35,782 bases of DNA from a candidate division WOR-1 bacterium RIFOXYB2_FULL_36_35. Lineage in GTDB: Bacteria; Margulisbacteria; WOR-1; XYC2-FULL-46-14; XYC2-FULL-37-10. The translations under genes and the position numbers were made by a program. The stretch spans positions 1 to 35,782 of the forward strand of contig MEUA01000038.1 in NCBI GenBank assembly GCA_001771505.1, in the 5' to 3' direction. This document shows, piece by piece, positions 1 through 35,782 of this stretch (positions within the stretch are counted from its first letter, which is position 1; each line of letters starts with the position of its first letter). A model generated the notes under the pieces. That model had not been told where the DNA came from. It worked only from the letters and a program-made list of their open reading frames with translations, and made no database searches.

Positions 1-1154
1 TTATTAAAGAAGGAGACTGGGTCTCTTTAAACGGCAGTACCGGAGAGGTAATGAAGGGACAAGTTCCTACCATCAACCCTGAAGTCTCCGGAGATTTCGG
101 AACTGTAATGAAGTGGGCAGATAAGATCAGAAGATTAAAGGTCAGGACAAATGCCGACACACCTAAAGATGCCAAAGTCGCAAGAGATTTTGGAGCCGAA
201 GGGATTGGTCTTTGCAGAACAGAACATATGTTCTTTGAGGGTGATAGAATTAAAGCTGTCCGCGAAATGATTCTCTCTGATGATGTAGAAGGAAGAAAAA
301 AAGCGCTGGCAAAACTTCTTCCTATGCAAAAGGAGGATTTCCTGGGGATTTTCGAAGCTATGAAAGGATTACCGGTTACAATACGGCTTCTTGATCCTCC
401 TCTGCACGAATTTGTTCCGCATGAAACACCTCAACAGCAAGAGATGGCAGATGAAATGAAAGTAAGCTTAGAGAAAATCAAACAAAAGATTGATTCTCTT
501 CATGAGTTTAACCCGATGTTGGGACACCGCGGTTGTCGTTTGGGAATTATTTATCCTGAAATTACAGAGATGCAGGCAAGGGCAATTATGGAAGCAGCCT
601 GTGAGCTTAAAAAGAAAGGGATAAAAATTGAGCCTGAAATCATGGTCCCGCTTGTCGGCGAAGTAAAAGAGCTGCAAAACCAGGTTGACATAATAAGGCG
701 CGTAGCAAATGAAGTTATAAAAAAATATGGCGTAAAAGTCGCTTATATGGTCGGGACCATGATCGAAATTCCAAGAGCGGCAATTACTGCTGATAAAATA
801 GCAGAAGTTGCCGAATTCTTTTCATGCGGGACAAATGACCTAACCCAAATGACTCTTGGTTTATCCCGTGATGACGCAGGGAAGTTTCTCCCGGCATATG
901 TTGAAATGGGTATCTACAAAGACGATCCTTTCCAGGTTCTTGACCAGGAAGGAGTTGGACAGTTAATTGAAATGGCTGTCAAAAAAGGCCGAAAGACAAA
1001 TAAGAATCTCAAAGTTGGAATTTGCGGAGAACATGGCGGAGAACCAAAATCGGTTGAATTCTGCCACCATGCAGGGTTAAACTATGTAAGCTGCTCGCCT
1101 TACAGAGTGCCAATCGCAAGATTGGCAGCAGCTCAAGCGGTTTTAAGGAGTTGA
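1..1154 (+). CDS. ppdK: Pyruvate, phosphate dikinase, C-terminal part (5' end outside window)
   Basis: This enzyme interconverts pyruvate, ATP and phosphate with PEP, AMP and pyrophosphate in the cytoplasm. The reading frame is open from base 3, with [14 protein letters not shown] before the first ATG at 51. That ATG is therefore internal, and the gene is cut by the window edge rather than short. Visible parts are the end of the phospho-histidine domain and the whole C-terminal TIM barrel. Motifs are [36 protein letters not shown], and the catalytic cysteine in [10 protein letters not shown]. The sequence is canonical here, unlike the second PPDK on the minus strand at 23723-27253. Seven bases separate its stop from the proposed start of the dGTPase-like gene, whose ribosome-binding site lies inside this gene's last codons, so the two are probably co-transcribed. 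Confidence 0.95.
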
Positions 1155-1161
1155 CAATAGC

Positions 1162-2157
1162 CTGACTATAAGAGAAGAAATCGAAAAAAGGGAGAAAGAT
1201 CTGCTTTCTCCCTTTGCTACTTTATCATCAAAAACAAAAGGAAGAAAAAAACCTGAAAAAGAGTGTGATTATAGAACTCCTTTTCAAAAAGACAGGGACA
1301 AGATAATTCACTGCAGGGCATTTCGCAGGCTTAAGCACAAAACCCAAGTCTTTCTTTCTCCTTCAGGAGACCATTACAGAACAAGACTAACCCATACATT
1401 GGAAGTTGCACAAATTGCAAGAACAATTTCAAAAGCTTTAAGATTAAATGAAGAGTTAACAGAAGCAATAGCTTTGGGCCATGACTTAGGACATACCCCT
1501 TTTGGTCATTCAGGGGAAGAAGCCCTAAATGAAATTTTAGAGAAAAATTTCGGAATAAAATTTTATCATCACAAGCAAAGCCTAAGAATTGTTGAAGTAA
1601 TAGAAAAAGACGGAAAAGGATTAAATCTATGCCAAGAAGTTTTAGACGGTATCTACGGACATGGAAGCGATCAGCCTGACCCAATTACACTTGAAGGAAA
1701 AGTTGTTAAACTTGCAGACAGATTTGCATATTTAAGACATGATATAGAAGATGCAATAGAGGCAAAGGTTTTAACCAAAAGCGATCTTCCAAAGAGTACC
1801 ATGAAGGTTTTAGGTGAAAACATTTTAGATGTTTTAGTCTCCGATGTGATAAATAATAGTTTAAACAGCCCGAAAATTAAAATGAACAAAACAATTAAAA
1901 AAGCAATGAATAACTTATATGCGTTTATGTATGAAAATGTATATACTAACCCGGAAGCCAAAAAAGAAGAGAAGAAAATTCCCTACCTTATCCATCAACT
2001 GTTCAGGTATTATCATTATAATAAAAAATTCCAAAAAAGGGTGCCCATTGCAAACCAACTTCAACATACAATAGATTTTATAGCAGGGATGACTGATTGT
2101 TTTGCAATAAACAAATTTCAAGAACTTTTTGTTCCACGGGAATGGAAAGATAACTGA
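1162..2157 (+). CDS. dgt: dGTPase-like HD-domain triphosphohydrolase, probable CTG start
   Basis: Deoxyguanosinetriphosphate triphosphohydrolase-like protein that would hydrolyse dNTPs to nucleoside and triphosphate. Reading upstream of the first ATG (1399) gives a full family N-terminus: TIREEIEKREKDLLSPFA, then RTPFQKDRDKIIHCRAFRR, KHKTQVF, then GDHYRTRLTHTLEVAQIA. HD metal ligands are visible at H79 and H107-D108 (GHDLGHTPFGH). An in-frame stop at 1144 leaves no ATG, GTG or TTG between it and the conserved N-terminus. CTG at 1162 aligns with the usual Met of M-x-IRE and follows AAGGAG (1145-1150) by 11 bases. That gives 331 residues, normal for the short dGTPase-like subfamily. The ATG at 1399 would lose the first HD histidine. 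Function is secure; the start is inferred. Confidence 0.88.
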   Translation: MTIREEIEKREKDLLSPFATLSSKTKGRKKPEKECDYRTPFQKDRDKIIHCRAFRRLKHKTQVFLSPSGDHYRTRLTHTLEVAQIARTISKALRLNEELTEAIALGHDLGHTPFGHSGEEALNEILEKNFGIKFYHHKQSLRIVEVIEKDGKGLNLCQEVLDGIYGHGSDQPDPITLEGKVVKLADRFAYLRHDIEDAIEAKVLTKSDLPKSTMKVLGENILDVLVSDVINNSLNSPKIKMNKTIKKAMNNLYAFMYENVYTNPEAKKEEKKIPYLIHQLFRYYHYNKKFQKRVPIANQLQHTIDFIAGMTDCFAINKFQELFVPREWKDN

Positions 2158-2235
2158 CTCACTTAACTCCGACAACAAGGGAAACCCTGCGCCAAGAACA
2201 CAGGGCATTTTAGGTGTTAGAGGAAACTTATAACT

Positions 2236-3966
2236 ATGCTGTCAAAAGAAAAAATCGAAGAAATAAGAGAGAAAATCAACATTGTAGATGTTGTATCTTC
2301 ATATATTCCTTCTTTGCGCAAACGCGGAAAAAACTATATAGGGTTATGCCCTTTTCATTCTGAAAAAACTCCATCATTTACTGTTTCCCAGGAAAAAGGG
2401 TTATTCCATTGTTTTGGTTGCGGAAAAGGCGGAAATGTTTTCAATCTTCTCATGGAAATGGAAAATGTTAGTTTTATAGAAGCCTTAAAAATAGCAGGAG
2501 ATAAGGTAGGCATAGCAATTGAGTCTTTTGTTGGATCTTCTCCCCTTGATTCTTCTCCCAATAAAAAACTTTTTTCAATTATGGAGCTTGCGTGCAAGTT
2601 TTATGAAAGTCATCTCGATGAAGCAGCAGAGTACCTTAAAAAAAGAAATGTAAATGACCCCAAGGTTTTCCGTTTAGGGTTTGCGCCTTCCGGGTGGGAT
2701 AATCTATTAAAGTTTTTATTAAGCAGAGGCGTAAAGGAAGAGTACATATTAAAAACTGGGCTTGTATCGCCCCGTCAGTCAGGCAGTGGAAGTGGGGTTT
2801 ACGACAGATTTAGGAACCGGTTGATCTTTCCAATAACTAACCATCAAAATCAAATAATAGGGTTTGGCGGAAGATCAACAACAAATGAAGATCCTAAATA
2901 TTTAAACTCTCCTGAGTCTACAATATTTATTAAGGGCGAAAACTTATACAATTTAAGTTTAGCAAAAGATTTTATAAAAAAACAAAAAATCGCAGTTCTT
3001 GTGGAAGGATATATGGATACAATTGCATGTTTTGAATCAGAAATAAAAAACGTTGTAGCGCCGCTTGGCACTGCGTTTACTGTCAATCAAGCAAGTTTGC
3101 TTAAGCGCTTCACAGACACCGTGGTAATATTTTTTGATCAAGACCAAGCAGGAATCTTGGCAAGTGAAAAAGCTGAAGAGGTTTTAAGAGGTGCGGGTAT
3201 TAGCGTTAGAATTGCAACATATGAAGGAGCAAAGGATCCCGACGAATTAGCGCTAAAACAAGGCAAAGAAGCGCTGGAGGAGAGTATAAAAAAATCAATC
3301 CCTTCTATTGAGTTTAGAATAAGAAGAATTATAAACTACTATAAGACAAACGAAGTTGAAGGCAAAGTAAAAGCGGCTCATGAAATAACAAAACTGTTAT
3401 CAAAAGAAAAAGACGGAATTCTCCAGGATGAATATATAAAATTTGCGTCAAAGTTGCTTAATATCCCGGCAGAAAAACTTGAAGCCGAATTAAAAAATAA
3501 GATTAGTCTCTTTTCTAAAAAAGGATCATCAGAAAAAAGGTCAATTCCTAATGTCCCTTCAATTGTAAAGGAGGCAGAAAGAAAACTTTTAAAACTTGCG
3601 CTTGAACGGAAAGAAGTCATTCAAATAATCAAAAAAGAATTAAGCATAGACAATTTTTCCCATTACAAAGACATTTTTTATCACATATGGAACCTTGACA
3701 GCAATGATATACTATCTTCTGTTGACGATGAATCTTCAGCTAAAATACTAAGAGAAATTGCACTTACAGAAGAACCGGCAGAAAACCAAGAAAAGACACT
3801 AGAAGATTGCATTAAAGCCATAAAAAGTTTTGAAATAAAAAGAAAGATTGAAATTATAAGGCAATCTATAATAAAAGCAGAAAAAGAGGGTGAAACCAAA
3901 ACACAAAAATCGTTAAGTAGAGAACTCTTAGAATTAAATGAAATTCTAAGAAATATGGTTCGATAA
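2236..3966 (+). CDS. dnaG: DNA primase DnaG
   Basis: Synthesises RNA primers for Okazaki fragments and works with the replicative helicase. The N-terminal CHC2 zinc-binding domain shows C38, H41, C59 and C62 (CPFH and CFGC). The catalytic core includes FGGRS. The Toprim domain shows VEGYMD (E257) and the acidic pair FDQDQAG (D301, D303). The remaining C-terminal part, roughly 420-576, is lysine/glutamate rich and should be the helicase-binding region. At 576 residues it has typical length. AGAGGA lies 11 bases before the ATG. It sits 78 bases after the dGTPase-like gene and 18 bases before rpoD, as in the macromolecular-synthesis operon of many bacteria. rpsU is not seen next to it. Confidence 0.97.
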   Translation: MLSKEKIEEIREKINIVDVVSSYIPSLRKRGKNYIGLCPFHSEKTPSFTVSQEKGLFHCFGCGKGGNVFNLLMEMENVSFIEALKIAGDKVGIAIESFVGSSPLDSSPNKKLFSIMELACKFYESHLDEAAEYLKKRNVNDPKVFRLGFAPSGWDNLLKFLLSRGVKEEYILKTGLVSPRQSGSGSGVYDRFRNRLIFPITNHQNQIIGFGGRSTTNEDPKYLNSPESTIFIKGENLYNLSLAKDFIKKQKIAVLVEGYMDTIACFESEIKNVVAPLGTAFTVNQASLLKRFTDTVVIFFDQDQAGILASEKAEEVLRGAGISVRIATYEGAKDPDELALKQGKEALEESIKKSIPSIEFRIRRIINYYKTNEVEGKVKAAHEITKLLSKEKDGILQDEYIKFASKLLNIPAEKLEAELKNKISLFSKKGSSEKRSIPNVPSIVKEAERKLLKLALERKEVIQIIKKELSIDNFSHYKDIFYHIWNLDSNDILSSVDDESSAKILREIALTEEPAENQEKTLEDCIKAIKSFEIKRKIEIIRQSIIKAEKEGETKTQKSLSRELLELNEILRNMVR

Positions 3967-3984
3967 AAATTAAGGAGGGAAAAA

Positions 3985-5037
3985 GTGATAGATAAGAAAA
4001 CCATGATAGAAAATTTAAAATCAGGAAGAAAAAGTTACATAACTCCGGATGAGTTGCTTGCTATCTATCCAGAGCCAGAGAAAAACCTTGATGAAATAGA
4101 ACAGTTGCTCTCTCAAGGATTTAAGATTACAGAGAGAAAGGTCTCTTCTAAATACAAGGAAGATTCTCATCGAAATGAGAATGAAATAACAGAAATTCAC
4201 GGCATTGGGGTAGACGATACAGTAAGAATGTATCTTCGTGAAATAGGAAGGTTTCCCCTATTAACAGGAGAAGAAGAAGTTTTTTTGGCAAAAAAGATAA
4301 AACTGGGAAACAGGGCTGCGAAACATAAACTTGTAAATTCAAATTTAAGGCTTGTTGTTTCAATAGCAAAAAAATATACCGGCAGAGGGATGTTATTCCT
4401 TGACCTGGTGCAAGAAGGCAACCTTGGATTAATACGCGCAGTTGAAAAATTTGACCATAGGAAAGGATATAAATTCTCAACATATGCAACATGGTGGATA
4501 AGACAAGCAATAACTCGAGCAATTGCAGATCAAGCTCGTACTATTCGTATCCCTGTCCATATGGTTGAAACAATAAACCGTTTAAGAAAAACAAGCAGAC
4601 AACTTCTACAAAAATTTGGGCGCAAACCGACAGAAGGAGAAATTGCAAAACATGCGCACATGTCCAAAGAAAAAGTCAGAGAAGTAATTAAAATATCTCA
4701 GGTGCCTTTGTCGCTTGAAATGCCCGTAGGGGATGAAGAATCTTCCAGACTCGGTGATTTTGTGGAGGATGTTGGATTTTCAGGTCCTAATGAAATTGTA
4801 ATGCAAGGCCTTTTACGTGAGGATTTGGAAGAGGTAATGAAAGCATTGACTGAAAGGGAACGCACTGTTTTAAAAATGCGTTTTGGGCTTGGGGATGGAA
4901 GACAAAGAACTCTTGAAGAAGTCGGAAAGGCTTTTCAAGTTACTCGCGAAAGAATTAGACAAATAGAAGCTAAGGCTTTAAGAAAGCTTAAGCATCCAAC
5001 TCGCGCAAAAAAACTGCGTGAATATCTACGCGACTAA
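3985..5037 (+). CDS. rpoD: Primary RNA polymerase sigma factor (sigma-70)
   Basis: Housekeeping sigma factor that directs RNA polymerase to -10/-35 promoters. The GTG start at 3985 is decided by AAGGAGG (3972-3978), six bases upstream. Region 1.2 is at about 77-108 ([18 protein letters not shown]). Region 2 is at about 112-182, with [12 protein letters not shown], the core-binding [18 protein letters not shown] and the -10-reading [15 protein letters not shown]. Region 3 is at about 187-265. Region 4 ends with [20 protein letters not shown]. The 350-residue length, with only a short acidic N-terminus and no long non-conserved insert, matches compact SigA-type factors. The order dnaG-rpoD supports assignment as the primary sigma. 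Promoters called in this window resemble TTGACA/TATAAT, as expected for this factor. Confidence 0.97.
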
Positions 5038-5054
5038 TACTTAGCTGATATATA

Positions 5055-5083
5055 TTGACTCCATTTTTCAGCTATGTTATAAA
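5055..5083 (+). promoter_or_regulatory. Sigma-70 promoter for the tRNA
   Basis: TTGACT (5055-5060) and TATAAA (5078-5083) are separated by 17 bases, a near-ideal housekeeping promoter. Transcription would start near 5090, about 60 bases before the tRNA. The -35 box lies inside an inverted repeat, TAGCTGA (5042-5048) with TCAGCTA (5068-5074), just after the rpoD stop codon. The repeat has no T-run after it, so it is more likely a protein-binding or chance palindrome than a terminator. Confidence 0.55.
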
Positions 5084-5122
5084 TGTTGTATGTTCAGGCC
5101 AATACCATAAGCTCTCTGCTAC

Positions 5123-5150
5123 AAGCTATTGGCTATAAGCTATTTGCTAT
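5123..5150 (+). repeat. 14-bp tandem duplication before the tRNA
   Basis: Two consecutive copies, aagctattggctat and aagctatttgctat, differ at one base. They end two bases before the tRNA acceptor stem and would lie in the 5' leader removed by RNase P. No function can be assigned; replication slippage is the simple explanation. Confidence 0.7.
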
Positions 5151-5152
5151 AA

Positions 5153-5224
5153 GGGCCCTTAGCTCAATGGTGGAGCGCTCGGCTCATAACCGATTGGTTA
5201 TAGGTTCGAATCCTATAGGGCCCA
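5153..5224 (+). tRNA. tRNA with CAU anticodon (elongator Met or Ile2)
   Basis: A full cloverleaf can be drawn. The acceptor stem GGGCCCT (5153-5159) pairs with AGGGCCC (5217-5223), with discriminator A at 5224. The D-stem is GCTC/GAGC. The anticodon loop CTCATAA is at 5183-5189, with anticodon CAT at 5185-5187. The T-stem ATAGG/CCTAT flanks TTCGAAT. The 3' CCA is not encoded. Position 1:72 is a G-C pair, so it is not an initiator tRNA. The GGGCCCT acceptor and TAGCTCA D-arm start resemble the Ile2 class, whose CAU is modified to lysidine by TilS, but elongator Met cannot be ruled out. The outermost anticodon-stem pair (5178/5194) is a C-T mismatch. Confidence 0.93.
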
Positions 5225-5268
5225 ATAATTTGCAAAGCCAAAAAATATTCCCCTTCGCAAACTGTTTG

Positions 5269-5370
5269 AATCCCGATTATTCACCCCGATTAGGAGAATC
5301 GGGGTTCACGTCAGAATCAATAATCAACAAATTGTCAAACAGTTACTCGAGGCATGAATAATTGGGGTTA
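5269..5370 (-). repeat. Palindromic repeat, subtype A, copy 1 (reverse orientation)
   Basis: A 102-bp element follows the tRNA. Its left end aatcccgattattca is complementary to the right end tgaataattggggtta (5355-5370). Next to the left end is an internal hairpin, accccgatt (5283-5291) and aatcggggt (5297-5305) around a 5-base loop. The core between hairpin and right end matches the reverse complement of the copy at 35455-35559, including caacaaattgtcaaaca. It is placed on the minus strand because subtype B copies and the other A copy have the hairpin near the right end. Confidence 0.85.
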
Positions 5371-5387
5371 AAAATCTGAAAAACCAA

Positions 5388-5606
5388 TCAAGAAGAAATA
5401 CTTTCTTTTACTAATTCGTGTTGTTTAACAAAATTTCTCTCTTTTATTTTTTTTGTAACATTATTTTCAGGAATTTCATAAATAACGATTGTCTCATCGC
5501 TATATAAGTTCATTGATTTACATTTAGGGCATTTTATCTCAACCTTGCTCCCATCTGTAACCTTTGCTAATAATCTATTACAAAATTTACAACGAAATTC
5601 TTTCAT
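5388..5606 (-). CDS. Com-like zinc-ribbon protein
   Basis: A 72-residue protein with one zinc ribbon at the N-terminus: C6-x2-C9 (CKFCNRLLAKV) and C26-x2-C29 (EIKCPKCKSMN). The pattern is that of the Com family, named after the phage Mu translational activator of mom, which binds mRNA. Homologues also occur as isolated chromosomal genes. The C-terminal 40 residues are charged and unrecognised. AAGGTGG on the minus strand, about five bases before the ATG, supports the start. It lies 202 bases beyond rsmG and probably has its own promoter. No phage genes are nearby, so a Mom-type role is not supported. A nucleic-acid-binding role is inferred from the ribbon. Confidence 0.7.
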   Translation of the reverse strand: MKEFRCKFCNRLLAKVTDGSKVEIKCPKCKSMNLYSDETIVIYEIPENNVTKKIKERNFVKQHELVKESISS

Positions 5607-5808
5607 AAAACCACCTTCTATTTATAATGCTAACACAAAAACAATAAATTGTCTATAAAATTTTACTGCTCTTTTGCTATTTTTTTATCGTACAACTAAC
5701 AGGAAAATTTCATAGTAAATGGAAATTTAGGATATAACCCTGTGACAGAAACATAGTATTATTACAATAAATCTACCATAAAATAAAGCCAGCCAAGACA
5801 AAAAGATG

Positions 5809-6405
5809 TTAAACCTTTTCCACGACTACTAAAGATCTGATAATCCCTCCTACTACAACTTTTTTAATTTTTCTTATTTTTCCGCCAAGTTTTTTTAATT
5901 CTAGCTTAGAATCATTAATTTCTTGCTCCACATGTTCCTGTTTTTGCGCAACAAAAACCCCTCCCTTCTTTAAAAGCGGGAGAGCAAACAATAATAGTTT
6001 AGGAAATTTCGCAATCGCTCTTGCTAGCGCTATGTCAAATTGCCGTCCATAATAAGGCTTCTTTGCCAGTTCTTCCGCCCGCCCCCAAACAGCATTAACA
6101 TTTTCAAGTTTTAATTCTTTTATGATATGGCTTAAAAAATCTATTTTTTTTCGTGTGGAATCCATCAATACAAGCGATATATTTGGCCTTACAATTTTAA
6201 GCGGGATGCCAGGAAACCCAGCCCCTGAACCTATATCCACAACCTTTTGATCTTTCAGGTCAATAACCTGCAAAATCGATAAAGAATCTTCAAAATGTCT
6301 AATTTTTATCTCTGCAGGAGCTGTCACCGCGGTAAGATTAAATTTCTCATTCCACGTAATTAATTCCTGAAGATATCTCTCAAAAAGTTCCTCTTCATTG
6401 GTCAT
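5809..6405 (-). CDS. rsmG: 16S rRNA (guanine527-N7)-methyltransferase RsmG
   Basis: Methylates G527 of 16S rRNA with S-adenosylmethionine. Family motifs run in order: WNEKFNLTAVT, HFEDSLSIL, the SAM-binding DIGSGAGFPGIPLKI, MDSTRKKIDFL, and ALARAIAKFPKLL. The protein is 198 residues and ends in RSLVVVEKV. Most homologues continue with a basic tail containing KYPR, which is missing here; the frame simply stops, so the C-terminus is naturally short. Its start lies three bases after the bamA stop, which makes it the last gene of the minus-strand series peptidase-xer-tamB-bamA-rsmG. Its place behind outer-membrane genes probably reflects shared transcription rather than shared function. Confidence 0.94.
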   Translation of the reverse strand: MTNEEELFERYLQELITWNEKFNLTAVTAPAEIKIRHFEDSLSILQVIDLKDQKVVDIGSGAGFPGIPLKIVRPNISLVLMDSTRKKIDFLSHIIKELKLENVNAVWGRAEELAKKPYYGRQFDIALARAIAKFPKLLLFALPLLKKGGVFVAQKQEHVEQEINDSKLELKKLGGKIRKIKKVVVGGIIRSLVVVEKV

Positions 6406-6408
6406 TTT

Positions 6409-8073
6409 TTAAAAGGCTTGTCCTATGCTGAAATGAAGAATCCCTTGCCCAGAATCTTTCCCCGATCCTAATCCATAATCCAGTCTAATAGGCCCCAGAG
6501 GAGTATTAAATCTAATTCCAGGCCCCCACCCATAAATAAAATCAGAAGGGACAGGAGACCCTACATCCCAAGCATTTCCCAAATCATAAAAAACAACTCC
6601 CTGAAATGTCTCGTTGAAAGTATAACGGTATTCAACGTTAAAAATCATTTTCTTTATGCCTCTACGAGTTTCATCTAAAGAAAAACCACGAACAGTATTT
6701 GGCCCCCCAGCCCAATATAATTCGCCAATAGGAACATCGCCAAATCCTATGCCAAACCCAGCATGGCCAGCAAGAACCTGATTTTGAGCCAAAGGAATAA
6801 AGCCATTAAGATCAATTCCCAACTTCAAATAATTAGTTTGAACCCCCGTATATTTCCATCCTTCTCTTATAGATAAAACATTGTATACTCCGCTCGTAGG
6901 ATTCATCCAGTAATCTCTCGTATCTAAGGAAAAAGAATACCCTATAAAATTAGAGGTATAAGCTTCAAATGTTGCCCCATTTCTAGGCTCTACTCTTTCA
7001 GATCCAAAAGAGATACTGCTCCCAAAAATCTCACGGATAGTTCGGCCAAAAGTCATATCCCATCCCACGTGCCATTCATCCTGTTGCGTCAAATAGACAT
7101 CCGTCCCCATCGTATTCCAAAGCTTAAGCGTATAAGAAGTTCTAGGGCCTAATCTTTCAGGTAAAAACCATGGATTTGTATACTTAAATTGATAAGTAGT
7201 CAACTCCTGTCCAAATTGGCCACGGATTAAAAGGCCTTGTGCTGTCCCCATTAAATTGTTTATAGAAAGATCAACAAACCCGAACCACCCTTCCTTTTCG
7301 CCATAACCACCACCAAAATTAACTGTATTTGAACGAGCTTCTTTAATTTTCAAAACCAATATAATTTTATCGCTTGATGAGCCAGGCTCAAAGGCAGGTA
7401 CGATCTCAGAAAAAAATCCAAGATTAAAAATTCTTCTCAAGTCTTTTCCAAAAACCTCCTCATTAAAAATACTTCCCGGATTCGTGTTCATTTCTCTTAA
7501 AATGACATAATCCAAAGTACTCTCATTCCCTTCCAGAGAAACTCCTTCTACAATCCCTTCAATAAGATCAACGTTTAAAACCCCTTTGTTTTGATTAACA
7601 TCGACAACTCTCGCCAAAATATAACCATCATCTTTATATTTTAAATTTAGCAATTTAATCCCTTCTCTAAGATCTTTATAATTAAAACTTTCACCGGTAG
7701 AAACACCCATAACATGTAAAACCTCAGCAGTTGAATAAACGGTATTTCCTTTTATATTTATTTTTTCCAAGATTGGATTTTCAACCACTTTATAGATTAT
7801 CTTACTTCCGTCAAGGTATGGCTTAAAATCAACTTTAACATCATCAAAATAACCCAATGCGTATATGGCTTTAAGATCATTCTGAACCTTCTCCTCATCC
7901 AAAGAATCCCCAACCTTACTAAAAACAACTCCTAAAATCTGGTCTGTTTTTATGTGGAAATTACCAGAAACAACCAATGCTGTTATCTTCACAGGAAGAT
8001 CATCCTTGTTAACAGCATAAGAAACTCCAAAAAAGAAAAATAAAATAAATACCACCAACAACAATTTCTTCAT
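6409..8073 (-). CDS. bamA: Outer-membrane assembly protein BamA/TamA family (Omp85)
   Basis: Omp85-family beta-barrel protein that inserts other barrels into the outer membrane. A longer frame begins at 8115, but AAAGGAG about ten bases before the ATG at 8071-8073 and the signal peptide MKKLLLVVFILFFFFGVSYA support the shorter start (554 residues). Three POTRA domains are visible: about 25-98, 100-175 (beginning NPILEKINIKGNTVYS) and 178-255 (VEGVSLEGNES). The barrel follows, with FGGGYGEKEGWFGFVD, the VRGF motif at about 461-464 and a final phenylalanine typical of barrel signals. Three POTRA domains is fewer than the five of proteobacterial BamA and matches TamA-like or cyanobacterial-type Omp85. 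It sits 69 bases downstream of tamB, so BamA and TamA both remain possible names. Confidence 0.92.
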   Translation of the reverse strand: MKKLLLVVFILFFFFGVSYAVNKDDLPVKITALVVSGNFHIKTDQILGVVFSKVGDSLDEEKVQNDLKAIYALGYFDDVKVDFKPYLDGSKIIYKVVENPILEKINIKGNTVYSTAEVLHVMGVSTGESFNYKDLREGIKLLNLKYKDDGYILARVVDVNQNKGVLNVDLIEGIVEGVSLEGNESTLDYVILREMNTNPGSIFNEEVFGKDLRRIFNLGFFSEIVPAFEPGSSSDKIILVLKIKEARSNTVNFGGGYGEKEGWFGFVDLSINNLMGTAQGLLIRGQFGQELTTYQFKYTNPWFLPERLGPRTSYTLKLWNTMGTDVYLTQQDEWHVGWDMTFGRTIREIFGSSISFGSERVEPRNGATFEAYTSNFIGYSFSLDTRDYWMNPTSGVYNVLSIREGWKYTGVQTNYLKLGIDLNGFIPLAQNQVLAGHAGFGIGFGDVPIGELYWAGGPNTVRGFSLDETRRGIKKMIFNVEYRYTFNETFQGVVFYDLGNAWDVGSPVPSDFIYGWGPGIRFNTPLGPIRLDYGLGSGKDSGQGILHFSIGQAF

Positions 8074-8142
8074 AAAACCATTTCTCCTTTTCCTATACTC
8101 ATATTTTACCCTCAATAAAATAAAAAAACAGGCAATAAAACA

Positions 8143-11100
8143 TTAAAAACCAAACATAGCCTTAAGCGTCATTTTAGAATATCCACTTATAGGCTCGCTA
8201 ACACTTAGAGGTTCTCTATAATACGAAATAGACAATATAGATGTCAATCTATATGTAATTTGATAGTTAAAATATTCCGTATTACTCTTATCAGAAGACT
8301 CATCCAATAATTTAGAATATTTCACGTCGATATAAAAACGATCAAAAACTTCTTTGACAAAACCGACACCAAAAGCCTGTTTCTGCGCCAGATTAGCGTC
8401 TTTTGCACCCAAAGCCCGCCTCAGATCTTTACCAAAATTATACTCCAAAGTCAGGCTTTCCAAGCCTAAAGCCTGTTCAAGCCTCCTTTCAACCCCCCGA
8501 AAAACAACAGTTTGCAAACGGCTATTTAAATAATCTGCCACAACTGCTTTTGTGTCAATATCAGCGGAGCTCCCCTTTTCCAAACCAATTGTTGATTTAA
8601 CAAAATCCGGCAATAAAAGAACCCTTATTTCATCTTTAGAATAAGATGCGCGCTTATATAAAGAAGTTCCTTCATCCTCAAATGCCTCAAGATCTATATC
8701 CAATGCTTTTGATTTTTCCCTGCTAAAAGGAACCCCTGTAAGATGAGAAACAACAAAAATCTTTTTTGATGAAGAGTTGTTGCTAACTTTATCTTCAACT
8801 TGAACCAGAGCAAACAAATTTAAATTAGGGAAAAACCCTCCGGAAAAATCAGCATAATTGATAGATGTTGCTTCTAACCCAAAAGGATAAAATTTTTCAA
8901 GTTCGGACAAACTTAACAAAGTAAATTCTCTGTTAAAAATGCTAACAGACCCTCTTTTGAAATATATTCTACCATAAATATTAGGGCCGGTAACAGGACC
9001 TAAGACGTCAATGGCTTGACCATAAATCTCCATATTTAAAAATATATTACTTAAATCTATTGTATTAACATTGCCTGCAGTAAGATAAACATTTTTTGCT
9101 ATATCTAAATTCAAACTCAAAAAAATTGGAATTTTTTGCTTGCCATCACCTGCCCCACCAGAAAAAGTTGTAGGGAAAGAGATTACAGCATCGCTCATTT
9201 TGACTTTGCCTCCAAGTTTTAACTTGTCAAATGGTCCAGAAAGAGAAATTTTATTTAATAAAATATTCCCTTTATATAATTCAGATGCATTTATATAGAA
9301 AGTTCCGTCGGAAAGATTGAAATTTAAAGATTTTTTTGCAAAGTCAATATACCCAGCGCAAAAAACGGGGGTTATGCTGCCATTTTCCCCATACCAATGT
9401 CCCGAAAAACCAACAAGATCAATTCTCCCTTTATCGGCCTCAATGGTAATACTTGAGTCCCCAATATTTGAACCCAAAGATTTTACATGCCAAATACCAT
9501 CTGTTACAGAAACATTTCCCTTGACTGAAAATTCGCCGTTTCTCGAACGAACAGTCAAAAACCCTTTAGCTTTTCCATCAATCCATTTAAACTCATCATT
9601 AAATATATTTGCAAGCCCCAGAGATCTCCCTTCTATGGTAGCTGACAAGGCAATATCTCCCGCCGTATTTAATGTCCCTGAAACAGATGAAATGCTTTTA
9701 CCATCATCAATATCAATATTATCTATGGTAAGTTTTTCTTTATGATATGTAATAAACCCTTTTATGCCGTTAAACTCAACATCAGCCAATTTAACTTTAT
9801 CTGTTTTAAAGTCAAGTGCCACAGATGGGTCTTTTATTGTCCCTATTAATTTCGCATCAGCATCAAACCTTCCTTCAAGATCTTTATCTGAAACAAACCT
9901 CAATATATCAATAGGCATGTTACGGGCATAAAAAGTCACATTCATCTTTTGGGAATTAACGTAGTACTCTCCTGCGACCGTGGTTTCTCCCCCTGATTTT
10001 TTAAGTGCAATGTTAGTAGCCAAAACTTTTCCATCTGTTACTTCCACTACTTCCACAGAAAAATCCAAATTATCAAACTCATACTTTTTATACTTTCCTT
10101 TTTCAATTTGAGCAGAAACCTCAATTTTAGGATCAGCAAGTCTTCCTGACACAGCAACTTTCCCCTTTATTTTGCCGCTAACATCATTAAATAAAGGCGG
10201 TTCTTGAGAAGCCCTATATTTATCAAGCTCGGCATTTAGTTTGTCCCATTTTTCAAGCGCTTTATCAAACCCATTCTTCCTATCATTAAAAATATCTTCA
10301 AACACAGGAAGTTTAAATTTAGTGTGATTAACTTCCTGTGAACTTGATACTGTTGGCCTAAAAAACCTTTTATACAACCTATATCCCTCCGATAAAATTT
10401 TAGAGACTTCTTGAATAGAGCCTTTTTCCAGCGAAACAGTAAGATCAATATCTTTTTCTAATCCCTCATCGCCAAGATAAAAATTGCCCGAACAAACAAT
10501 TTTATTTTCCCCCGATTCAACAATTAATGGCTTTGCCAAACTAATTGTTTTATCCTTCAAACGAGCTTCCCCCTTAATTTTATCCAAAGGGATATGGTTT
10601 AAACGGCCCTTTGAAAAATCAACATGCAAAAAAGCATTTTCTTTGTTCTTCTCACTCAACATTGAAAAATCCACAGTGCCAACGCCTTCCAAAACGCCAA
10701 CTTTCGAAGTAAACATGCTGATATCACGAAGATCAATTTTTGCGAGTATTTTTGCATCAAAGTTATTGATTGATTCTTTAATTGTATTTCTTGCATAACC
10801 CGACACCTCGGAACTGCTTGTTTTAAAATAGATCGAATCAACAAAAAACTTCCCGTTTGTTACCCCCGCTTCTAAGGACGCAGAAACTATGTGAACATCA
10901 TCAATTTTAGCGTGATCTAAAGCAGCTTCGATTGATATATCTAAGCCCAAAATATCTTGAATTTTTTTTACTTCTGTAATCATTCCGCTTACCTGCCCGT
11001 GAAAATTAATATCCCCTTCTATTGTAGAAATATCTGACGGCAAAAACTGTCTTACAATCCCCAAATTTTGCAGCTTCATGTTTTCGCTCAATACTTGCAA

Positions 11101-12837
11101 ATCCGTTTCAACTCCAATGCCAGTCTGGCCTGAGATAAAAATGCTTGATCCTCCTTCTTGCAAAAAAGCATTATTTATTTTAACCTCTCCGTTTTTTAAA
11201 GAAATTTTGCCAGAGCCTTTGGAGATATGCTGTATTCCTATATTTCCATCAGAAATCTCAATGCTCCCTGAAGCTGTTAAGTTTTTTATTGGATTTGAAA
11301 GAAATTGGTCATTCAAACGAAAAGCTAAATCGCCATAAAAACTATCAACTAAAACATTCATTGGGCCAAGAATTCCAACGCCTGCCAACCTAAACCCCTT
11401 TGCCCTCGAATAAAAAGAGAAATCCTTTTGAGAAGACATTGTCCCCCTACCTACAAATTCAGCTCTGTTAGAAGCAAGTTTTAACTCATTAAAATCAATA
11501 GCCCCATCTCTAATTCTAAGTTGAGCCTTTACAGTATCAAGCCTTTGTCCAAAGAGAAAACCATTTGTTAAGTTGCCATTTAAATCAACTTTTAAATCCT
11601 TCAAGTTTCCATCAACTAAAAAACTCCCGCTCAAATCACCCAAAACACCAGGCGCATTGCTTGTTATCTTCAAAATATTCAACTTGGAAATATTTCCTCT
11701 TATAGAAAATTCTGGCCCTTTTTTCGTAAAATAAACCTCTCCGGAAGATTTAACTTCTCCTTCATAAATTTTTACTTTTGAACTTTCAATTTTAAGTCTC
11801 TTATCAGCATAAGAAATTTTCCCCACCCCATAAATCCAACTCCCCAAATATATCCCTTTTTGAAAATCCAGATTTGAATATATGGTTGGATTGTTATATT
11901 TTCCTTTAATATCAACTTGCGCGCTAAAGAGGCCCTTTGCTTCAGAGAAAACCGCCCCGTTAAAAATTTTATTTATAGTTTTAATGTCGGCATCATAAAA
12001 ACTTATGCTTAAATCAAGGTCTTTATAAATGCACCCATCAACACTGACCGGAATAGAATCAAGAACCCCGTTTAGAGTAAGTTTTGCTTCTCCCTTGTTT
12101 GCAGAAAATACAACATTTACCTCCCCAGAAATAAAATTAAAAGATGGGACAAAATAATTTATCCAGTTTTTTGCGGGGAGTTTATGCGCAGCAACTTCTA
12201 TGTCGTATGACTGGTCATTACTATTAAAAAATCCATTAAATTTTATTCGGGAGCCGCCTTCTGCGACTCCATCTAAATTAATTCCTATCTTTGGTGTTTT
12301 TGCGAGATCTATTTCTCCTTTTATGCTGGAAATCGATGTGTGTATTGTTTTTTGTTTATATGGCATACCAGCTTTGTCTTCATATACAGCCTTTATATTG
12401 TTGAGAACTATCTTCGCTTTTAACGGAGGGCTATCCTTCTGCCCTTCCTTTAAAATATCCGATATCCTAAAATGTCCTTTTTCATCCCTAAGTATAGATA
12501 TCTGACCGTTGTTAAAAGTCAATTCATCAATAGATGGAACTATGTTGCCTTTGTTTTCAATAAATTTGAGAAGATTAAAATTAACTTTAAGGCTGTCAAT
12601 GTAGATTTCATCGCCGATTGATACCCCTTCAAGTAAAACCTCGCCAATAATTTTCCCTGAAACTCCTCTTATTTTCACAGGGCGATTAAAAGACTGTTGA
12701 AGTCCTTTTGTAGTCTCTTTTTTTATGTTTTCATAAAGACTATCTACAAAAGGCAAAGAAAAAACAACTGATGAGAAAAAAAACATCAAACAGAAAAATA
12801 CTATTAAGATCTGGAAAACTTTCTTCACAAATAACAT
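8143..12837 (-). CDS. tamB: TamB-type translocation and assembly module protein
   Basis: A 1564-residue AsmA/TamB-family protein spanning the periplasm. The family is a long beta-groove linked to lipid transport between membranes and outer-membrane protein assembly. A single N-terminal membrane segment (about 7-29, ILIVFFCLMFFFSSVVF) anchors it in the inner membrane. The rest is almost entirely repeated short beta-strands. The C-terminal TamB domain (formerly DUF490, about 1150-1564) contains GPVTGPNIYGRIYFKRG, the characteristic LLSLSELEKFYPFG and a barrel-like end finishing in FGF. It lies 31 bases after xer and 69 before bamA, the usual tamB-Omp85 pairing. No strong ribosome-binding site precedes the ATG. 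Confidence 0.92.
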   Translation of the reverse strand: MLFVKKVFQILIVFFCLMFFFSSVVFSLPFVDSLYENIKKETTKGLQQSFNRPVKIRGVSGKIIGEVLLEGVSIGDEIYIDSLKVNFNLLKFIENKGNIVPSIDELTFNNGQISILRDEKGHFRISDILKEGQKDSPPLKAKIVLNNIKAVYEDKAGMPYKQKTIHTSISSIKGEIDLAKTPKIGINLDGVAEGGSRIKFNGFFNSNDQSYDIEVAAHKLPAKNWINYFVPSFNFISGEVNVVFSANKGEAKLTLNGVLDSIPVSVDGCIYKDLDLSISFYDADIKTINKIFNGAVFSEAKGLFSAQVDIKGKYNNPTIYSNLDFQKGIYLGSWIYGVGKISYADKRLKIESSKVKIYEGEVKSSGEVYFTKKGPEFSIRGNISKLNILKITSNAPGVLGDLSGSFLVDGNLKDLKVDLNGNLTNGFLFGQRLDTVKAQLRIRDGAIDFNELKLASNRAEFVGRGTMSSQKDFSFYSRAKGFRLAGVGILGPMNVLVDSFYGDLAFRLNDQFLSNPIKNLTASGSIEISDGNIGIQHISKGSGKISLKNGEVKINNAFLQEGGSSIFISGQTGIGVETDLQVLSENMKLQNLGIVRQFLPSDISTIEGDINFHGQVSGMITEVKKIQDILGLDISIEAALDHAKIDDVHIVSASLEAGVTNGKFFVDSIYFKTSSSEVSGYARNTIKESINNFDAKILAKIDLRDISMFTSKVGVLEGVGTVDFSMLSEKNKENAFLHVDFSKGRLNHIPLDKIKGEARLKDKTISLAKPLIVESGENKIVCSGNFYLGDEGLEKDIDLTVSLEKGSIQEVSKILSEGYRLYKRFFRPTVSSSQEVNHTKFKLPVFEDIFNDRKNGFDKALEKWDKLNAELDKYRASQEPPLFNDVSGKIKGKVAVSGRLADPKIEVSAQIEKGKYKKYEFDNLDFSVEVVEVTDGKVLATNIALKKSGGETTVAGEYYVNSQKMNVTFYARNMPIDILRFVSDKDLEGRFDADAKLIGTIKDPSVALDFKTDKVKLADVEFNGIKGFITYHKEKLTIDNIDIDDGKSISSVSGTLNTAGDIALSATIEGRSLGLANIFNDEFKWIDGKAKGFLTVRSRNGEFSVKGNVSVTDGIWHVKSLGSNIGDSSITIEADKGRIDLVGFSGHWYGENGSITPVFCAGYIDFAKKSLNFNLSDGTFYINASELYKGNILLNKISLSGPFDKLKLGGKVKMSDAVISFPTTFSGGAGDGKQKIPIFLSLNLDIAKNVYLTAGNVNTIDLSNIFLNMEIYGQAIDVLGPVTGPNIYGRIYFKRGSVSIFNREFTLLSLSELEKFYPFGLEATSINYADFSGGFFPNLNLFALVQVEDKVSNNSSSKKIFVVSHLTGVPFSREKSKALDIDLEAFEDEGTSLYKRASYSKDEIRVLLLPDFVKSTIGLEKGSSADIDTKAVVADYLNSRLQTVVFRGVERRLEQALGLESLTLEYNFGKDLRRALGAKDANLAQKQAFGVGFVKEVFDRFYIDVKYSKLLDESSDKSNTEYFNYQITYRLTSILSISYYREPLSVSEPISGYSKMTLKAMFGF

Positions 12838-12868
12838 TTTACCATCATATAATGAAGAAAATAAGAGA

Positions 12869-13753
12869 CTAAGCTCTTGGATGCGCAGAATCGTAAACAG
12901 ATTTCATCTTTTCCTTTGTAACATGAGTATAAATCTGGGTGGTAGAAAGCGAAGAATGGCCTAAAAGTTCTTGTACGGCTCGCAGATCTGCTCCATTATC
13001 CAAAAGATGGGTTGCAAAAGAGTGTCTCAATGTATGAGGGGTAACTTTTTTTTCAATGCCCGCTTTTTTAACCCACTTTTTCAAAAGCCTTTCAACACTT
13101 CTCTGCGTTAACCTCCCGCCACGATTTCCCAAGAAAACAGCTCTAGTATCTAAAGTTGCAATACGAAGTCGCCCAATGTTTAAATAATTTCGTAAAGCCT
13201 GAACAGCTTGATTACCGATTAAAGATATTCTTTCTTTTCCTCCCTTGCCCAAAACCCTAACTTCCATAGAAGCCAAATCAATATCCCCAAGGTTTAAGCC
13301 TATAACTTCACTAACGCGTATGCCGCTACCATAAAGCAACTCAATTAAAGCTTTGTCCCTCAAAACAAAAGGGGTTCCTCCTTTTATAGAAGAAAAAAGC
13401 TTATCAATTTCATTTTTATAAAGGAAGTTTGGCAATTTTTTTTCGAGCTTAGGAGTAGACAAAAGCAAAAAAGGATTATCCTTAGCCGTTTTTTCTCTTA
13501 ATAACCAAGAATAAAATGATCTACAAGCGGATATTTTCCGAGCAAGAGATCTTCTCTTGAACTTTCTGTTCTCCAGGGAATAAAGAAACCTTCTTGCATC
13601 ATTTCTTGTCACATCTGTAATCTGTTTATCTTTTAAAAATAGAAAAAAATCTTTTAGATCTATATTATAGTTTTTAATTGTATGATAAGAAAGATTTCTC
13701 TCTGATTTTAAAGAACCAAGATAACTGTCAAGATGTTTTTCATTAAAGTCCAT
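12869..13753 (-). CDS. xerC: Tyrosine recombinase XerC/XerD
   Basis: Site-specific recombinase, probably resolving chromosome dimers at dif. The N-terminal SAM-like core-binding domain covers about 3-90. The catalytic domain has the full set: R146 (GSGIRVSE), K170 (LGKGGKER), H240 and R243 (TPHTLRHSFATHLL), H266 (LLGHSSLSTTQIY) and nucleophile Y275. The 294-residue length and HPRA ending are typical of housekeeping XerC/XerD rather than phage integrases. Its ATG overlaps the preceding peptidase gene by 11 bases, suggesting coupled translation. No attachment site or mobile-element cargo is seen beside it. XerC versus XerD cannot be decided from the sequence alone. Confidence 0.9.
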   Translation of the reverse strand: MDFNEKHLDSYLGSLKSERNLSYHTIKNYNIDLKDFFLFLKDKQITDVTRNDARRFLYSLENRKFKRRSLARKISACRSFYSWLLREKTAKDNPFLLLSTPKLEKKLPNFLYKNEIDKLFSSIKGGTPFVLRDKALIELLYGSGIRVSEVIGLNLGDIDLASMEVRVLGKGGKERISLIGNQAVQALRNYLNIGRLRIATLDTRAVFLGNRGGRLTQRSVERLLKKWVKKAGIEKKVTPHTLRHSFATHLLDNGADLRAVQELLGHSSLSTTQIYTHVTKEKMKSVYDSAHPRA

Positions 13754-14171
13754 ACTGACGTCGTTTTTCAGCCGTTATAGAAGTATAACTTTCCCCTTCT
13801 TTAATCCAACTCTCTTTTTTTTCTGAGGGGCGAGTATCAATATGAACAAATCCTTCTTTAGGGTAAAACCCTAACCCGTTAAGCCCCTCTATGGTTTCGA
13901 CATACTTAAAAAGTTCGTTGAGTTCAATCCCCTCGATTTTTATGTGAGCAGCTTTCCCCATAGTATGGTAACTGCGACTATTCCGATTTAAACTTTCATA
14001 ATGTTCATCACACCAATATGCGGATAAAACGCTAACTTTTTTCTTGAAGTGTTCTCCTATCATTTCCAATACCCCAACAAGCCCCAGATGAATTCTAAAC
14101 TCTTGCCCTTTACAGAAATTACACCTGCACCTAAAATCTTCATCCCTAAAATGTTCTGAAAGCCTTGCCAT
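13743..14171 (-). CDS. M15-like zinc peptidase domain protein (peptidoglycan-type)
   Basis: A 142-residue protein resembling the peptidase M15_3 family, which includes peptidoglycan D-Ala-carboxypeptidase-like enzymes. It begins LSEHFRDEDFRCRC, a common opening for that family. Putative zinc ligands are H69 (RSYHTMGKAAHI) and H110 (GFVHIDTRP). The usual ligand motif is S-x-H-x2-G-x-A-x-D, but here the Asp position holds histidine (H76). Histidine could still bind zinc, or the domain may be non-catalytic. No signal peptide is visible, which is odd for a wall enzyme. It overlaps xer by 11 bases and heads the minus-strand gene series. Confidence 0.7.
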   Translation of the reverse strand: MARLSEHFRDEDFRCRCNFCKGQEFRIHLGLVGVLEMIGEHFKKKVSVLSAYWCDEHYESLNRNSRSYHTMGKAAHIKIEGIELNELFKYVETIEGLNGLGFYPKEGFVHIDTRPSEKKESWIKEGESYTSITAEKRRQYGL

Positions 14172-14270
14172 TTTAATATTTTAACATAAAAATATACAGG
14201 ATAGTAATGGTAACTTGCAGTTTTGAAATATTTTCATTGAAATTCCGATAAAAACTTAATGATAAATAAA

Positions 14271-14298
14271 TAGACTTTTTAGAAATCAGGGCTATAAT
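14271..14298 (+). promoter_or_regulatory. Probable promoter of the TPR gene
   Basis: A perfect TATAAT (14293-14298) follows TAGACT (14271-14276, four of six matches to TTGACA) with a 16-base spacer. The start would be near 14305, about 80 bases before the ATG at 14384. The 212-base region between the divergent peptidase and TPR genes contains nothing else that could be recognised. Confidence 0.45.
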
Positions 14299-14383
14299 AT
14301 ATTGCGAACAAAAAACTCCAGCCATGTTAAAAGGCCGATAGAGCCCTGCAAAACAATATAACATTGAAAGAGGGTGAGGCAAT

Positions 14384-15691
14384 ATGGGGCTAGGAATCGA
14401 ACCAACTGGAAATACCCCCTCATTTTATGCCCGATACTGGGCACAAGAAGAAGAAGAACGAAGTACGCCGAAAAATGAAAGAATACTATTTGAAAATGTT
14501 TCTGAAGATTTGCAAGATCCAATATACTCAGAAGCGGCAGATGCCTTGCTTGAAGAAATTTTAAAAAATAAGCCCGAGTTTTTAAGCGGCGTTAATAATT
14601 CAAAAGAACAATTATCTGTATTGTTAATTATAGTACAAGCCATTATACAAGAAAATTCTTTCTTTAAATTTGAAGGAGATACTTTTTCTGCTTTACCTTC
14701 CAGACAAGGGGGCCTTGATTTAAGGCTAAATGACAACCTTTTACACCCTTTAAGAAGAAAACTGGGAGACCTTTCTGCAAATGATCTGTTTTCTACGCCA
14801 AAAAATAAAAGAGTAGCCATGTGCGAAGAGATTTGCAATGTTATAGAATCACTTATAAATGCTTTCAACAAGAGAAACCCAGGACACCCATTAAAATCAT
14901 GGAGAGAATATTCAGGAATAGGAACATCGTCATATAAAACACACGTGGAACCTATCGTACAGTTATGTGATGGACGCACATTCAGATTAGCTTTGACTGA
15001 CCCAGGCAATCTCAAAATTGAAGAGATAACAACAAAAACAATAGATCCACGCGCTTCAGAATATGAAAGCATTAGAGTCCATCATTATAATGATGGGGTT
15101 ATAGCCTTAAATGGAGCAATTTATGAGCAAGACAATAAAACTCTTTCTGAAGAAAAAACAAAAGACGCAATAAGATCATTAACTGTAGCATATTCTATGA
15201 ACAAAAAAGATCCTCTTGTTCTGGAAAACTTATGGTTGGCATTCAGCTTAAGCCAGGGTGATAATAAAAAAGCCATGGAAAATATTTTTTCCGAGTCGCT
15301 TGCTCTTGGAAACACGAATATATGGTTTCATAAAGGCAATAAATATTTAGAAGAAAATAATTTAGATGACGCGAAAAAAGCCTTTCAGAGAGTCGCTCCT
15401 GATAACAACAATTACTGTGATACTCAAGATATACGTGCATATATACTATTGAAAGAAAATAAACCAGAAGAAGCAATGAAGCTATGTTTTACAACTCTCG
15501 AAAAAGACCCAAATCACCATAAAACTCTTTATTATTTAGGCATGGCCTTTTTTAATTTAAAGAGATATGAAAGGGCAGAAACAGCCTTCAATCTTTATGT
15601 AAAACAGGGGTGTAGAGAGGAAACCCCTGGAGATCTTTATTACTCATCAATTAAACATTTGTCAGCAATAAAGCAACTTCACCCCGATTAG
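14384..15691 (+). CDS. TPR-repeat protein with unrecognised N-terminal half
   Basis: A 435-residue soluble protein with no signal peptide or membrane segment. The N-terminal part (about 1-240), opening MGLGIEPTGNTPSFYARYWA, is not recognised. From about 245 to 430 there are TPR-like helix pairs, clearest in ALGNTNIWFHKGNKYLEENN, LDDAKKAFQRV, AYILLKENKPEEAMKLC and TLYYLGMAFFNLKRYERAE. TPRs usually bind other proteins, but no partner can be named. GAGG lies four bases before the ATG. The last residues HPD and the TAG stop are encoded inside a palindromic repeat hairpin (15681-15703), so the native C-terminus may have been replaced or trimmed. Confidence 0.75.
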   Translation: MGLGIEPTGNTPSFYARYWAQEEEERSTPKNERILFENVSEDLQDPIYSEAADALLEEILKNKPEFLSGVNNSKEQLSVLLIIVQAIIQENSFFKFEGDTFSALPSRQGGLDLRLNDNLLHPLRRKLGDLSANDLFSTPKNKRVAMCEEICNVIESLINAFNKRNPGHPLKSWREYSGIGTSSYKTHVEPIVQLCDGRTFRLALTDPGNLKIEEITTKTIDPRASEYESIRVHHYNDGVIALNGAIYEQDNKTLSEEKTKDAIRSLTVAYSMNKKDPLVLENLWLAFSLSQGDNKKAMENIFSESLALGNTNIWFHKGNKYLEENNLDDAKKAFQRVAPDNNNYCDTQDIRAYILLKENKPEEAMKLCFTTLEKDPNHHKTLYYLGMAFFNLKRYERAETAFNLYVKQGCREETPGDLYYSSIKHLSAIKQLHPD

Positions 15692-15703
15692 GACAATCGG
15701 GGT
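15681..15703. repeat. Palindromic repeat, hairpin-only copy at TPR gene stop
   Basis: accccgatt (15681-15689) and aatcggggt (15695-15703) form a 9-bp perfect stem around the loop aggac. The TAG stop of the TPR gene uses the last stem base and the first two loop bases. The outer arms of the full element are absent. Confidence 0.8.
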
Positions 15704-15764
15704 CAATATGGGAAAAAAGATACTTTTGCGACAATAAAAGGCATTCTAATATTTATGTATTTAC

Positions 15765-15773
15765 TGGTATACT
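15765..15773 (+). promoter_or_regulatory. Possible extended -10 promoter of the lipoprotein gene
   Basis: TG-G-TATACT (15765-15773) fits an extended -10 element; no good -35 is present. Transcription would begin near 15780 and place the repeat at 15787-15823 in the 5' leader. Confidence 0.35.
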
Positions 15774-15786
15774 ATTATAAATATAA

Positions 15787-15823
15787 ACCCCGATTAGGAA
15801 ATCGGGGTGAATAATCGGGGTAA
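15787..15823. repeat. Palindromic repeat, hairpin plus right arm, before lipoprotein RBS
   Basis: Hairpin accccgatt (15787-15795) and aatcggggt (15800-15808), followed by the right arm gaataatcggggtaa (15809-15823). The left arm and core are missing. It ends three bases before AGGAGG (15826-15831), so the folded RNA would abut the ribosome-binding site of the lipoprotein gene. Confidence 0.8.
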
Positions 15824-15837
15824 ATAGGAGGATAAAA

Positions 15838-16527
15838 ATGAAAGCTATTTTAATTTTTACAGTTATTGCTTTTGCAACAATCGGAACAATGTCAGGATGT
15901 TCTTCCATATCAGGAGGAACAACAGGAACAATCGCAGACTACTATCCTCATCAAGATGGTTATAGTTGGACATATGGACAATCTTCAACTATATCATTTG
16001 ATGTAACGGGACTTCCAATCCCCCCTATAGGAGATATAGTGGCAACAGGAACAATAGTTGATACTTTTAACGGTACACAAACAATTAGCACGGGAGAAGC
16101 TCAAATCTTAAGAGAAGAGACAACGGCAGGAGGTGTAACTGCAACAATAGAAACTCTCGTAATAGCTTCAGATGATGGAGTAAGAACCTACGGAACGCCA
16201 TCTATCCCTACGACAACATCAACATATCTATATGCTTTTCCTTTACAAACCGGCAAGACTTGGACAATTATAGGTTCACTGGAAGGGACTGTGGTCGGAG
16301 AAGAATCTGTAACAGTAACAGGAGGAACATTCCAATGTTTTAAACTGTCATTGCGCAGCCCAACATTTGATACATTGTACTCCAACTATACATATTATGT
16401 CTGGTTAGGAAAAAATGCAGGAGTAGTAAAAACTGCCTTAAGCGGAACTTATACTACATCTTACTCGGGTTATAGTTTGATAACTACTGTTAGCCTTGTT
16501 TCACAACTTATATCAAAAACCTTTTAG
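15838..16527 (+). CDS. Secreted lipoprotein of unknown function
   Basis: A 229-residue protein with a lipoprotein signal peptide: MKAILIFTVIAFATIGTMSG followed by C21 (lipobox MSGC). The mature protein should be anchored by lipid to a membrane. The rest is rich in Thr, Ser and Gly, with a predicted beta-strand character. It contains YYPHQDGYSWTYG near the start and YTYYVWLGKNAGVVKTA near the end, which resemble generic extracytoplasmic beta proteins that read around a Y-x-W-x-Y-G strand. No enzyme motif is visible. AGGAGG, six bases before the ATG, fixes the start. It faces gpmI tail to tail. Confidence 0.75.
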   Translation: MKAILIFTVIAFATIGTMSGCSSISGGTTGTIADYYPHQDGYSWTYGQSSTISFDVTGLPIPPIGDIVATGTIVDTFNGTQTISTGEAQILREETTAGGVTATIETLVIASDDGVRTYGTPSIPTTTSTYLYAFPLQTGKTWTIIGSLEGTVVGEESVTVTGGTFQCFKLSLRSPTFDTLYSNYTYYVWLGKNAGVVKTALSGTYTTSYSGYSLITTVSLVSQLISKTF

Positions 16528-16548
16528 TAGTTAAGGAAATCTTTGATT

Positions 16549-16577
16549 TTAGCCCAGATTATCTTTGTCGGGATTAA
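16549..16577. repeat. Degenerate palindrome between lipoprotein and gpmI
   Basis: ttagcccagatt (16549-16560) is partly complementary to the end gtcgggattaa (16567-16577). This is the repeat-family pattern ttaacccngatt/aatcgggnttaa with several changes. The gpmI stop codon (16574-16576, read as TAA on the minus strand) lies in its right arm. It could also act as a bidirectional terminator between the convergent genes. Membership in the family is uncertain. Confidence 0.35.
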
Positions 16578-18190
16578 ATAAGTGATTTTGCCGTCATATC
16601 ACTTGGAATGTCAAGCCCCATAATTTTAAGGATTGTAACTCCAATGTCGGGGACAATTCCATCTTTTGGTCTCTGGTTTATTCCTAAAATCCATAAAGGA
16701 ACAGGGTTAAGTGAATGTTGAGTGCTTACAACTCTCTTATGGTTATTCTCCAAAAACATTTCATCTGCATTTCCATGATCTGCCGTTAAAATGACAACCC
16801 CTCCCCTATCAAGCCATTTAGGAATAATCTCAGAAAGAGATTTTGATACAGCAATCATTGCTTTTTTAGCCGCATCCAAGTTGCCTGTATGCCCCACCAT
16901 GTCTCCATTTTGGAAATTATGTACAATTAAAGAATATTTTTTTTCATCCATTGCGCGCATAACTGCTTCAGTCTCTTTAAAAGCTGTCATCTCAGGAACA
17001 AGATCATATCTTTTCCCCTGTTCCGTCCGATCTTTTAAAGTAGGGTCGTAAACAAGGATGCGATCTTCTCCCACAAACGGCTCCCCTCTGCGTCCAGAAA
17101 ACCAACCGGTAACATGTGCAAATTTTTCTGTGCCGGCAATCCTAAGTTGCAGTAAATTAGCATTCGAAACAACTTCTCCCACAGTATCAGGGATCTCTTT
17201 TTCAGGATAAGCAGTTAAAGCATTCAATCCTTCGTAATATTCAGTCATAGCCACAAAAATTACATTTTTAAGTTTAGACTGTATATCTTGTATTGCTTTA
17301 TAAATATTTTCATCTATAGGGTTTGTCCCCTTTTTATAATTAAAAAACTTCTTATCTTTCTCAACAAAAGCGACAGTCATCTGAATAGCCCTGTCCTGCC
17401 TATAATTCCAAAATATGACTGAGTCTTTTGGCGCAACCCCATCATATTTCCCAATTTTTACAGGTCTAATGAATTCGTCTGTCTCTTTGTTGGCATACGA
17501 CTTTCTTATCGCATCTTGGGGTGTTTCGGCCTTATTTTCACAATCGCCAAGAACTATTGCCTTTAAGGCGATAAGAGTTTTATTCCAAGCTGTATCCCTA
17601 TCCATGGATAACTCACGCCCCATGATAGTCTTAACTTTAGCAACATTTTCTAATCCAAGATCAGAAATTTTATTCTGAAGCATTTTTATGTATACATCGC
17701 CCAATGCATTGGAGTTTGTATCTCTTCCATCACCAAAAACATGGATTACCACGTTTTTTAAATCATTTTGTTTTGCCAATTCCAACAAAGCAAAAAGATG
17801 GTTTATGTGGCCATGGACAGTCCCCCCATGCCCCTGCAAAATTCCCATTAGATGAAGCGTTGAATTGTTCTCTTTGCAATTTAAAACAGCTGAAAGCAAA
17901 GACTTGTTATTAAAGAAATCTTTATCTTCTATTGCGACATTTATTCTTTCTATAGACTGATAAACAACACGCCCCGCCCCCATATTTAAATGATTTACTT
18001 CCGAATTCCCCATTGTATTTTCAGGAAGGCCAACAGCCCTACCCGAACATTCAAGTCTGGCGTAAGGCTTTTCAAAAAGTTCTTTTAAAAATTGGGCTTC
18101 TCCGCTTTTTATTGCCTGATAAACGGCATTTGTTTCATCATTCCTCCCTATGCCAACCCCATCCATAATGCACAAATAAACCGGCCTCAT
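16574..18190 (-). CDS. gpmI: 2,3-bisphosphoglycerate-independent phosphoglycerate mutase
   Basis: Interconverts 3- and 2-phosphoglycerate in glycolysis and gluconeogenesis, using two Mn ions and a phosphoserine intermediate. Motifs numbered from the ATG at 18190 are the metal ligand D10 (CIMDGVGIG), the catalytic S63 (TMGNSEVNHLNMGAGR), HVFGDGRDTNSNA and the metal-binding ILTADHGNADEM. The frame extends to a TTG at 18208, but TAGGAG lies eight bases before the ATG at 18188-18190 and overlaps the longer version, so the ATG is preferred (538 residues, slightly above the usual 510). Together with PPDK and pyruvate kinase it covers the lower, three-carbon part of glycolysis. A repeat element (18226-18328) occupies its upstream region. 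Confidence 0.95.
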   Translation of the reverse strand: MRPVYLCIMDGVGIGRNDETNAVYQAIKSGEAQFLKELFEKPYARLECSGRAVGLPENTMGNSEVNHLNMGAGRVVYQSIERINVAIEDKDFFNNKSLLSAVLNCKENNSTLHLMGILQGHGGTVHGHINHLFALLELAKQNDLKNVVIHVFGDGRDTNSNALGDVYIKMLQNKISDLGLENVAKVKTIMGRELSMDRDTAWNKTLIALKAIVLGDCENKAETPQDAIRKSYANKETDEFIRPVKIGKYDGVAPKDSVIFWNYRQDRAIQMTVAFVEKDKKFFNYKKGTNPIDENIYKAIQDIQSKLKNVIFVAMTEYYEGLNALTAYPEKEIPDTVGEVVSNANLLQLRIAGTEKFAHVTGWFSGRRGEPFVGEDRILVYDPTLKDRTEQGKRYDLVPEMTAFKETEAVMRAMDEKKYSLIVHNFQNGDMVGHTGNLDAAKKAMIAVSKSLSEIIPKWLDRGGVVILTADHGNADEMFLENNHKRVVSTQHSLNPVPLWILGINQRPKDGIVPDIGVTILKIMGLDIPSDMTAKSLI

Positions 18191-18225
18191 AAAAACATCT
18201 CCTATCAAATAAAATGAAAAATGAT

Positions 18226-18328
18226 TTAACCCCGATTATTCATAGACAAACAGAATTCTAGCAGAGTGTTAGAAATTTCCCCAGGTATGAACCCCGATTT
18301 CCTAATCGGGGTGAACAATCGGGGTTAA
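18226..18328 (+). repeat. Palindromic repeat, subtype B, copy 1
   Basis: A 103-bp element. Its left arm ttaaccccgattattca is complementary to its right arm tgaacaatcggggttaa, apart from one change. An internal hairpin, accccgatt (18291-18299) and aatcggggt (18304-18312), adjoins the right arm. It aligns without gaps to the copy at 35315-35417 with eight differences counted by eye. It lies between the divergent gpmI and the membrane-protein gene. No convincing target duplication is seen beyond the TTAA ends. Confidence 0.9.
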
Positions 18329-18398
18329 TGACTAATATGCTCTTGTTTGTCCCGTTTTTATCAGTCATTTTTAATTAGGTCATTTGTATTATATCCTA

Positions 18399-18426
18399 TT
18401 GACGCATAAAATTAAAATGTTATACT
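18399..18426 (+). promoter_or_regulatory. Sigma-70 promoter of the bactofilin-like membrane gene
   Basis: TTGACG (18399-18404) and TATACT (18421-18426) are separated by 16 bases. Transcription would begin near 18433, giving a leader of about 27 bases that contains AAGGAG (18444-18449). Confidence 0.6.
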
Positions 18427-18459
18427 TTATGCCGAAACAAAAAAAGGAGTGTGGTTTAA

Positions 18460-19302
18460 TTGAAAAAAGTTTTAAGCCTTTTAATTGTCTTTTTAATTCT
18501 TGTTTCTCCTTCTTTCGCAACACTTTCCACCCTAAAGTCAGATATAAACAAAAGCATAGTAAAAATAGGATCAAATGCATCGGTTCAAAAAGATGCTATC
18601 GTTAAAAATATTATAGCCGTAAACGGCAACATAGATATTGCAGGAACCGTAGAAGAAGATGCCATTTCCGTAGGTGGCAATATAACCCTTAAAAACTCCT
18701 CAAAGGTAATGGGAGATGTCATTTCTTTTGGAGGAACAGTAAAAAAAGAGAACAATGCAACCGTAATAGGAGATATTGCAGAAGTAGATTTAGGCCCTTT
18801 GTCTAATATTTCTTCAATGATTACAAATAAAAATCTTCTTTTGCTGGGAATTTTCATTCACCTGCTAACGCTACTTGCTTTGTTAGCATTAGCTCTTACA
18901 TGTGTAGCAATCTTTCAAAAGTATATTGGAAAAGTTTCTTACTACGCGGAAAAATCGCCATGGAAATCTCTGCTTTGGGGATTTTTAACGGTAGTTGCTA
19001 TGCTGCCAATAATCTTAGGATTAATTTTGACCATTGTAGGGATACTTCTTGTCCCTATGCTCATTGTTATCCTTATCGCAGGAGCCTTCTTTGGATTTGT
19101 TGCTATATCGCAACTTGTCGGGAAAAAGATATTGCAAGCATTAAAAACTTATAATAAGCCAATGATAATAGAGACAGCATTAGGATTTTTAATTATTACG
19201 CTGATAAGCTTTATTCCGGTTGCAGGACTTATAATTAAATTTGGCGCTTCTTTAATTGGTCTGGGAGCTGTTATTGCAACAAAGTTTGGAACAAAAAAGT
19301 AA
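18460..19302 (+). CDS. Membrane protein with N-terminal bactofilin-like beta repeats
   Basis: A 280-residue protein starting at TTG (18460), with AAGGAG ten bases upstream. A signal peptide (1-20, LLIVFLILVSPSFA) is followed by a short beta-solenoid at about 35-107. Its rungs read KDAIVKNIIAVNGNIDIAG, EEDAISVGGNITLKN and MGDVISFGGTVKK, a pattern shared with polymer-forming bactofilin-like proteins. After this come about five hydrophobic segments (126-153, two within 171-218, two within 237-275). The order signal-solenoid-membrane places the solenoid outside the cytoplasmic membrane. Family members of this shape have no established function that I can name. It is likely monocistronic, with its own promoter. 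Confidence 0.75.
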   Translation: MKKVLSLLIVFLILVSPSFATLSTLKSDINKSIVKIGSNASVQKDAIVKNIIAVNGNIDIAGTVEEDAISVGGNITLKNSSKVMGDVISFGGTVKKENNATVIGDIAEVDLGPLSNISSMITNKNLLLLGIFIHLLTLLALLALALTCVAIFQKYIGKVSYYAEKSPWKSLLWGFLTVVAMLPIILGLILTIVGILLVPMLIVILIAGAFFGFVAISQLVGKKILQALKTYNKPMIIETALGFLIITLISFIPVAGLIIKFGASLIGLGAVIATKFGTKK

Positions 19303-19361
19303 TCTCGCTTTTTATGTAAAATAAGACTGCCTAAGGGCGAGAAAGCCTTGAAATTATGTAT

Positions 19362-19408
19362 GGTTCGACAAAGCCTGCCCTGAGCTCAGCTGAAGGGTTC
19401 ACCACGAC
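19362..19408. repeat. Intergenic repeat-like segment with palindromic centre
   Basis: The stretch from ggttcgacaaagcctg to gaagggttcaccacg contains the perfect palindrome ctgagctcag (19380-19389). It resembles a short repeat (ttcgaca-agc-ctgag ... gaaggg) often seen between genes in unrelated bacterial genomes. No second copy lies in this window, so the repeat status rests on recollection. Confidence 0.35.
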
Positions 19409-19423
19409 ACAATCGCAAAAAAG

Positions 19424-19439
19424 TGAATAATCGGGTTAA
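19424..19439 (+). repeat. Palindromic repeat, right-arm fragment at dxr stop
   Basis: tgaataatcgggttaa matches the right arm of the full element with one G missing. The dxr stop codon (19436-19438) is supplied by its ttaa end. Confidence 0.6.
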
Positions 19440-20578
19440 GGGGTTAATAATTCTCTTGTCTTCTTATCAGCCTCTATTATCTCTTCGAGAGAAGGTTTTT
19501 CTATTAGCTTATGTGCTTCCATTGCCTTTTTTATCTTTATGGGAATATCAAGAAAAGTAATTTTATTTTTTAAAAACATATTAACAGCAACTTCATTTGC
19601 AGCATTAACAACCGCAGGCATCGTTCCCCCTTTCATTCCAGCTTCATAGGCAAATTTTAAACATTGAAATTTCTCCATGTCAACATTTTCAAAAGTTAAA
19701 GATTTTATTTTATAAACATCTAAAACGTTCCATCTATTAACTTTTCTCTCCATTCCAAATAAAGCCAACTGAATGGGGATACGCATGTCAGGAGCTCCTA
19801 ATTGAGCTTTAACAGATCCATCTACAAATTCAACCATAGAGTGAATCACACTTTGCGGATGGACAACTGTTTCTATCTTGTTGTAATCTAATCCAAATAA
19901 ATGATGGGCTTCAATAACTTCAAATCCTTTGTTCATTAATGTAGCAGAATCAACCGTAATCTTAGGGCCCATTTTCCATGTAGGATGGCCTAACGCCTCT
20001 TTTACCGTAACCTTGGCCATTTTTTCAGGCGAAGCCTTTAAAAAAGGCCCTCCCGAAGCCGTTAGTATGATCTTTTTTATGTTCTCTATCTTTTCCCCCA
20101 TAAGACATTGAGCAATAGCTGAATGCTCAGAGTCGATCGGGAAGATGTTGACCCCCGAATTTTTAACCTCTTCCATAAAAATATCTCCGGCCGCAACTAA
20201 AATCTCTTTTGTAGCCAGGGCAATATTTTTTTTCAACTTAACAGCGCCAATTACAGCTTTCAAAGATAATGCCCCAGGAATTGCGGCTACAACAAGATTG
20301 ACCGCTTTATGGGTCGCAACCTCCAATAATCCCTCTTCTCCTGTTACTATTTTTACGTTTTGCCCTGAAAGGGCTGCTTCAACTTTACTTTTAACTTCAT
20401 CAGAAGCAACAGAGACAAGAAGTGGTTTAAATGTTTTTATCTGGGAAATAATTTCTTCTATTTCGTTTTTAGCCGCGATTGAAACAACGCTAAAAAAACT
20501 CGGAAAAGCAGAAACAACTTCAAGCGTTTGTTTCCCAATGCTCCCCGTTGAACCAAGTATTGCTATATTTTTTTTCAT
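19436..20578 (-). CDS. dxr: 1-deoxy-D-xylulose 5-phosphate reductoisomerase (IspC)
   Basis: Converts DXP to 2-C-methyl-D-erythritol 4-phosphate with NADPH, the committed step of the MEP isoprenoid pathway. The NADPH-binding loop is ILGSTGSIGKQTLE. Metal ligands are D149, E151 (PIDSEHSAI) and E220 (MNKGFEVIEAHHLFG). Substrate-binding ASGGPF and GHPTWKMGPKITVDSATL are present. The usual LANKE motif reads LATKE, a mild change. Length (380) is normal. The ATG lacks a clear Shine-Dalgarno. The last codons run into a right-arm fragment of the repeat family, which provides the stop. It is downstream of the radical SAM gene but separated by 110 bases containing another repeat copy, so co-transcription is uncertain. 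Confidence 0.96.
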   Translation of the reverse strand: MKKNIAILGSTGSIGKQTLEVVSAFPSFFSVVSIAAKNEIEEIISQIKTFKPLLVSVASDEVKSKVEAALSGQNVKIVTGEEGLLEVATHKAVNLVVAAIPGALSLKAVIGAVKLKKNIALATKEILVAAGDIFMEEVKNSGVNIFPIDSEHSAIAQCLMGEKIENIKKIILTASGGPFLKASPEKMAKVTVKEALGHPTWKMGPKITVDSATLMNKGFEVIEAHHLFGLDYNKIETVVHPQSVIHSMVEFVDGSVKAQLGAPDMRIPIQLALFGMERKVNRWNVLDVYKIKSLTFENVDMEKFQCLKFAYEAGMKGGTMPAVVNAANEVAVNMFLKNKITFLDIPIKIKKAMEAHKLIEKPSLEEIIEADKKTRELLTP

Positions 20579-20657
20579 ATTTATTTATCTTTTACTATTT
20601 TAACATTTTTTACAAAAAGCTCATAGGTATTGAATGAATAAAAACTTGAAAACGATG

Positions 20658-20680
20658 ACCCCCGAGTTCCTAATCGGGGT
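20658..20680. repeat. Palindromic repeat, imperfect hairpin copy
   Basis: acccccgagtt (20658-20668) followed by aatcggggt (20672-20680). The left half carries an extra C and an A/G change relative to accccgatt, so the stem is bulged. It lies between the radical SAM stop codon and the dxr start. Confidence 0.65.
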
Positions 20681-20688
20681 GAAAAAGA

Positions 20689-21942
20689 CTATGAAAACCG
20701 CCCCATTTCCTCAAAATCATACATTTTTTGCAGCAAAAAAGATTCAGTTAAAGAGGAATTAAACTGATATAAAACAGATAAGTTTCCAAATACATCTGCT
20801 TTTGCATAACAAAGTCCCTGAAATTCAAAACTCGATGATGATGAAGGAACAAAATAACCATTATTTCTGACTGCAGCGCCAGCAGAAATTACCGGCAAAA
20901 TTCTAAATATTGTTTTCCCTCCATGGTATGAATATCTATCTTTTAATTCATCAGAAGAAAGTAAAGCAACAACTCTTCTCTCGTAAAAATCCAGTAAAAA
21001 AGACTTTCTTAAAAAAGGATTGGAATGAGATTCATCGTTTGTTATAAAATCTATACCGCTAGGCAACAAAGCTTCTATATCTCTTTTAATCCTAAAAGCT
21101 TCTCTTGACAATAAAAAAGTATTAGGTGGATCATAACTGTTTGGAAAAATGTTTTTATTAAACAAGTGTACTGACAAATTAGATCTTCCTGGATGGGAAG
21201 AACCATATTTTTCTAATGCATCCTTCGAAAAAACATCCTTTTTTAAACGCCCATGAGTAGATATAAGCGGGGCAACAAATCCCGCCTCATCAAGTTTAAG
21301 AGCAAGATCACCAAAATCGGCAGAGAAAGATTTATCCCTCCATAAAAAAGGGTCGCCAAAATCATGTAGTCTCAAAATTTTTTCAGAATTAAATTTTCCA
21401 GAATTAAGTGAAGAAAAAACAGAATAACCAGAAGTTAGTTGAGCCAAAGCCTTTAAAAACAAAGGATAAGGCATATGAATAACTTTTTTGCTGTCATCTT
21501 GTTTTTTTCTAGGGGCACACATCAAACAATCATGGTAACATCCCCTTGAAATCTCCAATACGCTAATTGACTCTCTATTGTTAAAAAAACTTCGAAACAC
21601 AGAAAATGCTTTTGGATCTTTTTCCGGCGTATAAGGATCAATATACAAATCCAACTTTGGATCACTTACCTGCGGAAGCTCTTTTGTTATCGAATCTATA
21701 TCAGAAACCTGCGGGCATTCTGCGTTCAAAATGCTGGAAGTTTCTAAAAGACATCTTACCCCTTCCTGCGTTAAAATACTTAGGTGTCCTGCTAAACACT
21801 GATACCCCCTCGCAAAAGGTAAGATTCTCTCAAGTTCTACTCCTGCAATTTTTCGAGATAATGCTAATAAGTGGGGTTTTATTTTTATCGTCTGTCTTTT
21901 GGGCAGAAAATCTACAGATCGCTCGACAACTGCCATATTCAT
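20689..21942 (-). CDS. Radical SAM domain protein of unknown function
   Basis: A 417-residue protein with the radical SAM cluster motif C135-x3-C139-x2-C142 in EISRGCYHDCLMCAPRKK, which would bind a 4Fe-4S cluster and cleave S-adenosylmethionine. The preceding strand SVLEIS and the later LRLHDFGDPFLW fit the first strands of the family's partial TIM barrel, with FGDP in the place of the usual GGE-type motif. The first 120 residues and C-terminal 150 are not recognised; GAAVRNNGYFVPSSSSSFEF near the end is distinctive. No additional multi-cysteine motif for auxiliary clusters is evident. It follows the pyruvate-kinase-like gene by 94 bases on the same strand. Substrate and pathway are unknown. 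Confidence 0.7.
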   Translation of the reverse strand: MNMAVVERSVDFLPKRQTIKIKPHLLALSRKIAGVELERILPFARGYQCLAGHLSILTQEGVRCLLETSSILNAECPQVSDIDSITKELPQVSDPKLDLYIDPYTPEKDPKAFSVFRSFFNNRESISVLEISRGCYHDCLMCAPRKKQDDSKKVIHMPYPLFLKALAQLTSGYSVFSSLNSGKFNSEKILRLHDFGDPFLWRDKSFSADFGDLALKLDEAGFVAPLISTHGRLKKDVFSKDALEKYGSSHPGRSNLSVHLFNKNIFPNSYDPPNTFLLSREAFRIKRDIEALLPSGIDFITNDESHSNPFLRKSFLLDFYERRVVALLSSDELKDRYSYHGGKTIFRILPVISAGAAVRNNGYFVPSSSSSFEFQGLCYAKADVFGNLSVLYQFNSSLTESFLLQKMYDFEEMGRFS

Positions 21943-22036
21943 TACATAATCAACTACCTTTCTACATGTTTAAACAGTACAATATATTGGCAACGTCATT
22001 ATTTTTTTTCTTCAAGTCCTAGCTCTTTAGCAACTC

Positions 22037-23638
22037 TCATCTTACTTCAATAGTTTGAGATGTATCGGTTCTATCTTTGCCTGAGCCTCCAGAAGCAAAA
22101 GTAGTTGTAATCGATTGCCCCACCTGAGCCACTCCTAAGTATTGTACTAAAGCCTTGAGAAATGATTGAAAGCCATCCATTGTATTTGGAACGTCATCAA
22201 CTAAAACCGGATATACCCCTCTATAAAGCAACATCCTATAAAAAGCTCTTTCCGTAGGCGTAATAGCAACAACTGGAACTTTAGGATAAAAACCAAAAGC
22301 CAGATTTGCGCTATGCCCGGACAAAGTATAAGGGACAAAGGCCGTAAATCCTGGCAATCTTTCAGCGTTTTCAATGGCTCCCAAAACAAGAGAAGCTGTA
22401 TATCTGTCTGCGCTTTGATGCTCAATTAATCCTGTTTCTCCTTCATTGAAGATTGTCCTAAGTTTCCCTCTGAAAAAATTCTCAAATTCTGTATATTCTT
22501 CTGCCACAAGAGCATGTTTAACAGCTGTTTGAACCACCAAATTGGGATGGTCTCCTGTAGCTGTCTCTCCTGAAAACATAACCATGCTAACTCTGTCACG
22601 AGCTATTCCTGTAAAGATATTATCAGATTCAGCGCGCGTAGGTAAAGGAGATGTTTCCATCTGACCGAGCACATCGGTAGCAAGAATTCCTGGTTTCCCC
22701 TGTCTTCTTGCCTCTTCCATTAATCTGGCTTGAAGAAGAGGCAGTTTTTCAGGCCCTCCAATCGCACGAGCATCACCACGAGGAATCATCACCGCAGCAG
22801 TAGCGCTAATAACTCCTTTCAGATTGTCTATCATCCCTTTTTCTTCTTCTGGTTTTGCTATTTGAAGCATTTGCGGTTCTGGAGACTCACCTTGAGCTTT
22901 CATATACTCATCAATACTTGAAACAACAAGCGGCGAAGTAGTAAAAGAACGGGCTAGATAATGAAACCTGCCATCTCGCAGCCCAAAATCTATATCAGCA
23001 TAATCTTCTTTAGTTATAGCTATTACCTCCAAACGACATCCGCTGAAATTGATACTTTTATTTCCCTTAAGGTTGCCACCTCTTTCTATTGTACAAACAA
23101 TCCCTTCACCAGGCAAAACGTCTTCCATTTTTAATGCAATCTTCATATCTTCTATATAAATATGAACAAGATTCCCATTTTTGTGCGCAAGTTTTAAATC
23201 ATCATAAAGCTTGGAATAACCGGAAGGAACTCGCATAAATAATTTATCTTTTGTACATTCGCCTTCTCCTGGAGAAAGAGTTATTTTTTCTCCCTTTCTC
23301 ATCTCAAGGCTCCCTTCATAACGTTGGACTCTAAACTCAGGTCCTTTTGTATCCAACATTATTCCTATGGGTCGACAAAGTTCTTCTTCAACTTCCCTAA
23401 TCATATTTAGCAAGAGAACAACTCCAGCTCTATCTTTATCTGTTAAGACATGGGAAAAGTTTATACGTACAATATTCATCCCATCCATAACTAACCTTCT
23501 CAGATGTTCTTTTCCCGCTTCTAACACTCTAGATGGATTTAAAGTACAAACAAAGTGAGTGCGTGGAGCAGATATGGGAAGCCACTTTTTAATCTGGTAC
23601 GATCTCCCCCCGATGTTAAGCGAAATCGGTGATGTCAT
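22037..23638 (-). CDS. pyk: Divergent pyruvate kinase
   Basis: A pyruvate-kinase family enzyme (PEP + ADP to pyruvate + ATP) that departs clearly from consensus. Recognisable motifs are DGMNIVRINFSH (52-63), IMLDTKGPEFRV (93-104), DIDFGLRDG, AKPEEEKG (phosphate-transfer K262, metal ligand E264), PRGDA (R287, D289), ATDVLGQMETSPLPTRAE (T321) and FSGETATGDHP. Usual forms are KIEN, ARGDLG and ATQMLESM, so the active-site loops are reworked while key residues remain. The B domain (about 105-210) is also unusual. Length is 533 versus about 470-590 in the family. It is 84 bases downstream of a divergent PPDK. Its stop overlaps an ATG (ATGA) opening a 13-codon frame that is probably meaningless. Activity is inferred, not assured. 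Confidence 0.85.
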   Translation of the reverse strand: MTSPISLNIGGRSYQIKKWLPISAPRTHFVCTLNPSRVLEAGKEHLRRLVMDGMNIVRINFSHVLTDKDRAGVVLLLNMIREVEEELCRPIGIMLDTKGPEFRVQRYEGSLEMRKGEKITLSPGEGECTKDKLFMRVPSGYSKLYDDLKLAHKNGNLVHIYIEDMKIALKMEDVLPGEGIVCTIERGGNLKGNKSINFSGCRLEVIAITKEDYADIDFGLRDGRFHYLARSFTTSPLVVSSIDEYMKAQGESPEPQMLQIAKPEEEKGMIDNLKGVISATAAVMIPRGDARAIGGPEKLPLLQARLMEEARRQGKPGILATDVLGQMETSPLPTRAESDNIFTGIARDRVSMVMFSGETATGDHPNLVVQTAVKHALVAEEYTEFENFFRGKLRTIFNEGETGLIEHQSADRYTASLVLGAIENAERLPGFTAFVPYTLSGHSANLAFGFYPKVPVVAITPTERAFYRMLLYRGVYPVLVDDVPNTMDGFQSFLKALVQYLGVAQVGQSITTTFASGGSGKDRTDTSQTIEVR

Positions 23639-23722
23639 ATTTTTTTAAGCCTCGCTTTTATTTTTTTTGGCAAAAAATAAAATATATTTTGCCAGTCATT
23701 TAGGCCAACTTAAATTTAAGCT

Positions 23723-26700
23723 TTAAGCGGCTTTTTTGAGCTGTCCCTTTTTTGGTTTTCCTTCAAATTTATTCCCAGCCATCAAAACTTGTATAAGCGG
23801 TAATTTTATAGATTTATTAATTCGCTCTATTTCTGCTCGCGCCGCCGCAAGTCTTGCAGATGGAACGCCGTAAGCCGACATACTGATAATATTTAAACCA
23901 AGCTCATTTAAAACCCCTATTGAATATGGATCTCCACCATGCTCTCCACAAATCCCTATTTCAAAATCAGGATATACACTTCTTGCCTCCTCAACAAATA
24001 TTCTTATCAGTCTAACCACATCAGGATCAAGAGAAAGAAAAGGATGTTTCTTGCCATAATTATACATATTATTAGCAGCATATATTTGTAGGAATATTTC
24101 TGCGTCATCACGACTCAAGCCCTTAGTCATCTGGGTCAAATCATTTGATCCAACAGAGACAAAACCTTTTGGCCCTAATGCCTTTGCTACCCTTTTTCCA
24201 TTCAATGCAGCCGCAGGAGTTTCAATCATCACTCCCAACCTATAGTCTACTGCTCTACCTTGTCGTTCTTGGGTAATCTCGGCAGCCGCCGCTTCAACAA
24301 TTTTTCTGATTATTTCTATCTCTTCAACTTGAGAAACGAGTGGTATTTCTATCTCAACTTTTGGGTTTTTCCCTTCATCAATAAGCCGTCCGGCAGCCCT
24401 AAGCATAGCCTTCACTTGTGACTTGTATATTTCAGGAAACACAATCCCCATCCTTGCGGAACGAAACCCAAGCATTGGGTCAGATTCATGGAAGCTCTCA
24501 AGCCTTTGGTCAAGTTCTTCTCTTGAAATATTTAAATCTAATGCCAATTGATTTTTGCTCTCTTCTCTCTTAGGAGAAAATTCATGCAAAGGAGCGTCTA
24601 GTAATCGACCTGTAACCCCTTCCCCATCATTAATTTTATAAATCTCATAAAAGTCATTCTCTTGATTTCTTTCCAACATTTGTAAAATCGGCTTTAAATC
24701 GTCCATCAACCTCGCTTTTCTTGCATGTGAACCAGCATCCTTTCCACTGATTTTTATATATTCAAGATATTTTAAAAACATTAAACGAACATTATGCAAT
24801 TGATCTCTATCTAAAAACATATGTTCGGTACGTACAAGCCCTACCCCTCTAGCTCCAAAATTATAAGCATCTTGAGCTTTATCAAGTTCGGTGTTTGCTC
24901 TTATTTTTAAACGCCTAATGTTATCTGCTAAAGCAAGCAGTTGTCCAGCCTCGCTACTTAACTCCTTAGGTTTAATAGTTTTAATCTTTCCCAAAATGAC
25001 GTCTCCTGTTGTTCCGTTAATACTAAGTTCTGTCCCCTTATCATAAATCTTACCCTTAATTTTAATGCCAAGTATTCTCCCGTCTTCCTCTATAAACTCC
25101 ATGTCTTTAAACGAAACAACACAAGGGACTCCCCACATTGTCGTCATAATAACGGCATGACAAACCTTGCTTCCTGTTTGAGTTAAAACACCGTCAGAAA
25201 CTCTCATTCCCGGGACATCATCCTGCATCGTCATAGGTCTAACCAATATATAATGTTTTCTTTTATCATCAGGCATTCCATTTTGTTCTGCGATCTTTGC
25301 TGCAAGCTCCAATGGATCAAATATTATTTCTCCATACGCCGCCCCCATAGTACCGGCAGTCCCTTTTCCCAATAACCTTCCATCGCTTACAGCTTTTTTT
25401 AATTCGCCCAAATCAAACTTAGGAGCTAATAATTCCTTAAATTTCTCAGGCTCAACACGCATCAATGCCTCTTCCGCAGAAATCTTTCCTTCATTGTATA
25501 AATCCATAGCAATTTTAACGGATGCTTCCCCTGAACGCTTACCATTACGAGTTTGCAAAAGAAAAAGTTTAGGATTGCCTTGTTCATCCTGTTCAATAGT
25601 AAACTCAACATCCTGCATATCCACTGCATCCTCTTCTAACTTATTGGCACAGGCTATTAACTCATTATAAATCTTGTTAAGTTTTGTCCTGCTATCATTT
25701 AAAACTCTCAAAACTTCAGCCATCTCTTCACTTTGAAAGCTGAGCACCACTGTTAGATTTTTAAGCGCCTTTTCCCTATCGCTTATATCTTTTATATTGT
25801 TTTTTATAATACTAGAATACTCTTCTTTTTCTTCTTCGGAAAAACTCAAAGATTTCTTCAATCCTTCCTCTGTAAGTTCTTTTGTATTAATAACTCCATT
25901 TTTATCTATAATATTTGATGCTCTTAATCTATTAAGAATAATTTTAGCCTTTTTTCTTAGCAAAGAATTTTCTGAAAAGTTACTTTCCGTAACATATCCA
26001 TCTCTTAATGCTTCCAATGAAAGCGCGTCCCTAACGCCTGAAACAACTTGCTCTCCTTGAGCATTAAACAAAACACTTCCAGAGATAACTTTTTCGCCTG
26101 TATCTTTATCTCTGGTAAACAAGACACCAGTGCCAGAAAAAATCCCTTTATTACCAAAAACCATTTCAACAGAATTCACAGCAGTTCCAAGATAATCGGG
26201 AATCCCCATCTCGTTTCTTGCATATTTCGCTCTCGGAATATCCCATGAATCAAAAACAGTTTCAGTAGCCAGATAAAATTGTTCTCTATAATCTGCAGGG
26301 AGTACTTTCTCTGCTTTTTGATAAAATCCTTCAAAAGTTTCCGCCAAGCCACACAAATCTTCATATGTCATCTCAGCATCATCAGAGTAACCTTTTTGTT
26401 TTTTTAGTCTCTCTTTCGCATTTTCAAAGTAATCTATTTCAGCCACATTGCTTCCTGCCGCTTTAGCCTGTTTATTAAGAATAGAAGTAATTTCATATAC
26501 AACATTCCCAAATTGCGCTAAAAGAGTACAATAAGAATCCATCCAAAAACGAGCTTTTGCTGTATCCCCTGATGCCAATGCCTTTGCCACAAGTTTTTCA
26601 AGAAGATCTTTTGTTAAGCCTATATTTAGTATGGTTTCCATCATCCCTGGCATTGAATCTCTCGCACCTGATCTGCAGGAAACAAATAGAGGGTTATCTA

Positions 26701-27253
26701 CATCACCAAATTTTTTCCCTGTTCTTCTCTCCATTTCAGCCAGCTTTTCATCAATAACCTTTTTTTGTGCTTCAGTTAATTTTTTCCTCTTAACGCCATC
26801 CACCTCAACAACCTCAAGTTTTGAGCACATCCACGCAGGAAGCGTAAATGCTTCAGGGACAGGAATCCTCAGCCTTGAGGTCATCTTATATAATCCATAT
26901 CCCTTTCCGCCAAGCAAAGTTTTTAATTGTATTTCTGATAAGCCCTTTAAGTGGGGATGTTCCTTTCCTTTTTCAAAGAAAAAGGAAAGCTCTCCTGTTT
27001 CAAAAGCTTTTTGAAGGCGTTCAGCCGCAAGGGCAGCCATTTTTTCTTGGTAAAGAATTATTCGTCCATAACTCGGGTCTACTAATGTCCCTATCCCAGA
27101 TTCAAGGCCTATTGCCTCTTTAATTTTATTATAGGTATACCCTGCCTTATAAAAAATCATGTTATTACTTGCAATTGCCCAATTATGAATAACACTCCTT
27201 GATTTTTCATATTTCTTTGTTTCTTGTTTCATGTGCAATGCTTGTGCTGCCAT
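23723..27253 (-). CDS. ppdK: Divergent, enlarged pyruvate, phosphate dikinase
   Basis: A PPDK homologue of 1176 residues; typical enzymes have about 870-900. After a roughly 110-residue N-terminal extension come the nucleotide-binding domain (LLGGKGYGLYKM at about 113; SCRSGARDSMPGMMETILN at about 192-210), an extra segment of about 90 residues (about 420-510), and DMQDVEFTIEQ and FLLQTRNGKRSGEA. The phospho-histidine domain holds H699, and the C-terminal barrel shows LVRTEHMF, RLLDAPLHEF, GSNDLTQMTKGLSRDD and catalytic C1102 in [10 protein letters not shown]. The loop around H699 reads TGSKVCHAVIMTTMWG instead of the usual GGMTSHAAVVARGMG, losing the threonine phosphorylated by the PPDK regulatory protein. 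AGGGGAG precedes the ATG. A pyruvate-kinase-like gene follows, suggesting a paired role at the PEP/pyruvate node. Confidence 0.9.
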   Translation of the reverse strand: MAAQALHMKQETKKYEKSRSVIHNWAIASNNMIFYKAGYTYNKIKEAIGLESGIGTLVDPSYGRIILYQEKMAALAAERLQKAFETGELSFFFEKGKEHPHLKGLSEIQLKTLLGGKGYGLYKMTSRLRIPVPEAFTLPAWMCSKLEVVEVDGVKRKKLTEAQKKVIDEKLAEMERRTGKKFGDVDNPLFVSCRSGARDSMPGMMETILNIGLTKDLLEKLVAKALASGDTAKARFWMDSYCTLLAQFGNVVYEITSILNKQAKAAGSNVAEIDYFENAKERLKKQKGYSDDAEMTYEDLCGLAETFEGFYQKAEKVLPADYREQFYLATETVFDSWDIPRAKYARNEMGIPDYLGTAVNSVEMVFGNKGIFSGTGVLFTRDKDTGEKVISGSVLFNAQGEQVVSGVRDALSLEALRDGYVTESNFSENSLLRKKAKIILNRLRASNIIDKNGVINTKELTEEGLKKSLSFSEEEKEEYSSIIKNNIKDISDREKALKNLTVVLSFQSEEMAEVLRVLNDSRTKLNKIYNELIACANKLEEDAVDMQDVEFTIEQDEQGNPKLFLLQTRNGKRSGEASVKIAMDLYNEGKISAEEALMRVEPEKFKELLAPKFDLGELKKAVSDGRLLGKGTAGTMGAAYGEIIFDPLELAAKIAEQNGMPDDKRKHYILVRPMTMQDDVPGMRVSDGVLTQTGSKVCHAVIMTTMWGVPCVVSFKDMEFIEEDGRILGIKIKGKIYDKGTELSINGTTGDVILGKIKTIKPKELSSEAGQLLALADNIRRLKIRANTELDKAQDAYNFGARGVGLVRTEHMFLDRDQLHNVRLMFLKYLEYIKISGKDAGSHARKARLMDDLKPILQMLERNQENDFYEIYKINDGEGVTGRLLDAPLHEFSPKREESKNQLALDLNISREELDQRLESFHESDPMLGFRSARMGIVFPEIYKSQVKAMLRAAGRLIDEGKNPKVEIEIPLVSQVEEIEIIRKIVEAAAAEITQERQGRAVDYRLGVMIETPAAALNGKRVAKALGPKGFVSVGSNDLTQMTKGLSRDDAEIFLQIYAANNMYNYGKKHPFLSLDPDVVRLIRIFVEEARSVYPDFEIGICGEHGGDPYSIGVLNELGLNIISMSAYGVPSARLAAARAEIERINKSIKLPLIQVLMAGNKFEGKPKKGQLKKAA

Positions 27254-27275
27254 TTTTTAATCTCCCCTTTCTTTA

Positions 27276-27281
27276 ATTATA
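27276..27281 (-). promoter_or_regulatory. Possible -10 element of the PPDK/pyruvate kinase genes
   Basis: A perfect TATAAT on the minus strand, 22 bases before the PPDK ATG. No good -35 was found at the proper spacing, so this is only a candidate. Confidence 0.3.
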
Positions 27282-27501
27282 AAAACATTAAACCACAAAA
27301 ATCCTTTGCGCGCCCTCCCCAAAAAAGAAAAAACATAAAATTTAAAAAATTTTCAATTTTCTCTTTCCATGAAAAATTTTATTAAGGTCTCCTCGTCACT
27401 AATTTTAAGAAATTTCACATGAATTTTGAGCATGTCCGAAATCCTCCTAAAATAGATGATTCCCCACCTTATAAAAATGTCAAAAAAGATCTGCGCGATG
27501 T

Positions 27502-27507
27502 TATAAT
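27502..27507 (+). promoter_or_regulatory. TATAAT box abutting bioA, possible leaderless start
   Basis: A perfect TATAAT ends six bases before the bioA ATG (27514), so the expected transcription start would fall on or beside the start codon. No ribosome-binding site precedes the ATG. No clear -35 is seen. Confidence 0.35.
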
Positions 27508-27513
27508 AGAAAA

Positions 27514-28839
27514 ATGGAGAGGCTACAAAACAAAGACAAACAATACATTTGGCACCCTTTCACTCAAATGGAAGATTGGAAAGAAAATAGCCAGCTTGTA
27601 ATAGAAGAAGGAGACGGGATTTATCTATACGATACAGACGGAAATAAATACATAGACGGAATATCATCTCTTTGGGTCACTGTCCACGGGCATAATAATA
27701 AAAATATAAATGATGCAATAAAAAAACAATTAGACAAAGTCTCCCATTCAACACTTTTGGGACTGGCAAATGTCCCGTCAATTAAACTTGCTGAAAAACT
27801 TATTAAAATAACACCCAAAGGTCTAAACAAGGTCTTTTATTCAGATAATGGCTCAACAGCTGTCGAAATAGCTTTAAAAATGGCGTTTCAGTATTGGCAG
27901 CAAAATAAAAGGGATCAAGGGATCAAGGTTTCGAGGTTTCGAGGAGGGAAAACAAAATTCATAACTTTGAAGAATGCTTACCATGGAGATACTGTTGGGT
28001 CGGTGTCGGTTGGAGGAATAGAACTTTTTCATGAAATTTATAAGCCTCTTCTCTTTAATGCTTTTCAAGTTTCAATAGATTTAAAAGAGATAGAAAAAAT
28101 CATGAAAACGCATCATAAAGAGATTGCAGCAATGATTGTTGAGCCGTTAATTCAAGGGGCAGCTGGGATGTTGCTGCAACCGAAAGGTTTTCTGGCAGGG
28201 GTCAGAAAGCTTTGTACAAAATATGATATCATCCTTATCTGTGATGAAGTTGCAACAGGGTTTGGGAGGACGGGAAAGATGTTTGCCTGTGAACATGAAA
28301 AAGTCTCTCCTGATATTATGTGCATCGCAAAAGGGTTGACCGGCGGATATCTCCCCATTGCGGCAACTTTGACAACTGACAAAATTTACAACGCGTTTTT
28401 GGGCCCCTTTGAAAGTAAGAAGACATTTTTTCACGGCCATACATATACGGGAAATCCTTTAGGCTGTGCCGCGGCTATCGCCAACCTTGAAATATTTGAA
28501 AAAGAAAAGACACTCCAAAAGCTTCAAGGCAAAATAGCATTTATGAAAAAATATCTTCAAAAATTCTGGAAACTTAAACATGTCGGAGATATAAGGCAGT
28601 GCGGTTTTATGGTGGGAATTGAACTTTTTGCAGATAAAAAAACTAAAAAGCCGTTTCCTTACAAAGAGAGAATCGGGCATCGAGTAATTTTAGAAGCGAG
28701 AAGACTGGGAGCAATCCTCCGTCCGCTTGGAGATGTGATAGTTCTTATGCCGCCGCTTGGGATTACATTAAAAGAACTAAAGAAATTGCTTGATATAACC
28801 TATGAATCCATTGATAGTGTTTTACAAAAAGATATATAA
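27514..28839 (+). CDS. bioA: Adenosylmethionine-8-amino-7-oxononanoate aminotransferase
   Basis: PLP-dependent class III aminotransferase that makes 7,8-diaminopelargonate from KAPA, using S-adenosylmethionine as amino donor, in biotin synthesis. The diagnostic BioA N-terminus YIWHPFTQMEDW is present, with SLWVTVHGH, FYSDNGSTAVEIALKMA, NAYHGDTVGS, CDEVATGFGRTGKMFACEH and the PLP lysine K273 in IAKGLTGGYLPIAA. FHGHTYTGNPLGCAAA is also typical. Length 441 is normal. An insert at about 132-144 (NKRDQGIKVSRFRGG) comes from two 8-bp tandem duplications (27911-27944). No other biotin genes are in the window. A 60-codon frame overlapping its 5' end is not considered a gene. Confidence 0.94.
   Translation: MERLQNKDKQYIWHPFTQMEDWKENSQLVIEEGDGIYLYDTDGNKYIDGISSLWVTVHGHNNKNINDAIKKQLDKVSHSTLLGLANVPSIKLAEKLIKITPKGLNKVFYSDNGSTAVEIALKMAFQYWQQNKRDQGIKVSRFRGGKTKFITLKNAYHGDTVGSVSVGGIELFHEIYKPLLFNAFQVSIDLKEIEKIMKTHHKEIAAMIVEPLIQGAAGMLLQPKGFLAGVRKLCTKYDIILICDEVATGFGRTGKMFACEHEKVSPDIMCIAKGLTGGYLPIAATLTTDKIYNAFLGPFESKKTFFHGHTYTGNPLGCAAAIANLEIFEKEKTLQKLQGKIAFMKKYLQKFWKLKHVGDIRQCGFMVGIELFADKKTKKPFPYKERIGHRVILEARRLGAILRPLGDVIVLMPPLGITLKELKKLLDITYESIDSVLQKDI
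27911..27944 (+). repeat. Twin 8-bp tandem duplications inside bioA
   Basis: gggatcaa occurs twice (27911-27918 and 27919-27926), then after gg, tttcgagg occurs twice (27929-27936 and 27937-27944). The reading frame is kept. The encoded peptide lies where most BioA proteins have a short linker between the helix ending QYW and the strand KFITLKNAYHGDT. Confidence 0.8.
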
Positions 28840-28869
28840 TATCCTTATCTTTTAGAAAAGAGAAGAAAT

Positions 28870-29283
28870 ATGAGCAATTTAAAATTTCTAAATAAATTAG
28901 CCGGACAAAAATTAAAAGAAATATCCTTAATAAAAGAATTTTTTGATGATAAAACAAAACCGATGAATGTAGCTCTCCTGCTTAAATTCAAAGAATTTAA
29001 TTGTTTAATTTACGCCATCTCCAATGATGACACTATACTTGTTAAACTTAAAAAAAACTTAAAATGGATTAAAAAAACAGGTAAATATAAAGCTTTTGAC
29101 ATCAGTAATTCCAAGTTTTGGAAAGATTGTATTGGCAGGCACGTTGTGTGGGCTTGGCAATTAATTAATCATCAAGGGTACGAAGACGGCCTCCAGTTTT
29201 ATCTCAGTAACGACTTAAACAAACAGGAGATAATAAGGCAAATAGTTGTCAAAGCCTCTCAATTGTATTTTTATAAGGTATAA
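28870..29283 (+). CDS. Hypothetical protein, 137 residues
   Basis: A small soluble protein, lysine rich, with no signal peptide or membrane segment. It opens MSNLKFLNKLAGQKLKEISL, followed by FFDDKTKPMNVALLLKFKEF and NCLIYAISNDDTILV, a pattern of short strands reminiscent of small DUF6334-like or immunity-type proteins, but I do not recognise it firmly. WKDCIGRHVVWAWQLINHQGYEDGLQF in the second half (positions about 88-114) is the most distinctive stretch. It begins 30 bases after bioA, with AGAAGAA before the ATG, so it may be co-transcribed with bioA. No toxin partner is adjacent. Confidence 0.6.
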   Translation: MSNLKFLNKLAGQKLKEISLIKEFFDDKTKPMNVALLLKFKEFNCLIYAISNDDTILVKLKKNLKWIKKTGKYKAFDISNSKFWKDCIGRHVVWAWQLINHQGYEDGLQFYLSNDLNKQEIIRQIVVKASQLYFYKV

Positions 29284-29290
29284 TTAGCAT

Positions 29291-29395
29291 ATGAAACTTA
29301 TACAAAACAAAAAAAAGAATTATCAGCACAAAGAATTAGCAGATGGAAGGCGGTATGCTATGCCGCAAATATCAACAAATGGGCCCCGATTGTGA
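29291..29395 (+). CDS. Possible 34-residue ORF ending in a repeat
   Basis: ATG at 29291 opens a lysine-rich frame beginning MKLIQNKKKNYQHKELADGR, whose stop lies inside the repeat hairpin at 29384-29404. No ribosome-binding site is clear. It may be the 5' remnant of a longer gene cut off by the repeat, or not a gene. Confidence 0.25.
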   Translation: MKLIQNKKKNYQHKELADGRRYAMPQISTNGPRL

Positions 29396-29410
29396 TAATC
29401 GGGGTGAATA
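29384..29410. repeat. Palindromic repeat copy at start of secreted-protein gene
   Basis: ccccgatt (29384-29391) and aatcgggg (29397-29404) form a hairpin with loop gtgat, followed by tgaata of the right arm. Both candidate GTG starts of the next gene (29392 and 29404) lie within it. Confidence 0.75.
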
Positions 29411-30141
29411 AATTCTTAAAAAAAATACACATAATTATAATCATTGGCATCATTGCTGGCTTAACAATCTCAAACATCACATTTGGCCGAGAAGTTCTTC
29501 CTAACTTAAAAACTAGCGGAAAAAACATCGAGGACTTTATCCCGAAAGGCTGGGTAGTTGAGGATAAAGCCTATGGCGATCTAAATAATGATACACTCAA
29601 AGATTGGGCTTTAGTAATACAGGATACAAACAAAAAAAACTATACAACAAATAACAATCTGGAACATTCAATAAACGCAAACCCACGGATTCTTATAATT
29701 CTTTTCAACGACCCTGTGAAGAATATATTTGTTAGTGCGGAAAAAAACTATGCTTCTATTATTAAACATAATAATTTTACAATAGATGATCCTTTTGATG
29801 AAGTTTCAATCTTATCTAATGGGATCCTAAAAATTGATTTTCATTTTTTAGGTGGTGGTTCATCAAGATTAAATCAATCCTTTAAGTTTTGTTATCAAAA
29901 TAAAAGATTTGAGCTAATCGGAATTGACAAACAAATTATAGAAAGTGGCAGTGGTGATATTACAAATTACAGCTTCAACTTTATAACTTACAAAATGAAG
30001 TTAACCAAAGGGAACATTTCAAGGGACAAACCAGATTCCATAGAATGGAAAAAGTTTAAAGTAAAAGAAAAAATGACTCTTGATTTGATCTTAGACCCTT
30101 TTTCGTCCAAGTTATGGGATAAAATCATTATCCAGCCATAA
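29404..30141 (+). CDS. Secreted protein of unknown function
   Basis: About 245 residues starting with a basic then hydrophobic signal sequence (NKFLKKIHIIIIIGIIAG), so exported. The mature protein opens with FIPKGWVVEDKAYGDLNND and TLKDWALVIQD. This resembles the D-x-N-x-D calcium-loop motif and strand found in many exported proteins that begin 'GDLNxDgxxDxaxv'. The remainder is beta rich, without enzyme motifs. GTG at 29404 gives the neatest signal peptide; GTG at 29392 would add four residues. Both lie in a repeat copy and neither has a convincing ribosome-binding site, so the start is uncertain and the original 5' end may have been lost. Confidence 0.65.
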   Translation: MNKFLKKIHIIIIIGIIAGLTISNITFGREVLPNLKTSGKNIEDFIPKGWVVEDKAYGDLNNDTLKDWALVIQDTNKKNYTTNNNLEHSINANPRILIILFNDPVKNIFVSAEKNYASIIKHNNFTIDDPFDEVSILSNGILKIDFHFLGGGSSRLNQSFKFCYQNKRFELIGIDKQIIESGSGDITNYSFNFITYKMKLTKGNISRDKPDSIEWKKFKVKEKMTLDLILDPFSSKLWDKIIIQP

Positions 30142-30193
30142 ACCTCAGCATGTATTACTGAAATTTTTCTTAAAAATCTCAGAATATCTCTAT

Positions 30194-33100
30194 ATGGTGG
30201 GAATAACTTACCAAAAATATACAGCGCAAAATCCAAGGAATGAAAGCGCCAGATTTTCCTTTCATTTTTATTCCCAGAGGATTTCAAGTTTTATGAGAGT
30301 GTTTGAAAACATTCTTATGCCAAAGCTATATAAGCAATTACAGGATAATCCTGGAAGTTTTGATTGCGACAATTTATCCAGGCTTGTAAGACAGTTAAAT
30401 ATCTTAACGGAGTTACAGGAACTAACACTGGACAACATATCCGCACTTGACCTTAGAGATACTTTTTGTTCTCCGTCAAATCAGGAATCCACGCCAACCG
30501 AAGAAGCCATGTTTAGAATAAAATATCTTGCATCAAAATTAGGGCATAGCATAAAACGTCATGGAGATTATCGCACAAGCGAACCTATGGGCCTTAGCTT
30601 CGCATATGATAATCAGGATTATCTGGTTTTAGGGACCAGAAACGAAGTAGAAGAAGGGATAAAAGCTGGGACATTACGCTATCAAAGATTGGGGCGACCA
30701 TTATTTTATCTAGAACTTTCCACCCCGCAAACAGTTACATCTCCCACAGACAGCCTTAAAACAAGCAATGCTCTATTAATATTAAAAACTGATGATTCAG
30801 AAACGACTCTATCCAAAGTAAGGATAAAAGCACGAAGAATGATTATGCCATCCAGATTTCATTTTGTCCCGCCGCACACGCTGGAAAAAAGAATTAAGGC
30901 TTTGATTTTAGATGGTGAATATTCTTCTGCAGCGCTCTTAATTTTCGGAGCTTTTTCTAATTTTAGAAAATCTGAAGAATTAATCGACTCCCTACATATA
31001 AAGTTTTTAAAAGGATACCTTTGTGAAACAAGCGAGCCAAATTGCGTGGCAAAATACCTTTGCTGGGTTGCAAAACAAAGAGGAGCTAAAGAAGCATTGG
31101 AAATTATCAGAGGAACATCCCTTGCGACAGATAGCAAAGAAGTTTTATGCGGCGGATTTTCTGATCCCAAAAAAGCAGGAGTAATCCTTTTTAAAATAGC
31201 CCTTATGCAACCTAAGCTGGCAAACAAACTGTGCGAAGACGCAATGCAGGAAATAAATCCCGGCATAATTAAAAATGCTCTTGATTTCTTGCATAACTCC
31301 CGCCCCTCTTTATTTAAAAGCTCGGTAGAATATCAGGAAGATCCACGCTCAATATTTAAAAACAGGGGGAGGCTTTTGGGCCCAACTATCCCGGTTAAAA
31401 AAAGAGGTTTATCCATATCCGCAGATACGATAGACACCATTTTTTCTAATCCGGCAAATCATGTGGCTTCCGTCTCAAATCCAGAAAAACATGAACCCCG
31501 ATTTCCCAATCGTGGTGAAATAGAACTTTATCGTGAAAGGGGATGGGAAACAGAATATGCCATTTTGGAAAAAGCAGATGTTACTAAGGCATTAGTGCAA
31601 GATTTAACAGTAAAAGGAGATTATGAGTCCGCCTGCGGGCTTTTATTTGAAGAAGAAAGATCTATCGAAGAGATAGCGGAAATCTTAAACATTCAGGCTC
31701 TCCTCCCTGCCCAGATTATGGGAATTTTAGGGTGTCTGCCTAAGGAAAGCTTACAAAAGTTATTGGCTGTTGCAATTGAATATGGGAAAGGAAAATTATT
31801 ACACGGAGAATTACGAGATCCTTTCCTTCTAGGTTTGCTATTTGCCTTGGCAAAACTTGATACAACAAGTTTATCTTCTCTTCTTAATGAAATGATCCAA
31901 CACGAGGATCCCCAATCTCTTGGTGTGTACCCTCAAAGAGAGGCCGCCTACATCATCTTACAGGAAGGGATGGATCCTTTAAAAGAGAGTCACACAAGAT
32001 ACCTTTCAGCATTGGAACAGTTATGTTCAATGCGTGAAGAATATGCTACGCCAATAGATTTTATCCTTTATCAGCAACTACTGCCGGATGATAAAAAACC
32101 GGCTACCCCTTACGCTCAGGCCGATTTTTATTTAAGGTTAATTCAGGCAGAAGATCAGCCGCAAGTTATAAGGTTGCAAGCTACGGTTAGATTAGTACAA
32201 TTAGGAAAGATAAAAGGTGATATTGAAAAAATATTACCCAGAAAAGAGTTTGTCCTCCTCTTAAGAGAAGTAATTTCAGCAAAACATCCTCTCATAAGTT
32301 ACCACAATTTAGAAGCTCTAATGAGTAGCATAGATTATGACTGCGGAGAAGAATTAGCTATACAATTAAAAGCAATCCAAAATACAGACATACAACTCAA
32401 GCGCTTCGCCGAGTATCTGCGCTTTATCAATATAGGGATAAGATTAATGCGCTCCACATCAAATGAGGAGAAAGAAGAGGGATTGTCAATGCTTCTGCAA
32501 CTAAGAGACAAGCGGCAGGCCAATCTTTTTGTCTCTGATCAAGGCTTACATACACACAAGAGTGAAAAAATCCGCGAGGCATTCGCATCCGCAATTCCAT
32601 CCCTTTATGGTAAAGAGACCGCTACAAAGTTATTGGAGGAGATGCGCAAAGACAAAAGTGACAAGGTAAAAACAGCAAGAAATTTTGCAATAATACAGCT
32701 TCTCAAAAAGAGTAAAGAGAGAGCCAAATTAAGAAGGCTTGTCGACTCTCCCGATAAAGATATAAGTTCTGCTGCGGGGGAGGCGTTGTTTGATATATAT
32801 CAAGAAGAAGAGAGCAGGCCAGGACTAACAGATTTGGCAACAGCACAAAATCTTTCTGATGCGCTGCGAATAAAATCGGGGGGGAGATTATGTGCTATAG
32901 ATCTTGAGACTCAAGCCTTCTCCTCACTTGAAGAGATGGAAGTAGACAGATTTATGCCTGAATCTCTCAGAAAAAATCTTGCACTATTCAACAAGTTAAG
33001 AAAAGAATTTTTACATCTTACGCAAGAAACATCACAAACAGAAATCGACGCTGTTATAGATGAAGTTGTAGATTTAATAATTGCAGAGAAAAGGGAGCAA

Positions 33101-34108
33101 GGGGATCATAAAAAACTTTTTCAAATAATAAAAGAGTACGACTTCTCGCCAAAAATCAACCAAAAGATTGCAGTTGCCTGGCGAGAAATACTTTGTGAAA
33201 AAAATGCAGCCGAAGCAAAAAAAACATTAGAGCAGGCTGCTCCACAATGGCCAAGCAACAACAACATTCCAGAATGCATTAGACAAGAAGCCCAAAGATA
33301 TATAAAAACGCTCAAAAGATCAGCACAGATTGAAACGCAAGGGGAAAGAGATTCTACTCCATACAAAGAAAAGCTTATCGCAATTTCAGATCCAGAATTT
33401 ACAAACTTCATGATTGAGTTACATGCTGCAGAAGAGATTTCTAGCATATCAAACTTAGAAAATTTAGCGAAAAAAACCAGAGAGCATCCTGAATGGGAAA
33501 ACAGAGTAAGGATGGCGCAAGTGAAAATAGCTATTGAAAAAAAAGATATTGCCGAATTAATAAGGCTTGCCTCCTTTAAAAGACCCGATTTTGATCTTCC
33601 GCAATTTAGACCCGCATATCTAACCGCAGCGGAAAATGGAGCTATAGACTTAATTAGGCAATCTGAAGATGAAGAAGAGCTGCTTATTCTGCGAGATACA
33701 CCGGTTTTGTACAAACCAGATAGTATCACCCAGGAAATAAACCAAAGCCTTGCTGAAATAGCCGTTAAAAAAAGCGAGAAAAGCAAGCTAATTAAGTCCA
33801 TTGTCATCCCTTATCCTGAAATGTCAGAGAGAACAAGAGAACATATAGCAAAAGCGCTAATATCTATTTATGAAGAAGAAGAAAACATCCCTGAACTAAC
33901 AACAATATCCTTTTCTACCCTCTTTAATCAAGGAATAAGAGATAAAGCCCTTGATGCTATTGAAAGGGTATTGATTATGCAGCGCGAAGTTATAAAATTA
34001 AGAGATATGTCAATGGTTAAAGGTAGAAGACAAGAAAGTGTCAAGCAAGCATATCAAAAAGCTATTGAGCTTCTTCGAAAAGATTTTGTAACAACGGAGC
34101 AATCATGA
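30194..34108 (+). CDS. Very large alpha-helical (solenoid-like) protein, unknown function
   Basis: A 1304-residue protein with no signal peptide, membrane segment or recognised catalytic domain. It is mostly amphipathic helices in repeated pairs, for example KALILDGEYSSAALLIFGAF, LRLIQAEDQPQVIRLQATVR, ATKLLEEMRKDKSDKVKTAR and LRRLVDSPDKDISSAAGEAL, consistent with HEAT/TPR-like scaffolds. A beta-containing section at about 105-230 (MGLSFAYDNQDYLVLGTRNE) may be a separate domain. Residues 434-442 (EPRFPNRGE) come from an in-frame copy of the palindromic repeat. The ATG at 30194 lacks a ribosome-binding site; ATG 30293 (MRVFENILM), preceded by AGAGGA at 11 bases, is an alternative. The stop overlaps the next start (ATGA), so the two genes are translationally coupled. 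Confidence 0.7.
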   Translation: MVGITYQKYTAQNPRNESARFSFHFYSQRISSFMRVFENILMPKLYKQLQDNPGSFDCDNLSRLVRQLNILTELQELTLDNISALDLRDTFCSPSNQESTPTEEAMFRIKYLASKLGHSIKRHGDYRTSEPMGLSFAYDNQDYLVLGTRNEVEEGIKAGTLRYQRLGRPLFYLELSTPQTVTSPTDSLKTSNALLILKTDDSETTLSKVRIKARRMIMPSRFHFVPPHTLEKRIKALILDGEYSSAALLIFGAFSNFRKSEELIDSLHIKFLKGYLCETSEPNCVAKYLCWVAKQRGAKEALEIIRGTSLATDSKEVLCGGFSDPKKAGVILFKIALMQPKLANKLCEDAMQEINPGIIKNALDFLHNSRPSLFKSSVEYQEDPRSIFKNRGRLLGPTIPVKKRGLSISADTIDTIFSNPANHVASVSNPEKHEPRFPNRGEIELYRERGWETEYAILEKADVTKALVQDLTVKGDYESACGLLFEEERSIEEIAEILNIQALLPAQIMGILGCLPKESLQKLLAVAIEYGKGKLLHGELRDPFLLGLLFALAKLDTTSLSSLLNEMIQHEDPQSLGVYPQREAAYIILQEGMDPLKESHTRYLSALEQLCSMREEYATPIDFILYQQLLPDDKKPATPYAQADFYLRLIQAEDQPQVIRLQATVRLVQLGKIKGDIEKILPRKEFVLLLREVISAKHPLISYHNLEALMSSIDYDCGEELAIQLKAIQNTDIQLKRFAEYLRFINIGIRLMRSTSNEEKEEGLSMLLQLRDKRQANLFVSDQGLHTHKSEKIREAFASAIPSLYGKETATKLLEEMRKDKSDKVKTARNFAIIQLLKKSKERAKLRRLVDSPDKDISSAAGEALFDIYQEEESRPGLTDLATAQNLSDALRIKSGGRLCAIDLETQAFSSLEEMEVDRFMPESLRKNLALFNKLRKEFLHLTQETSQTEIDAVIDEVVDLIIAEKREQGDHKKLFQIIKEYDFSPKINQKIAVAWREILCEKNAAEAKKTLEQAAPQWPSNNNIPECIRQEAQRYIKTLKRSAQIETQGERDSTPYKEKLIAISDPEFTNFMIELHAAEEISSISNLENLAKKTREHPEWENRVRMAQVKIAIEKKDIAELIRLASFKRPDFDLPQFRPAYLTAAENGAIDLIRQSEDEEELLILRDTPVLYKPDSITQEINQSLAEIAVKKSEKSKLIKSIVIPYPEMSERTREHIAKALISIYEEEENIPELTTISFSTLFNQGIRDKALDAIERVLIMQREVIKLRDMSMVKGRRQESVKQAYQKAIELLRKDFVTTEQS
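31495..31516. repeat. Palindromic repeat copy inside the 1304-residue gene
   Basis: accccgatt (31495-31503), loop tccc, aatcgtggt (31508-31516), flanked by atga and gaaa as in the full elements. One stem base differs (T for G). It is translated in frame as PRFPNRG and does not interrupt the gene. Confidence 0.75.
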
Positions 34109-35088
34109 AGCCAACCTGTTCTGTTAAATTATTGAAAGTAAGGCTGCCGCGCACAAGTAGAATAAAAAATCAGGCACTACCGAACCCTACACTAAAACCC
34201 TTATCAAAAACTCTTGCGAGAAAGACTAATTTCGATGATTTAAAACTTTCAGTTGACAGATGGGGACTAAAAGCAAGCAATCCCAATCATGATAAAAAGG
34301 CAAGAGTTCCTAATTCTTTAACTACAGGGTGGAGACTTAACGGTTTTGCAGGTGAATTATCTTTTAAGAAAGGATCAACACCTGACGAAATATATAGCTC
34401 CCTAAAAGCTCTGACAACAAAACCTACCTACCTATTGCACTGGGATGGGATTGAAGCAGAAACAGTATCAGGAGAAAAGCTCTCTTTCCCTGTCTCATGG
34501 CAGAATCTATCAAACGAATTAATCCCAATAAAGAAACCTGATTTTTTTTATAACTTATCAGAAAAAATGCAAAATAATCAAGAGATCTTATTTAGCAAGT
34601 TATTTTCTTGGGAACACATAGTACAGACATTAGATTCGTTAAGTAACTTTATCGGGGGTGTTTGTGGAATAACAGCATGCCTAGGATCTATTGTATATGG
34701 CTTCATGTTTCATCCTGCTGTTGGCATAACGGCGCTTGGATTATCTTGGGTAACAGGTTTAAGCGGATATTTTATTGGCTATTGGTGCTCTTCTCTAATA
34801 TTACAGGGGGGGATTGGACCATTGCTTATTTTAATAAAAACAACAGTCGGAGCTTTAATTGCCGGAGGATGGCTATTAACAAAATATATTTCAGAAATAA
34901 TTTCTTTTATAGTTGAGTTAACAACAGTCCTAACTCATGAGTTTAATTTTGATCGAAATTTTTCTCTCCTGCTTAAAAAAGGCAACGATTTCCCTTTAAC
35001 CAAAAGTGAAGAAAAACAATACACACAAATTGAACGCCAAGCCGGTATACAAGAACAGATGGCTATAATAAAAAGAAAACAACTCTAA
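34105..35088 (+). CDS. Membrane protein coupled to the solenoid gene
   Basis: A 327-residue protein unlike any family I recognise. A basic N-terminus (1-50) precedes a soluble part (to about 175) containing LNGFAGELSFKKGSTPDEIY and YLLHWDGIEAETVSGEKLSF. Three hydrophobic segments follow, roughly 180-203, 205-232 and 237-260, rich in Gly (GGVCGITACLGSIVYGF, GLSGYFIGYW, TTVGALIAGGWLL), then a charged tail. No cleaved signal peptide is seen. GGAG lies about six bases before the ATG, which overlaps the previous stop by four bases. Such coupling suggests the membrane protein and the solenoid protein work together, the latter perhaps as a cytoplasmic scaffold; that is inference. Confidence 0.65.
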   Translation: MKPTCSVKLLKVRLPRTSRIKNQALPNPTLKPLSKTLARKTNFDDLKLSVDRWGLKASNPNHDKKARVPNSLTTGWRLNGFAGELSFKKGSTPDEIYSSLKALTTKPTYLLHWDGIEAETVSGEKLSFPVSWQNLSNELIPIKKPDFFYNLSEKMQNNQEILFSKLFSWEHIVQTLDSLSNFIGGVCGITACLGSIVYGFMFHPAVGITALGLSWVTGLSGYFIGYWCSSLILQGGIGPLLILIKTTVGALIAGGWLLTKYISEIISFIVELTTVLTHEFNFDRNFSLLLKKGNDFPLTKSEEKQYTQIERQAGIQEQMAIIKRKQL

Positions 35089-35314
35089 AAAATCATATTT
35101 GCTCTTTAGCAAATTGCTTGGGACTTTTTTTCTCCTTGCTTATTTATATGAGTTGAAGGCCTTTTACATTTTTAGTTAAATAATAGTGTCAAGAATGTTA
35201 TGTCAATTCAAATTATGTCATTTTTGTAAAAACAGGAATCCATATTTTTTTATTCATCTTGGATTCTGACTTTTGTCAGAATGACAATTTACACAACTAT
35301 TTATACACCAACGG
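35089..35314. other. Intergenic region with two short hairpins
   Basis: No gene is seen between the membrane-protein gene and the small gene at 35579 (490 bases in all). The first part holds a hairpin, ATTTGCT (35097-35103) with AGCAAAT (35108-35114), then seven T's at 35125-35131. The ten-base gap before the T-run makes this a weak terminator candidate. A second hairpin, TTCTGAC (35264-35270) and GTCAGAA (35275-35281), sits in gaatcc...ggattctgac...gtcagaatgac, which resembles a common intergenic repeat type unrelated to the accccgatt family. The rest is AT rich and featureless. Confidence 0.4.
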
Positions 35315-35417
35315 TTAACCCCGATTATTTATAGACGAACAGAATTATATCAGAGTGTTGGAACTTTTCCCAGGTATGAACCCCGATTTCCTAATCGGGG
35401 TGAATAATCGGGGTTAA
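35315..35417 (+). repeat. Palindromic repeat, subtype B, copy 2
   Basis: A 103-bp element with arms ttaaccccgattattta and tgaataatcggggttaa and an internal hairpin accccgatt/aatcggggt next to the right arm. It is collinear with the copy at 18226-18328; substitutions concentrate in the core between the left arm and the hairpin, while both halves of the hairpin are identical. Confidence 0.9.
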
Positions 35418-35446
35418 ATTCCCTAAGATCATACTTATATAAACAA

Positions 35447-35455
35447 TGATATAAT
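35447..35455 (+). promoter_or_regulatory. Extended -10 promoter for the 54-residue gene
   Basis: TG-A-TATAAT (35447-35455) is a perfect extended -10 element lying between the two adjacent repeat elements. Transcription would start near 35462, so nearly all of the following repeat copy would form the 5' leader of the small gene. Confidence 0.45.
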
Positions 35456-35559
35456 TAACCCCGATTACTCATACCTCGAATCAATGTTTGACAATTTGTT
35501 GGTTATTGATTCTAGCGTGAACCTCGATTATGATAATCGGGGTGAATAATCGGGGTTAA
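35455..35559 (+). repeat. Palindromic repeat, subtype A, copy 2
   Basis: A 105-bp element with left arm ttaaccccgattactca, right arm tgaataatcggggttaa and inner hairpin acctcgatt (35521-35529) with aatcggggt (35535-35543). The core contains a further inverted pair, gaatcaat and attgattc. Its reverse complement aligns along the full length with 5269-5370. It begins 37 bases after the subtype B copy, in the same orientation. Confidence 0.88.
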
Positions 35560-35578
35560 TCTATCGGAGGTGAACCAA

Positions 35579-35743
35579 ATGGTTGAAGAAAAAAAGTTGT
35601 CCGCGGATAAATTTTTAAGCCAGTTAAATGACTTTGAAGAGACTGTACAGGAACTTGCAAAAAACATAGCCATACTTAAAAAAAACCTTACGGAAAAGAA
35701 AGAAAAGTACGGTCAGGATATCAGCAGTTGGCCGGGAAAATAG
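35579..35743 (+). CDS. 54-residue charged protein, probable coiled coil
   Basis: A short gene with a good ribosome-binding site: GGAGG (35566-35570), eight bases before the ATG. The protein begins MVEEKKLSADKFLSQLNDF, continues with heptad-like EETVQELAKNIAILKKNLTE, and ends KYGQDISSWPGK. The middle part should be one amphipathic helix or coiled coil, with a small structured tail containing a tryptophan. It has no signal peptide. I do not recognise the family. It follows a full repeat element directly and has a candidate promoter at 35447-35455, so it may be a single-gene unit. Confidence 0.65.
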   Translation: MVEEKKLSADKFLSQLNDFEETVQELAKNIAILKKNLTEKKEKYGQDISSWPGK

Positions 35744-35782
35744 CCTTCCTGACTTTCTCCTAGCAAAAAGCATTTTTCAATA

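Follow-up and report, generated by a model that had tools for sequence, protein, structure and literature searches.

The window analysed here, the whole contig C38 (35,782 bp) of a 1.95-Mb draft genome in 67 contigs, carries within the gene for a HEAT-like solenoid protein a 20-bp palindrome that is very probably a copy of a miniature, non-autonomous MITE-like element, which duplicates 4 bp of its target, keeps the frame of its host gene and adds a peptide that is tolerated rather than selected. The palindrome, CCCCGATTTCCCAATCGTGG, lies on the forward strand at 31496-31515, between a left (31492-31495) and a right (31516-31519) target copy, both TGAA, and the sequence spanning about 31490-31523 is CATGAACCCCGATTTCCCAATCGTGGTGAAATAG. 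A sequence-only reading had proposed a hairpin translated in frame within a protein of 1304 residues, and such an open frame was confirmed by the ORF at 30194-34108 (forward strand), of which codons 434-442 read EPRFPNRGE, that is, PRFPNRG between two Glu codons; genes were taken throughout from ORFs without a gene finder. The copy matches the consensus at 18 of 20 bases and its two differences, CCT>CCC and CGG>CGT, are both synonymous. The CGG>CGT change disrupts one stem pair and leaves an imperfect hairpin, with a folding energy of -4.5 kcal/mol as DNA (z = -2.2).

The palindrome belongs to a family whose copy number could be established directly. The window contains five matches to the 20-mer at up to 3 mismatches, including the copy in the solenoid gene, when 0.00 are expected from shuffled windows, and the whole genome has about 108 copies of the 22-mer ACCCCGATTTCCTAATCGGGGT at up to 3 mismatches and 63 copies of a 14-nt core at up to 1 mismatch, while the reversed-pattern control gave 0. 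Several copies still match the consensus exactly. No copies were found at up to 3 mismatches in 8 other genomes of the order or at up to 2 mismatches in 73 other genomes of the phylum, and the viral contigs searched had no match to the palindrome. Among GTDB genomes, ACCCCGATTNNNNAATCGGGGT matches 93 stretches, 80 of which were made into loci, and these were rejected as the same element, as none of those read has a TCCT/AGGA loop with TGAA flanks; they are mostly terminator-like, or part of another element (GATACGTTCGACGGCGCC..) that occurs in Acidobacteriota, Desulfobacterota and Aminicenantes. In MAGs of these three groups (L146, L149, L150, L157, L161, L182, L185 and others) a different dispersed element, GATACGTTCGACGGCGCCAA-ACCCCGATTTNNAAATCGGGGT-..GCGCCGCTCAGTATCAACCC, has many copies and a near-identical hairpin, and some of its copies are held in open frames.

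The short form has the consensus CCCCGATT-TCCT-AATCGGGG and measures 20 bp, or 21 bp when the loop has five bases. It shares its ends (CCCCGATTATTCA) with a long form of 71 bp, CCCCGATTATTCATA...TATGAATAATCGGGG, and the same ends are also found around other interiors. Many long copies have the short palindrome nested in their right TGAA or left TTCA, giving 95 bp, and un-nested long copies exist as well. In the window, two intergenic long elements of 95 bp on the forward strand (18230-18324, with terminal inverted repeats and a nested short copy at 18292-18311, and 35319-35413, with one at 35381-35400) have duplicated TTAA, as does a 97-bp element with a different interior (35459-35555, forward; nested 21-bp palindrome at 35522-35542), and a second type of interior is found at 5271-5367 (forward; nested 21-bp palindrome at 5284-5304). 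The other short copies comprise an intergenic 21-bp palindrome (15682-15702, forward), a 20-bp palindrome (15788-15807) fused to a long-element end on the reverse strand (15788-15820) with TAAA on both sides, an intergenic 20-bp palindrome between TGAC and TGAA (20660-20679, forward) and a 21-bp palindrome overlapping the start region of the ORF at 29392-30141 (29384-29404, forward).

The targets are TNAA/TTNA, mostly TGAA, and their 4 bp are duplicated. The same 4-mer stands on both sides of 87 of the 167 short copies (where shuffled pairing gives 38 on average and 58 at most), of 15 of the 18 71-bp copies (shuffled pairing: 5) and of 32 of the 39 copies of 95-97 bp (shuffled pairing: 12); the lack of identical flanking 4-mers in about half of the short copies is partly due to decay and nesting. 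Five or six kinds of word are duplicated, among them TTAA, TGAA, TTCA, TAAA and TTTA, and the two flanks vary in step, which is characteristic of target duplications and argues against an IS200/IS605-type insertion next to a fixed tetranucleotide. The earlier claim that the copy in the solenoid gene has the same flanks as the intergenic ones holds for the 4-bp TGAA duplication and fails for any longer shared flank.

We also considered that the palindrome could move as a single strand, in the manner of IS200/IS605 or RAYT systems, through a Y1 transposase, the second TGAA then being part of the element as in REP/REPIN. The tetranucleotides on each side of the hairpin would fit this, and a Y1_Tnp search of the genome did give a single match (C41:23275-23640; L143), but this gene is interrupted by an internal TAA and lies between hairpins of the GAGCGTAAGCTC type; it is a decayed IS200/IS605 copy whose flanking hairpins are unrelated to the palindrome. 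Furthermore, the joint variation of the flanking words, the loop lying either way relative to TGAA and the missing GTAG/CGTC tags all speak against single-strand movement, which we regard as unlikely. As to other mobilising enzymes, a DDE_Tnp_1 search of the genome gave no match, the one widely spaced pair of ends that was examined (C11:5846-9270) encloses ordinary genes and no transposase, and among the end matches listed (about 100 of 270) no parent insertion sequence sharing these ends was found.

Comparison with relatives revealed empty sites at the DNA level, which demonstrate insertion. The antiporter-like gene has in the relative genome G002 an orthologue with 92% amino-acid identity (85% at the DNA level over 3.6 kb), and the sole 24-nt gap in this length, between CCAAGATGTGAACCCCGATTTCCTAATCGGGGTGAATATAC and its G002 counterpart CCAAGATGTGAATATAC, corresponds to the palindrome plus one target copy. 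In the case of TatD, GATGAACCCCGATTTCCTAATCGGGGTGAATATCC (GATGAA-24 nt-TATCC) differs from GATGAATATCC of G002 by exactly 24 nt missing in the latter; the insert is missing in all seven relatives with the gene (G002 and six more), and the comparison with a solved structure of TatD (PDB 6l25) leaves an 8-residue gap at its place. These 24 nt are the 20-bp palindrome and the duplicated TGAA. Similarly, a long-form insert of about 23 residues in Dus (tRNA-dihydrouridine synthase) is missing in 7 relatives.

The kin of the solenoid gene are two paralogues in its own genome (C40 and C10) and one homologue in G002; scans of the genus, family, order and GTDB returned distant homologues and no close orthologue, for which reason we infer the exact empty site of this gene from more remote comparisons. 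In a BLASTP alignment with the paralogue on C40 (E = 6e-94), a 7-residue gap falls exactly at PRFPNRG (KHEPRFPNRGEIELY against KET-------AIVLY), and in a MAFFT alignment with three homologues all three are gapped at these residues. The alignment with relatives called for by the sequence-only reading thus yielded the expected gap in a paralogue, and none of the window protein's repeat-free homologues was seen to share the residues of the insert. It is strongly indicated by these alignments that PRFPNRG is an insertion in this gene, of undated arrival. That these residues have always belonged to the solenoid protein and resemble the repeat by chance is hardly credible: their site does lie in a poorly conserved linker, but so close a match to the palindrome together with both TGAA flanks has an expectation of 0.00, and the gap in the paralogue coincides exactly with the insert.

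The insertion reading extends to many other genes. When the surroundings of nearly all copies were examined for long open frames, 16 stand-alone short copies proved to lie in long ORFs. They share one frame and a 24-nt footprint, are all stop-free, and read GAA CCC CGA TTn nnn AAT CGG GGT GAA with later substitutions in some. With the loop TCCT this gives EPRFPNRGE, and with the flipped loop AGGA, EPRLGNRGE; PRFPNRG was indeed found in frame in several of the genome's other proteins, where the earlier reading had advised looking. The hosts include a GAF histidine kinase (C1), the proton-antiporter-like protein (C4), TatD (C22), a TPR protein (C34), a DUF362-like protein (C40), a 1645-residue protein (C24), the window gene and others; the labels TPR and DUF362 are our reading of the sequence, while the other names include Pfam identities. 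Two independent short insertions each were observed in the 1645-residue protein (L101) and in a 567-residue protein (C28; L106). The long relative, of 71 bp or of 95 bp when nested, also keeps the frame and encodes about 23-33 residues within Dus, two glycosyltransferase family 9 genes and others. These two distinct glycosyltransferase genes (C18:26229, L089, and C29:5698, L108) carry the long element mid-gene, around a likely interdomain linker. Long elements also occur near the N-termini of an IMPase (C40:58109) and an SLH protein (C31:28842), and their status as gene inserts is uncertain because translation could start further on; in the SLH protein (L111) a reverse-reading long element (PRLFTPIRKSGFIPGKIFNTLLEFCSSMNNRG) separates MQKKI from the hydrophobic part of the signal peptide. 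We infer, judging from sequence, that the inserts in host proteins are translated.

Frame preservation follows from the size of the units. With a 4-bp duplication, 20 bp gives a footprint of 24 nt (8 codons), 71 bp one of 75 nt (25 codons) and 95 bp one of 99 nt (33 codons), whereas a 21-bp copy, with a footprint of 25 nt, is frame-shifting. When the element and one target copy were removed by script, an ORF of 150 codons or more was found at 20 of 43 stand-alone 20-bp copies and at 1 of 24 21-bp copies (P = 0.00025), showing that the copies in genes are the frame-keeping ones. A direct count of copies in ORFs (24 of 86 for 20 bp, 0 of 42 for 21 bp) suffers from some circularity, since a copy that shifts the frame disrupts its own ORF, and is superseded by this empty-site count. 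These figures bear on the possibility that ribosomes bypass the in-gene copies, as with the palindromes of Magnusiomyces (yeast) mitochondria mentioned in PMC6649704, so that no peptide would be made. Bypassed palindromes are thus known elsewhere, and the present hairpins do sit in coding sequence, but bypass requires neither open frames nor multiples of three, and yet every one of the 16 stand-alone gene copies has both and the frame-shifting 21-bp copies are nearly missing from ORFs; we consider bypass very unlikely.

A frame-keeping insert, if translated, raises the question of selection on its peptide. The sense-strand TGA.A phase is impossible within an ORF, as it is a stop, and therefore two other phases are open if the loop is TCCT. 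By availability, the phase with the codon boundary after the T (T/GAA) has an expected share of 0.58 among stop-free TGAA/TTCA insertions, and apart from decayed flanks every stand-alone gene copy has this phase on the coding strand. This suggests that the hydrophilic PRFPNRG is better tolerated than NPDFLIGV. It could also be taken, together with the synonymous nature of both changes in the window copy, as a sign that the peptide has been co-opted as a linker, binding or processing site and that the gene copies are under selection. Against this, the changes accumulated by the 16 gene copies, 6 synonymous and 16 non-synonymous, lie close to the drift expectation and give no sign of purifying selection on the peptide, the host proteins are functionally unrelated and relatives manage without the insert, so that co-option appears quite unlikely.

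According to the miniature-element reading, a short element would enter a TNAA/TTNA target, mostly TGAA, and duplicate its 4 bp, the reaction being probably carried out in trans by a TNAA-targeting transposase acting on passenger elements. The short palindrome would likewise nest in the TGAA/TTCA of the longer element, which has the same ends and the same targets. In a gene, the gain of 24 nt would amount to eight codons and leave the host frame intact, and the insertion would probably persist if it is frame-neutral and lies where eight added residues are tolerated, the peptide being then a tolerated hydrophilic insert with no selected function.

The likeness to Rickettsia pointed out by the sequence-only reading, a mobile palindrome whose added peptide proteins can bear, is supported, since PRFPNRG recurs and its residues are missing in relatives that have no repeat. 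Rickettsia palindromic elements (RPE; Ogata 2000, 2002, as cited in PMC3767692, PMC10969869 and PMC3733652) are 100-150 bp long and their insertions in Rickettsia orthologues are mostly at shared sites (PMC3767692); RPE-4 and RPE-6 are CGTC-tagged repeats (PMC3733652). Both systems have palindromes dispersed between and within genes, in frame, with a recurrent peptide in unrelated proteins, and both have several families whose repeat identity fades over time. In contrast, the present units are of 20 bp (24-nt footprint) or 71-97 bp, outside the RPE range, are not CGTC-tagged and show clearly duplicated 4-bp TNAA targets as well as empty sites in the DNA. As regards the host, Rickettsia or Wolbachia for RPEs, the gene content here (SLH, antiporter-like) does not suggest Rickettsiales. 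The present elements may be said to work like RPEs, the analogy being one of description and no evidence of sequence kinship. Intragenic GTAG- or CGTC-tagged REPs are known in Opitutus terrae, Thauera, Xanthomonas and others (PMC3733652), so that the mere presence of in-frame palindromes beyond Rickettsia has precedents. Those are also short palindromes in ORFs, adding 20-30 or more residues, but our elements have no GTAG/CGTC tag, end in TNAA followed by CCCCGATT and have varying target duplications; unlike REP/REPIN sequences with their RAYT, no intact Y1 transposase is flanked by the present repeat.

With bacterial MITEs (reviewed in PMC10969869; QMITE1/2 of Coxiella, PMC5896051) the elements share terminal inverted repeats (CCCCGATT..AATCGGGG in the short form, CCCCGATTATTCATA..TATGAATAATCGGGG in the long one), 4-bp target duplications, many copies and units (20-97 bp) without their own transposase, and, with QMITE2, the occurrence of a long form beside a short, REP-like one. 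They differ in that the short form is far under the usual 70-400 bp and in the frame-keeping insertions in many genes. The small dispersed repeats (SDR) of cyanobacteria resemble the short form in size, each mobile unit having only some 20-odd bp. Cyanobacterial SDR are cited in PMC3116915. What sets the present family apart is the absence of REP tags, a size smaller than RPEs and standard MITEs, and clear target duplications.

Rickettsia provides the best-known cases of palindromes inserted in frame into genes; that MITEs could shape proteins thus in other prokaryotes was no more than surmised in a 2024 review (PMC10969869). It is possible, although rather doubtful, that the format is adapted to coding DNA, with whole-codon footprints (24, 75 and 99 nt), a stop-proof TGAA target and arms reading PR..NRG from both strands; if true, this would be a selfish element shaped for survival in genes and, with its 20 bp, one of the smallest known transposable units. 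Here the insertions are directly readable as 24-nt empty sites and duplicated targets, the frame-keeping and frame-shifting size classes provide a built-in control, and the gain by proteins of short segments from mobile DNA becomes directly testable.

Follow-up and report, generated by a model that had tools for sequence, protein, structure and literature searches.

Introduction

Several families of short bacterial repeats can be compared with the one analyzed here, the closest being the Correia (NEMIS) elements of Neisseria, RUP of pneumococcus, the REP/REPIN sequences with RAYT, the small dispersed repeats of cyanobacteria and the palindromic elements of Rickettsia. RUP, with a length of 107 bp, makes use of TA and has a link to IS630, and the cyanobacterial small dispersed repeats were reportedly the subject of Elhai et al. 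in 2008. RUP is believed to be mobile, Rickettsia palindromic elements are given as 105–146 bp, and in-frame fusions to genes are recorded for some very small mobile repeats (PMC2229807).

Here we describe an element family from the candidate division WOR-1 bacterium RIFOXYB2_FULL_36_35, found in a 35,782-nucleotide stretch of DNA (contig MEUA01000038.1, assembly GCA_001771505.1; hereafter the window) in which two copies lie upstream of a 54-residue gene. The family resembles Correia/NEMIS elements in being ~100 bp long with terminal inverted repeats and target duplications, in its high copy number and its strong RNA fold, and in inserting beside promoters (PMC10969869, PMC2229807). It is unlike them in its ends (CCCCGATTATTCA), its 4-bp duplications (TTAA, TAAA/TTTA, TTCA/TGAA), an inner palindrome with direct repeats of its own, and having no known parent element. 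RUP is similar in size and non-autonomous habit, whereas the present family makes 4-bp duplications and no partner was found. REP/REPIN sequences with RAYT are likewise palindromes of 20–40 bp in high copy (PMC3733652), but in the present family 4-bp direct repeats flank the palindromes and the Y1 gene is unlinked. The cyanobacterial small dispersed repeats and the Rickettsia elements, set beside our family by description, are also very small mobile repeats, and the Rickettsia elements are far longer than the lone palindromes reported below.

We put at roughly 90% the probability that both elements upstream of the 54-residue gene are MITE-like, non-autonomous copies, that the one in the leader was inserted behind an existing promoter, and that the structured leader is a passive consequence of this insertion.

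Anatomy of the tandem locus

The locus comprises the following features.

35315–35417, + strand: upstream element (subtype B of the preliminary description, here core-1 type), a 95-bp element with TTAA on each side
35381–35400: inner palindrome of the upstream element
35447–35455, + strand: perfect extended −10 box TGATATAAT, with similar boxes before orthologues
35455–35559, + strand: leader element (subtype A of the preliminary description, here core-2 type), a 97-bp element (35459–35555) with TTAA on each side
35566–35572, + strand: ribosome-binding site GGAGGTG, outside the leader element
35579–35743, + strand: gene for a 54-residue coiled-coil-like protein, conserved in the class and without a curated family

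The two elements are in identical orientation, separated by 37 bases, and measure 103–105 bp with their flanking TTAA. Each begins with TTAA and a left end similar to CCCCGATTATTCA, followed by a core, the inner palindrome, TGAATAATCGGGG and a second TTAA. The preliminary description of this DNA had reported two same-direction elements at this spacing, a perfect extended −10 between them and a strong ribosome-binding site followed by a small gene, and the coordinates listed above bear out all of these points. It had also proposed that the downstream element forms nearly the whole 5′ leader, which holds by inference if transcription starts ~7 bases past the −10; this element also folds on itself. 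Folding energies were −41.1 kcal/mol (z −5.1) for one element and −45.3 kcal/mol (z −7.2) for the other, and for each none of 200 shuffled sequences folded as well.

Sites like TGATATAAT occur three times in the whole window against 2.36 expected. By count the extended −10 is thus nothing unusual, and the support for it as a predicted promoter is its recurrence before some orthologues. Its last T is also the first T of the leader element's TTAA.

A high-copy family with marks of transposition

The 13-bp end of the elements, allowing at most one mismatch, was found at 280 sites in the 1.95-Mb genome, compared with 3 for a control read backwards. Ends occur in paired orientation as terminal inverted repeats (CCCCGATTATTCA ... 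TGAATAATCGGGG), and 62 distinct paired elements were compiled. Between the ends, family members have a short core and, in most instances, an inner palindrome of 20–21 bp. Pairing was searched at 30–160 bp, a range in which longer family members would be missed, and all 62 elements fell between 34 and 126 bp, too short for a transposase gene of their own, with 71–97 bp between the flanking 4-mers in 51 of them. A length under 500 bp and a high copy number, here 280 end sites, are both characteristic of MITEs.

Identical 4-mers flanked 43 of the 62 elements (shuffle mean 18.5, maximum 32 in 20,000 shuffles), while the next 4-mers outward were equal in none. The duplicated words were TTAA, TAAA/TTTA and TTCA/TGAA. 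Among elements without TTAA on either side (n = 24), 20 had direct and none had inverted repeats. The remaining 19 of the 62 lacked an exact 4-bp duplication, a pattern expected of older copies. Both elements of the tandem locus are flanked by TTAA, which is self-complementary, and a duplication there is indistinguishable from an additional inverted end. On contig 58, TAAA stands on either side of a core-1 copy that is nested within a core-2 copy; at the corresponding site, undisturbed core-2 copies (L036, L041) have TAAA just once. The 4-bp direct repeats and the nesting are characteristic of transposition that duplicates 4 bp of the target; since inverted ends are combined with flanking 4-bp direct repeats, we interpret these elements as MITE-like transposons.

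Further members of the family, in full, shortened or palindrome-only form, lie elsewhere in the window.

5267–5371, − strand: core-2 copy, flanks TGAA/TTAA
15682–15702, no strand assigned: lone 21-bp palindrome, flanks TTCA/TCAA
15784–15824, + strand: shortened form of 33 bp (palindrome plus right end, 15788–15820), TAAA on both sides
15826–15831: AGGAGG of a lipoprotein gene (start 15838), directly after the shortened 33-bp form
18226–18328, + strand: core-1 copy, flanks TTAA/TTAA
20660–20679, no strand assigned: lone 20-bp palindrome with one mismatch, flanks TGAC/TGAA
29384–29404, no strand assigned: lone 21-bp palindrome, flanks TGGG/TGAA, without duplication
31496–31515, no strand assigned: lone 20-bp palindrome with one mismatch, TGAA on both sides, in frame in the open reading frame 30194–34108

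The layout of the leader was said to recur before the lipoprotein gene. The layout is real, and the element there is the shortened 33-bp form flanked by TAAA. This form could derive from a larger element by deletion between two CCCCGATT words, with the duplication kept.

Distribution of the family

A 25-base end with at most 3 mismatches was found at 100 sites in its own genome, and 2 of 94 other genomes gave one isolated match each. Exact ends numbered two in a genome of the same family (G002), and the search of 29 further members of the class found none. In G002, which belongs to another genus of that family, L135:1501–1574 is a diverged 74-bp relative with one exact end and without the inner palindrome. 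When the species collection was scanned for exact 21-base matches, one stray site came up on a Pseudomonadales contig and was rejected as a short tandem of another kind, and the same scan of viral contigs returned none; the own genome may have been left out of both collections. The abundance in one genome and near absence from relatives suggest a recent spread. A literature search by subject, as distinct from one by element sequence, found no such family, and we do not claim its absence from print.

The 54-residue gene and a probable insertion behind its promoter

Of 94 other genomes examined by protein search, 24 have the 54-residue gene; these 24 are all of the same class, and protein identity is at most 67%. 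No curated protein family passed its cut-off against the 54-residue protein. By eye, the protein (loci L062–L085) has a conserved C-terminal KYG-D-S-WP-like motif. Genes for tRNA-Val, -Met or -Glu lie near the small gene at 23 of the 24 orthologue loci, several directly before it, and some orthologues may share the tRNA transcript.

The preliminary description had named the small gene's occurrence without the element in all relatives as an outcome that would count against its regulatory proposal, and this is the outcome observed: an element upstream of the gene was present in 0 of 24 orthologues. First-pass matches near L083 and L084 (1 mismatch in 9 bases) and near L082 and L083 (3 in 13) were discarded; the 13-base matches at L082 and L083 proved to be chance on inspection, and the 9-base match at L084 was dropped because the 13-base motif with at most 3 mismatches gave none there.

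The promoter signal, on the other hand, recurs in part. Of the 24 orthologues, 8 have an exact TATAAT within the 60 bases before the start (random windows, 3.0%) and 9 have TGNTATAAT when one mismatch is allowed (random windows, 3.5%), the latter lying ~20 bases ahead of the start in several; the extended −10 was absent from this interval in the other 15. Excising the leader element in silico, along with one TTAA, yields TGATATAATTAATCTATCGGAGGTGAACCAAATG, which can be set beside TGCTATAATTGATTAAGAGGTGAAGTATG in G002, and a −10-to-start distance of 22 bases (17 in G002, 18 in G006, 21 in G023). Because this excision restores the layout of the orthologues, the leader element probably entered the DNA directly after a promoter that was already there. 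The empty-site argument draws on orthologues (at most 67% protein identity) and nested copies rather than on same-species alleles.

From the flanks and the orthologues, the leader copy would have gone into a TTAA overlapping the 3′ end of an extended −10 already present, at a pre-insertion site expected to read TGATATAATTAATC with no element. The −10 box would have been kept and the promoter would have survived, with ~100 bases of stem-loop now separating the start site from the ribosome-binding site. The predicted transcription start, ~7 bases past the −10, would fall within the left end of the leader element. The upstream copy would sit 5′ of the promoter and therefore outside the predicted transcript.

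Does the leader element act on the small gene?

In the preliminary description the elements were proposed to act as RNA regulators at the small gene and the lipoprotein gene, that is, as evolved riboswitch-like or protein-binding cis-acting RNAs. The strong self-contained fold, the position between promoter and ribosome-binding site and the comparable layout at two genes would all fit such a role. Against it, the element is missing upstream of all 24 small-gene orthologues, and the stems are not compensated: covariation was 0.029 compared with 0.032 in shuffled alignments, and 1 stem pair had changed on both sides compared with 2.1 in shuffles. The alignment consisted of 24 core-1 copies (23 hand-picked from 30 plus one with a diverged core), a set without the core-2 type to which the leader copy belongs. 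Placement also appeared neutral, with many copies outside a leader position. Based on crude calls of open reading frames of at least 90 codons, 12 of the 62 elements lie in convergent, 11 in divergent and 25 in tandem intergenic positions, 7 lie within open reading frames and 7 could not be assigned; where a gene start was within 250 bases, the hairpin side faced toward it in 14 cases and away in 13. An Rfam scan of the window at gathering scores matched no cis-regulatory RNA family, the one match being a tRNA. In the predicted fold from the inferred start, the element is self-contained, without pairing to the ribosome-binding site, which is left to form structure with the start region of the gene. 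Orthologues, covariation and placement, together with the 4-bp target-site duplications, lead us to reject an RNA switch, and we regard evolved regulation of the two genes as exceedingly unlikely. A specific regulatory role is thus not supported, and a passive effect on the mRNA is possible.

Such an effect may have become useful, or at least been tolerated, if the hairpin makes the transcript more stable or serves as an RNase III cleavage site, and thereby changes expression of the small gene. This reading adds to the transposon explanation and does not exclude it. The geometry resembles that of a Correia element lying just behind the mtrCDE promoter, for which altered mRNA stability or processing by RNase III is reported (PMC10969869). 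The predicted transcript would also begin in the element and retain its 5′ hairpin, but no sign of selection was seen for the element at 35455–35559, and we rate secondary use as a possibility with rather less than even odds. The most that the leader element would do is change how stable the mRNA is or how it is processed, in line with reports on Correia elements.

Lone palindromes

Below the transposon-like elements lies an unexpected second layer. Exact copies of the palindrome CCCCGATT-N2..8-AATCGGGG number 150 genome-wide (each counted once per strand; control 0), and 27 of 50 inner-type palindromes examined, from the contigs listed first, stand alone. Identical 4-mers were present on both sides of 14 of 22 lone palindromes (shuffle mean 6.5; as high in 2 of 20,000 shuffles), and among those without TTAA on either side (n = 10) there were 5 direct repeats and 1 inverted. 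The 22 remained from 32 after a loose filter, allowing 2 mismatches, had dropped 10 as lying within a different repeat, some of them by chance; before filtering, 15 of 32 had identical 4-mers (shuffle mean 7.0, maximum 16 in 5,000). Of 33 palindromes located inside larger elements, 22 have TGAA/TGAA or TTCA/TTCA as flanks, and element forms lacking the palindrome also exist, 10 of the 62 elements being 71 bp long.

A second repeat family consists of a hairpin pair, GTCATTCCCG...CGGGAAT and GATCCCCGC...GCGGGGATGAC, and some of its copies carry the 21-bp palindrome (G000 contigs 1, 10, 12, 15 and 7) while others are without it (contigs 66, 24, 58, 34, 57 and 13). The palindrome and 4 further bases are found there at one same point, with flanks ACAA/TTAA and no duplication. 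In the window, the palindrome at 31496–31515 stands between two TGAA and adds eight in-frame codons to a 1304-codon open reading frame, and a paralogue (~31% identity) has a seven-residue gap at this site, within a poorly conserved stretch. Two paralogues of this open reading frame (30194–34108) are present in the genome.

It is possible, if on balance doubtful, that the 20–21 bp palindrome CCCCGATT-N4/5-AATCGGGG is a mobile unit in its own right. It would duplicate a 4-bp target and rank among the smallest transposing DNA. Its targets would have been TGAA/TTCA words within the ends of larger members, whose inner hairpin it would form, another repeat family and, in frame, a coding gene. The alternative is that the lone palindromes are what deletions left of larger copies.

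Search for a mobilizing enzyme

A transposase acting in trans would have moved the elements. Profile searches for a mobilizing transposase with PF01609 and PF13546 gave no match, and that with PF13701 gave a sub-threshold match only. On contig 28, a pair of ends spanning 1.6 kb was considered as a parent element and rejected after no transposase-like open reading frame was seen inside by eye. The genome holds a single Y1 (IS200-type) transposase (L133:1477–1866), with an internal stop and unrelated hairpins of its own. Together with the palindromic sequences and the many palindromes that stand alone, its presence would be in keeping with REP/BIME-type palindromes mobilized by a Y1 (RAYT-like) enzyme. 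However, no family repeat was found in the 6.5 kb around this gene, the palindromes do not flank it as in REP/RAYT systems, and the family makes 4-bp target duplications. Linkage and target duplications thus speak for rejecting Y1/RAYT mobilization, which we consider very unlikely.

Implications

At this locus a transposition event replaces the proposed RNA regulator, and the locus would offer a worked case of a MITE that landed immediately after a −10 box and left the promoter intact. If the lone 20–21 bp palindromes are truly mobile on their own, the size limit for target-duplicating mobile DNA would be very low, and the search for the enzyme would gain a simple substrate.
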